Shown: piece by piece, positions 1 to 64,000 of the stretch
Position numbering within the stretch: the stretch's first letter is position 1
Layout of the letters: the number at the start of each line of letters is the position of its first letter
Assembly: GCA_921293015.1 (NCBI GenBank)
Contig: OV121089.1
Coordinates: forward strand, 40,968,520-41,032,519
DNA length: 64,000 bases
Direction of reading: 5' to 3'
Origin: Phorcus lineatus
Taxonomy: Eukaryota > Mollusca > Gastropoda > Trochida > Trochidae
Program-made: the position numbers and the translations under genes
The notes under the pieces: generated by a model
Told to the model about the DNA's origin: nothing
What the model saw: only the letters and a program-made list of their open reading frames with translations
Database searches by the model: none

Positions 1-1
1 A

Positions 2-271
2 GACAACAAGGGAGATGCCAAAATTGAAGATAGTTCTTACTCACTGGTGCCACAGAGGCACAGTGCAACTGATGTCTCAGATCTTGCTCTGGAGGATGAG
101 TTTGTGGGCTCACACGTACCAAAGGTGGCCGGTGAGACAAATCAACATGAAGGGGCAGCGACAGATGAAGGTGTTGACAACATGGACCTATCCCAGTTGG
201 CAGCATCCCCAGCAGCCGTCTTCACCAGAACTGGACGACCGATCAGGAAACCTAACAAGTTGAATTTGTAG
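2..271 (+). CDS. Ty3/gypsy Pol C-terminal end (partial, 5' outside window)
   Basis: An open frame enters from the left edge and stops at TAG 269-271. It is hydrophilic and ends with a TRxGRxxRKPxxLxL tail, the usual C-terminus of Ty3/gypsy Pol polyproteins after the integrase. It is followed by a polypurine tract (AAAAAGGGGGCAG, 316-328) and then an LTR, so the reading frame, priming site for plus-strand synthesis and LTR are in the order expected for the 3' end of an LTR retrotransposon. Protease, reverse transcriptase and integrase would lie upstream of the window. The family call rests on the tail motif and context; no catalytic motif is visible. Confidence 0.72.
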   Translation, partial: DNKGDAKIEDSSYSLVPQRHSATDVSDLALEDEFVGSHVPKVAGETNQHEGAATDEGVDNMDLSQLAASPAAVFTRTGRPIRKPNKLNL

Positions 272-328
272 ATCCATTTTGTTATTTGATAGAAAAGACA
301 TTGTCCATTCTAGATAAAAAGGGGGCAG

Positions 329-536
329 TGTAGTGACGTTGCAGTGTAGTGTTATCGAGTAACACTGCCTTGCAATCGCGCTGCTAATGTAACCGCGCTG
401 CTAATGTAACCTCGCTGTATGTGAGAGCAGACGAATAAAAGATGGCATCATAACAAAACGTGTTAGTCGTCTCTCGTCTACATAGTAGCGTTCCCACGTC
501 AAGGACGAAGGAACCCAAAGGCAAACAAACGCTACA
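329..536 (+). repeat. 3' LTR of the gypsy-like retrotransposon
   Basis: 208 bp, starting TGTAG directly after the polypurine tract and ending CTACA, the perfect inverted complement. A polyadenylation signal AATAAA is at 434-439. Inside is a short tandem duplication (GCGCTGCTAATGTAAC twice, about 379-411). The bases after the LTR (ATATT, 537-541) continue a sequence found uninterrupted at 11309, so 537 is the downstream insertion edge. The partner LTR is outside the window. Confidence 0.75.
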
Positions 537-689
537 ATATTTACCCAACGACTGGTGATTCCCACACCCACAACTGGCGCGCAGCATACCGCCTTCTCTG
601 GGACGTCTGCTAACTTCAGAACCAAGCGAAGGACATTCCTCATGTCTTGTCTTTATATTCATTTTACTTATATGTGCTTATACATAGTA
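537..689 (+). pseudogene. Fragment paralogous to 11309-11490, possible recombinase relic
   Basis: This stretch matches 11309-11490, with two deletions, one of about 25 bp. It would encode a peptide ending in NFRTKRRTFLMSC. That peptide is loosely reminiscent of the core-binding part of tyrosine recombinases in DIRS-like elements, but the match is from memory and weak. The frame closes soon after. It is the host sequence into which the gypsy element inserted. Confidence 0.4.
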
Positions 690-1432
690 ATTTATGATAA
701 CCTTAGTCAATAGCTTGAAATTCAACCAGAGAGAAATATAAGATAACCAAAAGTTATTGTTGTAAATTCAATTATTAAGAAACATTAACAAACCTCAATC
801 AATTATCTATTTAAGGGAAGGAGACTTTTACCAACATCAGTGAGCAAAGGTAACCTTAGACAATGTTATACTGAATACTAAGAAATACAAGATAACCAAT
901 AATCTTGTTTCAAGATGAATCCCAAATGCAGCCTGTTATGGATTAGCCGTTGACAATAAGGATAAACACCTATAGTCTCCAGTAATCTTTTCTGCTAGAT
1001 AGAACTGACAGAGAAACACTTCCCTGCAATAGTGAGCAAAAGTTATCAAAGATAACCTCATGCTATAGCTATAAACCCATTTCTTATGAACTACAGGAAA
1101 AGTTCAAGCTACGATAAACATCAATTGGTTAAGAAATATAAGACAACTTCAAGATATTGCTGTACATTATTAGTTAAGAAATATATGACAGTAATGCTGA
1201 ACATCCATTAGTCAAGAAATATATGACTACATCAAGCAATGCTGAACATCCATTGGTTAAGAAACATATGACTACCTCAAGATATGCTGAACATCCATTG
1301 GTTAAGAAACATATGACTACCTCAAGATATGCTGAACATACATTGGTTAAGAAATATAAGATAGCCACAAATTATTGCTGTACTCTTAATTTGTTTTCCA
1401 TTATATTTACATTTTTTGTTTGTTATTTTCAG
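690..1432 (+). repeat. Composite repeat copy A, 5' noncoding module
   Basis: The sequence beginning AACCTTAGTCAATAGC recurs, diverged, at 13546, 14421 and (from an internal point) at 9720 and 11954. Shared landmarks are TTATGGATTAGCCGTTGAC and CACTTCCCTGCAATAGTGAG. From about 1120 to 1365 it breaks into a 45-47 bp tandem motif (CATCCATTGGTTAAGAAA..CTCAAGATATGCTGAA). It ends in a pyrimidine-rich stretch and TTTTCAG at 1427-1432, which looks like a splice acceptor for the following transposase exon. Confidence 0.7.
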
Positions 1433-1661
1433 CTGCAGTACAATCTCTGCCCTAAAAGCTAGGATCAAGAAATTGGAAAAGGAAATCCAGTTTGAGTGAA
1501 TTCTGCAACTTCTGTGATACAGAATACAAACAGACTGTCAAACATGTGAACACAAGGTGGCTAAGCCTTGAAAGAGCTGTGGCAAGAAATTGGGAGTTAT
1601 AAGGGGGAAAGAAGCTACTTTATTTCCAGTAAAGAAAGTCAGTTAAGATTCGAGAGGCTAA
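1433..1661 (+). pseudogene. hAT-like transposase fossil, copy A, 5' part
   Basis: The exon after the acceptor-like TTTTCAG reads ISALKARIKKLEKEIQFE in one frame. After a stop it continues in another frame with FCDTEYKQTVKHVNTRWLSLE. The NTRWLSLE stretch is characteristic of hAT-like (ZMYM/TTF-type) transposases just before their catalytic region. Several stops and frame changes make it a pseudogene. It is cut at 1661 by the Harbinger element and resumes at 7315; the uninterrupted paralog is at 14993-16165. Confidence 0.62.
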
Positions 1662-1688
1662 AGCCCCTTACACATGCACCCGTTTACT
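1662..1688 (+). repeat. Harbinger left terminal inverted repeat
   Basis: 27 bp identical to the reverse complement of 7288-7314. Similarity continues inward imperfectly through repeats of the form ACTCCCATRAGTATATATACTCC. Confidence 0.92.
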
Positions 1689-1953
1689 CCCATGAGTATA
1701 TATACTCCTGTAAGTATATTTGCTTACGGTAAGTAAACGTGTCATGTGAACGCGTTTACTTATGGGAGTATCCCTGCTCCTGGAGTAAATTTACACCACC
1801 TCAGGGGGTCTAGTATAAGTATTATACTCCCTAAGTAAATTTACTCCATAAGTAAACTGTGCCATGTGAACGCGTTTTTCTATTACTCCTGGGAGCAAAC
1901 AATGTGGATACAAGTCTAAATATAACAAATTCTTGCATCGTCACAAAATTAGA

Positions 1954-2042
1954 CCAGACAGTCACATGACCTGTCTGGTTTTTTTTCACCTAGTCCTTGC
2001 ATCATCACTGAATTAGACCAGACGGTCACGTGACCTGTCTGG
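1954..2042 (+). promoter_or_regulatory. Duplicated dyad with E-box upstream of the Harbinger Myb-like gene
   Basis: Two copies of an imperfect 25 bp dyad (1954-1978 and 2018-2042) sit in tandem with a 64 bp period. Each has CCAGACRG / CTGTCTGG arms around a central CACATG or CACGTG. They end 53 bp before the Myb-like start codon, so they are probably promoter elements or protein-binding sites. Function is inferred from symmetry and position only. Confidence 0.5.
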
Positions 2043-2094
2043 CTCTTTGAGTTCCTTTGGGATCATTTGAGATTTGTCTTCAAAACAGTAGAGT

Positions 2095-3117
2095 ATGGCT
2101 GCGAAAAGAAGGTCGAGGCGTGGCGCATCGTGGACAGATGAGGAAACAGAATGTCTTCTTGCTATCTGGGGTGAAAAGAAAATAGAGATGCTTCTTGAGG
2201 ATCCAAAGAAACACAAGGGATCTATTTATTCCATGATTGAAAACGAGATGGCCAAAAACAGTCATGAAAAAAGTGGTCAACAGTGCAAAATAAGAATGCA
2301 CACTCTCCGAAAGAACGACAGAGATTGTAATAAGAAACTGAAAACAAGTGGTAACGCAAGAAAGGTGTGCAAATTTTACCCGAAACTTGCAGAACTTCTC
2401 GGTGATCGTCCAGCCTCTTCACCGCTGAAAGTTGTCGAGAGTTTGACGAGAAAGAGGCTGTATAAAGAAGATGTGTCTGATGATGCTTCCGAGAGCGATG
2501 CCATTCAAGAGGATCCAAGGCGCGTTGATGGTGATGGTGATGCTGCTTACCGTGACAGTGACGCGATTCAAGATCCTGATGCTGCTGACGCTGAAGCTGA
2601 CGACACTTACAAACCTCTAGATGACAGCGAGGATGACATTGCTGTGGCAGAACCGGCAGTAACACAGAATGCTGATAAAATGACAAATGAAAAGAAAGAA
2701 AGTTGTGTTGTGAAGACGTCTGAAAAGAAGAAACGTAAAACTAAACTAGAAACTGTAATTGGATCACTAATGACCAATTTCAATGACAGCAACAGCAAGC
2801 TCGAGGGCACCCTCGTTGACTTGGAAACGAAAAAAACAGATATTGAACTGAAGAGGATCGAGTTGGAGAAACAGAAAATAGAATCTGAAGAACGCCAGAG
2901 ACGCGAAGAGCGTGCAATGAAGAGAGAAGAGAGACAGGAAGAGCGGAGACATCAGTCCCAGATGATGAACATGATTCTGGGCCGTGTTAATGCCGTACCC
3001 ACTGGCAACATGTTCACACCTGCAACTAGCTTCAGCGACAACCACACTCCAACTACTAACAGTTTCAAACCAAATGTGTCCTATGATGACGGTGGACGTT
3101 CCTTTTTTGAACTTTAA
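2095..3117 (+). CDS. Harbinger Myb/SANT-like DNA-binding protein (340 aa)
   Basis: An intact frame. Residues about 11-95 form a Myb/SANT-like (trihelix-type) domain beginning SWTDEETECLLAIW. Residues about 125-205 are very acidic and Asp-rich, and about 230-290 form a charged Lys/Glu/Arg coiled coil. In Harbinger elements the Myb-like protein binds the terminal DNA and helps bring the transposase to the nucleus and to its ends; that role is known for the family and inferred here. The start follows the duplicated dyad and is the first ATG of the frame. The gene faces the transposase and shares the terminator region at 3489-3524. Absence of stops suggests recent activity. Confidence 0.85.
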   Translation: MAAKRRSRRGASWTDEETECLLAIWGEKKIEMLLEDPKKHKGSIYSMIENEMAKNSHEKSGQQCKIRMHTLRKNDRDCNKKLKTSGNARKVCKFYPKLAELLGDRPASSPLKVVESLTRKRLYKEDVSDDASESDAIQEDPRRVDGDGDAAYRDSDAIQDPDAADAEADDTYKPLDDSEDDIAVAEPAVTQNADKMTNEKKESCVVKTSEKKKRKTKLETVIGSLMTNFNDSNSKLEGTLVDLETKKTDIELKRIELEKQKIESEERQRREERAMKREERQEERRHQSQMMNMILGRVNAVPTGNMFTPATSFSDNHTPTTNSFKPNVSYDDGGRSFFEL

Positions 3118-3488
3118 AGTTACTGATCGAATGTTAATCCATGAATCTGGGTTAAATAAGGATTATTTTGTTATGAAGGACAGTTATAATCACTCGTCAC
3201 TAAAAGGAATATCTGGAATAAGGACATTTCCAAAACTGAATAGCTTATTTTAGAGAAGTTTTCTATAGAGAGTTTTATGATCTCGGTTCTTTAGAATATG
3301 TATTGGAGATAACAATGCAAAAGTAATGCAGCAGTTTCTTTGGGGTGAAAAATCTGTCACCAGAGTAATTTTCTGTAATTTTCTATCCGAAAACATTTGT
3401 TTACAGAGATACATAAATTGTATTTGCATCGCTGTAAGTTGTCATTGAAGATTTTCATGTAAACGTTATTTATGATTTGATTGTTTTA

Positions 3489-3524
3489 AATAAAAATAAT
3501 GCAATTGAAACTTCTTGCTTTATT
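3489..3524. terminator. Back-to-back polyadenylation signals of the two Harbinger genes
   Basis: AATAAA on the plus strand (3489-3494) can serve the Myb-like gene. The complement of TTTATT at 3519-3524 gives AATAAA on the minus strand for the transposase. They are only 24 bp apart, so the original element had a compact convergent terminator. Confidence 0.55.
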
Positions 3525-3557
3525 GACCAGAATAGCATGACACATTACATCTGTTTC

Positions 3558-3685
3558 TCAGACATTAGCGAAATATGTTGCCAAATCATTACGGAGAGTT
3601 TTTGCGCACGGGACGTCTTCATCGTCAGTCACTGCATCATGCTCGTATGCATCGACTTCAGCTTCCACATACTGCTCATGCTTAA
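3558..3685 (-). pseudogene. Severed C-terminal coding end of the Harbinger transposase
   Basis: Reading leftward from the TTAA at 3682-3685, the frame that would directly continue the transposase (after codon 343) stays open for 42 codons and stops at TGA (3558-3560). Its composition is acidic and it ends LATYFANV, similar in style to the RxxLxxYF end of other Harbinger transposases. It now has no start and is separated from the rest by 2.4 kb. With it, the undisturbed protein would have been about 385 aa. Confidence 0.8.
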
Positions 3686-6097
3686 CCCTTAAGATGCGGG
3701 TCCCGGAATATTCCGGGATGAAATTAGCTTTGCCCGCAAGTCCCCTTAGCGGGATGCGAGTAGCACACTCTATTTTTCTCGCGCTAACTAATTATGACCG
3801 CGGGTCTCGGTAGCGGAGCCCGGAAATTTATTGCCTAGCAGTAGTCTCAGTTCAACGCTTGTATTTTCGTTCCGGCTCTCGCTAAGCAACCGTGTTTTGT
3901 TTCGTTGGTGTTCTAAATAATGCGCGAACATGCTCCGAAAATTATGCGAACATTGATAATGTTTATCGTACCGAAAATAAGCGTTAAAATCACTCAATTT
4001 TCCCCCACTCCCCGCCGCACGTGCTAATAGCCTGTGGGCACTTTCTCCCCGCTCGCACGAGCTTACCGTCCCGCGCGTGCTATCGTTAGCTTACAAGCCT
4101 GCACTCACACCAAACGTACAACCTTATATCGCACGCCCTATGCTCTGAACATTTGGGCGGATTTCAATACCGGTTGGATCATTTGAAAGAGCAGAAAATT
4201 GTCTTCAATTCAATATAAAATACATAACTACACTACCTGAATTGAAGATACAGCATGTGCTGCAAAAAAGGTGATTTTTACATATTTTTAGTTTTACACC
4301 ATTTTGTCACATCAATTTTTACATGATGTGCTCAACGTATTTTGACAATTTTTATATCATAAGACAGAGAGAAAGATTGTCTTTCTTTCCATGTAAAATG
4401 TGTACATGCGCAAAAATAAATAAAGACACAGCAAGCGCCGCACAAAAAGCTAATTTCTCGATTCAAATCATGTAAACTGAACGGCGATTTTGACATGTGC
4501 CTTTCTTTCGCTCATATCTTCTCAACAGCTAGGCGTATTTTGAAATTGATTACCTCGTGATAAAGAAGGAATAATTGTCTTCGATTTGATATAAAAAAAT
4601 TATATACACCATATAGAATAAAGATACAGCAAGTTCCGCAAAATTGTGACTTTTGTTTATTCTTTACGTTTTTACCATTTTCTCGCACTTTATATCACAT
4701 AAAGTTCTCGGTAAATTTTGCAATTTCATATATCAAAATATAGAGAAAAGGATGATCTTTATTGCAATATAAAATTGGTATGTACAAGAAAATCAGAAAG
4801 GACCCGGCGCGCATCGCACAAACAGGCAATTTCTCTATTCATATTTTGTTGACCGAGAAGCGATTTATTTTCAACTGCTTTTTACACTTCCTATCCATTT
4901 AACGGCAGAACGCATTATCAACATTTTTACATCACAATAAAGAGGAAAGGATCGTCTTCAATTCTATATAAAATTTGCAAATTACAATTAGACAATAAAG
5001 GAGCGGTTAGTGATGTCGCAATTATCAAAATCTGTTCTAAAATACCCGAGGGTACCATCTTTGCAAACTTAATATTTATTCCAAACCAAGTGGTACATAT
5101 TTATTATTTTCATATCATCGTAAAGCAGAAATAAATACCTTCATTTTCATGTGTAAGTTGCCCATATTTGCATCAAAATAAAACGTGTGGAAACGATGCG
5201 ACATATGTTGCGGTAAGGCGATTATCAAAGACTTTATTAGTAGCTATACCCACGTTTCGTTGGTAATAACTTCTAATTACAGTGCAAAAGATTGTTATGA
5301 TTTATTTCTTCGTAAAGAAGAATAAATTGCCTTCAATTCCATATATAATTTGCATGTATGCAAAGCGAATAACATGATTTATAAAGTTGGAAATAAAGAC
5401 AATTTATATTGTGTGTATGTTTCAACGGGGATACCCCGCCTGCACGCGCTGAGCGCGTGCGTTTACCCGGGGCTATTAGCTTAGTAATATTACTGTGGGG
5501 GTCAGAACGTTATCGGGATGTATCACTACCCTGTTTTCGTAATTTATATCTTTCGTTTAGGATGGCGTATCGTAATAAAATTTATCGTGAAAAATAGAGC
5601 AAGAAATTAGCTTCAATTCCGTATATAATTTGCATGTGTGCACTCAGTGATTAAATGATTTTATAATGTTTGAAATAAAGACAATTTTTAAAATTTTGTA
5701 AAATTCGTTCTAGACATATTATAAAAATAATTTTTATATCGATGTGAAGAGGAACTATTCATCTTTAGTTTCGTTTTGATTTCGCGCATGCGCTCTTGAA
5801 ATTTATTGAGTTATGGCGCCCGAATTGAAAACAAGGGTGATAGAAATTTCATTCAAAGTGTCAAGTAAGTATCATCCATTTGTAACACGGGATTCGCCGA
5901 CTAGCGTTGTATAAAACGACGATAATGTCCGTATTTCGCTATGTAAACACGCCATATGTTGTTAAAACGGTCGCATCTGGCGGCGCTGGAAAATTCGGCC
6001 ACAGGGGCTAATTGCGTTATTACCGTAGCGAGGCGAGTGCTGGAAAATTCAGCCACGGGGGCAAAACTGGTCAAAATAATATTCAGCAACGGAAGGG
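3686..6097. mobile_element. piggyBac-like nonautonomous TTAA element, 2412 bp, nested in Harbinger
   Basis: Flanked by TTAA on both sides (3682-3685 and 6098-6101). Both termini start CCCTT when read inward, followed by partly matching bases, as in piggyBac-type elements. No transposase frame is visible inside. The left 500 bp and right 300 bp are relatively GC-rich, with a strong TCCCGGAATATTCCGGGA hairpin near 3700; the middle is AT-rich and internally repetitive. The break of an otherwise continuous coding frame exactly at TTAA is the best proof of insertion. Confidence 0.78.
4180..5770 (+). repeat. Decayed tandem array, about 185 bp period, inside the TTAA element
   Basis: A diverged motif of the form GTCTTCAATTCxATATAAAAT recurs near 4199, 4375, 4573, 4757, 4946, 5126, 5326 and 5602. 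Most spacings are 176-200 bp, the last about 276. Between occurrences are similar blocks such as TAAAGACA and CGCAAAA. The units are too diverged for an active satellite. No coding potential seen. Confidence 0.5.
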
Positions 6098-7131
6098 TTA
6101 ATCTCGCAGATGTTATGAAGAACGACACACGCAGTGACAACTGTACTAGCAAACTCTACATCTGTGTCAAGTCTCTTCTGTATGCGTCTCCACCTTCCCT
6201 TAAGGCGCCCAAATGTATTCTCGATAGTCATGCGAGCTCTGCTGTGTTTGTAATTGTATATTCTCTGTGTTGCCGTCAGGTTGTTGATATGTGTGAATGG
6301 TTTCAAGAGCCATGTCTTCAGGGGATAAGCTGCATCGGCAAGAAGCACAATTGGCATGTTGATAACCTTGTCCTGGCATACAAGCTTTTTAGGTAGATTT
6401 GGGAAAAGATCGTTTGTTTCGCCTTTGTAGAAGATTTCTGAGTTCCCAAACACCCGTGCGTCATGGACTCGGCCAGGCCACCCAACGTTGATGTCAGTGA
6501 TTATGTACTTGAAATCACAGGTGGCTTGAAGGATGATTGAGTACCACCCCTTCCTATTTAGGTAATCACCATGTGCAACAGGTGGTGCAATAATAGGAAT
6601 ATGTGTTCCGTCAATCGCACCCGCACAGTTCGGAAACCCCCAAACCTTCTCAAAGCCACTTATGGTATCATGAAGTTTGTCACCGGTTGGAAATGTGACA
6701 AAATTCGGGAGAAGAAATTCCGAAATAGCTGTGCAGACTGTGTGAACACATTTACACACTGTTGAGCTTCCTACCCCAAACAAATTACCGACAGTGCGAT
6801 ATTCGGCATTGCTGGCCAACCAATAAACTGTAATGGCTACTCTGTGGTTGAGGTCAAGTGGCTCCCTGACAAATGCACCACTGTTAGGCAGATACGGATG
6901 TAGCTCTTCGCAAAGAAAGTTAAAGGTTTCTTCTGTCATCCTGAAATTTTCTATCCACTCCTTAGTTGTAAAGTTTCCGCCAACTATATCCTCCCACCAT
7001 GTCCATGACCGCTTTCTTGACCACACCTGCCTTTCTTTGGAACATCCAAGGACAAGACCAGTACACAGGACATACTGGAAATCTTTCCTTTGCTTGGTTA
7101 TCAGTAGCTTGCTCATGATGTCTGTCCACAT
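6049..7131 (-). CDS. Harbinger DDE transposase, C-terminus replaced by inserted element
   Basis: 360 codons reading leftward, related to the DDE_Tnp_4 superfamily. Visible landmarks are a helix-turn-helix-like N-terminal half, AIDGTHIPI with Asp174, GRVHDARVF with Asp224, LADAAYPL with Asp266, and a RMTIENTFGRLKGRW block with Glu304: the DDE catalytic core is intact. It would cut and join the element ends in the nucleus. From residue 344 the native frame is broken by the TTAA insertion, so the last 16 or so residues and the stop at 6049 come from the inserted element. The original C-terminal codons survive at 3558-3685. The catalytic core is uncorrupted, but loss of the native tail may have silenced the protein. 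Confidence 0.88.
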   Translation of the reverse strand: MWTDIMSKLLITKQRKDFQYVLCTGLVLGCSKERQVWSRKRSWTWWEDIVGGNFTTKEWIENFRMTEETFNFLCEELHPYLPNSGAFVREPLDLNHRVAITVYWLASNAEYRTVGNLFGVGSSTVCKCVHTVCTAISEFLLPNFVTFPTGDKLHDTISGFEKVWGFPNCAGAIDGTHIPIIAPPVAHGDYLNRKGWYSIILQATCDFKYIITDINVGWPGRVHDARVFGNSEIFYKGETNDLFPNLPKKLVCQDKVINMPIVLLADAAYPLKTWLLKPFTHINNLTATQRIYNYKHSRARMTIENTFGRLKGRWRRIQKRLDTDVEFASTVVTACVVLHNICEINPSVAEYYFDQFCPRG

Positions 7132-7287
7132 ATGTGGTCATATCAGTTTTATTTTCAGTTATCAAGTGTCTGAATTATATGCAAATTTAAGAAATACTCC
7201 CATTGGTTAAAATCCCATGTGAACGCAAAGTAAAGATACTTTTACTCCGGTAAGTATATATACTCCACAAGTAAATATACTCCCATA

Positions 7288-7314
7288 AGTAAACGGGTGC
7301 ATGTGTAAGGGGCT
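7288..7314 (-). repeat. Harbinger right terminal inverted repeat
   Basis: Exact reverse complement of 1662-1688. The next three bases are TTA, the target duplication, followed by the resumed hAT-like fossil. Confidence 0.92.
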
Positions 7315-8240
7315 TTAGATCACAATATGAAGATCCCATGACAGACGTTTACTTGATTTTCTATGAGTCTGTTTTGCCTGTCTTTACTTCCTTCAACCAG
7401 TTCCTTCAAAGAAGAGATCCTTGCATCTATGCAGTATACCCTCAGATGAAGTCATTTATGAGGAAAATTTGTCAAGATTGACATCATCAAAAGCCACATG
7501 TCCTTGTTAAAATCATGTTGACTTCACACCTGTCTTCAATGACATCAAAACCTGGAACTCGAAGAGGAAGGTGATATTTCTCCAGCTAGGAGGAAAATCT
7601 TTTTCAAGGGAGTAAGGTCTCTCTTCAAGAAGGCCTGCTCAGAAGCAGTTTAGAAGCTGCCATGGTGTGATGACAATAACATTCTTAAACATGCCTGTAT
7701 TGTTAATTTTGAAGAATGAGAGATTGCGACATTTGAAGATGTGGCTTTCTTTCAGAAGCAATATACACATCTCCTGCCAATCAAAACCCCTCAAGACAGT
7801 GCTGAATTACAAGAGGAGTTCATCGAATACCAGCTGCTGGAACGAGGTGACATTTCGGAAGATGTTTGGAAGGGCTCTCTAAATCAAGGATGGTGAAAGT
7901 ACCTGCTACAGAAAGGACAAAATCTGGGGGTTTATTGGCAATTAAACACAAGCAGGTGGTTGTCTCAAGTTTCCCAAACTGGCAGCAATGCCTAACCTTG
8001 TGTTGGTCATTCCTCACTCAAATGCTGGAGAAGAAGAAGAGTATTTAGTATGGTTAGGAAAAATAAAACTTTAGAAATAGTTTGGCATTGGATGGTAGTC
8101 CTACTTCTTTGATCACAATTAAGTTGGCCAATCCAGAGTCATCTCCCTCATGTGGGAGCCACCACAAAAACTTTTGATAAAAAGCTAAGAGCTCCACAAA
8201 GTACTACAAAAGACACCAAACTGTGCTCATAACTTCAATG
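7315..8240 (+). pseudogene. hAT-like transposase fossil, copy A, 3' part
   Basis: Resumes exactly where 1661 stopped. Broken frames read FYESVLPVFTSFNQFLQRRD, then a region with AELQEEFIEYQLLERGDI, then PKLAAMPNLVLVIPHSNAGE and a serine/lysine-rich stretch. The last block is the C-terminal dimerisation region typical of hAT-like transposases. Multiple stops and shifts show it is dead. Nucleotide identity to copy B (15224-16165) is high throughout. The 5' part is at 1433-1661. Confidence 0.68.
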
Positions 8241-8559
8241 TGGAAGTGACACTGCCATAGATGAGCTGCTTCCAAATCTCTTGTTATGTTCTGCAGTAGA
8301 GTCAAGGGGGACAAGAAATATCAGTAGAAAAAAGTTCGTATTGCTTCTCTCTAGTTGAAATATATTGATCTGTGCTTATGTGTTGGTGGTTTTTTCATTT
8401 CATTTTAAGCCAATTTTGTAAGAAAAACATCAAAAAAGCGTTTTCATCTGGGGATACAAAGCCCCCTAGACCCCCTACCAGGACCAAGTCCATGACTTAA
8501 CCAGGGCGGAATCCGGCTTCATCAGGTCTCACTCATTTTAATCTTTAGGTGTTGGCAGC

Positions 8560-9035
8560 TATGGGAACATCTTCCCCCAAGACAAGCTGGAAGAACTACA
8601 GACAAATTCATAATTCATGAAAAAAGATGTATTTCCCTACGAGCAACCCCAGTAATCAATTAGTAGGAAGACTTTACAGGGGAAACATTTCACTTCTGTA
8701 GTCAGTTTGGTAGGTTATGGTAGTCAACCAAATGTTATTGCTGTATATCCTCATACAGAGTTATGTATTGGTTGTAGTAATATTTGGTGAAAGATAAAAG
8801 ATGAAATAGTTGTAGTAACATCTGTAGTTATGAAAAGAAAGGAGAAATGCTTTTAACATATGGTTACAGTTTGTAAAAAGAATCTTGTTGAAAAGAAAAG
8901 GTTTATTTAGTTTCTTAATAAAATTTATTTGTACCGTTTGTGTATTTTTATTTGATCTATGTCAACGTTATGTAGGAATCATCAGTGCAAAAATGCCATT
9001 CTTTCATTTAAACTGTTCTTTACTTTCTGTCTTTT
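8560..9035 (+). repeat. Composite repeat copy A, 3' module
   Basis: Begins near GGGAACATCTTC and runs through landmarks CCCTACGAGCAACCCCAG, TCACTTCTGTAGTCAG and CAATAAAATTTATTTGTA. Matching modules are at 10139-10556, 12352-12769 and 16515-16925. About 230 bp just before it (8330-8560), with a CCCCCTAGACCCCCTA stretch, is absent from copy B and is probably a later insertion. No coding capacity. Confidence 0.65.
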
Positions 9036-9648
9036 AGGAATTACTGCAAATTAACACAGATTGGTTGTTTCTCAATTTCCAGGCAATGTTTGACAGATGT
9101 GATCAGAGCTGAAAACAGTGTCTACTATCTATGAAAGGGCTTCTGTTACTAAGATTACACACATTCTGATACAAATGCAAAGCACTGTTTCCACTCAAAC
9201 CATAAGAACCTGCGATATCTTGATCACAAAAGTGTGGACTGAGTAGATAAAGCATGGATCTCTTTGAAAGCATTGTTAGGGAGGGCTCTTCAAAACATAA
9301 GATCAGCCATTTGACAAATCGGAATTTCATGGACATTTATGATTATGTTATCAAGTCTGAAGACATCAGCATTTAGTTTGCAACTGGTTCGATTATGTGA
9401 CCACCATTCTTCGTTTGAAACTTTCTAACTTAAGAAAGGAAAACAAGAAATTGAGAGGAGAAAATATTTTTTACTGTAGGGAGGAAAGGTTCTCACTGAA
9501 AAAGACTGAAGAAAGATGACTCAAGACAGTTAAATCAAAATCTGTAACCTTGACTGAATTGACAAAAAAACAAAATCTGATGTATACAAGGAAAAAGTTT
9601 CAAGTTTGGAAAAGACATTATCTAAACCTCTTTCATTGATGAGGAACA
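9036..9648. other. Tail of composite copy A, no gene seen
   Basis: The first 120 bp (to about 9160, landmark TTTGACAGATGTGATCAGAG) is shared with copy B at 16920-17040, extending the duplication. The remaining 490 bp matches nothing else noticed in the window. Confidence 0.5.
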
Positions 9649-10556
9649 TACATTGGTTAAGAAATACAAGATAACCTCAATAGGTTAAGAAGTGCAAGAT
9701 AGCATTATGCTATTGCTGTATATAAATTTGTTAAGAAATATGTATAAGACACCATTGAGCAAAGATAAAATCTCATGCCCTGCTTCTAGAAATATTTAGA
9801 AATACAAGACAACCCATAATTGTGTTTCACGATGAATCCAAAATGCAGTCTCTTATGGATTAGCCGTTGACAATAAGGATAAAGACCTGTAGTCTCCAGG
9901 AATCCTTTCCTGTAGATAGAACTGACAGAGAAACACTTCCCTGCAATAGTGAGCAAAAGATAACCTCATGCTATAGCTATAAACCCTTTTCATATGAACT
10001 ATAGGAAAACCTCAAGATATGCTGAATATTAATTGGTTAAGAAATGTAAGATTGTTGTACACTCACTTTGTTTTTCATTATATTTACATTTGTTCTTTAA
10101 ATCTTATTTTCAGCTGCAATATATTCTCTGCTAGGATAGAGAAATTGGAACATCTTCTGCCAAACCAGCTAGAAGAACTACAGACAAATTTTATAATTCA
10201 TGAAAAAAGACATATTTCCCTACGAGCGACCCCAGTAATCAATTAGTAGGAATACTTTACAGGGGAAACATTTCACTTCTGTAGTCAGCTTGGTAGGATA
10301 TGGTAGTCAACCAAATGGGATTGCTGTTTAATCTCATACAGAGTTATGAACTGGTTATAGTAAGATTTGGTAGAAGATAACAGATGAAATAGTTGTATTA
10401 ACATCTGTAGGTATGAAAAGAAATTAGAAATGTTTTTAACTTAAGGCAACAATTTGTTAACAGCATCTTTTTAGTTTCTCAATAAAATTTATTTGTACTA
10501 TTTGTGTATTTTTATTTTATCAATGTCTACCTTATGTAGGAATTATCAGTGTAACA
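9649..10556 (+). repeat. Composite repeat copy C, internally deleted
   Basis: The 5' module (9649-10113) ends in TTTTCAG and is followed by only about 30 bp of the transposase exon (TCTCTGCTAGGATAGAGAAA). It then jumps straight to the 3' module at AACATCTTCTGCC. The hAT-like coding middle, about 1.2 kb in copy B, is missing. Copy D has the same join. Confidence 0.65.
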
Positions 10557-10703
10557 ATGTCATTTGTTAAACTGGCAAACTGTGCACTAACTGCAAGTCT
10601 ACAGAAGGACTCAACCCACAATCTGAAGTTCAACACGAGATCCCAGATTTGCTTCACTGAGGAAGTTGAATTCAATTGCCGCAAACCAATTTTGGCAACA
10701 CAG
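10557..10703 (+). pseudogene. Relic gene fragment, exon 1
   Basis: A 49-codon stretch from ATG, beginning MSFVKLANCALTASLQKD, ends at CAG followed by GTATTG, a plausible donor. It directly follows the composite 3' module. Paired with 11029-11133 it gives an 84-residue in-frame product. Its identity is not recognised. Copy D carries a shorter, frameshifted version at 12770-12935. Confidence 0.4.
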
Positions 10704-10846
10704 GTATTGCTTGAATCCAAAGATATGTCAATCAAATATTTCCTGACACTTGGAACTATGCAAGAGGTATATAACCTGGTGACTTATTTCAAATAAAGTT
10801 TTTTAAATCCATTGTCTTACCTTTAATTTTAAAGGTTTTTTTCTGA

Positions 10847-10947
10847 ACAACCGTAGATATAATGAATTGTTAACTGCTCCAGTACTTAATTAATGATTTT
10901 CTTTTACTATTTTCTGAAATGTAGATATGACATACACATTAATACAA
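10847..10947 (+). repeat. Left arm of a 101 bp inverted repeat
   Basis: ACAACCGTAGATATAATGAA and following bases are the near-exact reverse complement of 11853-11953, with a handful of mismatches. The arm lies in the interval between the two relic exons. Confidence 0.75.
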
Positions 10948-11028
10948 TGTCATCAGCAATGATATTATCAGGAACTTATAACAACAATGAATAATCGAAC
11001 TTTTGTAAATGCTTCCATCTTCTTTCAG

Positions 11029-11133
11029 GGAAATCTAACAGCAAAGGTACTGAACACCACTGTCCAAGAAGAAACAGTTGAAACCAAATTTGGCCACAGA
11101 AAGATGAAAAAAATTCTACTTGACAAAAAACAG
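11029..11133 (+). pseudogene. Relic gene fragment, exon 2 (possible OB-fold)
   Basis: Preceded by a pyrimidine-rich acceptor (CCATCTTCTTTCAG, ending 11028) and followed by GTACTATG. It is exactly 35 codons in phase 0 with exon 1. The pattern V.N.TVQEETVETKFGHRKMKKILL resembles the strand-turn-strand of RPA-like OB-folds, an impression rather than a test. The frame closes soon after the donor, so no complete gene is present. Confidence 0.38.
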
Positions 11134-11236
11134 GTACTATGTCACTGCAGCTAGGAATTCATTTGAATTGTCAGGATGTGTTAAAGGCAATGAATGTTCC
11201 CTGGAGCATAAATGCGGCCGTGGTTATTTGATCTAG

Positions 11237-11713
11237 GTGGCACCTTTCCCCCACAGTGAGCACCACTTACGTGTAACCAACATAAAACACTGTCCAGTCA
11301 ATGGCTCCATATTTACCCAACGATTGACATTCCAACACCCACAACTGGACCAACTGCTACAGGATGTACGGGACGCGCAGCATACTGCCTTCTCTGGGAC
11401 GTCTGCTAACTTCAGAACCAAGCGAAGGACATTCCTCATGTCTTGTCTTTATATTCATTTTACTAATATGTGCTGGTACAAAGTTAGATATGTACATAGT
11501 AAGTCTGCCCGCCTGAATGTGAACATCCAATTCATGGAATGGTGCCAGCAGGCCAACATGGTCCAGGAACAATACCGGGTCACCCTCCCAAACGTACAGG
11601 CTACGTTCCTGGAGGACCTAGCTAAGGTCAAGGCGACCTCGGCTAAAAACATGTCACTGGTTCTCCTTGCCAACCACCTTGACCTGTTGAGAAGACAACA
11701 ACAATCGCTTTAA
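11237..11713 (+). CDS. Unrecognised 158 aa frame, part repeated at 537-689
   Basis: Open for 158 codons between the inverted arms. The N-terminal half contains QHTAFSGTSANFRTKRRTFL, shared with 537-689 and faintly like the core-binding domain of DIRS/Crypton-type tyrosine recombinases. The second half (from about residue 75) is helical and charged, ending LANHLDLLRRQQQSL, with no family recognised. There is no catalytic Arg-His-Arg-Tyr set. It is probably a fragment of a retroelement or recombinase-bearing element rather than a host gene; translation is unproven. Confidence 0.3.
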   Translation: MAPFPHSEHHLRVTNIKHCPVNGSIFTQRLTFQHPQLDQLLQDVRDAQHTAFSGTSANFRTKRRTFLMSCLYIHFTNMCWYKVRYVHSKSARLNVNIQFMEWCQQANMVQEQYRVTLPNVQATFLEDLAKVKATSAKNMSLVLLANHLDLLRRQQQSL

Positions 11714-11852
11714 GATAGCATCAATGAAATTCAATCAACTTTCCCGCGGGATATGGAGTCCAAACCAGTGATCAAATTAACAGCCTGCCCGGCTGCCCGT
11801 GGCTGGCAAATTTCTTGTCGGGCTGCCTAAAATAATTCCCCAACCGGCCCGA

Positions 11853-11953
11853 TTGTATTAATGTGTATGGCATATCTACATTTCAGAAAATAGTAAAAGA
11901 AAATCATTAATAAAGTACTTGAGCAGTTAACAATTCATTATATCTACGGTTGT
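11853..11953 (-). repeat. Right arm of a 101 bp inverted repeat
   Basis: Pairs with 10847-10947. Its outer edge abuts composite copy D (ATAAGACACCATTGAGCAAA), suggesting the copy or the inversion ended here. No clear target duplication is seen outside the arms. Confidence 0.75.
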
Positions 11954-12769
11954 ATAAGACACCATTGAGCAAAGATACTATCTCATGCCCTGCTTCTAGA
12001 AATATTAAGAAATACAAGATAACCAATAATCTTGTTTCAAGATGAATCCCAAATGCAGCCTCTTATGGATTAGCCGTTGACAATAAGGATAAAGGCCTGT
12101 AGTCACCAGTAATCTTTTCCCTTAGACAGAACTGACAAGAGAAACACTTCCCTGCAATAGTAAGCAAATGTTATCTAAGACAATCTCATGCTATAGCTAT
12201 AAACCCATTTCTTATGAACTATAGGAAAACGTCAGGATATGCTGAATTTTCATTTAATATAAGATTGTTGTACACTCACTTTGCTTTTCATTACATTTAC
12301 ATTTGTTCTTTAATTCTTATTTTCAGCTGCAATACAATCTCTGCTAGGATTGAGAAATTGGAACATCTTCTGCCAAACTAGCCAGAAGAACTACAGACAA
12401 ATTTTATAATTCATGAAAAAAGACATATTTCCCTACGAGCAACCCCAGTAATCAATTAGTAGAAGTCTTTACAGGGGAAACATTTCACTTCTGTAGTCAG
12501 CTTGGTAGGATATGGTAGTCAACCAAATGGGATTGCTGTTTATCCTCATACAGAGTTATGAACTGGTTATAGTAAGATTTGGTAGAAGATAACAGATGAA
12601 ATAGTTGCAGTAACATCTATAGGTATGAAAAGAAATTAGAAATGCTTTTAACTTAAGGCAACATTTTGTTAACAGCATCTTGTTAGTTTCTTAATAAAAT
12701 TTATTTGTAATATTTGTGTATTTATGTTTTATGAATGTCTACCTATGTAGGAATTATCAGTGCAAAAAT
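11954..12769 (+). repeat. Composite repeat copy D, internally deleted
   Basis: The 5' module (from 11954), acceptor-like TTTTCAG (12320-12326), a 30 bp stub of the transposase exon and a direct jump to the 3' module are as in copy C. The shared junction GAGAAATTGGAACATCTTC shows that copies C and D descend from one deleted ancestor. Confidence 0.65.
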
Positions 12770-12935
12770 GACATTTGTTCAACTAGCAAACTGTGCCCTA
12801 ACTGCAAGTCTACAGAAGGACTCAACCCACAATCTGAAGTTCAAAAGTACTGACCACTGTCCAAGAAGAAACAGTCGAAACCAAATTTGGCCACAGAAAG
12901 ATGAAAAAAATTCTACTTGACAAAACAGGTACTAT
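12770..12935 (+). pseudogene. Frameshifted, intronless version of the relic gene fragment
   Basis: Begins ATGACATTTGTTCAACTAGC like 10557 and runs to CTGAAGTTCAA. It then jumps to sequence matching the inside of exon 2 (ACTGTCCAAGAAGAAACAGT). The join skips part of exon 1, the whole intron and the start of exon 2, and is out of frame. It is a deletion, not a processed copy, because the join does not follow the splice sites. Confidence 0.5.
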
Positions 12936-12959
12936 GTCACTGCAGCTAGGGCCAGGAAT

Positions 12960-13545
12960 TCATTTGAAGTGTCAGGATGTGTTCTGTGAATCTCTGGAAA
13001 GGCAGGTCCCTGTCAACATGCATGGTCTTCCTGGGCATGAGTATTGACACTGTTCACTCCGAATTATGGGCCCCCAAGGAAAAGTTGAAAAATATTGTTA
13101 GGAAGTCCTAACAACGTGGCTTTCATTTAACTCGTGCAAAAAGAGAGACCAGCAGTCCCTCATAGGAAAGAAGTCACTGGGTACCTAGGACGGTGCAACA
13201 GTGTATCCATCTTCAACAGAGACCTGTAGCTCAACGCTGTGTATGGGAACCAGTTTTTCCACAAAGAATTTCCCGCCCATTTGCTTCAGTTAAACCTCCC
13301 TATTGCTGTACTGGAATGCTTCTAGTTGCCTTGAATCTGTGGGGGGGGGGGGGGGGGAACAGGGGACACAAAGACACCTGAAACAGCCGTCGCCGGAGCC
13401 AAAAAGTCATGTGACCTATGAAAAGAGTACATAAGGAAGGTAAAAAATGTGGTTTATTCAGTCTGATGAGTCCTAATCTTTGGATGAAACTAGTCACTAA
13501 TCCACAACTACTGCCTCTTAGGCGTCGTAAGGCCAACCTGTCTTA
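12960..13545. other. Unassigned stretch with a G17 tract
   Basis: No gene recognised. A run of 17 G at 13341-13357 interrupts any frame and is prone to sequencing error. Confidence 0.5.
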
Positions 13546-13895
13546 CTTATTATTATGATAACCTTAATCAATAGCTGGAATTTCAACCAGAGAGAAGATG
13601 ACCAAAAGTTATTGTTGTAAATTCAATTATAAAGAAACATTAATAATAAAGAGATTTTAACCAACATCAATTACCAAAGTTAACCGAAGACAATCTCATG
13701 CTGTACATCTGAATATTAAGAAATACAAGACAACCAATAATCTTGTTTCACGATGAATCCCAAATGCAGCCTCTTATGGATTAGCCGTTGACAATAAGGA
13801 TAAAGACATATGGTCTCATCAATCTTTTCCCTTAGACAGAACTGACAGAGAAACACTTCCCTGCAATAGTGAGCAAAAGATAACCTCATGCTATT
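13546..13895 (+). repeat. Extra copy of the composite 5' module
   Basis: Starts AACCTTAATCAATAGCTGG and carries the TTATGGATTAGCCGTTGAC landmark. It is followed at once by the 47 bp array and then by copy B's own 5' module, so this locus has the module twice in tandem. Confidence 0.65.
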
Positions 13896-14420
13896 GCTGT
13901 ACATCCATTAGTTAAGAAATATATAAGATAACCTCAAGATATGATGTACATCCATTAGTTAAGAAATATATAAGATAACCTCAAGATATGATGTACATCC
14001 ATTAGTTAAGAAATATATAAGATAACCTCAAGATATGATGTACGTCCATTAGTTAAGAAATATATAAGATAACCTCAAGATATGATGTACGTCCATTAGT
14101 TAAGAAATATATAAGATAACCTCAAGATATGATGTACATCCATTGGTTAAGAAATATAAGATAACCTCAAGATATGATGTACATCCATTGGTTAAGAAAT
14201 ATAAGATAACCTCAAGATATGATGTACGTCCATTGGTTAAGAACTGTAAGATAACCTAAAGATATGCTGTACATCCATTGGTTAAGAACTGTAAAATATC
14301 CTCAAGATATGCTGAACATCCATTGGTTAAGAACTGTAAGATTACCTCAAGATATGTTGTACAGCAATTGGTTAGGAAGTGTAAGATAACCTCAAGATAT
14401 GCTGCACATCCCTTAGTTAA
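13896..14420 (+). repeat. Minisatellite, 45-47 bp unit, about 11 copies
   Basis: Units read TGTACATCCATTAGTTAAG, then AAATATATAAGATAACCTC and AAGATATGA. Early units are 47 bp and nearly identical; later ones are 45 bp and more diverged. The same motif occurs in shorter runs at 1120-1365 and 14830-14925, inside the composite repeats, so the array is an expansion of an internal unit. Confidence 0.85.
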
Positions 14421-14992
14421 TTAATACATTAACCTCAGACAATTGCTTGAATTCAAACCAGAGGGAAATATAAGATAACCAAAAGTTATTGTTGTAAATT
14501 TAAAGAAACATTAACCAACCTCAATCAGATTTCTATTTATGATAAGAAGACTTTTACCAGCATCAGTGAGCAAGGTAACCTAAGACGATCTCATACTGTA
14601 TGCCTGAATATTAGAAAATATAGAATAACCTATAATCTTGTTTCACGACGAGTCCAAAATGCAACCTCTTATGGATTAGCCGTTGACAATAAGGATAAAG
14701 ACCGTCTCCAGTGATCTTTTCCGCTAGATAGAACTGACAGAGAAACACTTCCCTGCAATAGTGAGCTAAAGTTATCTTAGATAACCTCATTCTGTAGCTA
14801 TAAATCAATTTGTTATGAGCTTTAGTAAAACCTCAAGCTATGTTGAACATCCATTGGTTCAGAAATATATGACAACCTCAAGATATGCTGAACATCCATT
14901 GGTTAAAAAATATAAGATAGTCACAAATTATTGCTGTACTCTTAATTTGTTTTCCATTATATTAACATTTTATGTTTAAATGTTATTTTCAG
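14421..14992 (+). repeat. Composite repeat copy B, 5' module
   Basis: Matches 690-1432 over its length, including the final run of 45 bp units and the TTTTCAG acceptor-like end (14986-14992). Confidence 0.68.
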
Positions 14993-16165
14993 CTGCAGTA
15001 CAATCTCTGCCCTAAAAGCTAGGATCGAGAAATTGGAAAAGGAAATCCAGTTTGAGTGAATTCTGCAACTTCTGTGATACTGAATACGAACAGACTGTCA
15101 AACATGTGAACACAAGATGGCTGAGCCTTGAAATAGCTGTGGCAAGTAATTGGGAGTTATAAGGGGGAAAGAAGCTACTATATATATCCTGTAAAGAAAG
15201 GCAGACAAGATTCAAGAGGCTTAGATCACAATATGAAGATCCCATGACAGACGTTTACTTGATTTTCTATGAGTCTGTTTTGCCTGTCTTTACTTCCTTC
15301 AACCAGTTCCTTCAAAGAAGAGATCCTTGCATCTATGCAGTGTACCCTCAGATGAAGTCATTTATGAGGAAAATTTGTAAAGATTGACATCATCAAAAGC
15401 CACATGTCCTTGTTAAAATCATGTTGACTTCACACCTGTCTTCAATGACATCAAAACCTGGAACTCGAAGAGGAAGGTGATATTTCTCCAGCTAGGAGGA
15501 AAACCTTTTTCAAGGGAGTTAGGTCCCTCTACAAGAAGGCCTGCTCAGAAGCAATTTAGAAGCTGCCATGGTGTGATGACGATGACATTCTTAAAAAAGC
15601 CTGTTATGTTAATTTTGAAGAATGAGAGACTGCCACATTTGAAGAATTTTGTGGCTTTCTTTCAGAAGTGATATACACATCTCCTGCCAATCAAAACCTC
15701 TCGAGACAGTGCTGAATAACAACAGGAGTTTATCAAATACCAGCTGCTGGAACGAGGTGACATTCCAGAAGATGTTTGGAAGGGCTCTCTCATCAAGGAT
15801 CGTGACATTACTTGCTACAGAAAGGACAAAATCTGTGGGTGTATAGCCAGTATGACGCAAGCAGGTGGCTGTCTCAAGTTTCCCAAACTGGCAGCAATGC
15901 CTAACCTTGTGTTGGTCATTCCTCACTCAAATGCTGGAGAAGAAGAGTATTTAGTATGGTTAGGAAAAATAAAACAGACTTTAGAAATAGTTTGGCTTTT
16001 GATGGTAGTCTCACTTATTTGATCACAATTAAGTTGGCCAATCCCTGATGTATTAAGTGGGAGCAGCCAAAAGGACTTTTGAAAAAAGCTAGGAGCTCCA
16101 CAAAGGACTACAACAGACTCCACTCCAATAAGTAATCTGTGCTCATAACTTCAATGTGGAAGTGA
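14993..16165 (+). pseudogene. hAT-like transposase fossil, copy B (uninterrupted)
   Basis: The full-length counterpart of 1433-1661 plus 7315-8240, without the Harbinger. In shifting frames it carries the leucine-rich start, the HVNTRWLSLE-type region (mutated), SKRKVIFLQLGGKPFSRELG, QLLERGDIPEDVWKGSLIKD and PKLAAMPNLVLVIPHSNAGE. The last is the hAT C-terminal dimerisation block. Stops and shifts are numerous. GAGGCTTAGATC at 15216-15227 is the intact version of the Harbinger target (TTA at 15221-15223). Confidence 0.7.
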
Positions 16166-16177
16166 CACTGCCATAGA

Positions 16178-16388
16178 ATGTTTAGGAGCCCATGACTGAT
16201 GAGGCAGGAGCAACTTATTTTGTTTAATGTAATTTATTTTCTGTTTATCATTCAACATCAAAGTACTTGAAACATAACAAATTCTATGGATAGTCAGCAT
16301 CTTATTGCATGATTGCAATCATAATTTTAAAAACTTATAACCATGAAAGTGCGCATTTTGGCTTTCATATTTGTTGATATTGTCACAT
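16178..16388. mobile_element. 211 bp insertion in copy B flanked by GCCATAGA repeats
   Basis: Copy A reads GACACTGCCATAGATGAGCTG without a break. In copy B the eight bases GCCATAGA occur on both sides (16170-16177 and 16389-16396) of 211 AT-rich bases. An 8 bp duplication fits a hAT-type MITE, but no terminal inverted repeat is evident. A deletion in copy A between 8 bp repeats would give the same picture. Confidence 0.5.
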
Positions 16389-16514
16389 GCCATAGATGAG
16401 CTGCTTCCAAATCTCTTGTTATGATCTGCAGTACAGTTAAGGAGGACATACATACACTAAGAAATAACAGTTTCATGTGGATAAAAGTTCATATTGCTAG
16501 AAGAGGTACAGTCA

Positions 16515-16925
16515 AAATCATAATTCATGAAAAAAAAGATGTGTTTACCTACGAGCGACCCCAGTAATCAATTAGTAGAAGACTTTACAGGGGAAAAACT
16601 TCACTGCTGTAGTCAGCTTGGTAGGATATGGTAGCCAACCAAATGCGATTGCTGTACATCTTTATACAGAGTAATGTATCGGTTGTAGTAATATTTGGTG
16701 AAAGATTAAAGATGACATAGTTGTAGTAACATCTGTAGTTATGAAAAGAATGGAGAAATAAGGTAACAGTTTGTAAAAAGCATCTTGTTGAAAAGAAAAG
16801 GTTTACTTAGTTTCTTAATAAAATTTATTTGTATTGTTTGTGTATTTTTATTTGATCTTATTGCAAAAATGGCATTCTTTCATTCAAACTGTTCTGTAAG
16901 TTTTGTCTTTTAGGAATTACTGCCA
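16515..16925 (+). repeat. Composite repeat copy B, 3' module
   Basis: Begins at CATAATTCATGAAAAAAAAG and follows 8607-9035 closely through CAATAAAATTTATTTGTA. The homology with copy A continues to about 17045. Confidence 0.65.
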
Positions 16926-17045
16926 ATCAACACAGATTGGTTGTTTCAAAATTTCCAGGCAATGTTTGACAGATGTGATCAGAGCTGAAAACAGTGTCTA
17001 CTATCTATGAGAGGACTTCTGTTACCAAGATTACACAGAAACTGA

Positions 17046-18005
17046 TACTCTTACAGATTTACAGATTTACTAACAAGGAGAGATAGAAACACAAGCATGC
17101 CAAGTGAACACAGAGTCTGTTCAAGCTGGTGATTCAAGGTAGCAAAATGGTCTCACTGAATTCATAAACCTATGCACTACAGAAAAACAATCATACTTTG
17201 AAGATAAATTCTGACCAATTCTGAGTTAAAAGTTTAGTTCAATATCAAACAATTATGAGACCGGTTCATAGGAGACAGCTAACTATTTAAAGTCACGACT
17301 ACTTGCGACCTGATGATTACGGATGATCTGAAGTTAAGGATATAGAGCATTTATTTGTGTTAAGAAAAGAAAAGATGTTGCTTGGTTTTAACATCCAAGA
17401 CAATGTCTTGTTTCATGAACTGCAGTGAAAGAAAGTTCTCAGAGAATGAGAAAGATAAAATTAAAACATCTTGTATGTTAGCATTAAAGAGGATAGATCC
17501 AAATGTAACTGCAATCAGAACTTCTTAGGAGACAGAAGAAAATATGAGAGGGGAGTCAAACAGCAAATGACCACATATTCATGGCATCTTCTAAAGACTG
17601 ACAAGAATTGATCAAGTCAACTTGATACACCCAATCATGAGATTTTGATAGAGACCAAGCTAATTAAGTGTAAGGCAGATTTTATATGTGTTTTTGTTTG
17701 AAACATGTGAACAAAAAGTGATAGCTGATTAAAGACAAGAAATTGTAATCATGACTACTTGAAAGCTTTACATAATTTTTTTGGTCTCATGTTTATGACA
17801 AATAATACTTGATTATATTACCATTGTTTAAAAAAAAAGCAATTGAGTATTATCTCCAAATAACACTTAAATGTGATTTGAAAACAATTCGGATCTGCTT
17901 TGAAAAATTCTCATAGAAGAAGGACTGAGAAGTCAGATTATGGTTTTTTGGCTTTGTATAATTTATGAAATTTGTTCTTGTGGACATCTTAAAGCTTGTG
18001 ATTAC
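17046..18005. other. No gene or repeat recognised
   Basis: AT-rich sequence with short, unconvincing frames only. It begins where the homology of composite copies A and B ends. Confidence 0.5.
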
Positions 18006-18009
18006 TTAA

Positions 18010-18575
18010 ACAGGCCTACCAAAGAAAAAATCGAAATGCAATGGAAAGCAGCGAAACGACCACATTAACAGACGAAATGGCATCACAAAGTAGCGATTAC
18101 AGTCGAAAAGTTACAAAATAGCATCATTCAAGCGACGATCAGCACTTCAAACTTGCAATAGCGCAAAATGAAACACTCGATATGCAACATTGTTGCTGGG
18201 GAAGCGCAGTAACCCAAGTAGGTCATCTATCGTTTTAACATGGAACTCATTCATGAGTAAGAGAATAATAGTGAATTTAAGAATGTATAATTAAAAATGA
18301 ATAGCTATAAAGATAATTTGATTATGAGTTTTATCAGAAATCGCATTTTGTGATCGCATAACCTTCCAATCATGGTTACTGTGTGTGGGCAGTGACAGTG
18401 TTGCCTATCGAGTGTTTCATTTTGCGCTAATACAAAGTGCTAATCGTCACTTGCATAAAGCTTTTTCGTAACTTTTCGATGCAGATTGCAATATTGTGAT
18501 GCGATTTCGTCTGTTTACATGGTCGTTTTGCTAGTTTTATTAGTTTTAGATTAATGTTTTAAAATGGTAGGCCTG
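18010..18575. mobile_element. MITE with long inverted arms, about 565 bp
   Basis: Both ends read CAGGCCTACCA inward. The arms stay related for roughly 200 bp (shared AAACGACCA, ACAGACGAAAT, GCGCAAAATGAAACACTCGA) around a short AT-rich middle. TTAA is present at 18006-18009 and 18576-18579, so a TTAA target is possible, although the CAG start would also suit a hAT element. No coding capacity. Confidence 0.72.
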
Positions 18576-18579
18576 TTAA

Positions 18580-20700
18580 AAAAAATTTGTTGATGCATCA
18601 TGATTTAAAATTTGTATTTTTTTGTCGTGTTAAGTAATACTTATTACCAGTAAAATAAAACATCTTCATAATCCTTAATTAACTTTATCAATCAGACTTT
18701 AAATGAACTGAATTTTTCATACCAACAGAAACATCATACCCATTCTATGGGGATGGCTGTTGACGAGGAGAGACAACTTGTGTTGGAGCACATGTTGAAG
18801 AAGGTGTGGTGACAACTACTGTCAATACTACAGGACCTTCAAAGGAACATAGGCAAGTACAAAAATACTCAAATGATTCTTACATATAAGTTCCTTTTTT
18901 TTTTAAAGTTTTTTTTAGCAGAACACCTGATGTCCTTCTTCAAATTAAGAACAGGGGACATAACTCACATTCCCTCTCTCGATCAAAGATTAGTCACCTG
19001 TTGTAAAATAAGAGGATTGTTTGACATTCTTGTTAGGGAAACTTTCCTCATCCTCCTATTGATGGCCAACAACTTCCGCTGATTAAATGTTACATAAAAT
19101 GTTCTTGATTGTAAGGACGGTCAAAGATTTCCCCATCTGTCTTCTTCCAGTGAATCGGACATGGTCTGTCTGTGTACCATCGTAACAGCTTGACAGTCTC
19201 ATGTCTCCAGGGAAACATAGTGAAAGCTTCTCCTATCACTGAAATATCTTCAGGATTGTACCTTTAGTTAATTCTGGACCCTTTAGGTTGAATGTTCCTA
19301 TTTCAATTTTCAAAGCAAGCCGGTGAGATCAAATACAAGCTATGCTGTTTGGAATTGCCAATGTGAAAGAGACAGCGTTAACAAAGTTTACCTTTGGTCT
19401 TTTTCATGATGAAATTATGCTCTGTTTCTTTTTCATTGCATTGCACCAAAGGAAAGACTTGCATCTATGTTTTCTCTGTAGACACTGATAATTTTTAATG
19501 GACATTTCAAACAAAATTTTTGCTTAGGTGAACAGTACCTTATATTCTTTAACACTTTATAAATAAGGTTTCAGCCCAAAGACTTCGTGCGGCCATGATG
19601 CCTAGGAAGGTTGTCATCATTTACATTCTTCCTTTGTCTTGTTAGGTGTCCTTTGTCTCAAACATGGACCTTCGGTTTCCTTGAGGGTCCAGATACGACT
19701 TTGATCTCAAACATGAATGTTTGGTTTCTTTGAGTGTCAAGATAAGACCTTAGCTTAAACCAGGACCTTTTGTCTCTTCGTGGGTCAAGATATCTCGAAC
19801 ATGACCTTTGTTTTTTTTGAGGGTCAAGATAAAACATTGATCTCAATCAAAGACCTTTACCTGTCGATTGTCAAACCATCAGAGCTTCAAAATGAGACTT
19901 GAAACCTTGGATCATGTCTCCAGGTTAACAATGGACTGTGAGGCACTTCAAACTTCCTTCTTTCTTCAGATTCTAAGATCTTCAGCCCAACTGTCACTTG
20001 CACTCTCACCATTTGTGTCCGTCTTAAAGGAAAGGGGTTAGAAAATAGTGAATGCAACACATACACTTCTTTGGGTGTTCTAGCAATTGAGTTGGTGAAG
20101 AATGAAAAAAGTGAGTTTTATAGATATATACTTTACGTTACTAGACATTAGTATCTATCGCTTTCCCGGAATGAAGAAGATGTATATCCATAAACTTGCC
20201 TCATTCAGTCTTCAAACAAATTAATCTATTTTAATCTGATATAAGCAAAAAATAACTCAATACTTATTCTATAAAAATGACCTCAACAGACAATGATGGG
20301 CAAACTTTAACAGTTAACAAAAATGTATGATCAATGCAATGGGTAACTCGCACAATGCAATGATTTATCTGTCCTTAGCAATCGATGCGAGCTAGAATTG
20401 ATCATTTCCAACTATAAGCATTTCAAGAAGAACAAAGACGTTTTTTCTCAAGACACCTCCCACCCACTGAGCAGCTTCAAACAGATATATATGATGGATG
20501 TGAAATAAGTTGTAAATACAACTTTTACCTTTATCTGCTTGTACAGACACATTTTTTCATTTGACTATTCTGTTATTTCTTATTAACAATACATTCAGAG
20601 CAGTGATATAACTGAAATACTCTTGAAAGCAGCTTTAAACCCAAATCACCAAATCACAATACAGTTGGGAAAATTATTAGAATATTTCACATCAATTTAG
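18580..20700. other. Spacer downstream of SLX1, mostly featureless
   Basis: No gene recognised. The only internal structure noticed is the short repeat at 19655-19875. The SLX1 3' untranslated region should occupy the right end; a minus-strand ATTAAA is possible near 20230 but unproven. Confidence 0.45.
19655..19875 (-). repeat. Degenerate tandem repeat, about 50 bp unit
   Basis: Four or five imperfect units with the pattern CAAACATGGACCTTTGGTTT then CTTTGAGGGTCAAGATAAGA. The repetition also creates a repetitive 62-codon frame on the minus strand, which is not taken as a gene. Confidence 0.55.
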
Positions 20701-20708
20701 ACTTAGCT

Positions 20709-20969
20709 TCAATCATCAGTGCAACAACTCAGAAGCAGATTTGCCACACACTGAAGACTTACATTAGCAGAGGACTCAGTGAGGTTCTGGAAGCAGCCTC
20801 TCTTATGTCTGACCAGGTCGCCCCACAGCAGGACCTGCTTACACTTGGGACACGGCCCCTCCACTGGGAGCAGGTGGTTGGAATCTGACAACAGTCGCTT
20901 GGAGAGGCAGAGAATGTGGGCCTCCATCTCACAGCGCGGGTGGTAACATCTCATCAGTGAGTCCTCAGG
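20709..20969 (-). CDS. SLX1: SLX1 exon 4 (zinc domain and stop)
   Basis: 86 codons and a stop. Acceptor ATTGCTTGTAG; begins [19 protein letters not shown]. Contains the remaining Cys/His ligands and the conserved LLWGDLVR, with a short unconserved tail. Confidence 0.95.
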   Translation of the reverse strand, partial: PEDSLMRCYHPRCEMEAHILCLSKRLLSDSNHLLPVEGPCPKCKQVLLWGDLVRHKRGCFQNLTESSANVSLQCVANLLLSCCTDD

Positions 20970-23900
20970 CTACAAGCAATAAAATTTCAGGGAATGACAT
21001 TAACTTGACTTTAACTTGTTAACTTTACGACTAACAAATAAAGGGTTGGATAATGCAGTGGTTAGCATGTTTGGCGTCACATGGAAAGGGCTGTAGTTCA
21101 TATCCCGCTTGGCAATTTTTTCTGCAGTAGAGAACTGTTCTACATACAGTAATGTTTGGGTGCATTGCTTCACTGAATTTCAGCACAGTACCACCCATAG
21201 CACACTAGTTCCAGCCAATGCTTGCAGGTTTCACCGCAATACACAGCCACATAGTGTTGCGGACTTTCTCCCTGCAATATTACTAGCAGCCATCATAAAA
21301 GTGAAGTACTCTTGAAAGCGGCATCAAACAACAATTTACCTCACCACCCTTCCCCCGGTCATGAAAAGAGGTATTAAAGTTATTCAATTAGGGGAAAGAG
21401 TTATCTTACCTTCAACTTCTCATAGCAAACGGAACACTTCTTATGTCTGATGATAATACTGCCAATGTCACTGTCGCCATCCTCTCCTGGAGTTATCTCC
21501 CTTTTGGATGGACTTTTACTCTTCTTAACCTTCTTGCTCTTGACAGGCCCAAAGACAACCGGCATATGAGCAGGTGGGAGAATGTCTGGCGGGAAGTCAA
21601 GGCGATATTCCTGCTTCAGCCAGCGGACAGTCAGAGAGAGTCGGTTCCATGGGCTGGTGCGAAGCATGTTACATGCAACACGGAAGCGATACTGGTAGGC
21701 AGTTTCTTTTCGGGTTTTCCTTGACAGAAATCGAAGTCGTCTGGATTTCTCAGGATGTTGCCATGCCCATTCGAACTGCAAAAGTGCAACTTAAAGTATA
21801 AATCAATTATTTTCATGTTAACAACAGAAACAAGTGGGCTATGTATTTTGTTGAAAGGTTTTTGTGTTTTGTTGAGAATATGTTTCATTAATTCTGTGTG
21901 TGAATTAAACGAGAGTTGAAATACCACAAGTCCTGGGATAAATTCAAATAGCCTTTCCAAAGTCACACCTTTTGTCTAAAATGAGTTAAGGTCATTACAG
22001 TGATGTGAAAATATAAATTTCTACTTCACTCCATTAGATATATATGGTATCCGACAAGAAATATCAATTATCAGCTATATATTTGTTGTTAAGTCTTTGG
22101 GAAATAAGTGTCCAAAACTGCGTTTGAGTCATTGGCATGTTTCATTGTCCTGTTTATTGTCCTATACTAAACTAATAAGCATTAAGATACAAATATTCTT
22201 AATTAACCACTACTTCTCGATAGAATAAAATATTCATGTAGTTTTGTTCCTTGATGTTATCATTTGACTTGTTATTAAAAGATCTTTATAAATTATTTGA
22301 AAATGACTGATTAAAAAATATTTTCATCAGAACATGAAAACATAATATCTCCAAATCGAGGTTTTAAAACCAATGAATAAATTCATTCCTTTCAGTGTTA
22401 GTCTGTTAAATGATCTTTAAATTAATAAAATGTTTTTTTATGTATCACATGTAAACTGTGTTGCCTTTCTTGTATGTCCACCAGCTCTTTAATGATACAA
22501 AATCAATCCCTTCGGGGTAATAAAGTATCATTACTATAATTAAATGACAAAGTAGAAGATTCTTAACTTTCTAACTAGCCTTTAGATGACACTTACCCTC
22601 AAAGCCGAGATGTCATTTGGGAACCCATGGATGATAAGTATCATCTCCCTATAAAAAAGCAACATTGAAATGTCAAATATACATTCTAAGAATGTGTAAA
22701 ATGAGAAAGTATCTACAATAGATCTAAAATTTATTCCATGTTTTGTAGAGAAAATGTTGAAGCGAGTCAAAACTCAGCATCCTGCATAAATTTTTAAAGA
22801 CCCTGTCCTATTGGAAAATGGTCAGCCATTTTGTTTATCGGAGAATGAAATGAAGCACTGTAGTAATACTAATTTTACAACATTATGAAAATAAACTATA
22901 TGGATAGAATATCCATACAATTATAAATGATGATAAGACTAATCAAAAGCCTTGTAATACCAAAGCAGGGCTTCACACTCATCGCGCCGATGAATGGCTT
23001 CATTTCTCATTATTTCATTTTACTGGATGTGAGCTCTCATTTATCTAGTTTTCAAATCTTAATACACTAAAATGTTACCAATTGTAACATGTTTCAAACT
23101 GGGATAGATTTATAATCAAGTACAAATAACATACATGCATAAACTGGACGGCCACTTGAATTCTGTTTCAACAAAAACTACACAGATAGGTCTGTCCCTT
23201 CAAGCACTGATCCCAAGGGAAGTAACTCCTTCCTCACAAATGTATTGTTGTACCTAACCATTTATTTTAATGTTTTTACTAAATAACAATTTTATCATGA
23301 TATTGTAACTTTTTCTGTGCTGTATGCATGTTTGTGTGGGAATGAAAATAAAGAAAGACAAAGTTTATCTCTTACTGAGGTCAATAAAGCAGGACCCCAT
23401 CCTTTTAGCACAGAAAATTAGCACACCCCGTGAACTATCATTAAAAAAATTGTATTAACATCATCAAGTAGTATCAAAAGTTTATCAAAATCAAATGATG
23501 GCAATAGGCAATGAAGTGACCTGTCAACTCCAATAACAGTTACCATATGACTAACCTAAAAGCATAGACCAGTTCACATGTCAGAACAACCAACATGGGA
23601 GAGACTAAACTTTGCAAGTAATGTATGTTAATGGTTTACTTCTTTAGCCATAACCGTCCGGTAGTTGACACCAGTAGTTTGTAAACTGTTGTCATCAATG
23701 ACCTTCATTAACAATTCACCTTGACTTTGGACCTGGACTTCGGACTATGTATTCTTTTCACTGTGCTCTAGTTCTCAGTTGTCACAGCATGGAAATTAAT
23801 GTATCATACCGAATCTTGACATCTGTGTTAGGAGTAGACTTGCCCTATGCTGTAAAATTAGGTCGTCTCTTGGCCTGATTTTTTAAAAGGTTTTAATACT

Positions 23901-24397
23901 TTTTTTTATTTAAATAGGATCATAGATTATGCTTGCAAATCATAGTCTAACCTTATTTGTGCTCTACTTTATATTCAGTATTGACCCTTAAAACATAACT
24001 TATTGAAGCCATGCTGCTTCTCTTAACCTTTTTAGTGCAGGCTCTTCAGTGTACTCCACCTGCACTTCATAGTTTAATTTCCTGGAGGTTTCTGACAATC
24101 GCTGATTACAATGCAACACTCACATAATGATCCAATGCTGAAAGACTAAAATCAGCTTGAAAATAAAAATCAAATTGCTGGAGACTGACAAGGGGTAATG
24201 CTTTAAGGGGGAGGTTGAACTCACCATGGCCCCTTCCCATCTGTCCTCCAGGCCCCTCCTGCCTGTGCCCCCGTGTTGTGCTGCTTGATGCGCCGGTTGG
24301 GGTCCACAGTATAGCCAATGTAGGTCCTCCCCTTGTATTTTGGGTTGACGTTATACAGCAGGTACACTCCATAGAAGTCCTCTATTTCATGCACCAT
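20709..24397 (-). CDS. SLX1: SLX1 structure-specific endonuclease catalytic subunit, 4 exons, 283 aa
   Basis: Joined from 24397-24225, 22648-22597, 21775-21410 and 20969-20709, all with GT-AG introns and an exact reading frame. Residues 8-80 form the GIY-YIG nuclease: GVY (10-12), YIG (26-28), the NRRIKQHN helix with catalytic arginine, and Glu77 in FEWAWQHP, the metal-binding residue. A C-terminal RING/PHD-like zinc domain starts at CSVC (189-192) and continues with [20 protein letters not shown] and [22 protein letters not shown]1 with SLX4 cleaves branched DNA such as Holliday junctions and flaps in the nucleus; the C-terminal domain binds SLX4. The human protein is 275 aa, so this looks complete. 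SLX4 is not in the window. Confidence 0.96.
21043..21350 (+). repeat. tRNA-derived SINE in SLX1 intron 3 (diverged)
   Basis: Same family as 58572-58889: decayed head (GCAGTGGTTAGCATGTTTGG), body landmark AGAGAACTGTTCTACA and tail AAAGCGGCATCAAAC. The B box is degraded, so it is an old copy. It lies antisense to SLX1. Confidence 0.8.
21410..21775 (-). CDS. SLX1: SLX1 exon 3 (catalytic Glu, linker, first zinc ligands)
   Basis: 122 codons in phase 0, acceptor TTTTGCAG and donor GTAAGA. Starts FEWAWQHP, contains the helical [20 protein letters not shown] stretch, a lysine/serine-rich linker ([14 protein letters not shown]) and ends in CSVCYEKLK. Confidence 0.95.
22597..22648 (-). CDS. SLX1: SLX1 exon 2 (52 bp micro-exon)
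   Basis: One base completing Trp58 plus 17 codons ([17 protein letters not shown]), matching the MVLVVHGFP strand of vertebrate SLX1. Acceptor TTTTTTATAG, donor GTAAGT. Too short to be found as a frame on its own; identified from the family. Confidence 0.95.
22798..23199. mobile_element. TTAA MITE in SLX1 intron 1
   Basis: TTAA at 22794-22797 and TCAA (one change) at 23200-23203. The ends AGACCCTGTCCTATTGG and, inverted, AGGGACAGACCTATCTG are related. The interior (AACATTATG..TAGAATATCCA, GATAAGACTAATCAA, CTCTCATTT) matches a second copy at 37021-37479. No coding frame. Confidence 0.6.
24225..24397 (-). CDS. SLX1: SLX1 exon 1 (start codon, GIY-YIG core)
   Basis: ATG at 24397-24395 in a good context (GCCGACAATGG). 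57 codons plus two bases of Trp58; donor GTGAGT at 24224-24219. Encodes [15 protein letters not shown] and the YIG strand. This is the only in-frame ATG before the conserved core. Confidence 0.95.
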
Positions 24398-26030
24398 TGT
24401 CGGCGTGCAGCTGGTCTACCAGTTCCATAGACACTGTACATAGGATCACAAATACATTTTTTAAGAATAACAAGATACTAGATACTGTAACACACTGTAC
24501 AAAGGATCACAAATACTCTTACAAGATACTAGGCCATTTAAAATAGTAAATCGCTAAAAATTTACCAAAAAATTTAAATTAAGAATCAAAGTCAGAAATG
24601 ATTGATGATCAATGTCAAGTAGGGCATTGACGGGTAGGAAAAATTTAACATGCATGTCCGATGTGTAGTACACGAACCATACTCGAGTACCCAAAAAAAC
24701 ACTTTGAATTTTGAAAGCACAGTGTTTGTTAAAACTACACGTCTTAAGTCAAAATTGAGCTCCCTCACGATGTGAAAACTAAAGTCAACTCACTTGAGAG
24801 ATGGTAACATAGTTATATGCATTCAACACATCAGATCAAAAAGGGCATTTACATTGACAACCTCTTTCATAAATCTCAAGAGAATATTATAGATCCTTTA
24901 GTTGGAACTCAAGTGCTTATCAGCACTTTTTCAGGGAATTCCAAAAACCTGTCAGAAACTAAGGTTGGGAACAACAATGGCTAATGAATAAGTAGAATTA
25001 TGATTTAATTTGTGTTTTATGAAATAAATGCAAAAAATCATTTTATTTCTGTTTCTTTGTAGACTACATTACAGTGCATATGAGCTCGGAATGAAATAAG
25101 CATGAGATATTAGTCCAAAAGTATACAAGTCCAAAAGTATATGGTTTTTATTTTATTTTCCCAGTTCTCGAAGGTGGCAAACAAAAACCAACTGAACAGA
25201 ACCAGGCAGCCCTGATATCAGCTCTAGACCTGATAAAAGTTATTCCTTTTTACATGAACAAACTTGTACCTTTTAACAACAACAATAATAATCATTATTA
25301 TTCCAACGCCTCATATCAAGTCCAGAACTGCTCACTGGCAGGACAATGTACATTACTACCCTGAAGGATTATACTTTCCAGGCCACTACTTAACATTTTG
25401 CAACATGTGCCGTGGAGTCATTATCATAACTACCGGCCGCCATATCTTTCCGGTTTCCTTCCTTTATTTTTCCAGAGAACAATGCTTAGGGATTTCCTAA
25501 ACTGACCTCAAAATTAATTCAGTTAAAATCATTCATTTATCCAAAACAGGTATATAAAAAATTCACTGTGAATGGAACGTATTGTCAGTTTTTTGGGGTT
25601 TTTTTAATTCTGGGGGCATTCCTGTTTACCATTATTATTACACTATTCATTTTTAAGCATGTTATAGAGTGTTACATTGTTATATGTACTGCTTGCTTGG
25701 GCTTGACAACGCCTTGTCATTACGTTTCTTCATTCATTATTTATAAATTTTAGTATAATCTTATTCTATCTCTACATGTTGTTTGTTTGTAATCTATCAC
25801 AATCATTATTATTGTATAATAGTACAGTAAAGTATAAGTACAGTTGCGTTTTTTTCACTTCATGCCCATCATGGCTGACTGAAACTCAAGTGTAATAGCT
25901 CTTACAAGATCGGATTACCTTCTGTATAAATGAAATTCAAGGAGATATTCCAGTTTATAAATGTATGTTTTTAGTACATGTTAAGAAGAAAACCGAGTTG
26001 AAGCATGGTACTAATTAAGAGTAACATTTT
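24398..26030. other. SLX1 upstream region and spacer
   Basis: The SLX1 promoter should lie at its left edge; no TATA box is obvious. A 50 bp local tandem duplication occurs at about 24431-24532 (CACTGTACAWAGGATCACAA). AAC/AAT-rich simple repeat at 25278-25300. No other gene recognised. Confidence 0.45.
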
Positions 26031-26056
26031 GCTTGATTTAGATTTGATATCTCGTT

Positions 26057-29000
26057 ACTGATAGTGCATACTCTGTAAAATTAAACAAGAGTGAGAAGTG
26101 AAGCCATTCATCTGTGCTAGAGTTGAAAAGCCTTGCTAAAGCAATTTTCATTATTCTTATCATAAATCATTTGTAAATGTATTGTTATCTAGATCCATAA
26201 ATAGTTTATTTTCATTGTGTTGCAAAATTAGTGAAGCCATTTATCTGTGCGAGAGTTGAAAAGCCTTGCTAAAGCAATTTTCATTATTCTTTTCATAAAT
26301 CATTTGTAAATGTATTGTTATCTATATCCATAAATAGAGTTTATTTTCATTGTGTTGCAAAATTAGTGAAGCCATTTATTTGTGCTAGAGTTGAAAAGCC
26401 TTGCTAAAGCAATTTTCATTATTCTTTTCATAAATCATTTGTAAATGTATTGTTATCTAGATCCATAAATAGAGTTTATTTTCATTGTGTTGCAAAATTA
26501 GTGAAGCCATTTATCTGTGCTAGAGTTGAAAAGCCTTGCTAAAGCAATTTTCATAATTCTTTTCATAAATCATTTGTAAATGTATTGTTATCTAGATCCA
26601 TAAATAGAGTTTATTTTCATTGTGTTGCAAAATTAGTGAAGCCATTTATCTGTGCTAGAGTTGAAAAGCCTTGCTAAAGCAATTTTCATTATTCTTTTCA
26701 TAAATCATTTGTAAATGTATTGTTATCTAGATCCATAAATAGAGTTTATTTTCATTGTGTTGCAAAATTAGTGAAGCCATTCATCTGTGCTAGAGTTGAA
26801 AAGCCTTGCTAAAGCAATTTTCATTATTCTTTTCATAAATCATTTGTAAATGTATTGTTATAATCTAGATCCATAAATAGAGTTTATTTTCATTGTGTTG
26901 CAAAATTAGTGAAGCCATTTATCTGTGCTAGAGTTGAAAAGCCTTGCTAAAGCAATTTTCATTATTCTTTTCATAAATCATTTGTAAATGTATTGTTATC
27001 TAGATCCATAAATAGAGTTTATTTTCATTGTGTTGCAAAATTAGTGAAGCCATTTATCTGTGCGAGAGTTGATAAGCCTTGCTAAGGCAATTTTCATAAT
27101 TCTTTTCATAAATCATTTGTAAATGTATTGTTATCTAGATCCATAAATAGAGTTTATTTTCATTGTGTTGCAAAATTAGTGAAGCCATTTATCTGTGCTA
27201 GAGTTGAAAAGCCTTGCTAAAGCAATTTTCATTATTCTTTTCATAAATCATTTGTAAATGTATTGTTATCTATATCCATAAATAGAGTTTATTTTCATTG
27301 TGTTGCAAAATTAGTGAAGCCATTTATCTGTGCTAGAGTTGAAAAGCCTTGCTAAAGCAATTTTCATTATTCTTTTCATAAATCATTTGTAAATGTATTG
27401 TTATCTAGATCCATAAATAGTTTATTTTCATTGTGTTGCAAAATTAGTGAAGCCATTTATCTGTGCGAGAGTTGAAAAGCCTTGCTAAAGCAATTTTCAT
27501 TATTCTTTTCATAAATCATTTGTAAATGTATTGTTATCTAGATCCATAAATAGAGTTTATTTTCATTGTGTTGCAAAATTAGTGAAGCCATTTATCTGTG
27601 CGAGAGTTGATAAGCCTTGCTAAGGCAATTTTCATAATTCTTTTCATAAATCATTTGTAAATGTATTGTTATCTAGATCCATAAATAGAGTTTATTTTCA
27701 TTGTGTTGCAAAATTAGTGAAGACATTTATCGTAACTCGTAACTGATAGTGCATACTCTGTAAAATTAAACAAGAGTGAGAAGTGAAGCCATTCATCTGT
27801 GCTAGAGTTGAAAAGCCTTGCTAAAGCAATTTTCATTATTCTTATCATAAATCATTTGTAAATGTATTGTTATCTATATCCATAAATAGAGTTTATTTTC
27901 ATTGTGTTGCAAAATTAGTGAAGCCATTTATCTGTGCTAGAGTTGAAAAGCCTTGCTAAAGCAATTTTCATTATTCTTTTCATAAATCATTTGTAAATGT
28001 ATTGTTATCTAGATCCATAAATAGAGTTTATTTTCATTGTGTTGCAAAATTAGTGAAGCCATTTATCTGTGCGAGAGTTGAAAAGCCTTGCTAAAGCAAT
28101 TTTCATTATTCTTTTCATAAATCATTTGTAAATGTATTGTTATCTAGATCCATAAATAGAGTTTATTTTCATTGTGTTGCAAAATTAGTGAAGCCATTTA
28201 TCTGTGCGAGAGTTGAAAAGCCTTGCTAAAGCAATTTTCATTATTCTTTTCATAAATCATTTGTAAATGTATTGTTATCTAGATCCATAAATAGAGTTTA
28301 TTTTCATTGTGTTGCAAAATTAGTGAAGCCATTTATCTGTGCTAGAGTTGAAAAGCCTTGCTAAAGCAATTTTCATTATTCTTTTCATAAATCATTTGTA
28401 AATGTATTGTTATCTATATCCATAAATAGAGTTTATTTTCATTGTGTTGCAAAATTAGTGAAGCCATTTATCTGTGCTAGAGTTGAAAAGCCTTGCTAAA
28501 GCAATTTTCATTATTCTTATCATAAATCATTTGTAAATGTATTGTTATCTAGATCCATAAATAGAGTTTATTTTCATTGTGTTGCAAAATTAGTGAAGCC
28601 ATTTATCTGTGCGAGAGTTGAAAAGCCTTGCTAAAGCAATTTTCATTATTCTTTTCATAAATCATTTGTAAATGTATTGTTATCTAGATCCATAAATAGA
28701 GTTTATTTTCATTGTGTTGCAAAATTAGTGAAGCCATTTATCTGTGCTAGAGTTGAAAAGCCTTGCTAAAGCAATTTTCATTATTCTTTTCATAAATCAT
28801 TTGTAAATGTATTGTTATCTAGATCCATAAATAGAGTTTATTTTCATTGTGTTGCAAAATTAGTGAAGCCATTTATCTGTGCTAGAGTTGAAAAGCCTTG
28901 CTAAAGCAATTTTCATTATTCTTTTCATAAATCATTTGTAAATGTATTGTTATCTAGATCCATAAATAGAGTTTATTTTCATTGTGTTGCAAAATTAGTG

Positions 29001-29608
29001 AAGCCATTTATCTGTGCTAGAGTTGAAAAGCCTTGCTAAAGCAATTTTCATAATTCTTTTCATAAATCATTTGTAAATGTATTGTTATCTAGATCCATAA
29101 ATAGAGTTTATTTTCATTGTGTTGCAAAATTAGTGAAGACATTTATCGTAACTCGTAACTGATAGTGCATACTCTGTAAAATTAAACAAGAGTGAGAAGT
29201 GAAGCCATTTATCTGTGCTAGAGTTGAAAAGCCTTGCTAAAGCAATTTTCATTATTCTTATCATAAATCATTTGTAAATGTATTGTTATCTAGATCCATA
29301 AATAGAGTTTATTTTCATTGTGTTGCAAAATTAGTGAAGCCATTTATCTGTGCGAGAGTTGAAAAGCCTTGCTAAAGCAATTTTCATTATTCTTTTCATA
29401 AATCATTTGTAAATGTATTGTTATCTAGATCCATAAATCGAGTTTATTTTCATTGTGTTGCAAAATTAGTGAAGCCATTTATCTGTGCGAGAGTTGATAA
29501 GCCTTGCTAAGGCAATTTTCATAATTCTTATCATAAATCATTTGTAAATGTATTGTTATCTTTCTATAATTAAATAGAGTTTATTTTCATTGTGTTGCAA
29601 AATTAGTA
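26057..29608 (+). repeat. 135 bp satellite array with higher-order blocks
   Basis: About 25 nearly identical 135 bp units, each with AAGCCATTTATCTGTG, GAGTTGAAAAGCCTTGCTAA, TAAATCATTTGTAAATGTAT and TTTCATTGTGTTGCAAAATT. The array is divided into blocks of 12, 10 and 3 units. Each block opens with the same roughly 66 bp leader (ACTGATAGTGCATACTCTG..) at 26057, 27742 and 29158. The blocks are offset by 1685 and 1416 bp. AT-rich, no frame. A diverged single copy of leader and flank is at 55150-55265. Confidence 0.95.
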
Positions 29609-30336
29609 AATGTACAGAACCTTGCATCATGTCCTATCTCACTAAACAAGATGGTGGACCGGATGCTGATAGGCCAGGCTCTCCCGCTTGTTCATAGTAC
29701 TTGTAGTAGGAACTTCTAATTGGCCTCAATCAAATTAATGACATATTTTTTTATCAATGCTAAACAGATAGACTTAGATGTGTGGCCAAACCTGCACAAA
29801 ACTTTGAAATGGTTCTTATAGCCCCTATAACTACCTCTACATATTCAAGACTCTATACTTAATAGCACTATCTACCAATACATATTTTAATTTGTACAGA
29901 AGTAGGCCTACATATTTCACTTCACAAAACAACACATACTTTGCATGATTACTAAAGTATGTAAGTTGAGAACAGAAACATAATCAGGCCTATCGAAATT
30001 TCGATATGGACACCCAGTAGATCTAGTAATGTAGTCAAGCCTTAATCGCCAAGTGAGTGTCTACAACAGAAGCCGACGGTATTTGTTTAATAAAGGAGTA
30101 AATTCTGTTGAATGTACGATATTTTGGTCCCTTGGGTGTAGACAAAGTCTCAGTACATTAGGCATAGTTCGTAAATGTCACTGCACAATAAAACAAAGGT
30201 TTTAAAAAGTAAATACTATTTGTACTAGACCTTATTGCGTATGTCTTTGTTCTGACGTCCAGACCAAACTGAGTCGTAGAGAGCTACCAAACACACATCG
30301 ACGCAAAATCTGCAATCCACACGCCATTTTGTATCT
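29609..30336. other. Spacer between satellite and FABP promoter
   Basis: No gene or repeat recognised. A CRE-like TGACGTC is at 30253-30259. Confidence 0.4.
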
Positions 30337-30342
30337 CACGTG
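30337..30342. promoter_or_regulatory. E-box CACGTG in FABP promoter
   Basis: TCACGTGA palindrome (30336-30343) about 140 bp before the start codon, a binding site type for USF/MiT-family bHLH factors. Binding is inferred. Confidence 0.4.
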
Positions 30343-30355
30343 ACTAAAAGACCGA

Positions 30356-30375
30356 AGGTCAGGGTTCAAAGTTCA
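30356..30375 (+). promoter_or_regulatory. Triple nuclear-receptor half-site (two overlapping DR1)
   Basis: AGGTCA (30356-30361), GGTTCA (30363-30368) and AGTTCA (30370-30375), each separated by one base, form two overlapping DR1 elements about 105 bp before the FABP start codon. The second DR1 contains CAAAGTTCA, close to the HNF4 core. DR1 sites bind RXR heterodimers, PPAR and HNF4, known regulators of vertebrate FABP genes. The site is read directly; the regulator is inferred. Confidence 0.55.
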
Positions 30376-30480
30376 CGCTCCGCCACACGCTGTCATCACC
30401 GCCAGACGCTTATTCACTTGACTTCTGCACAGAGAAACAATCGTCTCGTAAATTCAGTTCTTCCGAAAAATCTAAAAAAA

Positions 30481-30550
30481 ATGTCTTTTGCCGCAGGAAA
30501 ATGGAATCTGGTGGACACCGATAACTTTGATGCTTACATGCAAGCCGTCG
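30481..30550 (+). CDS. FABP exon 1
   Basis: 23 codons plus one base of Gly24, ending CAAGCCGTCG before GTAAGT. ATG preceded by a run of adenines. Encodes the first strand and start of helix I. Confidence 0.94.
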
Positions 30551-33500
30551 GTAAGTGATCAGAATCATGCCATCCATGGCTGCTCATTATGTATTCCATT
30601 GACCACTGGCATTGCAGAGTTCGGCATTTTCTTGAAGTGCGCCAATTCAGTGGACATGTTTCATTCTAAAGTTCCAGAAAAAAATGTTTCTTGTTAAAAT
30701 GTTGTTAATTCTTATTAGAACTCTTGTTTATTAATCGTTTGTATTCATTTTAACCAATTTAGAAAGGAATCGACGAAGTTACATTGTAGCGAATATGAAC
30801 ACATTGTTGTACTTTGTGACTGGGAAATATTGATTGATCATCAATTTCCCTCGATCACACTTATTCAGGTAGGAAAAAATTAGAAAATGGATTGTCTTTT
30901 AATGATATGCAATGTAGATTTTTATAACATTGTTACAGAAAACGTTACAATTGAGATGGTTATGATTTATGTTCTATGAGATGATATAATCATCTTGGGA
31001 AATATTTCAAGTTTGAAAGAATATGTTGCAAATGAAATATCAATCCTCTAGCTCATATGTGTCTAAACATGTCATCCTTTTGAAAAAAAAAAGAAAACAA
31101 CTGAAAAGTAAATTTTTAAATGTTTTTTTTTGATAAGAAATAAAAAATTTCATTTTTAAATCATACAATTCAGGAGCTAAATTAACAAGGTAAGAAACTG
31201 TAGATATGCTACCCCTTGTGAAGAATTAATTAGGCATACACTCCAAATCCAAAGTCTACTTCAAATTTGTACAATAAAGATGTTGTCCAGTGTTAATGCT
31301 GTTCCAAAGTAAATATACTTTATCAAAATTCTTGTCTCTATATTATTTTCTCTCAAAAATATAAAGTATTAATGTCCTCACATTTGAATTAAGTTACTAT
31401 AAAAAAAAAAAATCTATTTAAGCTCCAGTTATCAAAATGCTTCTGCAGTACATGAGATAACATTCCTGCTTACAAAGGTTTATCTGTGTAAATTGTTTAA
31501 CAACTGCTGTCAGTGAAAGTGTTGAGAGCAATGGAGCTCATTTCGCTGTTCAGAATAAAACTGTGTCTCCTAACAATTTTTTAAAAAAAATAATACGTAA
31601 AATTGTGTAGACCAGATCAATTCAAAAAAGATTTTTAGTATTCTTTAAAATCCTTTTGATGGAAAATAAGCTTTAATTAATATAAAATTTCAGAGAGCCC
31701 TGAGTGATTTTTTTCTAATTTGTTGATACAAGACATTGTTTGGAAAAATACTTTAGAAAGTATTCTAAAGAATTGAATGAATTTATTAAACATTGAAAAT
31801 GGTTTTCAAATAATTATTAATTTTAAAAAAACCTCTAGGATTGTTTTTGAGTTAAGGTGTAGGGAGGGTGATGAGAAAGGAAAATAATGATTCTAGGACT
31901 GGGAGAGAGTCTACACTACTGTTATAATAATGGAGGTAAGCTTGACCTCTAGGTTGAGTCACAACCTTTCAAATTTTAACCTCAAAATGTCAACCTTTCC
32001 ATCATGTCAATCAACAACTTGAAATCGGTAAACATAAATAAATGATTACTCTGTTGTGTTCTCTTTTTTTTAAAATCTGATGTTTATATACCAAACAGTT
32101 TACATGGAAACTGTTTTCTAAAGTTTTTTTTCCATTTAGGTAATATGAAAATATGTTTGCAATGTTTTAACCTTGTTAATCTAAATAATTGACATATTCC
32201 ATTACATTAACTATATCTCATGATCATTAATATTCTGATTGATGTTGTTATAGATATAAATGGTATAAAATCATAGAAATAATATTCATAGATATTCAGC
32301 CTTTATTTGACTCCTTTGTTAATTAGATTATACTGAGTACATTAGACTTACATCCAGTATCACAATTTGATTTTGTATAAAACATTTATTATTTCATTTG
32401 ATATCAAGAGATTTTTAAAAATTTCATTCCAAATCTAGACTTGCTTTTCAGATAGTTATGATTTATTCGAATCAATTATTCAAAGCCCTGCCATTTTAAT
32501 TTCATTCAAAATCTAGACCTTCTGTTCAGGAGGCTATGATTTATCAAAATCCATTGGCATTTTCATTTCATCCCAAATGTAGACATTCTTTTCAGGAGGT
32601 TATGATTTAGCCAAATCAAATATTCCAAGCCCTGCTATTGGAGTTTCTGAAAAATTTACCCTGTTGTATGATTTAGAATACTTAGAGAAAGGCTAGATCT
32701 TGGAATATCTTCAGCATGAAATGAACACCCCAAAGTCTGCATGTTATCAAGCATGACATTCTGATGTTTGTGCTGGTTACACAACTGAATTGATGCAATA
32801 CAGGATTTTGTTTGAGGGATTGGCTTATTACGGATTTGGATATTGAACTTAAATATTATATCCTGTTAGTATAAACCATTTGAATATTTCTTACAATCTG
32901 CTCTAATATTGGATTTTAGGTGGTTTTGTCAAATTATTAGATATCAAGCAAGTCTGTGACAATGACAAATAAATGTACATGGATAATGAAAAGGAAAATC
33001 ATAATGTCATTAAAAAATTTGTAAAAATTGGAACACAGCTTTTCAATTATTTTTTGAAAGCATAAAATTACAAAGGTCAACAAAGTCACTTTATGGAATT
33101 CTTATTTGAATACCAAATACTTTTAATAAAAAAAAAATTCTGCAACAATGATGCTTTAAGCATTGAAAAGACACATATAGATGATATAAAATGCCGCATC
33201 ACCAATCACCAAAGATAAATATCATCTTTATCATGTTATCAGTAGCAGATTTGTGAACTGCAGATTGCAAATCAAATTGACTGCACATGAGTCAGTGAAG
33301 GCGATATAAATAATCTGATGTACATAGCGCCTGATCAACCCATCAATCATCTGATGATGTGGAAAAACGATGTCATATCTCGCCTGTCATGTTACATGGC
33401 CTTTATCTGAGTAGTTGATCTAACACTTTTACAGGCACGGTGCAGCAAGTTTTTACAGGAAATAACATGATTTTATGAAAAGGAAAATAAATGTTATCAA

Positions 33501-36500
33501 TTGCACGACAGTTCTTTATACCAATACCAGGGGTCCTTAGAGGAACTTACCAAGTTTGGTTAAGCTGTGCAATTCAATTTTGATAACTCAAATGATTAAG
33601 AGGTGTTAACACAGTTTTCCCCGCATGAAGTAGTTGCTGTGCCTTTAAGAACTTATGAAATAAATTTACGCATAGTTTTTTGATTGAGAAATGATAAAAT
33701 TTTAGACACCAACTGTCAAGTCTGGGGAGATGAATGGAATGATGTCCTGGTCAGACAGCTAGACTCTAAAAATAGCTGAAGATGTAATGAAATTCATTCT
33801 GTATTTAAAATAAAGTTTCTATTTCATTAAAAATTGAAAAGGAGCCCGCAGTTTCAACAAACTGGACTTGCTTTTCATGTAAAGTCATATGGCACACTTC
33901 GGAGGGTAATAATTTCTTTATTACCGATTCAATTTCATTTCAAACGCATGAAAATATTCAGGAAATTGCCTTCTTCCCTTGCGACCTCCCGGTACAGTGA
34001 CGTCACGAACACTGGTTTTATGACGTCACAGACGACACAATACGATAACTGGCGCTGAAACAATCGTTGCTAGGCAAAAGTGATATCTGCACATGTGCTC
34101 ATATTGAAAATATGTCACCGCTTATGATTAACAATATGGGTAATAAAAATGTTTTCACTTTTTAATTTTTAAGAATTTTAGGTATTTTAGGTATGAGTGA
34201 GACTAGCTGCTTACTAGAAAACATATATCACAACATGTTCAAAATGGATATAAAAACTAGGCATTGGTCTCATCAAATTGTCAAAGTCTGTAAATAAATA
34301 GGTTGAATATCTATCAAACTTGTACTTTATTTACACTACCAACTACAAATTGCCACTCAGTGAGTTCAATAAAAAGTAAACGTCCACAATAAAAGTTGTC
34401 AAACAAGCTGTACTTGGTTATGACCTAACACGAAGACTCAGCGGTTCCATTTTACTGGTTGCTATGTCTATTCTCAACAATTATTTGCTGTTATTCACTG
34501 ATACTCATGCAGTTACGCATGGTAGGCAGAAGCTTGTTATTTAGACAGAAGAGCTGATCCCATGAAAACAAAAGTAAATGCGTCAAATTGCAAGACTATT
34601 AAATTGGTGTTAAAATGAATTAATCTTGATAAGTAAAGCCATGCAAGTTTATCTCCCTACCTGAAATGATTAAAGGGTTTTAAACAAAATGGCCACCATT
34701 GGTTATTGCTTGAGATTTAATTGTTTCCAATTCTACTATACATGATCAGGTTGAGTAATTACTGTATTGACCCTTTAAAGATAATACCTTTTGCATAGAC
34801 CAATAATTATCCGGGAAAACTGATGAAATAAATCTTTTCAAAAACATGAAACCGTCCCTTTAACTTATTCATAGAATGGAAAAAATTTGAGTCTGAGTGT
34901 ATGGTTTACATCTTCTTTTGAAGAAAACAACAACTTAGAATATTCATTTGGAAGGAAACACCTTTTTTTCAATGCCTTAAATGTATTTGCACACTTTTTG
35001 TTGCCAATTACACTGCTGTTGTTTACAGTTGCTATTTCGTATATGAGGTCAATGATTATAAGAGGCAATCTTTATTGTGGTTATACCTGATATAATTTCC
35101 TCTATACTACACACACTGAACCAAATGTACAGGCTTTACACTGCCCGATTATCAACTGTTAGCTATATAAGCATGATAAGACTTTGTATTGTCTTATTAT
35201 GAGTGCATTGACCAAATAACCTTGACCTAAGAACAAACTTAGTCTCCCATTCACTGGTGATAAGTCTTATCTGGAGAACATTGATGATGTAAGAGTATAA
35301 TCTTTCAATGATATCAAGAACTACTTATATATGAGAAGGTCAAGTGTTTAATGAATAAAAACTACTAACTTTTGAGAGCATGCAAAAAAGGTCTTACAGG
35401 AATTTCACACCACTTGAGCATAATTAATTTGTGCATGTTTTACTATGTTCACTGTGGCCGGAGTCATATACAAATTGCTCAAAATACACTCTTACTTCAA
35501 TAAATCATAATGAAAAATATTCTGGTGATATTAATTTTTCAATTCATGAACCTTAAACTGTGTAGGAAAATTTCTGTCCACTTGCATACTGGAATTACAA
35601 TGGTACATGGGCAATATAAAAGCAGTTCTCAACAGCTGTTTCTAAAACAACTCTTGTTTTAAAGAGTAGTTTAATGAGCAAATTCAAGTGAGCCAATTTT
35701 TGTTTTCATTAATTTTAATTAAATGAAAAGCATGTCAGCAGTAGAACATAATAGTTTCATAGAGTGTAGTTTAGACTACAGTCCATATAATAATAATAGT
35801 TAGCAGTCATGTTAAACATGATTCCAGTAAGTATGATTAATATCCCTTGTGTATGTGATGTGCATATGATTGCTACTAATACATGAATTCAGATAGGTCC
35901 TTTTTTAATAGAGCCCTGAATGGGTATAACAAATTACTATAACTATGGTGAGAGGTTATCTCCCTGTAAGTGGATACAACTGCACTTTCTGCTAGTGAAA
36001 GTCATGATGATATGGCTCATTCAGACAAGACAAGTAGGACCATCTCCTCTCACTCTGGTGAAGGATGGCTTTTCTTCCGGTTGTCATATTTCTTTACAAA
36101 TTAAATAAAATTTACTGAAATATGATAATAAGCCCTCTCAAATATGTCATCTGTTGACTAGAAGTGAGTGAGTTATTGTATAGCGCTGCTTCGGCAGTAC
36201 TCTGTAGGCCAGACCCTGAAATAAGGTAGAAGCCTAAGCAAGTATATAAAAAGACTTTAATGCTTGATTTTTAGTCTCCTTTTCATTTCATTTATGATAA
36301 GTTTTTAAATTTTTTCGATTAAGTGATGCATTTTTCATTTCAGAGTCTAATTGTTAGACTCCTTGGGCAGTGTTTCAGACATGAGCAGTGTTGACTATAT
36401 GAGCATCTGATCTATGGTTACTTGCAGCATGGCTGTCCTCTTTTACATCAAGTATAAAATTCTTTCATGACGGATATAATTTTCGAAAATGCATTAACGG

Positions 36501-39500
36501 CATTGAATGATATCAAAATAAGGTATTTGATTACAGCATTGGAAGCTGAACTGAATTCTTTTTAATGATTTACCCAACAATTACACTTGTATCACATGAA
36601 ATTAAAAAAAAGAAGATACACTTAAAGAGGCTGGCCTTAAGTTGAAAAAAACCCATGTGATACATTTATTTAGTAATGCATAACAGAAGATATGAAACAT
36701 TAGTTGAGCAGCTAATGTAAAAGGTTACATGGTCTGAGAAATCCTTGGATAATAAAATATGTAGCAACCAAGGGATAATAGAACATGTGTTCCATGACCT
36801 GGGGTTAATACCCGTATGCACCACAGTTCATAACTAATGGTAAGCTATGGTGTGGATAAGTTCTTACATCAGGGGCTACTACTCTTATCTCATACATGAA
36901 AAGATACATTAATCACACAACACTGTATATCAGTCAGGCTGATTAAAAGCTGTTACATAAGTTACAACAGCTGAGGTGGTTAAATCATTTATCCCATGAA
37001 ACAACATGTGATACACTTAAAGACGCTTACCTAAAGGCTGTGGTCCGCCTTGTTGCTTTAAAAGGGAAAGAGGGATGAAAAAGGGTGCTAAACTTTCACT
37101 TATTTCACAACATTATGACAATAAGATATATGTGTTGATAGAATATCCACAAATTAACAAATAATTTATGATAAGACTAATCAACAATGCCGTAGTAAGG
37201 CATTTCACGCTCTGATTCTTGTTTTATTTTACTGAGTGTGCGCTCTCTAGTTGTAAAATCGAAATCAACCAAAATGTTATCTTACGTATCTATCAATGTT
37301 TCAACTTTGTTATGTTACATTCATGTACTGATAACATATATGAATACACCGCTAATGGCTGATATATTGCCCAAGCGGCGTTAAACAATAACTCACTTAC
37401 TCACATACCGGTATATCAATAACCTGGAATATCCCCTTGAACTTTGTTTCCATAAAAAAAGCCTGATAGGACTGTCCTTTTAACAACCTGGGATTAACAA
37501 CTTATATATCAGTCATGCATAAGAGCAAGATATATTAATAAAGAAATCCTGGCGATTTGAATTTTCATAAGCACTCATATACATAATGACTGCAAAAGAA
37601 ACAAAATGGTATCATGCACTACCACCATATATATATCTTTTAAGTTGAATTTTAATCGGACACATGTCACTTATTCTAATCCATCTGTATATACATGTAT
37701 CTAATCATGTATTAATTGTATTAGAGCAGCCTTAAAATAAGCTCTTCGAGCTTGATGGCCAATCAATTCATGTATTCTTTTTAATGAATAAAATATGTTT
37801 ACATCAAGAGCAAGAATGATTATATAGATTCAAGATTGATTTATTTCTCAAAACGGCAGTAGGCGGGTCAAAGGAGCAAGCACATGGCCACATTTAATTT
37901 CATTATAGACCACAGAGTATTTACAGATATTTGCAGAAATGTAAAGATGTGCTTGAGTAAAATCTTAGTAGCTGGGATAAAGCTGTTACACAAGCTGTAA
38001 CAGCTGATGAATGATTGACAGCTGGAACATATTGCATGCAATCAACATCCTGTGGTACTGGGAGATTAGGGAGCTGACAACAAAGGGGATGGAGATTTGG
38101 AGACCATGGGGAGAGGAGAGGGGAGGGGACACGGAGGTGGAAGGGTGGGGAGAGATAAAAGAGTTCAGATGGCCAGATGGATAAGGGTCAGGAACAAGAC
38201 AAACCTTTGGCATGAAGTAATTTTTTTCCATGTGGAAAATGTGGAAAATGAAATAGAAGCAGATTGCTAGTTATAATGCAAATGTTTCAAGGATCCATTT
38301 CCTAAATTTAAATGCTTATTTGGAAATATTGAAATATAAATTTGAAATGTTGGATCAGTTATTTGTGGGTAACTAGATTTGTCTTCAGTGATTTGCAGAG
38401 GTTAATGTGCTATCTTTCAATTCAACATCTTAGATATGATGAACATAACTTTTCACTAAGATATCTAATAAAAAAATATTTCTATCTTAAACCCTCATAA
38501 GAAGCAGCTTACGCTTTTAAGTTGACCATTTCCAACTGAGGCAGGGTCTGGGCAAAAATTTTGAGATTTTTTCCTTGTTTGTGAACAAATATTGATGAAG
38601 TTTGTTAGTATCTTTAATTCATAGAAGGAATGTCCAAACTAAACAATAGATTATAAAAACTAGCTTTAGGGTTGTGTCCAGTTGTAGATATTGAGCTTTC
38701 TAGACTAGAAATGATGTGATTGGCTCTCTTTGAAGTACATGTACTTAGGGTCAGTGAAATATAGAATAGGAAATATTGTATATTGTGGTTGTTTAACAAG
38801 CTGTTGAAGGGTAAGCCTCTTAAGCTAAGAAGATAGAACTATCAATTGATGGTCAGCAAGATTAGCTACAGGGGCAATCTAACTTGATATTGACCATTCC
38901 AAATGGTGACCCCCCATAACTCAGACGTCTCAAAAGTCAGATGCGTTAAAACAACATTGGTTATGGTTGGTTGCACTGAGGTCGACTGCACTGGTACCTT
39001 TCCTAACTAATGGATTTGTCCAAACAATAAAAAAAAAGATTTATGTCAAATGACTTTATTCATGATATTATTCAACAACAAATACGATATTTTGTAAATA
39101 AAATCAATATATCAATCTGTAAATTCTAAAGTGTTCAGCACTATACATATTAAGTACACATATAAAGTGGTCCAAACGGTCAGAAAATATATAGAGAATG
39201 ATCTTATAGATGATATTATTCAACAAAAAATATAATATTTTGAAAAAATAAATACATACTATCAAGCATAAATTTATTCAAAATACCAACTAATAACTTT
39301 ATTAAGATATTCTGTATATTCTAAATTATTCACCACTAATACATATTCAGTACACATAGTTTAGCCAAGTTTCAGCAAGTGTTCTACTCACTCTGTTTAT
39401 TCTCAGTGGATGTTATTTAGTTTTTCTCTGTGAATCTGTCTGTGAATAATTTATTGCAATCCTTCCTCCTAATGTCTGATGCACTCATACTTGCATGCCG

Positions 39501-42500
39501 ATCGGCTATAAAGATGATAATTATCTCTTTTATAAAAAAGACATTGTTATTCAATTCTTACTAAGAATTAATGAGGTAATTTTTTCAACCTATAATACAA
39601 ATACCTTATCATTAACAAATTGAAATATAAACTTCATCACAAGTAGTTCTTATGAAAACAACTGGTTAATTTTACATGGAGTTATGTGTAAAGCAACAGT
39701 GCTGTTAATGTAGTATATCTATTTTGAAGGACAGATCCATCTGTGTGTTTATGAACATTTTAAACAATTTGGTTGTGATGGATGTCTTATTTAAACAGCG
39801 CTCTCATGAATACATAAATAAATATATTTATATATATATATATATATTACATTTTGATTATTTTAGCGCTTTTAACTAAATGGGATTTAGTGTCACATTA
39901 GGGCTCCAGATAATTATTTTGACTCAGGGGTATTTCACTCCTCAAAATAAAAATTTAGGAGTAAAATTACCACATGAAAATAATCAGGAGTATTTCAAGG
40001 TTTATCGTTTTCAGATCCTCATTCCAAGTTAGCATCTTTTTCGATGATAGTCGTTGATTATATTTTCCACACGTTTAATCTGTAAATGAATGAGAGATTT
40101 CTCTTTGATGGAATGTAAACTTGGTAATCTTTGTTTCCGTACAGGTTGGCATCAAATTGACTACTATTTGAGATGTAAAGATAAGACATGTACAAATGAA
40201 ACTTTATTTTGACAAGTAATGATCACTCATGTACCGGTAAACAAATATCTGACTCATATGCTGGGAAAGTTGTGCGTATCTGTCACTCATTGATTTCATT
40301 TTTAATGCGTATATATTAATTACCCGTGCGTTTTTTACGCATTTTCCCCTTACTATCTGGAGCCCTGCACATAGGCCATTCCTGGCCGGACAGTGTACCA
40401 TACACACAAAGCTATTGTAACTCACTCCATGCATGTACGCTTCTACTTATGTTAATTTTGTAATTCCAACGTAATTGAAGATGAGGTTCATTTTCTAACT
40501 ACTTGCAGTTTAAATTCAGACATTAGAATTCCTCTTTGGAATTCCTCTTCGTCTATAGATCAAACTTTCCCCAATCTGTCAGCAAATGATCAACTGGTAT
40601 TTCTAATGAATCATCATAAACTTAATTACTCAGTTGCCGCATTAATAAAAACTATGTTTAGATTTAGACTCTCACAAAACACTTCATAAAAATGTATTTT
40701 AACAGTTATTTTAAATTATTTTAAATGTCAACAAACAAACCTTAATGTGTACATTATCCCTTAGCACCTTCGAGTGCTTTTACTTTTATATTTTAGTCAA
40801 TTAGTGTCAAATAGGCCCAAAATGACCGGGTGATGTTTTATATATTTGTATGTTTTACTGTCTTTTATACATGTATCGCTTGACACTTAAATAAATTATT
40901 TTTCTTCTTCTTCTTCTTCATAATGATTGTGTGAGAAAAAATAGTATGTACAATTATTTGTCCACAAAAGAACAACCTGCTGATGTTCTTACTATCACCT
41001 GATTACATGATCTTCAGACATCTCTCATCCACCATTTCTTGTCAAAAAAGAATATCTTTAAGTGTTTTTTTCATTTTGATCATGGCGATATATCTAACTC
41101 TATATATTCTTTAACTGTCAATGGGATAGATGTTGTAATTATGTGTTGTGATTTTTTTAATATGACATGTACAAAGAATAGATCTATTTAACTTTTCAAA
41201 TGCTTTCCCACTTATTCAATAACTTGTGAAAAAAAGAAAATTAGGAGGAACTGTCTGAAGTAAGGTCAAAACCCCCCAAACCTGTGGCGAATTAATATTC
41301 ACAAATAAAACTGCTGTTCTGTGTAAATTGCAAAATAATTCTGAATATCAAAGTAAAAATGAAATAAAATATCCCACACAAAAACAATTTGACATATATG
41401 AAACAATGTGAAAAAATGTTTATTATGTGGTAAAACTTTCTACTTAACCCCATATGGAAGCTCCCATGCAACAGCTGCTTAGAAGGTACCAATGTACTTT
41501 GATATCCCTGTTGTTGATGAAGCTTAGGCTGGATCATGAGACAGTCATTAACTTTCTACTGTCATTCAGACATCTCGTTTGTAATTGATTACCAGTTCAC
41601 GTGTGTGTGGAAAGTAGTGTAAATAGGACTGAACTCTTTGAGTAACAGATACACGTACTTTGAAGTGAACACATAGAAGATAGATTTAACAACATTTCAT
41701 TCAGATGGAAGTTTGATTGGTGAAGATATTTAGAGATATCTTGAGGAGCTTTGATAAAGTTTCAACTTAAATAAAATGAAAAATCTTTAGTATTTCAGAT
41801 ATATCATGTGCAAAGAATGAATTGAAGATGGTCAAAATTGATATAATGGATAAGGGGAAAAGTTTTTGTTTCTCTCCACCATAACAGCTATGCTTACATT
41901 TATGGCAACAGCAAAAAGGAATTTTAGAATTTCTTTTTGTAAGTTTTTCTGACACGTTAATTACAAATATAATGAGGACTATTTAATATAAGTAACGATT
42001 CTCATGGTGTTGTCAAGTAGGACCCATCAGGCACAAAAGTTTTTTTTCAAAATTGAAATTCGGTTGATTCCAATGATTTGAATTGAATATGAAGAGAAGG
42101 CTTAGACTGGATCCTGATTTTGAAATTCACTGTTTAAAACTTTCACTCATAAGGATGTGATTTAGAATTTTTTAAATGCACTAACATAGTATATTATCTG
42201 GATATGATGATAACCATTTTCTACTCAAGTAATAGTCCTGCCTCATGACTGTGTGTTAAATACATAGAGGATACTAAACGACCGTCCATTTAATACTGTT
42301 TTTATTTAAACGAGTTAATGATTATAAGTATAAAACGAGCGAAAGCGAGTTTGATACCAAATCATTAACGAGTTTAATAAAAATAGTATTAAATTGAAGG
42401 AAGTTTAGTATTCTGTTTATTACTTGCCCTTAGTAATCAAGCATAATTGCCGAAAGTGAGCTGAACGAAACATTTCCGCGACTTGGCCGCCATTGTGATG

Positions 42501-45500
42501 GCGGTGCTAACATTGTGACGTCACAACCACACAATATAATGACGTCATGCGCGCAGCGGTATTACACTAGTTTAATATCGCCGTATAAATATTACACTGC
42601 AGTATCTTACACAGGCGAGTAATAAAAGCCTTTTATACAGTCTAGCTCCTCATTTAGGTGGTCGAGATTTGGTTGCATGAATGTGAAATATTGTGAAGAT
42701 ATGAATGTAATGAATAAACATTTAATAGACTAAATTTTTGTCTACTCAAGTCATAGTTTCTTCCTGTGGCCTAAATCCATTTGGGGTCAATCAACTTCAA
42801 CAGTGGAACAAGAAAGCCTCCCTCACACTAGATATAGAGAGCTGATTATCAGATAATGTCAGACCTTAAAGGCACTAGTGCACGCTTTTACGGTTTAAAT
42901 TGGCTATTTTAAGGTTTAAGAGGACTTATGCAATCACTTAAGCTTTCTATCGATGCAATGAAATGGTTAAAATTCTTTACAATTGACCTGCAATCAACAA
43001 TGAAAAAATTTAGACAGCCGCTGTCGGCTTGGACATATAACAAATTCAAGGTTAGCTGTGCACAAAACGGATAAATTATAGACAGTTGAAAGCGGCTGAA
43101 CAATTATTATGTGCAGCTGTTGAATTTACTTAAACTCTGAACTAAACACAAATAATGAATTATGTTTAATGAAAGCAATGTTGTAAATAAACCGAGTTAA
43201 TAACACAGCATTAGCAGTGCTATTAGATTGACCAAAGCGGCTGCCGTTTCCGCTTTTTTGGTTATAAGCAAAATCTTAATATTTCCGATATCGTAGTTCA
43301 TGCGGATTTATTGTAACGTAACATTAAATACTTCCGGTCTTTAAAAATCAACTTTACTATCTGAATACGTAAATATTCGTTAAATAACTTACGAGGTAGA
43401 TTACTTGAGTGAGGATCTTAAATAATATCGAGAGATATGCAGTATCTGTGCGTTCGTTGTATTAAAGAAATATTGGTGTGCACTAGTGCGTTTAAGAGGC
43501 TGATATAAACCAGTCAGGTGATAATGTAAATTAGACTAGGACAATGGATTGATATACACTGAATTTATTCAGGAAATGTTTTTTGGAATATTCAAGTCTT
43601 TCTTCACTAATTATCTCTAATAAAAAGATATTTGATTATTCCAAATTATTCTCTTGAAATAAAAGTCAATATCTCAGCAAAATATAGCTGTAAAACAACT
43701 ATTGAATTAATATGTTTAGCTAAAATTAATTTTCAATCATAGTCTGTCATTGTGTTGAGAAATGTATTCACTTTAAAGTCATTTCAATCATTTGAATCGC
43801 CGCTAATGGCTGAAATATTGCCAACAATAACTTATCGAAACAATAACTCACTCATTAATCATTTGAACTCTTTAATTGAATCTATATACATAACAATTAT
43901 GACACTGAAAAAGCCTGTGTTCACTGGAATTCCAAACAAATTCCTTTTCCTGTGTAAGGGTCAATGCCAGAGAGTTTATTCCGAATTTCCAACCAAAGGC
44001 GATGATACAAGACAGCATGGATGTTGTTGATCGATGGTGTGAAGTGATGTTTACACAGGGGAAACCAGAAGGCAAAGCCTGGTTAAACATCTTACAGAGT
44101 CCATGCTTGCTCAGCATACAACCAACACATGGCCCCAAGTTAGCCTGCCCTCTGCCAGTTTTGTTTGCCGATTGTGAGAAAAGAATAGCAGTGAGAGGGT
44201 CACCTTGCTGCAGTCAATTTTTAAAGAATTTTCTTCTTATTAGAAATAGCTCCTACAATTTGTTCAGATGAATCTGAATTAGGAAAATTTAAGACAGTTG
44301 CACAGCTGAGCTCTTTAGACTTTTTGTACTCTATTTTGGATAATTAGCTATTTCATTTGTGTTATGGAATTAATAAGTAAAAAATAACTGAAGTAATATT
44401 AGATCTTATGTTTTAGTTTATTTTAGGTGGTGAAAAAAACTTTGTTAGTGATAATTAGTTATTTCTTCCAAGATATGGAATATAATAAGTATAGAATAAC
44501 TGCAGGGATTTGAGATCACATATTTTGACTTATTCTAGTGAAGGCACAACCAATGGAGTGGCAAGGAATTTTGAAAGGTGGCGGTGGTTGTTCAACCTTT
44601 TGTTCACTCATTTTTAATGGTTGATTTTTACCCCCCTCTGGATCCGCCACAAGGACAAGTAAAGTGTTTGTCCTCTGCATATCCTGTTTGCAGAATTAGA
44701 TAAGAATCTATGAAGAACATAAGAACACAACTCTCTTGTATTCTATTTGATGTGAAGTGGTTAACAGGGGCAGGCTAGCGCAGTGGTTAGCTCGTTTGGC
44801 TTCATATCAAGAGAATCATGGTTTGAATCATGCCAGGGGCTTGGCAACTGTTTCTGCAGTAGAGAACTATTTTACAGGCAGTAAGGTTTAGGTGCTATGC
44901 TACACTGAATTTCAGGGCCGTACCACCCATGGTTTGCTACTCCCAAACGATGCTCGCCGGTTTTGCCGCAATGCATGGCCACAATGATGTTGCAGGCTTT
45001 TTCCCTGCAATAATACTAGCAGCCGCATTTAAGTGAAATACTTTTGAAAGCGGCGTTAAACCCCATTTTACCTCACCTCCTCTCGATTAACATCATATAA
45101 TTGTTGATGTTTAATCAATATTCATTGGATATGATGTAATCTCATAATGAAAATGTTAGAAATTTTAAAGATAATAACTATTCTATCTCAAAAGGTATAT
45201 ATTCCTCTGGGGGAATCAATCAAATGGTTATCCATTAGAAATATAGTGATACTGGTTTATATGCAAGAAACCTTGGGCTAAAAAGAGCGTATTAAAGAGC
45301 CACTCCATGAGTTGTTGGAGTCATATATGCCAAACTTATAATCAATGGTGTCATTTGATCGCGAAGTATCAACTGTTACCAAAAAGACACATTTTAAAGC
45401 TTATTGTTTTTTTACAGTGACAATATGAAGGTAGAAAGTTGCAATTATGATCGAAAACTGGACAGTGGCACGCGTCAAATAGTCAAACCTAATTTTGGAG

Positions 45501-48500
45501 ACTCATCTAAAACAGCCAGGAGGGCAGTTAGGAGTTGATAGCTTTTGTTAGGTTATTTAACTAGTATCCATGTTTATTGAACGTGAGATTTACACCTCTG
45601 TGCAATTATGAGGCTGTTTTTACATTTTCATTGAAAACCAGTAATTGTCATATACATGTCGTTTGGACATGAAAAGTTAAGATGTTTTGATTTTATATCA
45701 CCACATATGACATTTAGGTTCGTATCAAAGCTAAATAATATGAAAATGATGGAGTTGCTCTTTAGGCATCAGATTAATTTAATTATTAACTTACATTTGT
45801 GGCCTGTTTTTGTGAGTGTTATAAGTGACAGATTATCATGTAAACATATCATGTATGTTAAAATAAAATTTCTTAATTCAATAAAGCTTAAGAAAATCTC
45901 TTGAATGCTAAAATGTCTTGGTAAGGTTATGTTGGGTTCAATTTCTAAGATAAATAAGCAACAATGGCAAATAACAGGAAGCCTGGTTGCCATAGCTACA
46001 GTTGTTATCACTTAACACAGTATGTACCTTATGGTATCTTCACCTTATAAAACAATTTGTTATTTGTGGTCTTATTTACAGTTGTGAGTGCTTGGGTCAT
46101 TGGTAAAGATTATAATAATCTGTATTTGTACAAATTAGTGAATCTATTATATGACCATCTTGTAGGCAGATATGTATTACAAATATATTAGTTAGGCAGA
46201 TATTTATTACATGGCTTTTAGTTAGGCAGATTCAGACATCCAAGAGCAAAAGCTTTTATTTAATTTTTTTTTCTTCCATATTTTGTGGTACAGGCAAAGA
46301 CAAAAGACGAAGACAGATATTCAACACATAAATACAGTTTCATACACCTATATACTAGTACAATTTGATTTAGTTTAATAATAACTGAATTTTTTTCCAT
46401 TTATGCTACATCTGTAAATATGCTGTTTGATTAGTAAATGATTGCATTTACAGGATTATTGTTCTTTCCTTTCATTCCCAAAATGATTGTTTTATTTGTA
46501 AATTCCAGTTTTAACTGTACAGAATTTAACCATGATTTGATTTCAGCAAAACCTGGTTGAATATAGTTAAAGACCATTTGATTTCTGTATGTATCAAAAT
46601 ATGTTTGCCAATTCACGTAACTTATGTGGGATTTTTATTCTCAGGTGTTGGTCTGGTGACAAGGAAGATGGCTGGAGCATTGAAACCCACACAAGAGGTC
46701 AAGGTCGATGGAGATGATTGGGAGATAAAGACGTGCTCAACGTTTAAAACCTCAGAACTTAAGTTCAAAGTTGGAACAACTTTTGATGAAAATACTCCAG
46801 ATGGGAGAAAATGCAAGGTGAAAATTTTGCAATTGTTCACTTTGATGACGTATTATACAGTTTGTTGTTTAAAATTTGTTATAGATGTTATATCCAATGC
46901 TCAGTATTTATGAGGGCAAGCAATCTTCACAAAAAAAATTTTCTTTGAAGAAAAGCAATATTTACATCATGGACTTAAATAAAAAAATTCAATTGAGCTT
47001 TTCCAATTTTGAAACTTTAAACGTTAATCATTCACTCATTTTGAAACATTATTTTCTTTTAGACGACAGCAACGTTGGATGGACAGAAATTGACCTTGGA
47101 GCAGAAGGGGGATGTTGATTCAACTATCGTTAGAGACTATGATGGAAATAACATGACCATGGTAAGACTTACTTAATTATATTCACTCAAATGATAATCA
47201 ATTCACTATAGTAATAGTCATCGGTAACTGTAACAACTCGGTGATCTTCTGATGAGGTCATTTTGGACTATAGTGTACTGATTTCCTTAATACTATTTAT
47301 ATATTAACGTTAATCTTCTTTTTAAAAAATTAGTTTTCACTTTTGGTATTTAGGATCGAAAGTATTTTCACTGATTTTGACCCAGATATTTTCAATTAGC
47401 CAGATCAGTTTGACAAAAAGTAATGACCATCTATGAATTTGCTCTTCCCAGTCTGGTTTGGGTGCTGAATTTCAGTGCAGTACAACCCATGGTTTGCTAG
47501 TTCCAGCCAGTGCTCCCAGGTTTCATTGCAATGCATATATGGCCACAAAGGTGTTGTGGGCTTTCTCCTTGCAATAATAATAGCATCTGCGATATAAGTA
47601 AAATACTCTTGAAAATTGAATTAAATCCAAATCTCCTCACCTCAACACAACCAGTTCGATGAAGACTTGTCAGAATTATAACGGTCCTATTCAATTAAAG
47701 TGACCGACATGAAAACAAAATTGCTTAAGGAGGTTGGATACCTTTGTTTATGCGCATACCGGATAGGACATGTAATAGCGCGAAAAATATCATGGGTTAC
47801 CCCCCTTTGTCGTACTGTTAATTATACTTCCGTCCGTGCTTCTCTCCCCTGATAAAAATGTCTGCCGCCAAGCTACGATCACGGAAGGGCTATTTAATAA
47901 ATTGTAAAGTAAAAAAGGCTTGATAAGACAAAATCATCAACGAAACGCTTCCATGACTCCGAAGAAACCTTACTGGCCGAGGAAATCTCGGCTGATGAAG
48001 ATAAACACGAAAACGATGTCCCTTGATTAGTGAATTTTTACAAGAGTTACCTCCCCTGATCAAATTTTATTTGGGTATGCTCAAAAGATTCTTGATATCT
48101 TAAGATAGGGCCTGGTGACATATCTTTTTTATTTGTGAATCTTATAAAGTAATGAAATTACTTTTGAAATAATCATTTTTGAAAAATTTCTTAATACGAG
48201 AAAATATTTATTTTGTTACATAAAGCAATATTTTTGAAAAAATGGGGTTTTTCTTAGAACAAATTAGTGTCCTAATTACAACAAATTGTTAAAAATTATT
48301 TAATTTTCTGTTGTATTTTGAAATAATAGTTTAATATCTATATACAAAAATTAGAAATATACAATAATTTCTATTATTTTGTATTTGAGAGAAATTTTTA
48401 TAAATACAAGTTTTTCAACAACGGGTCACCACTGGGAGGCCATTTTGTTGAAGAAATACCCTGGTGACATGCCTTTTTTTTTACATAATTGTATTCTAGA

Positions 48501-51500
48501 CACATTTTCCTACAAAATGATACCAAATTTAATAATTTCTTAATAGGGGCTCATTTTGTATCCAACCTCCTTAAAGGAGGATCATAAATCCATCATAAAC
48601 AAATTGAATTATCCACAGGAGTAGCATAAATTTTTGTTGATACATGTTTTGAAGGTGATAAACAAGTTCTGTAATATCCATAAAAGCATCCATTAGTTTG
48701 ATCCTCATGCTGTTATCACAGGCCCTTGGATCATTAAAAAAAATAATTTCTTAATTTAAAATTTTTTTTTGAGAACACCCCCTGAATCGAATCGTACCTC
48801 TGTTAATAGTATATGGAAAGGCCAGACACTCCATTCGCCCCCACCCGCTTTCTTGACCGAATGCTACAATAAATACGCACGCAATCAATATAAAATCTAT
48901 GCAGACATGTTGTCAAATGATTTGCCTTTCTACTCCAACTCACTTAAACAAATAAATCTTTGGGGTTATTTAATGAGGACGGCCGAAAGACGATTTCCAC
49001 GCCCAACTTAAAGCTGATGGGACAAATGGCCGCCCGTCACCTTGACCTTATGGGGTGTGTGGCCGCAGCGACAGATCTCATTGGTTGCAAGAACGGAGAA
49101 TTAGAGTTATCTGTTCCTAACTTTGCATCAAACCAATGAGATCTGTCGCTGCGGCCACACACCCCGTAGGGTCAAGGTGATGGGCGGCCATTTGTCCCAT
49201 CAGCATTAAGTTGGGCGTGGAAATCGTCTTTCGGCCGTACTCATTAAATAACCCCAAAGATTTATTTGTTTAAGTGAGTTGGAGTAGAAAGGCAAATCAT
49301 TTGAGCACATGTCTGCATAGATTTTATATTGATTGCGTGCGTATTTATTGTAGCATTCGGTCAAGAAAGCGGGTGGGGGCGAATGGAGTGTCTGGCCTTT
49401 CCATATACTATTACCAGAGGAACAATTCTATTCAGGGAGTGTTCTCAAAAAATTTTTTTAAATTTTTTATATTTTTTTTTAATGATCCGAGGGCCTGTGG
49501 CTGTTATCCCTACCAAGCAATTTCTAAAAAAGCACCTCATGACCATAGTTAGAATAAGGGAGAAAGACCAAACAGGATACTGCAGCCTACAATTTTGTCA
49601 TAAGCCCTTGTGGTTGAAATGTATGAAGCATAAAGATCAAACTTAATTCAAGAGAAAGTCTCTTGTTGAGGGTAGCATCAAGGTCCAGATTTTTTCAAAG
49701 TTGAACTTTTATCTCCTATTGGAGAGGCAATAGAATGTTCAGAAAGTCTCATTCTGAAATTTCTTTTTGTTTCACCCACATATTGTTTCTGGCACTGCTT
49801 GCAAGTGATTAGGTATACTACATTATGTGATTTACATGTGTAATATCGTTTACTATATACCTTCTGGTTGATGCTACTAATGATTCAAATGTAATTAACT
49901 TCATCTTCTGATTCTATAGATCTTTTGTAGTTTTTCAAAACTCACATTTTATCATCGCAAACTGCTCTTCATTTATGGCTATGATTTCATTAGAGGTCAC
50001 ATGATAAACCTATTTGAATTATTTGCATCACTCAACATTATCATTAAGAGAAATAGAAGTTCTTCTGAAGTGGACTATTTATTCAATATTGCTGGAGCTT
50101 TTGTCATAAATACATCGTAACTTTTTCCCATGTGATACAGAGGCGGACATATTGAATAACAGACAGATGTGTCCTCTGTAGGAAGTGGTTTAATGCATTG
50201 TGTAACTGCTGAATATGAGAGGTTGTCATGTATCAATTTGTCATGCATACTGAAATATCACAAAGCTGTTTCATTTTGTATGTGTATGAATTATTTGAAT
50301 AGGTTGATAAAAATTACCGTAGTTAATTATATTCTAATTTCATTTCTTTGACCCTCTTTAACATAATTAGTTTCATTAAAGACAAAATACGCAAATTGTG
50401 GTATCATGGATGATGAATTGTGTAAAAGATAATTATGACTAGATAGATATAAGATAGATGAAAAATGACGCAGCTTTCTTTAGTTTCAAAAGACTTCGTT
50501 CAGGAGCTTTGTTTGCTTTCAACTATTGAATTACATGATGTTAATTATAAATTTATTGATGACTTCAAACCTTGTTAAAATAAAGATATTTTAGGTTGTT
50601 GACAAATTTAGAAGAATTGAAAGTTTTTCAGAATACCCCTCCTACCGAAAATGTTTTTACACTAATCAATGGAATGAAATACAATTTTTTTTTTTTCAAT
50701 CTTTTATAGAAAAAATATGATTTTATGTCAATACCACTAACCTAACTGTGTTTATATCATTTCTTGCTTTAGATATCCCAGGCAGAAATAATTATGAATA
50801 TATGTTCATTTCGAGTTTGTAGAGAAATATATATATTGATTGACACCATGACAAAATATCAATCATGATATATTTGTCCTATTATGAAAAACATGGAAAT
50901 TTTTTGTTTTAATTGGTCTAATTGAAAGAATTTGTACCAAAATAACTCTAAGTTAAATTTAAACAGTTGTTGACGTTTATTTTCTCTGTTAATATTTGTT
51001 TATTCATTGCTTACATGGTTTGCAACTGTTTGCATACCCCTGGTGAATGGCTTATTGACTAAAATGTCAACATCACACTTACATGCGGTGAAGGTCGACA
51101 TGACATTTGCACAGTGAATCCAGAACATATTTGGAACAAGCAGTATGTGAATAAACTTGAAATGAGTGAAGAGACGTCCGGAACAGCCTTGAAAATTATT
51201 TGAAAGCAGAACATGCTTTGAAATTTTTTCATTACTAATCGTAGATTATTTTGTGATTAAATTTTTATCAGGTGAAAAAATAAAAATAAATGTTAAAACG
51301 AAATTTCAAGATTGAAACTCAATAAAGGTTTGTCATAACAGATCCATTTATTTTTACAGTTTAAAATCATTATAAAGTTTTGTGTTAAAAAAAGAAGTTC
51401 TGAAAAAATGCTACCCCAAATTCTTCTTTCTTTTGAATGATTGCCAAATTTTCATGTTTTTGGAAAATTTAAAGAAGAAAAATATAGAGGAAAAATTCCT

Positions 51501-54500
51501 GTCTCTTGTGCAGTACAGTACGTAAATGGAGAGAACCGGGAGAGGAACGAGAAAGCTACTTTAATTTTATGGTTCATGCATATATCATTTCCGTCTTTCC
51601 GTTAAGCTAAGTGGACATTTCTTGTGACATCATTAAAATTTGTTGCTTTAAGTAGGTGATGTCATTACAGTGAGTATATTACATTTAAGTATAATGACCA
51701 TTGTTAAGGTATATCCTTGATGCAAGTTATCAGTATTGGAATTACAACACATTAAATTGACATAAAATCATTCATAATTTTAGCTTTCCTTTCTATTTGT
51801 TGAATTTCTATCACATGAGCTTATGCAAATTATTATCTGCACATAGTAAAACATCTATTTACTCAACCAAATCATCAGTAGGCAAAGAGTAAGTGTTTTG
51901 TTTCAAGAGAAACTGCATGTGGCCAATCTAGTCTGAACGCCTTTATATCAATAGAGTAAGGGAAACTGATTTAGGAGGCTGAACCCTTCATATATTTGTT
52001 TGATTATCCAATGAGTAATCACTTGATAAGTTCAACTTTTTGCCGAAGAAGGCGTTGCACTCTAAATAAGAATTTTGAGCAAGGTTTCAATTAAGCAATA
52101 ATAGAGACTGGTGCAATTTAAACAATAGTGCACGCCAATATTTTGTAAACACAACGAATGCACAGATACTGCATACCGGTATCTCCCGATATTACACACT
52201 ATCCACACTCAAGTAATCTATCTCGTAAGTTATTTAACAAATATTTACGTATTCAGGTAGTAAAGTGGATTTTTAAAGGCCGCAAGTATTTAATGTTATG
52301 TTACATTAAATCCGCATGAACTACGATATCGGAAATATTAAAATTTTGCTCTTAACCAGAAAAGCGGAAACGGCAGCCGCTATGGTCAATCTAATAACAA
52401 TGCTAATAATGTTTTATTGAATCGGTTAATTTACAACATTGCTTTCATAAAACATATTTCATGATTTGTTCAGAGTTTGGGTAGATTCAATAGCTGCACA
52501 CAGTACTAGTTCAGCTGTTTCCAAGTGTCAATAATTTATCCGTTTTGTGCACAGCTAACCTTAGATTTTTATATGTCAAAGCCGACAGCGACTGTCTTTA
52601 CGTTTTCATTTTTCATTGCAGGTAAATTGTAAAGAATGTTTAGTATTTCATTGCATCGATAGAAAGTTTAAGTGAATGCATAAGTCCTCGTACACCTTAA
52701 AATAGCCAATTTAAACCATAAAAGCGTGCACTAGTGCCTTTAAACCATGCGAGGAAAGATGTCCTGTTAGAAAAGTGTAGCAGGAAATGCCTTATTCACT
52801 GTCACGTCAGTGTCCTATCAAATACGTATGTACACTGTCTTATCATTCAGAAAGGTATGAAGAGAACCTGAATATAAAAATCTGACAATAGATTTTATTT
52901 TGCTGATCAAACATCAAGCCACTAACCGGAAGTCTAGACATAAGTTTATAATGGCAAAATATGTTAGACCAACATCTGCAGCTACTGACTCGATCACAAC
53001 AAACAGTTTGAATGATTAAATATGTCAATCAATGTCTTTCCTCTGAAACTGGTTTTCATTGTTGACTCAATTAATTCTGTATTTCGACAAATCCCCATGT
53101 TTTCTTTGCATTTCAGTTATTTTTTTAATGGGAGTTTGCTCTCTCATTCTTCAATACTTAATATGATTTGCAACATGACTTCGTTGTATTCTCGATTCTG
53201 ATTGGTTGATTTGAAGAATTTCCCTATGTTGAATGACAAATTAGCTAAAACTACTCACTATGAATTGATACATCATGTTCACTAGACAATGTCTTGGTCA
53301 TTGTCACAATGGTCTTTGGCTAGTTTAAAGATTTTGTTTTTGGGGTTGTAAGAAATTTGTTCATTAGCTTTATATACATGTTTATTTTGGTCTAGAATTA
53401 AGGTATGTTGTAAGATCTCGCTGTTATGAATGTCAGTATTTTTTATTCAACACCCGCAAATTTAGTTAAAAACCTATGGCGCAAGCGTTAATTTTGTATT
53501 TTTAAATGGAATTTGCTCACTCCTTCTTCAATAGTTTAAAGAGCAACTGTGAGATTTTAATAACATATTAATAACGTTTGATACGAACCTAAATGTCATA
53601 TGTGGTGATATAAAATCAAAACATCTTAACATTTCATGTCCAAAAGACATATATATGACAAATACTGAAAATCTAAAAACAGCCTTATAAATGCACAGAG
53701 GTGTAGATATAACGTCCAATATGCATGGATACTAGTTATATAACCTAACAAACACTATAAACTCCTAACTGCCCTCCTGGCTGTTTTAGATAAGTCTCCA
53801 AAATTACGTTTGACTATTTGACGTTCTACCTTCATATTGTCACTGTAAAAGACCAATAAGCTTTAAAATGTGTCTTTTTGGTAACAGTCAGCGATAAAAT
53901 GACACCATTGATTAAGTTTGGCATATATGTAAGACTCGAATCCATGGCAGGCCTCAAATCTGTGGCGGATTTCCAAATCTATGGCAGATTTTCAAATGCC
54001 TGACATTTGTACCTTTTTGGTATTTTTCTGCAATGATTAACCAAACCTTACGCTAGACAAACTTACCCTAAAATCCGTCGACAGGAATCCAAGGGTTCAA
54101 AAAGATAGTCTTTCAATATATTAGGGCTAAAGAAGACAGACTCACCGAGGGCTAAAAAGATCCTACAAAGTAAGCACATTTGATATGGCATAAAGCCGTA
54201 AATGTCTTATTTACATGTAAGGTATTGTTTAATGTATTTTCGTAATTGGGTTATGGACCCGTCTTATTTGGTCGTTATCCGTTTGCAATATCTCTGTGTG
54301 TCTTCCCTAATTATTTCGTTAGCGACGCAATTGGGCCTTACGACGGGAACAGTTAGCTATTATGACGTCATCGCACAATGACGTCACTTAGCATGACGTC
54401 ATGAAACAGTCTAACAATCAAACGCGCAACAGATAAGGAGATCCGCCATAGATTAGAGACCCGCCACAGATCTGAGTCCTACATATATGACTCGAACAAC

Positions 54501-55444
54501 TCACGGAGTGGCTCTTTAATATGCCGTAACATGACTTTCAAATGTAAAACGTTTGTGTCACAGGTGGCCGGTCCAAGTATTGATTCATAAACAGACCATT
54601 ATCTTTGCATTATATTATAACTTGCACACATGGGCGTAAACTATGAAGTTTTATGTAATACACTCAAAGCAAAGAAAAAAAGTTGAAAACTTATTGGCTG
54701 TAACAAATTGATTGATACAATCATACATTGGTAATGGACATCAATAGTGAATTTATTGGCAGTGTTAAGTGCTTAAATTGTGAATTGAATATAGTCTACG
54801 TTTGTAATTGATATATATATTAGAATGAAATTAAGAGAGCACATTAAGGCGTAGAATTGATGTCTAATTTGAATTTTTGGTACAACAGATTTGAACATAA
54901 AAATATTATTTTGAATCTAGTTGACAGAAAGCAGTTTGTGCCAATTGATAATTAATGCCACAGCCGCTATAGCCACTTGCAGCAGGGAGAAGTTTAACAC
55001 CATAAATAGCGTATTGAAATCTTCTGTAACTATCCACATTTTCCAAACCAAAATACCCTCTAATTGACTATATATAGGATAAATGATAGTTTGGTGGCTT
55101 AGAAGGTCTTTTCTTGTTCGAGGTTAACCCAAAATCATGATTACATCATAACCCAGTTGAAACATGTTACTGAAAGTAACATTTGTTTAATTTAGATTTG
55201 ACAACTAGATAGACGAGAAAGCAAACTCAGGAAAATAAAACAAGAATGAGAAGTGAAGCCATTCATCGACAGTTTTTTCAATGCCTCTATTCATGACCAT
55301 AGATTTCATAGCTGATTTTAAAAGAATGGGTGATGATACAAAGTAATATGTACATGCATTTATCTCACGGTGTATTTCATCTGATTGCAGACGCTGACAG
55401 CCAAAGGTGTCACGTGTACGAGGAAGTACCAGCGGGCAGAATAA
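30481..55444 (+). CDS. Cytosolic fatty-acid-binding protein, 4 exons, 131 aa
   Basis: Joined from 30481-30550, 46645-46817, 47063-47161 and 55391-55444, every junction GT-AG and in frame. The 131-residue product has all marks of the intracellular lipid-binding family: start FAAGKWNLVDTDNFDAYMQA (strand A and helix I), VGLVTRKMA (helix II), and a beta-barrel with TFKTSELKFKVGTTFDE and CKTTATLDG. Arg105 and the Arg125-x-Tyr127 pair bind the fatty-acid carboxylate. It ferries fatty acids in the cytosol and to nuclear receptors. Exon lengths 70, 173, 99 and 54 coding bases follow the classical FABP pattern (intron phases 1, 0, 0). Introns are unusually large: 16.1 kb, 245 bp and 8.2 kb. It resembles the heart/brain/adipocyte branch; the subtype is not assigned. 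Confidence 0.95.
32400..32640 (+). repeat. Three diverged tandem copies, 70-105 bp
   Basis: Each unit has TTTCATTCCAAATCTAGAC, a TTTTCAGGAGGTTATGATTTA block and, in two of them, ATTCAAAGCCCTGCCATT. No frame. Confidence 0.55.
33998..34028. promoter_or_regulatory. Pair of perfect CRE palindromes
   Basis: TGACGTCA at 33998-34005 and 34021-34028, in a GC-richer island of FABP intron 1. Such palindromes bind CREB/ATF factors. They may simply belong to a repeat; activity is unknown. Confidence 0.35.
37021..37479. mobile_element. TTAA MITE with nested SINE tail
   Basis: TTAA at 37017-37020 and 37480-37483. The right end inverted reads AAGGACAGTCCTATCAGG, like the ends of 22798-23199, and the interior shares TAGAATATCCA and TTATGATAAGACTAATCAA with that copy. 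At about 37345-37410 it carries a foreign GGCTGATATATTGCCCAAGC and GCGGCGTTAAACAATAACTC tail, the 3' end of a molluscan-type SINE. Confidence 0.6.
42269..42414. repeat. Hairpin-forming repeat, 55 bp arms
   Basis: Left arm GGATACTAAACGACCGTCC then ATTTAATACTGTTTTTATTT pairs with right arm ending AGTATTAAAT..GTTTAGTATTC, around a GAGCGAAAGCGAG loop. It is followed by CRE palindromes at 42516 and 42540. Probably a MITE terminus or foldback. Confidence 0.6.
42516..42547. promoter_or_regulatory. Pair of perfect CRE palindromes
   Basis: TGACGTCA at 42516-42523 and 42540-42547, 24 bp apart, next to GGCCGCCATTGTGATGGCGG, a further short dyad. Location is intronic. Confidence 0.35.
42870..43491 (+). 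mobile_element. TTAA MITE family 1, copy 1 (622 bp)
   Basis: TTAA at 42866-42869 and 43492-43495. Ends AGGCACTAGTGCACGC and, inverted, ACGCACTAGTGCACAC. The whole sequence matches 52122-52739 in reverse complement, including TTAGCTGTGCACAAAACGG and ATTTCCGATATCGTAGTTCA. No coding frame; piggyBac-like mobilisation is inferred from TTAA. Confidence 0.82.
44552..44655. repeat. Short hAT-like terminal-repeat relic
   Basis: Right end CCCCCCTCTGGATCCGCCAC is the reverse of the GTGGCGGATCCAG start at 61433. The left end GAGTGGCAAGGAATTTTGAA is a mutated version. A roughly 100 bp decayed element. Confidence 0.4.
44768..45080 (+). repeat. tRNA-derived SINE in FABP intron 1
   Basis: GGGGCAGGCTAGCGCAGTGG head with A box and degraded B box (GGTTTGAATCATGCC), body and GCGGCGTTAAACCCCATTTT tail as in 58572-58889. 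No clear target duplication, moderately diverged. Confidence 0.82.
45296..45761 (+). mobile_element. TTAA MITE family 2, copy 1 (466 bp)
   Basis: TTAA (45292-45295) and TTAG (45762-45765). Ends AGAGCCACTCC and, inverted, AGAGCAACTCC. It matches 53540-54515 in reverse, without the 552 bp nested insert of that copy. No coding frame. Confidence 0.78.
46645..46817 (+). CDS. FABP exon 2 (173 bp, canonical length)
   Basis: Acceptor TTTTTATTCTCAG, donor GTGAAA. Completes Gly24, then VGLVTRKMAGALKPTQ to GRKCK. 173 bp is the same as the second exon of vertebrate FABP genes. Confidence 0.95.
46818..47062. other. FABP intron 2, 245 bp
   Basis: Short and AT-rich with no recognised element, in contrast to the neighbouring introns. 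Confidence 0.7.
47063..47161 (+). CDS. FABP exon 3
   Basis: 33 codons, phase 0 at both ends; acceptor TTTTCTTTTAG, donor GTAAGA. Encodes TTATLDGQKLTLEQKGD and VRDYDGNNMTM, including Arg105 of the ligand site. One codon shorter than the usual 102 bp. Confidence 0.95.
47450..47650 (+). repeat. 5'-truncated SINE in FABP intron 3
   Basis: Starts within the SINE body (GTTTGGGTGCTGAATTTCAG) and includes CCATGGTTTGCTAGTTCCAG and GGGCTTTCTCCTTGCAATAA. The tRNA-like head is missing and the tail is eroded. Confidence 0.75.
47729..48570. mobile_element. TTAA MITE, 842 bp, 13 bp perfect inverted ends
   Basis: TTAA at 47725-47728 and 48571-48574. Ends GGAGGTTGGATAC and its exact complement GTATCCAACCTCC. 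Inside are a GC-richer left part and two CTGGTGACAT motifs (about 48112 and 48460). No transposase. Confidence 0.85.
48717..49499. mobile_element. Foldback hAT-type MITE, 783 bp, perfect 8 bp TSD
   Basis: GCTGTTAT lies on both sides (48709-48716 and 49500-49507). Starts CACAGGCCCTTGGATCATT and ends in the near-complement. Almost the whole element is a palindrome: the arms remain paired to the centre at about 49108, leaving a loop of about 45 bases (roughly 49086-49130). Matches include GCGGCCACACACCCCR and CGTCTTTCGGCCGTACTCAT. No protein is encoded; frames across it are by-products of the arms. Confidence 0.92.
49650..49880 (-). pseudogene. Penelope-like element GIY-YIG endonuclease relic
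   Basis: Read leftward from about 49880, a frame gives SINQKVYSKRYY, then CKSHNVVYLITCKQCQKQYV and GETKRNFRMRLSEHSIAS. CxxxNVVYLITCxxCxxQYVGET is the hallmark of the C-terminal GIY-YIG domain of Penelope-like retroelements. A stop at 49678-49680 and another at about 49648 follow. No reverse transcriptase is visible upstream, so this is a truncated remnant. Sequence resembling its downstream end is near 58070-58160. Confidence 0.72.
49881..52117. other. FABP intron 3 interior, no element recognised
   Basis: AT-rich, numerous T and A runs. No coding or repeat signature beyond local simple sequence. Confidence 0.45.
52122..52739 (-). mobile_element. TTAA MITE family 1, copy 2 (618 bp, inverted)
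   Basis: TTAA at 52118-52121 and 52740-52743. Reverse complement of 42870-43491 over its whole length with scattered changes; right end GTGCACTAGTGCCT, left end ACAATAGTGCACGCC. Confidence 0.82.
53930..54481. mobile_element. hAT-type MITE nested in the TTAA MITE (552 bp)
   Basis: CATATATG flanks both sides (53922-53929 and 54482-54489), an 8 bp duplication; family 2 copy 1 has CATATATG only once. The ends TAAGACTCGAATCC and, inverted, TAGGACTCAGATCT match. Subterminal units of about AATCTATGGCRGAT repeat several times. Three CRE palindromes lie near its right end. Confidence 0.72.
54363..54401. promoter_or_regulatory. Triple CRE palindrome inside the nested MITE
   Basis: TGACGTCA at 54363-54370, 54379-54386 and 54394-54401: three perfect copies in 39 bp. 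Potential CREB/ATF platform carried by a mobile element; no evidence of activity. Confidence 0.4.
55150..55265 (+). repeat. Diverged single copy of the satellite leader
   Basis: AGTTGAAACATGTTACTGAA through GAGAAGTGAAGCCATTCATC parallels 25993-26112, the left edge of the 135 bp array, but the unit itself is not amplified here. Confidence 0.6.
55391..55444 (+). CDS. FABP exon 4 (terminal)
   Basis: 17 codons and TAA. Acceptor CATCTGATTGCAG. Encodes TLTAKGVTCTRKYQRAE with the Arg-x-Tyr ligand motif. Found from the family ending; it is too short to stand out otherwise. Confidence 0.94.
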   Translation, partial: TLTAKGVTCTRKYQRAE

Positions 55445-57105
55445 GTCAGAACTACTTTCATCGAAGATGCGACAATCGGGTCCAAACAAGAGACATGTGA
55501 TCCACAAAGAAATCCAGCCATCTTGCAGCTGATTCTATGATATGCCAGCTGATTCTATGATATGCCAGCTGATTCTACGATATGTCAGTTTCATCTGATA
55601 CCACCACATGAGCACACCTTGAATATCCTTATAAGCATCTATATCCAGGACGATATGATCTTGAAAACTAGGCATCCAAAAGTATAAGTTTGTGAATTTA
55701 AATGGCAGAATTAAGGAAAACTTTAACAAAATTTCTAGGTTTACAGGCTATCTGATGGGCCTTACTCACATCACTAGAAGCTATTTATGGAAGACATAAA
55801 TGGAGGATTCACAGTGACAATCTTGAAATCAAGATGGCGGGCCGTCATCCTTTGTTGATATCTTTGATAATGAATATACTTGTTATTCTTATATTCATAT
55901 TTAAGGTTGTGCTCTTATGCTTTCAAGTTAAATATAGATGATCATTGTGACTTAAGGATTAAGATTGAAATCAGTGCCTGTGACATACCAGTATTTATCT
56001 GTTAATACAATCTCAAGTTTAGTTTAAGGATTCCTGAGATGATAGATCCATTTTGATGAAACTTTGTCTGACAAAATTCGCCTAGACTTAATGTAGAGAC
56101 TTCTATGAAACTTACGTTGTATGTATGATGGTGTTATGAACTTTAATATGTTGTTATAAAACATAGGTATTTTCAAAGAGCGATACAATTTCCTCAGTTT
56201 ATAACTCCATGATGAATCTTTGGCTAAGGAACTATAGAGGGGGGAATCATCAGTTTAAAAGCAATATGGTCTTTTTAGTGGCCATGTCGATATTTAGTGA
56301 CAATTAAAAAGTAGAAATCAGTTTAATGTGAACTTTTTTTAAAGAGAAACTTCAAGATTTCTTTTCATTGCATGACGTTCTCTAGATTTAGACTAAAAAG
56401 GAAATAGATGTAAGTGCATAGAAAAAAGTGTTGTAGTCACTTTGGTTGTTGTTTGTTTGCAGCATGTTTTGTTTTGTTAAAGAAATATTTGTCCAGTGAG
56501 GAGGACATTGTAGCCCTTATAGTGACTGTTATTACCCTGTTCTAGTCAGTCCCCTGATTTTACTGTTTGATACTATAACCAAGTTGTATCATAGCATTAT
56601 ATCAGTCAATATTTAGAGATGCCACTAATCCTTTATTCAGCAACAAAATAATGTCTTTGTATGATATAAAAAAGTATGCTCCTACAATGTTTCCTCCCTG
56701 CAAACCCTCCCCCCACCCCACAACAATAATTTTCAATTTTCAGCTTGTAAAATTTTTTGGGGGGGGGGCTTTCTACCACTTCATCGAATACAATCTATGG
56801 TTCATACACAACAATGGTACATTTGTGAGAATTGATTTAACACATATATCTGTCAACTCCATGAAAATGGTACTTCAAATGTTTTAAAACGTTGAAAATA
56901 TGTTGATCATATTACAGTTAAGATCTCACTGTTAACATGTTGTTGAAGAATACATTTTAATAATTATGAAACTGTTAACCACTTCAAGTCATCTATCCTC
57001 TTGGTATCAATTTACCTGCGCCATTGCACTGACCGCCAGGTAGACTTGTTTTATCATTGCATTGCTTATGCCTCGAGAACAATATCATTTCTTAAAATAA
57101 ATAAA
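55445..57105 (+). other. FABP 3' flank and probable 3' untranslated region
   Basis: Three copies of a 20 bp repeat (CAGCTGATTCTATGATATGC) at 55526-55590. The first well-formed polyadenylation signals are overlapping AATAAA at 57096-57101 and 57100-57105, which would give a long 3' UTR of about 1.65 kb; earlier weak ATTAAA near 56303. The true end is not determinable. Confidence 0.35.
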
Positions 57106-58557
57106 ATGTACACTTTTTGTGCATGTAGCCTTGTTATCATAAAAATATCTTGCATGATTTGGCATTGAATGATAAATAGCTATCTGGTTGTTGTATTTCA
57201 AATGCCAAATAGTTGGAAAATTTACCAAAATGGGGGTAATGGGACAAAATTAAGCTTTAATTACTTATGTATACACTGATATGGATTATTTTGTGCACAG
57301 CTTTAACATGCCCACGTCCTTTCATATTTATTGTATTTTAAGAACCAAACTGTTTTAATCCTGATTTATCTTCTCTAACCTATATCATATTGTGAGGTAA
57401 TGTATCTAGACATCGCTACTATGGACAACTGCAACACAGTTGGGGGGTTTCTTAAAAATTCCACGCTCTCTTGCTCACTGGTTAGTTAAGAAGAGGATCA
57501 TAAATTGGCTGTAAAGTCTCCTTTTTCAATACTTCAAGGAAAAATTGTAACTGCAGTTTTATCCCTGTATTCAACAAATTGCTGCACTCTCTGCCAATAA
57601 TGTTTACTCTATTTATACAAACAGCGCCAATCCCCTCACAATGTTTAAACAAACATTTAACTCCAGCGGCAATACATTGAAAATACAGGGTTTAAGCCTC
57701 TTGTAAATTACACAATTATGTGACAGATAGTAAAAGTCAATAGCCATGAAGAAAACAGACCACAGCTCCGGTCAGCAGAACATTCCTAAGCAACAAACAT
57801 TTACCCTGGAGAATATTGGGATGTTTTAACCTTGTGTTTGTGAAAAAAATGTTTTAGTCTGGTATTATGTGTTATCAATTTAATATGTCTTTTAACAGGG
57901 GTTTAAAAATTTATCAAGAGTCATTTAGTCATGGACTTACAGCGGGGTTGTATTTGCATTAAGTCATAGAACTTTGTCAGAAAATCAAGTCATTTTTGTA
58001 GTTATTAGTTTTAAAAAAAGAGGCAAGTCATTTACTTTTTGGCCATTCTTTAAAGTAAGTAGAGGAAGAACAAGATGGATACTTCAGCCTACATTGTTAT
58101 CATTGATTCCCTGTGGTTGAACATCCATCTTAGATCTAAGGTTGGTTGTAACCCCCACCATAGCTTTACTTCTATTCTTTCAAGTAAGTCAAAGGTAAAA
58201 TTTTATCAGTCAGTGATCTGGGACGAAGAGATTTTTAACCCCTTATAAAGCATGTTTTAATACTTATTGTGCGCCTGTCATTAATAATAAAACTTCATCC
58301 TCAGGTATTTTAGAAAATAGAGGACAAACATTTACATTTTAGATATTTTGGAGTTTTATCATGCAAAATTCTAATGTGTTTATACATAATGACAATGTAT
58401 AGACATTTTCTCTTGCCTTTCCTGAACACAATAAATGATTTTGTAACAAAGGTTTGTTGTTTTGCTTATCTCTGTCGTCTCATGCAATTCATGTCAGTTT
58501 GTGTCATTTATATGTCATTGAATGTTGCTGGAAATACTAATTCAAATGTTAATCTGT
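57106..58557. other. Intergenic, no gene recognised
   Basis: AT-rich. 58050-58200 resembles the end of the Penelope-like relic (GATACTTCAGCCTACATTGT). Confidence 0.4.
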
Positions 58558-58571
58558 TTAGTATGGTAACA

Positions 58572-58889
58572 GGGGGCGGGATAGCGCAGTGGTTAGCGCG
58601 TTTGGCTTCGGATCAGAAAGTCCGTGGTTCGAATCCCGCCAGGGGCTCGGCAACTTTGTCTGCAGCAGAGAACTGTTCTACACGCAGTCAGGTTTGGGTG
58701 CAATGCTACACTGAAATTCAGCGCAGTACCACCCATGGTTCGCTAGTTCCAGCCGATGCTCGCAGGTTTCACCGCAATGCATAGCCACAATGGTGTTGCG
58801 GGCTTTCTCCCTGCAATAATACTAGCAACCGCGATATAAGTGAAATAATCTTGAAAGCGGCGTTAAACACCAACTCACATCACATCACA
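58572..58889 (+). repeat. Full-length tRNA-derived SINE with 14 bp TSD
   Basis: Flanked by identical TTAGTATGGTAACA (58558-58571 and 58890-58903). Head GGGGGCGGGATAGCGCAGTG with A box, then B box GGTTCGAATCCCGCC at its usual place, so it could bind RNA polymerase III factors. Body landmarks are AGAGAACTGTTCTACACGC and CCTGCAATAATACTAGC. The tail GCGGCGTTAAACACCAACTC is followed by CACAT repeats. This is the least decayed copy in the window and likely recent. It needs a partner LINE, not present here. Confidence 0.93.
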
Positions 58890-58903
58890 TTAGTATGGTA
58901 ACA

Positions 58904-61430
58904 ATATAAAGAGTTGAAATACAGGGGCAAGAACCTGTGTAAATTTCTATTCAGATTTAAGATATTGAATCAGTTCAGAACTATATCTTTCCGAAATTAA
59001 GTCAGCACGGTCAGCACAACTCAGACGTGTGCTCACTAAACGCTGACATGTAAGGCTCACAACTTCAACTTCACAGCACGATTTTGGCAAATCTTAAACA
59101 CAATAAACACCCAATGTCTATAGGGTGCTCTTTCTCAGGAAGATGAGTATCATGTATTACTAATTTGTCCTAAATATTCAGAGATCTGAACCAAATATCT
59201 GCCTTGATTTTTCTATAATCAACCTTCCCAAATTGAATTTTGCATGCTTCTGTATACTGAAACTATTGATTTGTTATTTAAGTTAGCTCTTGTGTTGTAC
59301 TACATATTTAAGTTAAGAAAACATTATAATTGTTAATTGGATTTTAACTGCACTTGTCAATATGCTTTACAAGTAGTGCATATCTGTAATATTTAAGTTT
59401 TACACATGAACTATTGGCATTAGGGCCAATTTTATACATAAAAATCCGTCTGTCAGCAATACAGCCGACTATAATCACAACAATATCCTTGAAATTTTAG
59501 CCTGAAGATGAAAAACTGAAAATTACTGAAAACTAAATAGGATTCAATTATGTTGCTTACATAAACTATGGCATAAACCAAAATTTCACTTTGGTGCACT
59601 GTACGCCAAACCAAAAGCAATATACTGCAGATGTGACCATTTCACTCTTTTATTTATTCCTCTCCAAAATACAATGTCCAGTGTAGGGCAAAACACACAC
59701 CAATCTCCATATCTGGCTAAATTAACCTGCCATTTGTCACCTTCTCTGTGCCAGCTCTTTGGTGTGCTGCACCCTTACTTGATAGTCCAAGAAGTTTGGA
59801 GGGTAAAAAGGATAACTAGAAGTTACGGTAATAAAATACCATACAGTCTTCTGTAGATTGTGAAAATTGGTAGCGAGTTTGTGACATTCACAAATGTACA
59901 TGGGGAATGGAGAGTTGTAACAAATGGTTTATTTTTTCAAGAGTGAGGTTTGAACCCACAGAACATCAACCCCCTTGGATCAGGGGCTGGATTGGTTTTA
60001 TGTCCAGGTGATTTGAACAACAGGTGGCGCCACAATAATCAGTTTACAGACTGGCAGGTCATAGGTCACTGTAAAATCATTTTAGTATTACTATAACATA
60101 CGTAATTGATTGGTGTAATGGAAAAAATGCAAAAATTACATGATTTATTATTTAACTTGTATAGTTCGATATTCCCAGGTGTCTCACCTGAAACTTGCAG
60201 GCCATCCTCCTACATAAGAACATCGCGAAACTCCTACAATATCCCGATAACTATCAGGCTCCCAAAACATCATATCAAACAATGCCATCATGGCTTATTC
60301 AACTTTAAATTTTTCCTTGTGGAGTTTTCTGAGCTACTGTGGATGCTTTGTTATTTGGGAAACATTGAAATAACTATCAGTGACATGTTTGATGCCTATT
60401 TAAACCCCTGAAATAAGTGCATGAATTTTCAATCAATTCAATAACAAACAAAAATGTTTTCGTAAATATGTTCAAAGAAATAAGAAAAATCGTAATTTAA
60501 AGATCCCTGGAAACTTATTATGTAATTATATGCAGTGGCGGACCACCCTGAATAATACCAAAGTCCAGTCACATAGGCATGACACGATTATAAGTCAAAA
60601 GATTCGTCTGTATATGAATATTTCACGTATTGAAGAATATTCTTTCTTCTTAAAAAGTATGATCTTCTTCTTTTATTCTGATTTTTTAAATGCACAAAGA
60701 TTGCCATGAAGAATAACAGGACTGAGATAAAATCTTGTTTCATTCCATTTGAAATGAAAACAATAAATTATTACGACGTACCTGTTAACCACGGTACTGG
60801 TTGGAGCACTCATAAAATACTTAGTCTCATTCTGCGCATGCACACATGTACGTATCCAATCTCATTACACCCAACTCGAATAACTTGATAACTAAGCTAC
60901 AGAAAATATCATAGAAAGGCAACATATAGAATAGTAATATTATTTACAAAAACATTTATAAATCTTATAATTTGACACTCACTTTAGTATATTCATAATT
61001 TTGTCAGTAAAAGAAACAATTAGTAGGCCTTTTGTCCATTATATATTTTTTTTAAATCTTTCATACGTGCAAAAGTTCAAATCAAATCAAGCATTTCATG
61101 ACATTAATAAATCCATGTAATCGACGTCCCCCAACACGCATTAACAGTTTAATTACAGAACGAAGTACTTCATGAATGAATCTGTATGGTTATCCTCTCT
61201 CCAGGGAGCTGCTGCTCTCATTTCTCCCCACGTTTTCTGTCCTCTGTAACCGGTGGGACATAATGCGCACTTACATCAGATTTCTGTAAGCGGGAAAAAT
61301 ATGCAAAGCGCGTCTACTAATAAATGTCGGTTAAAGTGTCACAGAGAAAGTTTCATTAATTTTGTATGTGGTTTAGATAGAGCCAGAATATCATTAATCT
61401 AACTAACTAAAGTTGCATATTTATATATAA
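58904..61430. other. Intergenic, no gene recognised
   Basis: Low coding potential. A frame at 60106-60411 has no recognisable domain. A CAGTGGCGGACCACC stretch at 60534 is a worn hAT-like end. Confidence 0.4.
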
Positions 61431-61513
61431 TAGTGGCGGATCCAGGATTTTTGAAAGGGGGGGTTCGGATTCAGAAATTGTCAAAGAAGGGGGGGGGGGG
61501 GGGGGGGGGGGGG
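61431..61513 (+). repeat. hAT-like element end and G25 tract
   Basis: AGTGGCGGATCCAGGATTTT starts a widespread hAT-type terminus; the opposite end is not found. A run of 25 G at 61489-61513 follows, likely to be miscounted in assembly. Confidence 0.5.
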
Positions 61514-62154
61514 TGTTAATTGATTTTCAAATACATGCAAATATGTGTAGCTTACTGTTGGTTTCTAGAGGTTAATAGATCACGGAAACCATGCTTTTCT
61601 TACGTCTTCCTTTTTCAAAGCCCATCAAAACCTTGGGTTTTTTTATGAATAGTTTTTTTCAATTTCGTAAGAATTGAATAGAATAGAAAATAGCGAAGCA
61701 AAGTCTAGCTAAACGACTAGAGAGAACGTAATCAAGCTAAGTTTACTCAGCTAAGCAAAGTCGCATTGAAAGTTAACTATTAAATGAACTAATCAATTTA
61801 ATTCTGGTCTTAATTAGTTATTATTGTGTGCCACACGGTAATATCTCCTTATTAAGAAACCTTTACCTTGTCTTTTACCAAAATAGCTTGCTAGAAATGT
61901 TAGATTCACTGAATGTTTCGAATGTTTCAATGATTAATACGTTCTATTGATTTTCAGGTTTTTATTCAATAAAACCAACGTTCTAACACCATAAAATATT
62001 ACATTGGTAAGATTTTTTAAAACCATCTTTAAAATCCAAAATTCAAAAATAACATTTGAAAACTAATAATCACGAACAGCCTTGCAAGGATTCGAACCCG
62101 CGTTGTTTGAAAAATATATTAGATTTGGTGAACACTGACAAAGGGAGGTAATTC
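61514..62154. other. SNRPD3 upstream spacer
   Basis: No gene seen. A reversed B-box-like GGATTCGAACCCGCG at 62090-62104 is probably a SINE scrap. Confidence 0.4.
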
Positions 62155-62158
62155 CAAA

Positions 62159-62209
62159 CCGGAAGTTTTCAAATCGTAGCCGGTACGCGCGCCGCCATTA
62201 TTCTCCAAT
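62159..62209 (+). promoter_or_regulatory. SNRPD3 core promoter motifs (ETS, YY1, CCAAT)
   Basis: CCGGAAGT (62159-62166, ETS type), GCCGCCATT (62191-62199, YY1 type) and CCAAT (62205-62209) sit 100-150 bp before the start codon in the only GC-rich patch of the area, with no TATA box. This mix is typical of housekeeping and ribonucleoprotein genes; factor binding is inferred. Confidence 0.5.
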
Positions 62210-62310
62210 GTGAGTCGCTGTTACTCTTTGTTTTCAATCCACTGAATCAGGAGCTGAAATCAGCCCAAAATACTTTGAAAATAGCTCAAAGCTGAAGACG
62301 GACTGTCACC

Positions 62311-62623
62311 ATGTCTATTGGTGTGCCGATTAAGGTTTTGCATGAGGCAGAAGGTCACATAGTGACATGTGAAACGACCATGGGTGAAGTATACAGAGGA
62401 AAATTGGTCGAAGCAGAGGACAATATGAATTGCCAAATGGCAAATATCACTGTGACATACAGAGACGGTCGTGTTGCACAGCTTGAAAACGTTTACATCC
62501 GTGGAAGCAAAATAAGATTTCTCATTCTTCCGGACATGTTAAAAAATGCCCCCATGTTCAAGCGAGTCCAGGGCAAAGGTGGTGGCGCTGGAAGAGGAAA
62601 ATCGGCCATTCTTCGTGCACAAG
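62311..62623 (+). CDS. SNRPD3: SNRPD3 exon 1 coding part (Sm fold)
   Basis: 104 codons plus one base, to ...ILRAQ, donor GTATAA. Reading past the donor gives a spurious 111-codon frame ending at 62646. A non-consensus +3/+4 in the donor is noted. Confidence 0.96.
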
Positions 62624-63253
62624 GTATAAATACAAAATCTCTGTAAATAATATCTTTAATAACGTCATAATTCACTTTCCAAAAGTCAGGTAGAATGAGA
62701 GGTTACTCCTCAGCTTTTGTTTGGCTTCATGGGTGATATGAGATTAGAACGTCACTGTCTAAACAAAGTGGTTGATGTAAACAAAGTTAATTGTTGCAAC
62801 AAAATAGTAATTAATTAGCCTAAACTATTTCTTTGGAAGATGATGCATTGAAAAATGTTTGAGGCAATATTTAATTAAAGTCATGTTGCCGAACAAATGA
62901 TATTTCAGTACTTCGTCAGTGTGATGTAACAAGTACAGTAGGCTAGCTTTCACTTCAAAAGTGTTCAGATTGCATAATTAATTCATTGGCAGATATACGA
63001 CTGTAAAAGTAATTAAAAGTATATATTTAGTTATTTTTATTCCCAATGGCAAAAAGGTTCACAGGTTTGATACTTATTCACAAATTTATTTACAATGGTA
63101 GTTCCTGGAAGGATATTAATTATTTATGAAAATAACCCATCCATAAGCAATAATAGTTTATCTAATTTTGAAATCTGCTCTTGTATTTTTCCAGCTGCAA
63201 GAGGGAGAGGAAGGGCTGGAGGGAGAGGGAATGTCTTCCAGAAGCGGCGCTGA
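62311..63253 (+). CDS. SNRPD3: Small nuclear ribonucleoprotein Sm D3, 2 coding exons, 123 aa
   Basis: Joined from 62311-62623 and 63195-63253 with one phase-1 intron (GTATAA..TTTCCAG). Starts [20 protein letters not shown], identical to the vertebrate protein over this stretch. Contains the Sm1 motif (to about residue 45), [20 protein letters not shown] and [15 protein letters not shown] (Sm2), then a glycine-rich linker. Exon 2 gives the RG-rich tail [19 protein letters not shown], a target of symmetric arginine dimethylation in the family. Sm D3 pairs with Sm B in the heptameric ring on U1, U2, U4 and U5 snRNAs. The human protein is 126 aa, so it is complete. Start in a strong context (GTCACCATGTC). 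Confidence 0.97.
63195..63253 (+). CDS. SNRPD3: SNRPD3 exon 2 coding part (RG tail)
   Basis: 59 bp from acceptor TATTTTTCCAG, closing the split alanine codon and ending TGA 63251-63253. Confidence 0.96.
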
Positions 63254-63467
63254 AAATCATCATCCAAAATTGGACCAAGTCTATAAGTTGTGTAACATTG
63301 AAGGACTCAAATCATACCAATATGGGCAAAAGATTGCGTCTCTGGGCTCTTTGACCCATTTGCATTATTGCATATTTTTAACATTTCATTTGTCTTACAA
63401 ATCACTTTGTATATATATGCTTGTCAGACACAAGTAAATCATGCGACTTCATGTGTTGAAGTAAATC

Positions 63468-63473
63468 ATTAAA
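63468..63473 (+). terminator. SNRPD3 polyadenylation signal
   Basis: ATTAAA 215 bp after the stop codon, the first good signal; it gives a short 3' UTR. Confidence 0.5.
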
Positions 63474-63479
63474 ACATTT

Positions 63480-64000
63480 GTCATTTAAATGCATTTTTGT
63501 TATATTTACCAGAGCTAGAAATGAATGTATAGTCTGTGGCACTCGAGTTCTCGTAGAAATTGAAAGAAAATGGTATTTTTAATTCGATCATGTATTACCT
63601 GTGCAATACATTATATCATCATACCCCTGCTAGACTTAGTAGAGGGTATGTAGCGCTCTAAATTTTCGTATGTCATAGTTTTTTCATCATAACTCAAAAA
63701 CAATGTGACTTGGAAACTACAAATTTGGTGTAAATTTTTCCACCGCGGAGTCGATGTGCATCTATCTAGGTCATTATTCGAAATCTATGACTTTCAAACT
63801 TCGAATTTGGTATGAATGAAAGTTGCCTATGGGGGTGTTAATGTACCATATAGTTAGACCTCCAGGTTGCAAATTTTTCTATAATGTTTACCAAAAACAG
63901 ATGAACAAGTTTGATATTGTTAACCTATGTGTAAATCTTTAACTGTCCAAAATGTAAAACAGCCTTCTTTTGAATGTGATTCTTAAACTGATGTTTTACT
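63480..64000. other. Intergenic right edge
   Basis: No gene. TACCCCTGCTAGACTTAGTA followed by GAGGGTA (63622-63649) can form a small hairpin and may begin a dispersed repeat. Confidence 0.35.

Follow-up and report, generated by a model that had tools for sequence, protein, structure and literature searches.

The window, the whole 64,000-nt stretch of Phorcus lineatus DNA analysed here (C15:40968520-41032519), carries a PIF/Harbinger element whose transposase gene is interrupted by a TTAA-flanked element and which itself lies inside an outer repeat fossil. The genome searches reported below covered one assembly of 958 Mb in 74 contigs. Its mitochondrial COX1, on contig C74, translates sensibly under the invertebrate code, with AAA at lysine positions and AGA at serine positions of COX1, which is evidence against an echinoderm. 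The features of the locus are as follows.

1659-1661, no strand: left target-site duplication of the Harbinger, TAA, one base off the TTA that the empty site reads
1662-7314, no strand: PIF/Harbinger element (about 3.24 kb once the insert is subtracted), with inverted ends AGCCCCTTACACATGCACCCG..., placed by its inverted arms, by the ends in four copies and by the empty site
2095-3117, plus strand: second Harbinger gene, encoding a 340-aa Myb/SANT-like protein (PF13837, Myb_DNA-bind_4, E 4.1e-16)
3519-3524, minus strand: AATAAA, a candidate for the transposase gene's native poly(A) signal, a sequence match only
3558-3683, minus strand: severed C-terminal 41 transposase codons and native stop; tail identical in C37, one residue off in C16, same DNA in C39
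3682-3685, no strand: left TTAA target-site duplication, from the flanks and the single TTAA in three empty copies
3686-6097, no strand: non-autonomous piggyBac element as read here, 2412 bp, outer ends CCCTTAAGATGC / CCCTTCCGTTGC, with internal diverged repeats of about 47 nt
6049-6099, minus strand: 16 chimeric codons and their stop, where the frame runs on into the right end of the element; two TTAA bases belong to the first of these codons
6098-6101, no strand: right TTAA target-site duplication, on the same evidence as the left
6098-7131, minus strand: Harbinger transposase codons 1-344, an open frame with the whole DDE_Tnp_4 domain match (PF13359)
7315-7317, no strand: right target-site duplication of the Harbinger, TTA, from the end comparison and the empty site
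15016-16177, plus strand: second outer-fossil copy, with no insert at the Harbinger target (TTA at 15221-15223)

The minus-strand open reading frame 7131-6049 encodes 360 aa, with 344 residues that are common to the uninserted copies (ending in HNICEI) and 16 that come from the element. The match to PF13359 lies at residues 173-340 and covers the profile from end to end (1-158 of 158, E 9.1e-35). A sequence-only reading of this DNA had described a transposase frame that is open up to a TTAA edge at codon 343; the open frame stands, and the edge moves by one codon, because two TTAA bases belong to codon 344, which is thus the last one in common with the uninserted copies. The 2412-bp element between the two TTAAs was likewise found on reading the sequence. 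Past the right TTAA, the element supplies the tail NPSVAEYYFDQFCPRG and a stop, and comparison with the uninserted copies confirms both as new. The claim of a readable chimera with an intact DDE core agrees with the open frame and the complete profile match. Beyond the other TTAA, the same frame resumes, as had been proposed; it runs for 41 codons at 3683-3561 (KHEQYVEAEV...LATYFANV, read KHEQYVEAEVDAYEHDAVTDDEDVPCAKTLRNDLATYFANV) and closes at the stop 3560-3558. The remaining two frames into the element stop after 4 and 64 codons, and the 16-residue tail therefore looks like an accident of frame. The candidate native poly(A) signal, AATAAA (3524-3519), is now 2.4 kb farther from the open frame. 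A search of PDB sequences with the Harbinger transposase part gave no relative, the sole match being an MHC protein at E 1.8.

To place the interruption, we compared the window with other copies of the same Harbinger. A left-flank query of 386 bases gave four genome matches, the window and three others, with all four candidates scored. With a right-flank query of 1217 bases, 40 of 78 candidates were scored; these four copies came up again as the close ones, at 95-100%, along with remoter relatives and numerous hits to nothing but the terminal repeat. The three other close copies (C39, C16, and C37) all lack the insert. Their flanks are contiguous with a single TTAA between them, and in each the DNA past the TTAA continues straight into the sequence at window 3683-3558. 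Harbinger copies with an undisturbed C-terminus, which the sequence-only reading had suggested seeking, are thus present in three of three cases; all three match window 3558-3685, two of them as protein, and the possibility that the native C-terminus would instead resemble 6049-6097 was not borne out. The C16 copy has an open frame of 385 residues with no stop and the native tail with one residue changed, and is damaged by a 3.4-kb insertion upstream of the transposase frame. The C37 copy has deletions within the transposase, a shortened Myb-like frame, and a tail identical to the window's severed tail. The C39 copy has a stop at codon 232, and for its tail the comparison was made at the DNA level only. 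The 5' transposase part of the window differs from C16, C39, and C37 at 7/1030, 9/1030, and 9/987 bases, respectively. Because there are only 7-9 differences per 987-1030 bases, we take the Harbinger copies to be young, and the piggyBac insertion to be younger than its host copy. The three empty sites most plausibly mark copies that never had the insert, rather than excisions.

The window Harbinger shares with PIF/Harbinger elements a DDE_Tnp_4 transposase accompanied by a Myb/SANT-like gene, a 3-bp target duplication, and inverted ends. It differs in that its transposase is split, and the C39, C37, and C16 sisters are damaged too. The requirement for two proteins is known for Harbinger-type elements, as a passage of PMC2836001 states. 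As a separate observation, the insertion in the C16 copy (about C16:36771449-36774877) has ends GTATCATCCCAACT and palindromic CCCATCTTAAGATGGG repeats and is flanked by ATATAT; it contains no open frame of more than 90 codons.

The inserted element belongs to a family that is large and young. The sequence-only reading had called for a search for further copies of it; the first such search returned 2095 candidate places, and the best 40, which were scored, are all 99-100% alike over 999-1001 bases. The left-end 40-mer occurs 713 times in the genome and 707 times with TTAA added to the pattern, while the right-end 37-mer occurs 1047 times and 1018 times with TTAA added. These counts allow up to two mismatches over the whole pattern, TTAA included, and the reversed end patterns, used as a genome-wide control, gave 0 occurrences. 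Eleven of the 14 other element copies that we read have TTAA on both sides; the exceptions have CTAA on the left, TTAG on the right, and no left TTAA, one copy each. The element copy at C2:27447200-27450600, without a left TTAA, lies directly against a related element (80%), at the right end of the latter.

Pairing of left and right ends was examined on C1 and C2 for the 83 listed left ends that are free of mismatches. The partner lies 2.3-2.6 kb away for 41 of these, 6.1-6.6 kb away for 13, and at other spacings for 9, and 20 have no listed partner within 9 kb. Since most of the listed pairs lie near 2444 bp apart, the window copy is, by this measure, slightly shortened. Seven diverged repeat copies of about 47 nt occur at window 4188-5642, spaced 178-377 nt apart, and similar repeats are found in the coding elements.

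The terminal inverted repeats of the element are imperfect, with 10 of the first 14 bases alike and a perfect match of 5 bp. Those of piggyBac-type elements are described, in a passage of PMC2872659, as 12-19 bp with a CC[C/T]T motif, and the CCCTTAAGATGC / CCCTTCCGTTGC ends fit this description, imperfectly. In common with non-autonomous piggyBac elements (TTAA MITEs and internal-deletion forms), the window element has a TTAA duplication, CCCT-type ends, and ends common with DDE_Tnp_1_7 coding elements. The coral CMITEs, for which PMC2872659 mentions TTAA duplications and alleles with and without the element, differ in size, being about 100 bp, in contrast to about 2.4 kb for the window element with its interior of ~47-nt repeats.

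A genome search with PF13843 returned 1060 candidates; scores were obtained for the best 116, and in none of these does a stop fall within the match. About 106 of these 116, counted by eye, are open frames of 650-670 residues. This abundance of piggyBac transposases suggests a recent or ongoing burst. Four coding loci, on C2, C12, C7, and C32, all from this search, were read. The C2 coding element (C2:13286630-13292182, 5.55 kb, 664 residues) matches the window element over 828 bases of the left end at 83% and 263 bases of the right end at 79%. For the C12 coding element (C12:21451988-21458416, 6.43 kb, 662 residues), the corresponding values are 962 bases at 81% and 263 bases at 82%. In both, the end matches include TTAA. 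The C7 element (653 residues) matches the left end in pieces, at 82% over the first 45 bases and 77% from 129 to 915; its right end matches at 83%, the alignment ends 11 bases before the edge, and no right TTAA edge is recognisable. The 561-residue type on C32 was rejected as a coding partner, having nothing significant in common with the element (best E 0.36). For the C2 protein, the match to PF13843 has E 2.4e-94 and that to the solved piggyBat transposase E 4.3e-73. In addition, a class of 6.1-6.6 kb has ends identical to those of the 2.4-kb element (C1:19106373-19112801, C2:1624114-1630534, C2:1820643-1827069, and others). This class is likely the closest coding partner of the window element; none of its listed members on C1 and C2 overlaps the 13 transposase matches listed there.

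Because coding elements with piggyBac transposases share its ends, the inserted element is identified, from its sequence, as a non-autonomous piggyBac. The piggyBac-type assignment of the sequence-only reading is upheld by the TTAA flanks, the genome-wide end counts, and these DDE_Tnp_1_7 coding relatives. It could be objected that some other TTAA-targeting group with convergent ends is present, and the short perfect terminal match, within 10 like bases in the first 14, leaves room for this. Such convergence would have to extend to both ends and the internal repeats, all of which are common to the PF13843-coding elements, and to the right end's final 80 bases, 76 of which agree between the window element and the C2 coding element; we give it very little credence. 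That the junction is an artefact of assembly, joining two repeats, is more improbable still. Both families are repeated and young, and assemblies may fail in such regions. An artefact would, however, have to reproduce the TTAA duplication perfectly, keep the ends of the element complete, and leave both flanks in the correct frame. Furthermore, the 7-9 differences between the 5' transposase part and each other copy mean that the window part is not a misplaced copy of any sister.

The remaining question is whether the 344 + 16-residue product works, with the element's end captured as a functional C-terminus. In favor of a functional chimera, the frame is open and the DDE domain match is full. 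Asp174, Asp224, Asp266, and Glu304 (D174, D224, D266, E304), which we take to be possible acidic residues of the DDE triad, all lie upstream of the junction in the chimeric frame, and the element offers an AATAAA of its own at 5807-5802. Moreover, in rice Ping and Pong, mutation of a predicted export signal in the C-terminal region of the TPase led to higher activity, according to a passage of PMC2836001. Against it, the severed tail ends in the motif CAKTLRNDLATYFANV, and two of eight diverged relatives align with it through a similar C-terminal end (CAKSLRNNLAAYFVN, CAKSLRNNLAVYFVN); for the remaining six, the alignment breaks off short of the motif and speaks neither for nor against it. None of the three other close copies carries the chimera. 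A working chimera is therefore judged very unlikely. Impairment is the likelier outcome because the conserved C-terminal motif is lost, and the transposase of the window Harbinger is probably impaired. An extension of the same idea, that the 360-residue protein might be active, perhaps freed of a regulatory tail, and that the piggyBac insertion might act as a reversible switch, has an even slimmer chance. If it were true, the inserted state would give one protein and seamless excision the native protein.

Collectively, these comparisons favor a young non-autonomous piggyBac element that inserted at a TTAA in the Harbinger transposase and split the gene, and we assign this whole account a probability of about 0.95. 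A piggyBac transposase encoded at some other place in the genome would have mobilised the element in trans. Cut-and-paste insertion at the TTAA in codons 344-345 duplicated the TTAA and separated the first 344 codons of the gene from a stranded remnant of 41, and the 5' part gained its 16-residue tail and stop by accident. By the known behavior of piggyBac, seamless excision would rejoin the frame. Insertion at TTAA and excision that restores the site without a footprint are described for piggyBac in a passage of PMC2874221, and exceptions to footprint-free excision are recorded in one of PMC2872659. Counted against the account are the end similarity of only about 80% between the window element and the coding elements read, the lack of a recognisable right TTAA edge in the C7 element, and the absence of TTAA from one side in 3 of the 14 element copies.

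The Harbinger has an empty site of its own. In the second copy of the outer repeat, the sequence GAGGC-TTA-GATCAC is unbroken, with TTA at 15221-15223. This second copy is 91% like the right flank over that flank's first 943 bases and 92% like the left flank, whose match ends at the same point. The target duplication of PIF/Harbinger elements is generally TWA. That of mPing is usually TAA, as noted in a passage of PMC2836001. The 3 bp beside the two ends read TAA/TAA in C39, TTT/TTT in C37, TAA/TTA in the window, and TGA/TTA in C16, so that the duplication is exact in two of the four. Because the empty site reads TTA, the comparison suggests that the left TAA of the window is a mutated TTA.

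The outer fossil itself consists of short pieces with many stops. A Pfam scan of seven of these pieces in the window gave no match over the curated cut-off, and matches to KH_GLD-3 (E 0.093) and Piwi_N (E 0.043) were taken as chance. With one piece as the protein query, a search of the genome gave nine locations, and two of these lie in the window. A relative on C5 has two neighboring open frames of 524 and 156 residues. The 524-residue frame aligns with one fossil piece at 34% over 58 residues and has no hAT match itself. The 156-residue frame matches PF05699 (Dimer_Tnp_hAT) at E 4.8e-8 and has 12 of 20 residues alike with another fossil piece. The fossil is thus similar to the hAT superfamily in that two of its pieces resemble a relative whose second frame has the PF05699 dimerisation region; it differs in being full of stops, with pieces that have no Pfam match over the cut-off. 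By this resemblance, the outer fossil is probably hAT.

These results support a three-level nest of a piggyBac element in a Harbinger in an outer fossil, the last probably hAT, because the Harbinger's own empty site is present in the window. The same nest had been proposed by the sequence-only reading. Its two insertions hold, the inner one through the empty sister sites and the Harbinger insertion through the empty site at 15221, and its hAT label for the fossil is softened to a probable one, reached by way of the C5 relative. The event is ordinary nested transposition, in which the members are new and the families already known. In the literature searched, judged by title and the opening of the abstract, we found no description of a piggyBac insertion inside a Harbinger transposase. 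As a case of nested cut-and-paste transposition the locus is clean and well resolved, and two of its levels have naturally occurring empty sites. Nothing new is learned from the split gene by itself, and the large young piggyBac family with its many open transposase genes may be worth more than the nest. Around the fossil, the outer region 578-17000 is a repeat composite with locally duplicated segments (for example, at 8667, 10250, and 12462, and at 578 and 11374).
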